This document shows positions 1 to 11,836 of a DNA stretch of 11,836 nucleotides, piece after piece. Every line of letters starts with the position of its first letter. Position 1 is the first letter of the stretch. The stretch spans positions 1 through 11,836 of the forward strand of contig JAGLTN010000383.1 of assembly GCA_023135255.1 (NCBI GenBank), written 5' to 3'. Made by a program: the position numbers and the translations under genes. Source of the stretch: Planctomycetota bacterium. Lineage in GTDB: Bacteria > Planctomycetota > Phycisphaerae > Sedimentisphaerales > Anaerobacaceae. The notes below the pieces were generated by a model, which ran no database searches, was not told the origin of the DNA, and saw only the letters and a list, made by a program, of their open reading frames with translations.

Positions 1-1242
1 GTCATCAAAGAAGGCGACTGGATCAGCCTTGATGGTACTGCTGGTCAGGTAATGCTTGGCAAAGTTGCTACAGTTGAGCCAAAACTCAGTGGCGACTTCA
101 ATAAATTCCTCAAGATCTGTGACGGCGTTCGTAAGCTTGGCGTAAGAACAAATGCTGACACTCCAGACGATGCAAAAAGAGCAAGAGATTTCGGTGCTGA
201 AGGTATCGGCCTTTGCAGAACTGAGCACATGTTCTTTGAAGGTGGAAGAATTTGGCCTGTTCGTTCAATGATCCTCGCTGCTGATGATTATGCTATGATG
301 CTCGCTGAGCTCGAAGTTGCAACAGATAAGAAAGAAATTGCTGCTATCAACAAAACATATGCAGTAGCTAAGAAACAATTCGAAGGTGCACTCAAGAAAC
401 TTCTCCCATATCAGAGAAAAGACTTTGAAGGTATCTTTACCGCTATGGCTGGACTGCCAGTGACTGTTCGTCTGCTGGACCCTCCTCTGCATGAGTTTCT
501 GCCACAGGATGCTAAAAGTCAGGCTGAAATGGCTAAGATACTGAAAGTTACACCTGCTGTAGTAAAAGCTAAAGTTGCTCAGCTTCATGAGTTCAACCCA
601 ATGCTTGGCCACCGTGGTTGCAGACTTTCAATTACTTATCCTGCAATTGCTCGTATGCAAGGCCGAGCTATCATCGAAGCCGCTCTTAAGGTTAAAAAAG
701 CAGGTAAAGTTGTTAAGCCTGAGATTATGATACCATTGATCGGAACACTCGCTGAGTACACTATTGTCAGAGATGTGATCGTAGACGAGATCAAAAAGGT
801 ATTCAAGGAAAAGGGCGACAAGATCGCTTATATGGTTGGTACAATGATCGAAGTTCCAAGAGCTGCACTGACAGCAGATGAAATTGCTACACAGGCTCAG
901 TTCTTTAGCTTTGGTACTAATGATCTTACTCAGATGGCTTGCGGCTTTAGCCGTGACGATGCTGGTAAGTTCCTCGGCGATTATGTCAAGAAGGGTATTT
1001 ATAAAGCTGACCCATTCCAACAGCTCGATCAGAGCGGTGTTGGGAAGCTTGTTGAGATGGGTGTTAAGCTTGGTAGAAGTACCAGGAAGAGCCTTAAAAC
1101 TGGTATCTGCGGCGAACATGGCGGTGATCCTAACAGTATTGATTTCTGCCACAGAATTGGTTTGAATTATGTTTCATGTTCACCGTTTAGAGTGCCTATC
1201 GCAAGGCTCTCAGCGGCTCAGGCAGCGATTGTAAATAAGTAA
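1..1242 (+). CDS. ppdK: Pyruvate, phosphate dikinase, C-terminal part (5' truncated by window)
   Basis: The frame is open from base 1 and ends with TAA at 1240-1242, giving 413 residues of an enzyme usually near 870-900. PPDK interconverts pyruvate + ATP + Pi and PEP + AMP + PPi in the cytosol. What remains is the end of the phosphohistidine domain ([10 protein letters not shown] at the start) and the whole PEP/pyruvate-binding barrel. Diagnostic motifs are [12 protein letters not shown] (about nt 211-246), [11 protein letters not shown] (about 472-504), [13 protein letters not shown] (about 592-630), [18 protein letters not shown] (about 910-936) and CGEHGGDP. The Cys at 1108-1110 in that last motif matches the catalytic acid/base Cys. 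No frame damage is seen. The first in-frame ATG (52-54) is internal, not the start. The family call is secure; physiological direction cannot be told from sequence. Confidence 0.96.
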
Positions 1243-1247
1243 GTGAT

Positions 1248-1275
1248 TTGACAAAAATCATTATTTATGTAAAAC
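1248..1275 (+). promoter_or_regulatory. Possible promoter for the symporter gene
   Basis: A perfect -35 hexamer TTGACA (1248-1253) is followed after 16 bp by TAAAAC (1270-1275, 4 of 6 to consensus). Transcription would start inside the ppdK terminator hairpin, so the new transcript would lack the upstream arm and escape termination. The -10 is weak, so this is tentative. Confidence 0.35.
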
Positions 1276-1276
1276 T

Positions 1277-1312
1277 AAAAGGTGTGTTAGCAAAAGCTGA
1301 TGCACCTTTTTT
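1277..1312 (+). terminator. Rho-independent terminator after ppdK
   Basis: AAAAGGTG (1277-1284) pairs with CACCTTTT (1303-1310). A short inner AGC/GCT pairing lies in the loop, and a T-run (1307-1312) ends the structure. It begins 34 bp after the ppdK stop and separates ppdK from the symporter gene. Confidence 0.7.
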
Positions 1313-1332
1313 GATTAATCCGGAGAGATAAG

Positions 1333-2715
1333 ATGGTTTCTTTTATTCTGCTTTGTCTGCTCTTAGGCTTGGGGCATTTATTAAGAGTTCGTGTCAAGCT
1401 GTTCCAAAAACTCTACCTTCCAAGTTGTGTAGTCGCAGGTCTTGTTGGTCTTTGTGTGATTCAGCTTATCTATCTGATCTCCAACTATGTCGGCGATGGC
1501 ACATTCGCTCAAAAGACATTAGTTTTTACTGACCCATGGTCCAGGATTCCCGGATTTTTAATTAATATAGTTTTTGCATGTCTTTTCCTCGGCGTAAAGA
1601 TACCAAAATTCTCTCATCTTTTCAAAGTTGCCAGGCCTCAGGTTATTTATGGCCAAATCGTTGCCTGGGGACAATATGTTGTCGGAATCGGGGTATTCAT
1701 CATTGGAGGCAAATGGGTTTTTAAGAACCTCCCTGCGATGTTTGCTGGCATATTGCCTGTCGGGTTTGAAGGTGGTCATGGAACCGCAGCGGGAATGGCA
1801 GAAGTGTTTGAACATCATGGTTGGGCAGCTGGAAAAGATTTTGCCCTTACCAGTGCAACATTTGGAATTGTCTCTGCAATAATAGTCGGCATGATCCTCA
1901 TCAACTGGGCTGTGCGAAAAGGCCATATTCAAAATATCAAATCACCATCCGAGATCGAAGAAGATGACAGCATCGCGATAATTCCTGTAGACCAAAGACC
2001 ATCAGCAGGCAGGTTAACCGTTAACAGCGACGTAGTCGAAGCATTCAGCCTCCAGATAGTGGCGGTAGCAATCGCCATCGGCATAGGCTATCTTATAAAA
2101 GAATTACTAATGATGGTCGAAGTGGGCGTGCCATTTCTGTCTGAACATAAACTCCTTAGCGGCTTCCCGCTTTTCCCACTTTGCATGATAGGCGGTCTTA
2201 TTGTCCAGCTTTTTGAGGACAGATTCGACAAACACAACTTAATTGACCTGGGGCTGATAAGGAGGATACAAAACAGCTCACTGGATTTTCTGGTGATAGC
2301 TGCAATTGCGACAATAAAAGTGCAGGTTGTGCTTGCGGGTCTTTTGCCGTTGATGCTACTCGTATTTGCCGGTATTGCATGGAACGTTTTTTGTGTGCTG
2401 TTTTTGGCCAGACGATTTTTTAAAGACAGCTGGTTTGAAAGAGCAATTGTCGAAATGGGCCAATCTATGGGTGTTACCGCAACCGGGCTTTTGCTGTTGC
2501 GCGTTGTCGACCCCGATTATAAAACAGAAGCAGCAGATGCGTTTGCCTGTAAGCAATTAATCCATGAACCTTTTATGGGGGGAGGTCTCTGGACTGCATC
2601 AGCTATACCGCTAATAGCGATCGTTGGGGCAGTACCAGTATTTTTTATCTGTTTGGCAGCAATAGTCTTCTGGCTTGTTATTGCACTATTGCCAAAGTTT
2701 TTGCCTGTAAAATGA
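1333..2715 (+). CDS. gltS: Sodium/glutamate symporter (GltS/ESS family)
   Basis: A 460-residue, strongly hydrophobic inner-membrane protein with roughly ten or more membrane segments. The family takes up glutamate coupled to Na+. The motif GFEGGHGTAAGM (residues 144-155) matches the Gly-rich re-entrant loop of the GltS family. A second Gly-rich segment near the C-terminus (KQLIHEPFMGGG) lies before the last two membrane segments. A polar stretch at about residues 192-232 is probably a cytosolic loop. The protein is longer than E. coli GltS (about 400 residues), as in a distinct branch of the family, so substrate is less certain than family. The ATG at 1333 is preceded by GGAGAG (1322-1327) at good spacing. 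It stands alone between the ppdK terminator and the tRNA promoter. Confidence 0.85.
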   Translation: MVSFILLCLLLGLGHLLRVRVKLFQKLYLPSCVVAGLVGLCVIQLIYLISNYVGDGTFAQKTLVFTDPWSRIPGFLINIVFACLFLGVKIPKFSHLFKVARPQVIYGQIVAWGQYVVGIGVFIIGGKWVFKNLPAMFAGILPVGFEGGHGTAAGMAEVFEHHGWAAGKDFALTSATFGIVSAIIVGMILINWAVRKGHIQNIKSPSEIEEDDSIAIIPVDQRPSAGRLTVNSDVVEAFSLQIVAVAIAIGIGYLIKELLMMVEVGVPFLSEHKLLSGFPLFPLCMIGGLIVQLFEDRFDKHNLIDLGLIRRIQNSSLDFLVIAAIATIKVQVVLAGLLPLMLLVFAGIAWNVFCVLFLARRFFKDSWFERAIVEMGQSMGVTATGLLLLRVVDPDYKTEAADAFACKQLIHEPFMGGGLWTASAIPLIAIVGAVPVFFICLAAIVFWLVIALLPKFLPVK

Positions 2716-2733
2716 AAACACAATTAAGAATTA

Positions 2734-2761
2734 TTGACTTTTAGAAAAATTCTAATAGAAT
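2734..2761 (+). promoter_or_regulatory. Sigma-70-type promoter of tRNA-His
   Basis: TTGACT (2734-2739) is separated by 16 bp from TAGAAT (2756-2761). This places the start of transcription about 25-30 nt before the mature tRNA, and nothing else is nearby to be served by it. Confidence 0.6.
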
Positions 2762-2795
2762 GCTGATTCGCATTCGACTTCATTTGCGTAATTAT

Positions 2796-2870
2796 GGTGA
2801 AAGTAGCTCAGTTGGATAGAGCACTGGATTGTGGTTCCAGGGGTCGGGGGTTCAATTCCCCTCTTTCACC
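2796..2870 (+). tRNA. tRNA-His (anticodon GTG)
   Basis: A full cloverleaf can be drawn. The acceptor GTGAAAG (2797-2803) pairs with CTTTCAC (2863-2869). The D stem is GCTC/GAGC, the anticodon stem CTGGA/TCCAG with loop TTGTGGT and anticodon GTG at 2831-2833, and the T stem GGGGG/CCCCT with loop TTCAATT. The extra G at 2796 faces C73 at 2870, the G-1:C73 identity pair specific to tRNA-His. The 3' CCA is not encoded (CTT follows), so a CCA-adding enzyme is needed. Confidence 0.97.
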
Positions 2871-2875
2871 CTTTA

Positions 2876-2919
2876 AAAAAGCGGCCTATCCTTAAAGATA
2901 AGCCGCTTTTTGTTTTTTA
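2876..2919 (+). terminator. Rho-independent terminator of tRNA-His
   Basis: AAAAAGCGGC (2876-2885) pairs with GCCGCTTTTT (2902-2911). The stem is extended inward by TATC/GATA (2887-2890 with 2897-2900) across one C-A mismatch, with a six-base loop. A long T-rich tract follows. The run of A before and T after would make it work in both directions. Confidence 0.88.
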
Positions 2920-2974
2920 ATAATATCCTGAATTATCACCGATGTTTCCAGATTAAACTCATGAGGATAATAAT

Positions 2975-3772
2975 TTTGAGATTAATAGCTCAACGCTGGG
3001 TCTTTGAGTGAGAGGTCGCCAACCCAGCGAAGAAGAATGAGAGACAAATTTTTAATACTTTATATCTAACCGGCAAGCCGGAGAATATTTAAACTGGACT
3101 TGACAACCTGCCTTTTTTTTAATTTTTTGTTGCGGGTTCGAGTCCAGCGTTGGCCAAAACTGGTTGCCTTGGCCAGATTTATAATTAACACAACACCAAG
3201 TTGCGATTAATTTTTTGCTGGATCTACTTAGAGAGAGAGTGCAAATCCAGCGAAGAAGAGGAGAGAGAGTTTTTAAGCCTTAACCTCCTATGGTTATCGC
3301 GGTATCTAACCGCGTCAGCTTTTGTTGCTGGGTCTACTAGAGAGAGAGTGCAAACCCAGCGAAGAAGAGGAGAGAGAGTTTTTAAGCTTTAACCTCCTAT
3401 GGTTATCGCGGTATCTAACCGCGTCAGCTTTTGTTGCTGGGTCTACTAAGAGAGAGAGTGCAAACCCAGCGAAGAAGAGGAGAGAGAGTTTTTAAGCTTT
3501 AACCTCCTATGGTTATCGCGGTATCTAACCGCGTCAGCTTTTATTGCTGGGTCTACTAAGAGAAAGATTGCAAACCCAGCGAAGAAGAAGAGAAGAGAAG
3601 AATCTTTAAGCTTCTTAAGCTTATTTTATTATTATCACGACATAAATCGTGCTAAGATCTGCCGGGCTTTATAGGCGCCTTAATTGTAACGTTGCGTTAC
3701 GACAACCTATAGCCCAGCTTGGGGAAGAAAACTCTTCACGAGCTATTATAAACATGGTTATCAAACCATGAC
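2975..3772. ncRNA. Candidate large structured RNA built of repeated hairpin modules
   Basis: This roughly 800-nt stretch has no plausible gene but is dense in helices. Six hairpin units (2995-3580) are followed by CACGA/TCGTG (3636-3651), a long stem GGGCT-ATAGG/CCTAT-AGCCC (3664-3675 with 3706-3715, two-base bulge), GAAGA/TCTTC (3724-3737) and CATGGTT/AACCATG (3753-3770, loop ATCA). Paired bases change together between units, which supports function as RNA. The strand is unresolved. On the plus strand a weak candidate promoter is TTTCCA (2945-2950), 18 bp, AATAAT (2969-2974). On the minus strand the region lies 43 bp after the stop of the sigma-54-promoted gene, with no clear terminator between. 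It matches no RNA family I can name. Confidence 0.45.
2995..3580. repeat. Tandem array of about 110-bp hairpin units (six copies, two divergent)
   Basis: Units begin at 2995, 3094 (very degenerate), 3217, 3327, 3436 and 3546; the last is only complete through its first hairpin. The three central units are nearly identical, with periods of 110, 109 and 110 bp. Each has a stem GCTGGGT...ACCCAGC with a 20-21 nt purine-rich loop, a purine linker (GAAGAAGAGGAGAGAGAG) and TTTTTAAGC. Then come AACC-tcctat-GGTT, CGCGGT-atcta-ACCGCG and GCTT, where AAGC and GCTT can close a multiloop (unit 3: 3275-3278 with 3318-3321). Unit 3 has GCTGGAT/ATCCAGC and unit 2 CTGGACT/AGTCCAG (3094-3100 with 3141-3147), so pairing is kept while sequence changes. 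Periods are not multiples of three and stops occur, so this is not coding. Confidence 0.9.
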
Positions 3773-3815
3773 CGCTCTCTTCCAGAAAGATCAACAATAA
3801 GCATTTAATAAAGGT

Positions 3816-4241
3816 TTAGTTTCTAACTTTTTTATACCTTTTGCTTTTTGTGGGACTGATAGACTCGATCGAGATAACACCCTTGAGACCAAGAATGTTA
3901 GCGACCGTCTGTTTGAAAAGCTCGTCATCGGTTTCGTCAGTCAAAACTGCCGAGACGCCGAGACTGCGTGCATCTATTTCCTGCTGCACGTCATTAGCTT
4001 TTACAAAAACTATGGTTGGGATGTCAGGCTTAACTGCCCGTAGGCTTTTAATGAACTGACCGTCCGCCATGTCTTTCAGATCCCACTTGCTGATCACGCT
4101 GTCAATTTTTTCACTTTTCAAAGAACTCGCAGCCTGCTTTCCTGACTGCATTGAAATTATTCGGATTGGTAACTCTTTCAGTATTTCGTTTTTGCCTTCA
4201 AGGCCCACTGTCAAAATATTTGCCTGAACAAGAACTATCAT
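3816..4241 (-). CDS. Degenerate (pseudo-)receiver domain protein
   Basis: A 141-residue, single-domain protein with the outline of a CheY-like receiver. Residues 47-61 (DSVISKWDLKDMADG) align with the usual V-[IL]-[ST]-D-W-x-[LM]-P-x-M-D-G around the phosphoacceptor, but Lys52 stands where the Asp should be. The acidic pair after strand 1, the Thr/Ser of strand 4 (PTIVFVKAN has Val) and the conserved Lys of strand 5 (AVLTDETDD) are also missing, so canonical phosphorylation is not expected. The tail from about residue 125 is basic and probably disordered. TAGGG (4249-4253) lies 7 bp before the ATG. The gene is 376 bp downstream of a sigma-54 activator on the same strand and has a sigma-54 promoter match in that gap. 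Its role is unknown; protein-protein signalling is a reasonable guess. Confidence 0.75.
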   Translation of the reverse strand: MIVLVQANILTVGLEGKNEILKELPIRIISMQSGKQAASSLKSEKIDSVISKWDLKDMADGQFIKSLRAVKPDIPTIVFVKANDVQQEIDARSLGVSAVLTDETDDELFKQTVANILGLKGVISIESISPTKSKRYKKVRN

Positions 4242-4307
4242 TACACAACCCTACAATTTCTAATTCCAAAACTTACTTAACTTTTTAATAACTTCACCAG
4301 TACATAT

Positions 4308-4323
4308 AGCGATAGCTGTGCCA
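4308..4323 (-). promoter_or_regulatory. Sigma-54 (RpoN) promoter, -24/-12 type
   Basis: Read on the minus strand the site is TGGCACAGCTATCGCT, against the consensus TGGCACG-N4-TTGCW. Ten of twelve defined positions match, including the GG and GC doublets at the exact spacing. Transcription would start near 4297, giving a 56-nt leader before the ATG at 4241. A sigma-54 activator is encoded just upstream. Confidence 0.7.
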
Positions 4324-4492
4324 GAATAAGAAAATGAAAAATAAAAATTTTAAGTACTTGTAAAATAAGCACTTCTGCTGAGTTATTTTTTTAAGCTTGT
4401 TTTTATAAAAAATTTGGATAGTGACTAATCTGGTCGGCAAGGCTCTATGACATTTTTTGTAAGCACTAATATACCATGAGGTTATAAAGCGA

Positions 4493-4528
4493 GTGACCAT
4501 TATGGTTGCACCTGACTATAATGGTCAC
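4493..4528. promoter_or_regulatory. Perfect 11-bp inverted repeat, candidate activator-binding site (UAS)
   Basis: GTGACCATTAT (4493-4503) and ATAATGGTCAC (4518-4528) are perfect inverted copies with a 14-bp spacer. The left arm runs into ACCATTATGGT, itself nearly a palindrome. No T-run follows on either strand, so a terminator is unlikely. The centre lies about 190 bp upstream of the -24 element of the sigma-54 promoter, the usual enhancer distance, and 90 bp after the activator's stop codon. The alternative is an mRNA hairpin in the activator's 3' UTR. Confidence 0.55.
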
Positions 4529-4617
4529 CTGAAATTGTTACAAATAAAAATCAATAGGGGATTGGTATTTTGGCTGAAAGAATCAGTTGGAAAATTAAAA
4601 AAATGAAGCGGATGAAA

Positions 4618-5679
4618 TCAGCTTTTAGTTTTTTTGTTGATATTCGACAGTGAAATATTGAGCTTTTCAATAAGCCTGTTAAGACTTCGTCTTTCAATGC
4701 CAAGTATTTTGGCGGTAGCGAGCTTTCTCCCTTTGGTGAACTCAAGTGTTTGTATGACAAGCTTACGTTTGACTTCATTAAGAGTAGGCATTTCATGTTT
4801 GGGATATTGAGGGGTGTCTGCTATTATTATTTCAAAAGGCAATGCTGAAGATTCGATCTGCTGGGCTTGAGTAAGAACATAAGCACGTTCGATAGCATTG
4901 GCAAGTTCACGAACATTGCCTGGCCAAGAATAGTTCAACAAAAGCTCTTCGGTTTGTTTGCTCAACTTTTTTTCTGATTCGCCGTAAAATATCGCCTGGT
5001 TAGCAAGAAAATGTTTAGCTAAAGGCAAAATATCATCCTTACGCTGTCGCAAGGGGGGGACTTCAAGAGTTACCACATTCAAACGGTAAAAAAGATCCGC
5101 TCTGAATTTCTTATTATTCACCATTTCTCTAAGATCGCAGTTTGATGCACACACGACTCTTACATCTATTGGGTAGCTTTTTGTTGAGCCTATAGGGGTT
5201 ACGGTACTTTGCTGAAGAACTCGCAAAAGTTTTGCCTGGAGTTCAAGAGGGATTTCGCTTATTTCATCAAGGAATATAGTCCCGCCATCTGCAGCCCTGA
5301 AAAAACCTAACGTGTCATCTAAGGCACCAGTAAAGGCACCTTTCGCATGACCGAAGAGCTGACTTTCAAAAAGCTGACCTGTCAGTGTAGTACAGTCGAC
5401 AGGGATAAAAACTTTCCTGGCTCGATCGCTGGCATCATGAATCTCACGGGCAACCATTTCCTTACCAACGCCGGTTTCTCCTGTGATTATAATCGAACAC
5501 TTTCTCGTTGCGATGGCACCGATCATCTCGATAATTGAATTAAAAGCGGGGGATTGCCCTATGAAATCTGCATTGTGAGACATTCCGCGCACAACACTAT
5601 ATAGTGCCTCCGCTTGAGGTTTCTTTGTTGAGTCGAATTGAACCTCTTTCATTGACTCTTTGTCCAAATTGTCTCTCAT
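4618..5679 (-). CDS. Sigma-54-dependent transcriptional activator (AAA+ and Fis-type HTH, no receiver)
   Basis: A 353-residue bacterial enhancer-binding protein. It has a short N-terminal part (about 1-36) in place of a receiver or sensor domain, then the AAA+ domain with Walker A GETGVGKE (67-74), GAFTGA sigma-54 contact loop (114-119), Walker B GGTIFLDE (132-139), sensor I region (ASN, 178-180), the RADLFYRL arginine-finger region (193-200) and GNVREL (254-259). A Fis-like helix-turn-helix is at about 307-341. All motifs for ATPase-driven open-complex formation are intact. Without a receiver it may be constitutive or controlled by a partner; a pseudo-receiver is encoded next on the same strand. 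The start is not certain. ATG 5679 has GAAGAAG upstream; ATG 5652 (Met10) has only AAAGAG. Confidence 0.93.
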   Translation of the reverse strand: MRDNLDKESMKEVQFDSTKKPQAEALYSVVRGMSHNADFIGQSPAFNSIIEMIGAIATRKCSIIITGETGVGKEMVAREIHDASDRARKVFIPVDCTTLTGQLFESQLFGHAKGAFTGALDDTLGFFRAADGGTIFLDEISEIPLELQAKLLRVLQQSTVTPIGSTKSYPIDVRVVCASNCDLREMVNNKKFRADLFYRLNVVTLEVPPLRQRKDDILPLAKHFLANQAIFYGESEKKLSKQTEELLLNYSWPGNVRELANAIERAYVLTQAQQIESSALPFEIIIADTPQYPKHEMPTLNEVKRKLVIQTLEFTKGRKLATAKILGIERRSLNRLIEKLNISLSNINKKTKS

Positions 5680-5741
5680 TTTTTCTTCTTCGCAATCTTC
5701 CTTCGGTGCTCATCAAGCAATCTGACAAACTCAAAACATCA
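5680..5741 (-). pseudogene. Possible tail of a lost upstream gene (ATGA overlap with the activator)
   Basis: On the minus strand a short open stretch ends EFVRLLDEHRRKIAKKKK and its TGA overlaps the activator's ATG as ATGA, the layout of translational coupling. An in-frame TGA lies only 20 codons upstream. A single-base shift near the TTTT at 5730-5733 would join it to an open frame reading SLVSDVL further up. The peptide looks like a natural charged helix, but it is very short and could be chance. Confidence 0.2.
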
Positions 5742-6066
5742 CTCACAAGGGACTCCGCTCCTACTCTACTCTCTATAGAGAAGGCTACGCCCTACTTCTC
5801 CTGCAAAAAAGAGTATATCATATTCATATAAAAAATCAAGAGGATTATAGGACCTTGCTTTTGTTTTTTTGGATTAAACAACTGCTATATGTTTACAAAA
5901 TGTGTAAATGGCTACTTAGGCGGTGTTAAGAAGGGTGGTTTTTTGAGGTTTTGCAGGGGGGTGGTGCCGTAACCATTTGTAAAATAAGAAGTTAAGCTGC
6001 GAAACAAGCTGATTTACGGTTGAATCTGGGTAATTTCGCGTTTTTTCGAAAATATTTTTTAATTTT
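5742..6066. other. Gene-poor spacer with short palindromes
   Basis: I see no gene here. The left end (about 5742-5803) differs in composition from its surroundings. It carries the 12-bp palindrome TCTCTATAGAGA (5770-5781) overlapping a hairpin GAGAAG (5778-5783)/CTTCTC (5795-5800), perhaps debris of a small repeat element. A minus-strand TATAAT (revcomp of 5844-5849) has no good -35. The rest is T-rich with G runs near 5956-5962. The promoter of the activator should lie here but I cannot pin it down. Confidence 0.4.
5892..5908. promoter_or_regulatory. Operator-like inverted repeat TTTACA-N5-TGTAAA
   Basis: A perfect 6-bp inverted repeat (5892-5897 and 5903-5908) with a 5-bp spacer, between the activator gene and the CBS gene. 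The shape suits a dimeric repressor site upstream of the activator, but arms of this length in AT-rich DNA occur by chance. Confidence 0.25.
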
Positions 6067-6498
6067 TTATTGCCTGATTGAAGTCAAATGGCTTTGAAGG
6101 GCCATTTCCAGGCTGCCCACCTTTTTTATTTTCAAGATATAAGCGATTATGTCTTTTTTGCTCAGAATACCTACAATTTTACCATTTTTTAGAATTGGAA
6201 CTCTTCTGAAGTGATTACGAATAAAACACTCAGTTACATCAGTCAAATTGTCACTTTCATCAAATACGACAACGTCTTTTGTCATAAATTGTTCAACTTT
6301 TGAGTCTTCTTCTATATTAGCGTACAGCAATTTAATAACATCTTTTTCTGTGATTATTCCTACCAGATTATCGTCATCGTCCACTACAGGCAGTCCGGTT
6401 ATATTATTATTCAAAAGCAATTCAATCGCGTTATATACTGGTGCATCTTTTTTTACTGTTATGACATTAGTTTTCATCACAGTTTTTATACTAAACAT
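6067..6498 (-). CDS. Tandem CBS-domain protein
   Basis: A 143-residue soluble protein made almost entirely of two CBS domains (about residues 8-57 and 69-122). Signatures include VMKTNVITVKKDAPVYNAIELL, split here as VMKTNVITV then AIELL, plus ITGLPVVDDDDNLVGIITEKD in the first domain and FRRVPILKNGKIVGILSKKD in the second. Such Bateman modules bind adenine nucleotides and act as energy or redox sensors for partners; no effector domain is attached. The ATG at 6498 has AAAGG (6505-6509) 6 bp upstream. The peptidase gene upstream on the same strand ends 181 bp away, so co-transcription is possible but not shown. The partner cannot be inferred from context. Confidence 0.92.
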   Translation of the reverse strand: MFSIKTVMKTNVITVKKDAPVYNAIELLLNNNITGLPVVDDDDNLVGIITEKDVIKLLYANIEEDSKVEQFMTKDVVVFDESDNLTDVTECFIRNHFRRVPILKNGKIVGILSKKDIIAYILKIKKVGSLEMALQSHLTSIRQ

Positions 6499-6679
6499 AT
6501 TTTGCCTTTGTTATTTACAATCCCAATTATTGTTACTACTGCTTATATATCGAGATTTTCCTCTGTGACGTTCATTTATTTTTGTAATATTATTAAATTT
6601 ATGAATAAAAAAATAAACAAGGTGACATGTTTATAGCAAAATAATCTGATTTTGGTCAGGATATTTTGATTTTATCGGG

Positions 6680-8803
6680 TTAATTTCCCATGTTTAGACT
6701 CTTATACAAGAAAGCGAACACATCTGTGAGTTCGTCGATCTTTTTTGAAGTAGGTTTACCATGACCATGTCCAGCTTTAGTTTCAACTCTTAGCAGAATA
6801 GGCTTTTCCCCTGTAGATTTTGCCTGCATGGCTGCCACCAATTTTTTTGCATGAGCAGGGACTACCCTGTCGTCGGTATCTGCCGATGTCACTAATATTG
6901 ATGGATTGTTATAATTTTCAGGCACGTTGTGCAGTGGTGAGTATTTATACAAATATTTGAAAGCTTCCGGGTCTTCTTCGGCATTGCCATAATCACTTAC
7001 CCAGTATCTGCCGACGGTGAATTTGTGATATCTGAGCATGTCGGTTACGGGAACATGGCATGCAACTGCTCCAAACAGTTCCGGGCGCTGGATAGAACAG
7101 GCAGCGGTCAGCAATCCTCCATTGGAACCGCCCTGTATAGCCAGTTTTTCGGGACAGGTATATTTGTTATCTATCAGATACTGGGCTGCTGCGATAAAAT
7201 CGTCGAATACGTTCTGTTTATTACCGAGGATTCCCTGCTGATGCCATGCTTCGCCATATTCGTTTCCACCTCTGAGATTCGCAACAGCATAAATACCACC
7301 CAGATCAAGCCAGCTTATTATCCTGATTGAAAAACCAGGTCTGAGCGAAATATTGAATCCGCCATAGCCGTAAAGCAGAGTCGGATTGTTGGTGTCGAGT
7401 TTTACATCCTTTTTGCTTATGATGTACATGGGTATTTTAGTGCCGTCTTTTGATTTGTAAAATACCTGTGTTGTTTTGTATTTATCCGAGTCGAAATCAA
7501 TCTCCGGCTTTTGGTAAACTTCTGCCTTGGTGGTATCGAAATCATATCTGTAGCTTGTATATGGGAACAGATACGATGCGAAAGCAAAGAACATCTCCGG
7601 GTCGTCTTTGTGGCCTGAGATGCCTCCTGTTGTGCCGATAGCGGGCAGGGGGATGTCTTTGAGGTAGTTTCCATTGGTGTCGTAAACTTTAAGCAGATGA
7701 TGTACGTCGTGCATAATTGTTGCGATGAAATTTTTGTTTACAAAAGAGATGCCGTCGATCACATCTTCCTGTTGTGGTATTACTTCTTCGATTACGCCTG
7801 GTTTTTTTGTATCGATTGCGATAAGCTTAAATCTTGGTGCATCCAGATCTGTCAGGAAATAGAATTTACTGCCGAGGTTTGTGATGAAGTCATACCTGGC
7901 ATCAGCTTTGTCCAGCAATTTGAAGAAAGCGCCTTTGCTGCGCAGCTTTTTATAATATATGCGGTTTTTGGGGTCTGTGCCTTGGTAGACGTGAAGGATC
8001 AGATATTGACCATCTTCTGAAACCGTTGGCGGAAAGCTGAGCAGTTTGTTCGTTGGGTCTTCGTAAATTAACTCATCCTGAATCTGCCTGGTACCGAGTT
8101 TGTGGAAATAAACTTTATTGTAATTAAAGCGGTCTTCTTCTGCTACGGCGTTGGGGTCAGGGTATCTGTTATAGAAAAAGCCTGACTCGTATTTTTTCCA
8201 GGCGATAGATGTGAACCGACAGAAATGTATCGTATCTTCAAGGTCTTTGTTAGTGTTAATGTCTCTGACTTTAATTGTTTGCAAGTCTGAGCCTGATTGT
8301 GTTAAAGCGTAGGCCAGTAATTTGCCATCTTGAGTTATTTCGATGTTGTTGATAGCGACTGTGCCGTCTTTGCTGAGCTTGTTTGGATTGATAACAACGT
8401 GAGGTTTGCCATCGAGTGATTCTTTCATATAAAGCACAGACTGGTTTTGCAGGCCGTCATTGAGCCAGTAAAAATAGTAACCACCTTTTTTGAATGGCAC
8501 CGAGTATTTCGGGTAATTCCATCTTTTGGTAATAATGTTTTTTATTTTTTCTTTCTGGCTAACGGAATCGATGTATTTCCTGGTTATCTTATTCTGTTTT
8601 TTTACCCAGCTTAAAGTTTCTTTCGAATCCGAATCTTCAAGCCAGCGATATGGGTCGGCGACTTTGGTGCCGTGGTAGTCATTAACGACATTTACGGTTT
8701 TTGTTTGTGGGTAGTTCCAGGCTGTTTGGTTGTTGCAGCCGGTAATCAGGGAAAAAGTCAGGAACAGAGTGAAAGTCAGAACGATAGGAGATAGTTTCCT
8801 CAT
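6680..8803 (-). CDS. Prolyl oligopeptidase family (S9A) lipoprotein
   Basis: A 707-residue serine peptidase cleaving after proline in short peptides, here exported and lipid-anchored. The N-terminus is a lipoprotein signal with lipobox ITGC (Cys23). DPYRWLED (about 50-57) opens the propeller domain. The C-terminal alpha/beta hydrolase has YGYGGF (about 478-483), nucleophile Ser560 in GGSNGG, the Asp of DTDDRVVPAH (about 642-651) and His679 in AGHGHGKP, so the triad is complete. I chose the ATG at 8803: it directly precedes the signal peptide, GAGG (8812-8815) lies 8 bp upstream, and a longer ATG at 8875 would overlap the promoter's -35. Length is typical of the family. It is divergent from the glycosidase-like operon. 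Confidence 0.95.
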   Translation of the reverse strand: MRKLSPIVLTFTLFLTFSLITGCNNQTAWNYPQTKTVNVVNDYHGTKVADPYRWLEDSDSKETLSWVKKQNKITRKYIDSVSQKEKIKNIITKRWNYPKYSVPFKKGGYYFYWLNDGLQNQSVLYMKESLDGKPHVVINPNKLSKDGTVAINNIEITQDGKLLAYALTQSGSDLQTIKVRDINTNKDLEDTIHFCRFTSIAWKKYESGFFYNRYPDPNAVAEEDRFNYNKVYFHKLGTRQIQDELIYEDPTNKLLSFPPTVSEDGQYLILHVYQGTDPKNRIYYKKLRSKGAFFKLLDKADARYDFITNLGSKFYFLTDLDAPRFKLIAIDTKKPGVIEEVIPQQEDVIDGISFVNKNFIATIMHDVHHLLKVYDTNGNYLKDIPLPAIGTTGGISGHKDDPEMFFAFASYLFPYTSYRYDFDTTKAEVYQKPEIDFDSDKYKTTQVFYKSKDGTKIPMYIISKKDVKLDTNNPTLLYGYGGFNISLRPGFSIRIISWLDLGGIYAVANLRGGNEYGEAWHQQGILGNKQNVFDDFIAAAQYLIDNKYTCPEKLAIQGGSNGGLLTAACSIQRPELFGAVACHVPVTDMLRYHKFTVGRYWVSDYGNAEEDPEAFKYLYKYSPLHNVPENYNNPSILVTSADTDDRVVPAHAKKLVAAMQAKSTGEKPILLRVETKAGHGHGKPTSKKIDELTDVFAFLYKSLNMGN

Positions 8804-8846
8804 AGCTTTAGCCTCATAAAAAGTATCATTTTTGTTGATTATATTT

Positions 8847-8875
8847 ATTGTATTTGCAGAAGGATAAGTTTTCAA
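8847..8875 (-). promoter_or_regulatory. Sigma-70-type promoter of the prolyl oligopeptidase gene
   Basis: On the minus strand TTGAAA (8875-8870) is separated by exactly 17 bp from TACAAT (8852-8847); each hexamer is 5 of 6 to consensus. Transcription would begin near 8840, leaving a leader of about 37 nt before the ATG at 8803. Confidence 0.7.
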
Positions 8876-8900
8876 GTAAAAGATTGCGAACTATTTACCT

Positions 8901-8929
8901 TTGACGCAGTATTAAAGTTAAGTTACTTT
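8901..8929 (+). promoter_or_regulatory. Possible promoter of the GH43-like operon
   Basis: TTGACG (8901-8906), 17 bp, TACTTT (8924-8929). The -35 is good and the -10 is poor (3 of 6). It lies in the divergent gap at a suitable distance from the ATG at 8978. Confidence 0.3.
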
Positions 8930-8977
8930 ATTGAGGTTCTGATCTTCTATATTTAAGCTTGCGAAAGGAATATTGTC

Positions 8978-9955
8978 ATGCAAAAGTCAATTTTAATTTT
9001 TACTGTAATTATCCTGGTTTGTCTTAGTTTGTCGGGCTGTGGGGAGATCAACGCTGATTATACCCCCAAAGCACCTCTGTTTAGAGATCCGGTTTATGAT
9101 GGAGCATCGGATCCGAGTATAATTTATAATCGCGGTGAAAAAAACTGGTGGATCTTTTATACCGGCAGACGCGCCAATATCGCTAACACCTCCGACACAA
9201 AATGGGTGCATGGCTCAGATATGGGTATTTGCAGTTCAAGTGACGGCGGAAGAACATGGGTTTACAGAGGGATTGCTCGTGGTCTTGAATTCGAAGAAGG
9301 GAGAAATACTTTTTGGGCGCCGGAGGTTGTTTACGGGGCGGGTAAATATCACATGTATGTTAGTTACCTGACGGGCATCCGCGCAAGCTGGATAGGTGAC
9401 AGGGACATAATTCACTATACCAGTGATAATTTAATGGACTGGAAGTTTGAATCCATAATCGCTCTCTCATCAAACGCTGTAATTGATGCTTGTGTGTATA
9501 GGGTTGGTGACAAATGGCGAATGTGGTACAAAGATGAAGCTAATAAATCTTATACTTATGCTGCTGACAGTGATGATCTGTATAACTGGAAGGTCGCAGG
9601 ACCAGTTCTGACAGATTTTGCTCACGAAGCTCCCAACGTATTTAAATGGAAAGGCTACTACTGGATAGCTATTGACACCTGGAAAGGTATTGGTATTTAT
9701 CGAAGTTGTGATGGTTATAAATGGACTCACTGCCCGAATATCCTTGTCGAGTCTGGCGAGAGAGACGGAGACAAAGGCCATGGTCATCACCCCGATGTAC
9801 TCGTTCAGGGCGACAGAGCATTTATATTTTATTTCGCTTATCCACAGCCGGGCAGCCGATCGGTATTGCAGGTTGCCGAGTTAGGATTTGAGAACGATCA
9901 GATCACCTGTGACAGAAATAAAGTTTTCCAGATGAAGCTTAAGAACCCCGAATAA
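8978..9955 (+). CDS. GH43-like five-bladed propeller lipoprotein (putative glycosidase)
   Basis: A 325-residue lipoprotein with lipobox LSGC (Cys21) and AAAGGA (8964-8969) at ideal spacing before the ATG. The rest resembles the beta-propeller of GH43/GH117-type glycoside hydrolases. Candidate catalytic acids are in the expected order: Asp45 in ASDPSI (base), Asp170 in VIDACVY (pKa modulator) and Glu217 in HEAPNV (acid). WAPEV (113-117) and GHGHHPDVL (268-274 region) are also characteristic. Substrate cannot be read from this; activity on plant or algal polysaccharide fragments is a family-level guess. The next gene begins 18 bp later, so the two are almost certainly an operon. Family membership is likely, exact subfamily unknown. 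Confidence 0.8.
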   Translation: MQKSILIFTVIILVCLSLSGCGEINADYTPKAPLFRDPVYDGASDPSIIYNRGEKNWWIFYTGRRANIANTSDTKWVHGSDMGICSSSDGGRTWVYRGIARGLEFEEGRNTFWAPEVVYGAGKYHMYVSYLTGIRASWIGDRDIIHYTSDNLMDWKFESIIALSSNAVIDACVYRVGDKWRMWYKDEANKSYTYAADSDDLYNWKVAGPVLTDFAHEAPNVFKWKGYYWIAIDTWKGIGIYRSCDGYKWTHCPNILVESGERDGDKGHGHHPDVLVQGDRAFIFYFAYPQPGSRSVLQVAELGFENDQITCDRNKVFQMKLKNPE

Positions 9956-9973
9956 TCTTTACAGGATATGAAA

Positions 9974-11836
9974 ATGAAAATACTTAAAGTTGCACTGCTG
10001 CTATCAGTAACGATGTTGGCTTTTGCCAGCGTCAATGCAAAACAAGCGAAAGTTGTGAAAAGCAAAACCATTATTTCCGTTCCTCTTGGCGATAATGTCA
10101 CGATGGGATTTGCCGCTTGTGAATTAGCGGACTATTTGAATAAAATGACAGGTGCAGATTACCAGGTAGCCAAAGAAGCGAAACCTGCAGAAAATGCGGC
10201 TGTCAGGCTCGGCATCGATAATACGCTGGCTCATGACGGTTATCATATTTTTGCTGAAGCTGATGTTGTGAAAATTAATGGCGGTAGCTGGCGAGGATGT
10301 CTTTATGGCTGTTACGAATATTTGAAACAGCTAGGCTGTTATTTCCCACTGCCAGGCAAAGCTAAGGAATATATTCCCGCTATAGCAAAAATTGAAGCCG
10401 GTGACATTGATATCAGATCGGAACCAGCGGTAGGTACACGAGCGGTAGATATGTCAGTTATCGAATATAGCGACGACCTGCTTGTTATGATCGATTATAT
10501 GGCCAAGAATAAATATAACAACATTGTTTTCCATGGCGGGGTTATGCCTGAAGATTTTGTAGTTAGAATGAAAGCTGAACTTATCAAAAGAGATATGGCT
10601 TTTGAATGGGGAGGTCATTATTTGCCAGGTTATCTGCCTCGCAATCTGTTTAAAGACCACCCTGAGTATTTCAGGATGGAAAACGGTAAAAGGACTCCCA
10701 AACTTAATATGTGCCCATCAAATGACAAAGCTGCTGAGATCATAGCGGAAAATTCTTTGAAGGATTGGGTCAGACTTGAGGATGTGCCGCGTTTTGAAGT
10801 GCTTCATATTTGGCCTGACGATTTGACTGGCGGCGGGTGGTGCAGTTGTCCCAAATGCGAAGGGCTTAATTGCTCGGAGCAGGGTGTGAAGATTTTAAAC
10901 GAAGTTGCTAAGAGATTAGATTTGCCCGAGGGGACTACCCTTTCTCATGTCGCTTATCATGAGACTATCGAATATGTTCCTACCAAAGTTAAAGCCAGTG
11001 ACAAGGTGAACCTGCTCTATGCTGCTCGTGAGAGATGTTATAAGAATGTTATGGGCCAGGGCAAAGCTAATGCTCAGTATTTTAAATGGTTCGAGCAGCA
11101 ATACGAAGTTATGCCTGTAAAAGCGCAGGTGTTTGAATATTATCACGACCCCGTACTTTTTAGACAATTGCCCCTGCCTCTTCATCCGGTTATCGGAAAA
11201 GACATTGAGGTCTACCGCGCAGGTGGTGCTGACAGGATCGGTTCACTGGCGTTTCAGGTTTACAGCGAATATGCCCATGGCGTCAACTATTATGTGCTCG
11301 GCAAATGTCTCTGGCGAGGTAAAGGTGACGACGTTGATATAAAAGAATATTGCCAAGGCCTATATGGGCAAAGCGCAGTTGAGATGGAAGAGTATTTCGA
11401 TATGCTCTATGAGTTTTGCGCAACTGCGATGCAGACTGATGGCTATGATGGTTATTATGATATGAGGTTCCCAAGTAATCAGGCTTTTACGAAGGTTCAT
11501 GCTGAACAGCTTAGGCCGTTGGTGACAGAAAAACATATCAAGAAAATTGGGAACAAGTTGTATCAGGCATTGGCCGGTTCAGTTGAGCCTTACCGAAGCA
11601 GGATAAAAACTCAGATCAAATTGTGGAAAGTTGCTGAGCTTGAAGTGCCTGCGATTTATTACACACTTGTTTCAGCATATAAAACACCTGAGATACTTGC
11701 TGGCAAAGGCAGTGAGGCCGATAGGGTTGAACTCATAAAGAATACAAAGACCGCAGTTGAAAATATCAAAGCAGCAGGACAGCTTATCCTTTCTATGCCC
11801 GCCGACAAGCGAGGCCCGCATATGTTTAAAAATGGT
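9974..11836 (+). CDS. Secreted DUF4838 protein, glycosidase-like (3' end outside window)
   Basis: The frame is open to the last base, giving 621 residues with no stop. Residues 1-22 form a signal peptide with likely cleavage after SVNA. About residues 30-135 resemble the alpha-glucuronidase/GH20-type N-terminal domain (ACELADYLNKMTGADYQV; RGCLYGCYEYLKQLGCYFP; EYIP). The remainder fits DUF4838: MCPSND near Cys247, HIWPDD (278-283) and the cysteine cluster WCSCPKCEGLNC (Cys290, 292, 295, 300), which could bind a metal. The family is common in polysaccharide-degrading bacteria, but its reaction is not established to my knowledge. I chose ATG 9974 over 9968: AGGA (9963-9966) is 7 bp from the former and only 1 bp from the latter. 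It follows the GH43-like gene by 18 bp. Confidence 0.82.
   Translation, partial: MKILKVALLLSVTMLAFASVNAKQAKVVKSKTIISVPLGDNVTMGFAACELADYLNKMTGADYQVAKEAKPAENAAVRLGIDNTLAHDGYHIFAEADVVKINGGSWRGCLYGCYEYLKQLGCYFPLPGKAKEYIPAIAKIEAGDIDIRSEPAVGTRAVDMSVIEYSDDLLVMIDYMAKNKYNNIVFHGGVMPEDFVVRMKAELIKRDMAFEWGGHYLPGYLPRNLFKDHPEYFRMENGKRTPKLNMCPSNDKAAEIIAENSLKDWVRLEDVPRFEVLHIWPDDLTGGGWCSCPKCEGLNCSEQGVKILNEVAKRLDLPEGTTLSHVAYHETIEYVPTKVKASDKVNLLYAARERCYKNVMGQGKANAQYFKWFEQQYEVMPVKAQVFEYYHDPVLFRQLPLPLHPVIGKDIEVYRAGGADRIGSLAFQVYSEYAHGVNYYVLGKCLWRGKGDDVDIKEYCQGLYGQSAVEMEEYFDMLYEFCATAMQTDGYDGYYDMRFPSNQAFTKVHAEQLRPLVTEKHIKKIGNKLYQALAGSVEPYRSRIKTQIKLWKVAELEVPAIYYTLVSAYKTPEILAGKGSEADRVELIKNTKTAVENIKAAGQLILSMPADKRGPHMFKNG

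Follow-up and report, generated by a model that had tools for sequence, protein, structure and literature searches.

Sponge RNAs of the CsrB/RsmZ type carry many repeated hairpins per RNA, with a repeated GGA motif in the hairpin loops. In the NfeR1/alpha-r14 sRNAs, according to the accessible part of the report, hairpins with different stems share a common unpaired anti-Shine-Dalgarno motif, CCUCCUCCC (PMC10746234). The ccaF1-CcsR1-4 locus, as far as it is described in the accessible parts of two reports, combines an alternative-sigma promoter, a small-protein gene, several related 3' RNAs and an intrinsic terminator (PMC10253847, PMC8625941). For the large RNAs GOLLD, ROOL and OLE, the accessible part of the source describes kissing loops between molecules (PMC12286853). 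Proteobacterial PEP-CTERM genes have been linked, in the accessible portions of the publications, to sigma-54 sites and the activator PrsR (PMC1569441, PMC9850573).

Here, we analysed a stretch of 11,836 nucleotides (the window) from a planctomycete of the order Sedimentisphaerales, whose relatives are aquatic and uncultured. The sequence comparisons support the reading of 2990–3779 on the minus strand as a putative modular non-coding RNA region, whose family was restricted to one planctomycete order in our searches, and the repeats probably encode an uncatalogued tandem-hairpin RNA that helps to control other genes. No account of this element was found in the open-licence literature on Sedimentisphaerales noncoding RNA, and nothing on it was present among the open-licence matches listed for Planctomycetes structured RNA or for Phycisphaerae small RNA and sigma-54.

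The repeat array and its neighbourhood

On the plus strand, the window contains the end of a gene for a PEP-utilising enzyme, a glutamate symporter gene and a tRNA-His, next to which the array lies. Beyond the array, genes for a 141-aa receiver-like protein, a sigma-54 activator and a CBS protein are located on the minus strand. The features are as follows.

2875..2910, minus strand: AAAAGCGGC..GCCGCTTTTTT, an inverted repeat with a T run on the minus strand, probably the intrinsic terminator at which the array transcript ends
2995..3028, minus strand: H1 hairpin in the last, divergent repeat unit, flanked 5' by TCTCTCATTCTTCTTC
3094..3147, minus strand: hairpin CTGGACT/AGTCCAG, without a CU-rich tract; a different hairpin, not a repeat copy
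3217..3251, minus strand: H1 hairpin GCTGGATTTG/TAGATCCAGC, the sole compensatory pair within the window
3252..3269, minus strand: CU-rich tract CTCTCTCTCCTCTTCTTC
3298..3314, minus strand: H2 hairpin CGCGGT/ACCGCG, with copies at 3407–3423 and 3517–3533
3327..3360, minus strand: H1 hairpin GCTGGGTTTG/TAGACCCAGC
3361..3378, minus strand: CU-rich tract CTCTCTCTCCTCTTCTTC
3436..3470, minus strand: H1 hairpin
3471..3488, minus strand: CU-rich tract CTCTCTCTCCTCTTCTTC
3546..3580, minus strand: H1 hairpin
3581..3602, minus strand: CU-rich tract TTCTTCTCTTCTCTTCTTCTTC
3658..3779, minus strand: first (5') unit, comprising GAGAGC-hairpin-GCTC, GAAGAGTTTTCTTCCCC and the stem GCTGGGCTAT/AAAGCCCGGC
3816..4241, minus strand: small receiver-like protein, 141 aa (Response_reg PF00072, E 7e-8)
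4308..4323, minus strand: sigma-54 promoter motif TGGCACAGCTATCGCT (GG-N10-GC), about 66 nt 5' of the ATG
4493..4528, no strand assigned: inverted repeat GTGACCATTAT..ATAATGGTCAC, a candidate activator site, found by inspection without a control
4618..5679, minus strand: sigma-54 activator, AAA+ with GAFTGA and a Fis-type HTH (PF00158, E 2.5e-65; HTH_8)

An earlier note on this DNA had described a tandem array of hairpin units, and such an array is indeed present: TRF reported 3211–3598 with a period of 110, 3.5 copies and 96% matches, corresponding to near-identical 110-nt copies, and a further, divergent copy lies at 2995. The stems named in that note are found where it had placed them, including GCTGGAT/ATCCAGC at 3217–3251. 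Its count of six units of about 110 bp with the same fold was right as to the repeated hairpins and too high as to their number. Five GCTGG hairpins were found (at 3546, 3436, 3327, 3217 and 2995), and the hairpin at 3094–3147 was left out because it is a different one that lacks the CU-rich tract. Only part of the array had been recognized, and the first unit, which is the most conserved part, is distinct from the 110-nt copies and forms the basis of our covariance model R1 (15 sequences), had been missed.

On the minus strand, each CU-rich tract, CUCUCUCCUCUUCUUC, sits 5' of a GCUGGGUUUG/CAAACCCAGC hairpin. The terminator at 2875–2910, which a consensus terminator scan did not list, is bidirectional and also fits a tRNA-His transcript on the plus strand. 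A search of the window's own assembly (83% complete) for a second array, with E up to 1, returned one 18-nt match only.

Two further observations concern the array itself. The repeat units of the window contain, at 3281–3297 and in the copies, AUAGGAGGUU on the minus strand, a partial complement of their own CU-rich tract; a stretch of this kind was not noticed in the other loci. Within the array, 3131–3160 on the plus strand (GGTTCGAGTCC..GTTGGCCA) is possibly a tRNA remnant, as it resembles the consensus of a tRNA T-arm and acceptor end; ARAGORN called no tRNA at this position.

Structure, strand and range of the RNA

A DNA search gave matches in 15 of 60 genomes, the window's own included, all from the family f1, and the 14 other f1 loci were retrieved for comparison. 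In the R1 set, 94.0% of the cells of the first unit are paired, and the pairing fell to 34–51% when the partner was shifted by 1 to 3 columns. Double changes were observed at 7 of the 23 pairs (shuffles averaged 2.4, and 1 of 500 reached this number), and the covariation score was 0.181, compared to 0.139 for the shuffled sets (0 of 500 as high). The number of further pair types (18 versus 15.7; 36 of 500 shuffles as high) was a weaker result, one of five measures.

For the repeat hairpin, units with at least 8 of 10 pairs were picked, with G-U on the minus strand allowed (73 rows); 44 were selected and 8 that were identical within a locus were removed. The remaining 36 distinct units exhibited 13 double-changed cells, whereas 1000 shuffles gave a mean of 2.5 and a maximum of 7. 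Their pairing of 97.2%, compared to a shuffled maximum of 95.6%, is inflated because the units were selected for pairing. The compensatory changes that the earlier note had emphasized thus carry weight through the relatives, whereas within the window they amount to one double change among near-identical copies, which is weak alone. Conservation lies in the arrangement of a CU-rich tract immediately 5' of a strong hairpin, with variable loops; the tract is CUCUCUCCUCUUCUUC in f1, CUCCUCCUCC in f2 and f7, and CUUCUUC in f4 (one locus, L138).

The strand of the RNA was assessed from single mismatches lying between three Watson-Crick pairs on each side, by a rule symmetric for both strands. In the stems, 46 such mismatches read as G-U on the minus strand and 14 as G-U on the plus strand (29 versus 14 after removal of identical contexts; 11 versus 0 with four flanking pairs), and 30 kb of control DNA gave 93 versus 91; some of the loci behind these counts, and behind those of modules and promoters given below, are close relatives (L033/L055) and not independent. 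At L031 and L034, terminators for the minus strand can be recognized by eye. The folding z score was −12.5 for the minus strand and −9.4 for the plus strand, and either strand beat 20 of 20 dinucleotide shuffles. The good folding of the plus strand counts against a minus-strand assignment, as does one first-unit pair that is A-C on the minus strand and G-U on the plus strand in 2 of the 15 genomes (L034 and L043). Nonstandard cells in the 36 picked units numbered 10 of 360 on the minus strand and 44 of 360 on the plus strand, which is not independent evidence of strand because the rows were selected with G-U on the minus strand allowed. A plus-strand RNA with purine tracts was rejected in view of the symmetric G-U test, the promoter direction and the terminators. 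The minus strand, which also carries the neighbouring receiver-like gene, is the most likely one for the array RNA, and therefore the unpaired purine tracts proposed previously, which are wrong for an RNA of this strand, become CU-rich tracts.

R1 matched 27 of the 89 genomes of the window's family and 41 of the 161 genomes of the order Sedimentisphaerales, in the families f1, f2, f6 and f7; these searches of large genome sets used stricter filters, by which weak matches can be lost. In a class-wide draw, 28 of 397 genomes matched, all 28 within the order, with the share of the draw outside the order uncounted. No f1 genome larger than 3.5 Mb matched R1, yet one of 4.1 Mb (G021) has modules (L123). 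Modules are also present in the f4 genome G038, which is assembled as a single contig. In a pattern scan of named genomes, 16 stretches were returned, one of which (Aminicenantes) is a chance match in coding sequence. Viral spread was considered and rejected: the arm motif occurred in 9 viral contigs and one Aminicenantes record, in which no module was seen around the match, and these are probably chance matches in coding sequence.

An Rfam search, which the earlier note had recommended, gave no family match at the thresholds used, and a known Rfam family was rejected as the identity of the RNA because the hits, such as RAGATH-10 and rnk_leader, were below their cutoffs. The proposal of a candidate undescribed structured RNA is upheld by this result and by the homologues with covarying stems across an order. 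The same spread, 41 of 161 genomes, disposes of a satellite unique to one strain, which had been named as the finding that would overturn the proposal. A repeat acting at the DNA level, as a satellite or recombination site with no RNA role, would account for the near-identical window copies, which point to recent duplication, and for the copy number that differs between genomes; the covariation, the G-U strand asymmetry, the promoter direction and the gene partnership all speak against it and make it highly improbable.

Several relatives show additional elements. In one genome (G003, contig 22), a second array (L107) lies before a different gene with a sigma-54 motif nearby, which suggests that the array can move. 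At L103 (G040, f6), a stretch rich in small hairpins, without an Rfam match, lies between two array blocks at about 3700–3860 in the sense orientation. At L031 (G013), two ORFs occupy 369–2119 in the window orientation, the longer one being integrase-like by eye, and a Pro tRNA is located near the array; in several other loci, a tRNA-His is near it.

The pseudo-receiver gene, its promoter motif and PEP-CTERM genes

The receiver-like protein of the window has K (in VISKWDL) at the position of the phospho-acceptor Asp, as taken from an alignment to receivers of solved structure. All 13 aligned rows have K, N, S or R there, several further loci have H, and the family thus differs from canonical phosphorylatable receivers, which have the acceptor Asp. 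A profile of this pseudo-receiver (A3, 13 sequences) matched 63 of the 161 genomes of the order. R1 was found in 41 of the 63 genomes with the gene and in 0 of the 98 without it (Fisher, 1.6e-22); all 41 R1-positive genomes carry the gene. For the 22 genomes with the gene but no R1 match, 18 loci were fetched, of which 13 contained at least two modules, three contained one and two contained none. The gene occurs without modules at L130, a distant paralogue, and at L131.

In the 56 loci with the gene, 166 modules were sense and 13 antisense, with 6.0 expected from block shuffles, and at least two modules were present in 46 of the 56. Exceptions are L107, where the 6 kb fetched contain an array but not the receiver-like gene, and L141, which has a paralogue of the gene without modules. 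The modules come after the gene in the window and in f2, before it at L036 and L037, and on both sides at L033, L055, L117 and L120. At L104 (G058), the receiver-like frame continues into the first array module, giving a 170-residue open frame.

In 57 loci, the sigma-54 motif (TGGCAC-N4/5-T[CT]G[CT]) had 48 occurrences on the RNA strand and none on the opposite one. In 43 of 56 loci, it lay no more than 1300 nt upstream of the receiver-like gene; in 13, the strict motif was absent from this interval. Candidate sites resembling GACCAWWWTGGTC lie upstream of the motif in many relatives, as judged by inspection without a control. An ORF with the GAFTGA signature was observed on the same strand in 17 of the 57 loci as fetched and on the other strand in 1. 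The promoter motif probably answers to the adjacent AAA+ activator.

PEP-CTERM genes were found within 4 kb after the receiver-like gene in 14 of 24 f1 loci and in 1 of 13 f2 loci (L141, without modules), compared to 0 of 17 in f7, 1 of 1 in f4 and 0 of 1 in f6. In total, 16 of 56 loci have them downstream in the orientation of the gene, 1 has them upstream and 0 antisense, with none upstream in f1; the NCBIfam PEP_CTERM domain cutoff was reached by 2 of the 4 proteins submitted. No PEP-CTERM gene was seen in the window.

This downstream bias, together with modules that adjoin the gene on either side, favours a cis-acting leader or trailer, in which the modules would set the stability, cleavage or translation of their own transcript (pseudo-receiver, PEP-CTERM genes) only. 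Conversely, the f2 array ends in its own intrinsic terminator, 12 of the 13 f2 loci have no PEP-CTERM gene after the gene and the thirteenth has no modules, and 3 to 6 copies of one conserved tract are unneeded for a cis role. Purely cis control is somewhat doubtful.

Possible functions and comparison with known systems

The presence of many short unpaired tracts on one RNA suggests a purine-rich RNA or a CU-binding protein as the partner in contact with it. Pairing to mRNA leaders was ranked first because the anatomy matches that of ccaF1-CcsR1-4 and the f2 and f7 motif matches that of NfeR1, and cis control and a protein scaffold are its close rivals. We tentatively prefer, by analogy with these systems, the possibility that a sigma-54-driven transcript combines the gene with a multivalent CU-rich regulatory RNA acting like anti-Shine-Dalgarno sRNA arrays. 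A single transcript would start at about 4300, include the pseudo-receiver message and end at 2875, and its 3' part, whole or cut, would be the regulatory RNA. Each module would present a single-stranded CU-rich tract kept open by a strong hairpin, and the tracts would pair with purine-rich (Shine-Dalgarno-like) mRNA sites and block translation, each molecule serving several targets, in the manner of the NfeR1 and ccaF1-CcsR RNAs of alpha-proteobacteria. Cell-surface or exopolysaccharide (PEP-CTERM) functions would probably be part of the regulon, and the pseudo-receiver may have either the activator or the RNA as its target.

In 10 genomes, the complement GGAGGAGGAGAA occurred 133 times (44 in arrays, 89 outside) versus 47 times for the reversed pattern, a difference to which coding bias possibly contributes. 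Against the anti-Shine-Dalgarno model, the window tracts, CUCUCUCCUCUUCUUC, have no CCUCC core and the f4 locus has CUUCUUC repeats, and therefore strict anti-Shine-Dalgarno pairing does not account for every member; that the tract drifts between families also counts against pairing to mRNA leaders. Tracts that drift and yet stay CU-rich by their hairpins suit a protein better than fixed base pairing, and one protein family is common to every genome with the RNA. A scaffold or sponge, a possibility raised in the earlier note, whose tracts would bind and titrate many copies of a CU-preferring RNA-binding protein, Rho or the pseudo-receiver itself, is nevertheless doubtful, as the basic tail seen in some rows of the pseudo-receiver is missing from the f2 rows.

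In f2, the f6 locus, one f7 locus and L114 (f1), a module hairpin with a GACCGAACAGUGAU-like motif (lock) has its complement (key) in another hairpin loop. The key was present in 15 of the 16 relatives examined, the exception, L110, ending at a contig edge. Pairing at 13 or more of 15 positions was observed for 66 locks, compared to 4.05 with shuffled keys; a few of the 66 appear to be fortuitous. Double compensatory changes were seen at L114 (GAUCACUGGCCGAUC versus GAUCGGCCAGUGAU), and at L113 one end pair is changed on both sides. In 14 loci, the key belongs to a hairpin resembling a terminator, and L114 has it between modules; a run of at least four T follows 14 of the 15 key hairpins found in relatives. 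It was found in 9 of 10 f2 genomes; a separate sRNA carrying it elsewhere was rejected, as these 10 genomes contain one site, with 1 mismatch, off the array locus. Neither key nor lock was seen in the window, nor, apart from L114, in any f1 locus read, and therefore this pairing cannot be part of the present working of the window copy.

These loops, with their compensatory changes and their near-confinement to the array locus, are what would be expected of a self-assembling RNA, in which a hairpin loop pairs with repeat loops of other RNA copies. That they were not seen in the window or, L114 apart, in the f1 loci read, and that the pairing could equally be intramolecular, make such assembly very unlikely. 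A broader and still unlikely proposal is an order-specific RNA-protein regulatory system of an undescribed kind, in which a sigma-54 transcript would carry an unphosphorylatable receiver and CU modules. In relatives, the terminator-loop key would fit the module lock, and the RNA would lock or link its own modules and release them to silence surface or exopolysaccharide mRNAs, while the pseudo-receiver would sense free modules and feed back on the activator.

The f2 loci show other conserved elements. The f2 leader has AUAGGGAGGGAGG, a complement of the CU-rich tract, in most loci read. At the 3' end (e.g., L105 and L119), a conserved GAAGCAUCACCCAAUGUUGGGCC-like stretch lies just 5' of the terminator hairpin, and L104, L105, L111, L112, L116, L119, L122 and L142 encode, beyond the terminator, a conserved protein (..ELEKYSSAFTLSDMEIFVFPELMYSLL..; about 560–590 aa).

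Compared to CsrB/RsmZ RNAs, the array shares the many repeated hairpins in one RNA; in contrast, the GGA motif falls here on the other strand, and the tract on the RNA strand is CU-rich rather than a GGA loop. GOLLD, ROOL and OLE, as far as the accessible part of the source goes, are likewise large RNAs with loop-loop complementarity, which is seen here in relatives, whereas our RNA matched no Rfam covariance model at the thresholds used. The link of sigma-54 sites and an NtrC-like activator to PEP-CTERM genes recalls PrsK/PrsR-sigma-54 control, within what the accessible portions of the reports describe. Unlike PrsR, however, the activator has no detected receiver domain and scored 293.2 bits against TIGR02915 (PrsR), below the cutoff of 502.6.

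The NfeR1/alpha-r14 sRNAs resemble the array in their repeated hairpins, and f2 and f7 carry CUCCUCCUCC, a close match to CCUCCUCCC as given in the accessible part of the report. The window differs in that its tract is CUCUCUCCUCUUCUUC, 5' of the hairpin, with no unpaired CCUCCUCCC motif found, and in its longer RNA with more modules. With ccaF1-CcsR1-4 (CIN1 locus, 'cuckoo' RNAs, alpha-proteobacteria), as described in the accessible parts of the sources, the locus shares the promoter type, a small gene, hairpin RNAs and a terminator. The differences are the sigma-54 motif with an AAA+ activator, modules on either side of the gene, the lack of an Rfam match, the key and lock loops in relatives, and a pseudo-receiver in place of a DUF1127 protein, the neighbour matching Response_reg (PF00072) and nothing else in Pfam.

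The locus introduces a large RNA family not represented in Rfam, which is accompanied by a constant protein partner and has a defined promoter motif, and the key and lock loops of relatives make a self-locking RNA directly testable. If the anti-Shine-Dalgarno model is true, planctomycetes and alpha-proteobacteria would each have evolved multi-hairpin anti-Shine-Dalgarno RNA operons on their own, with partner proteins that differ.
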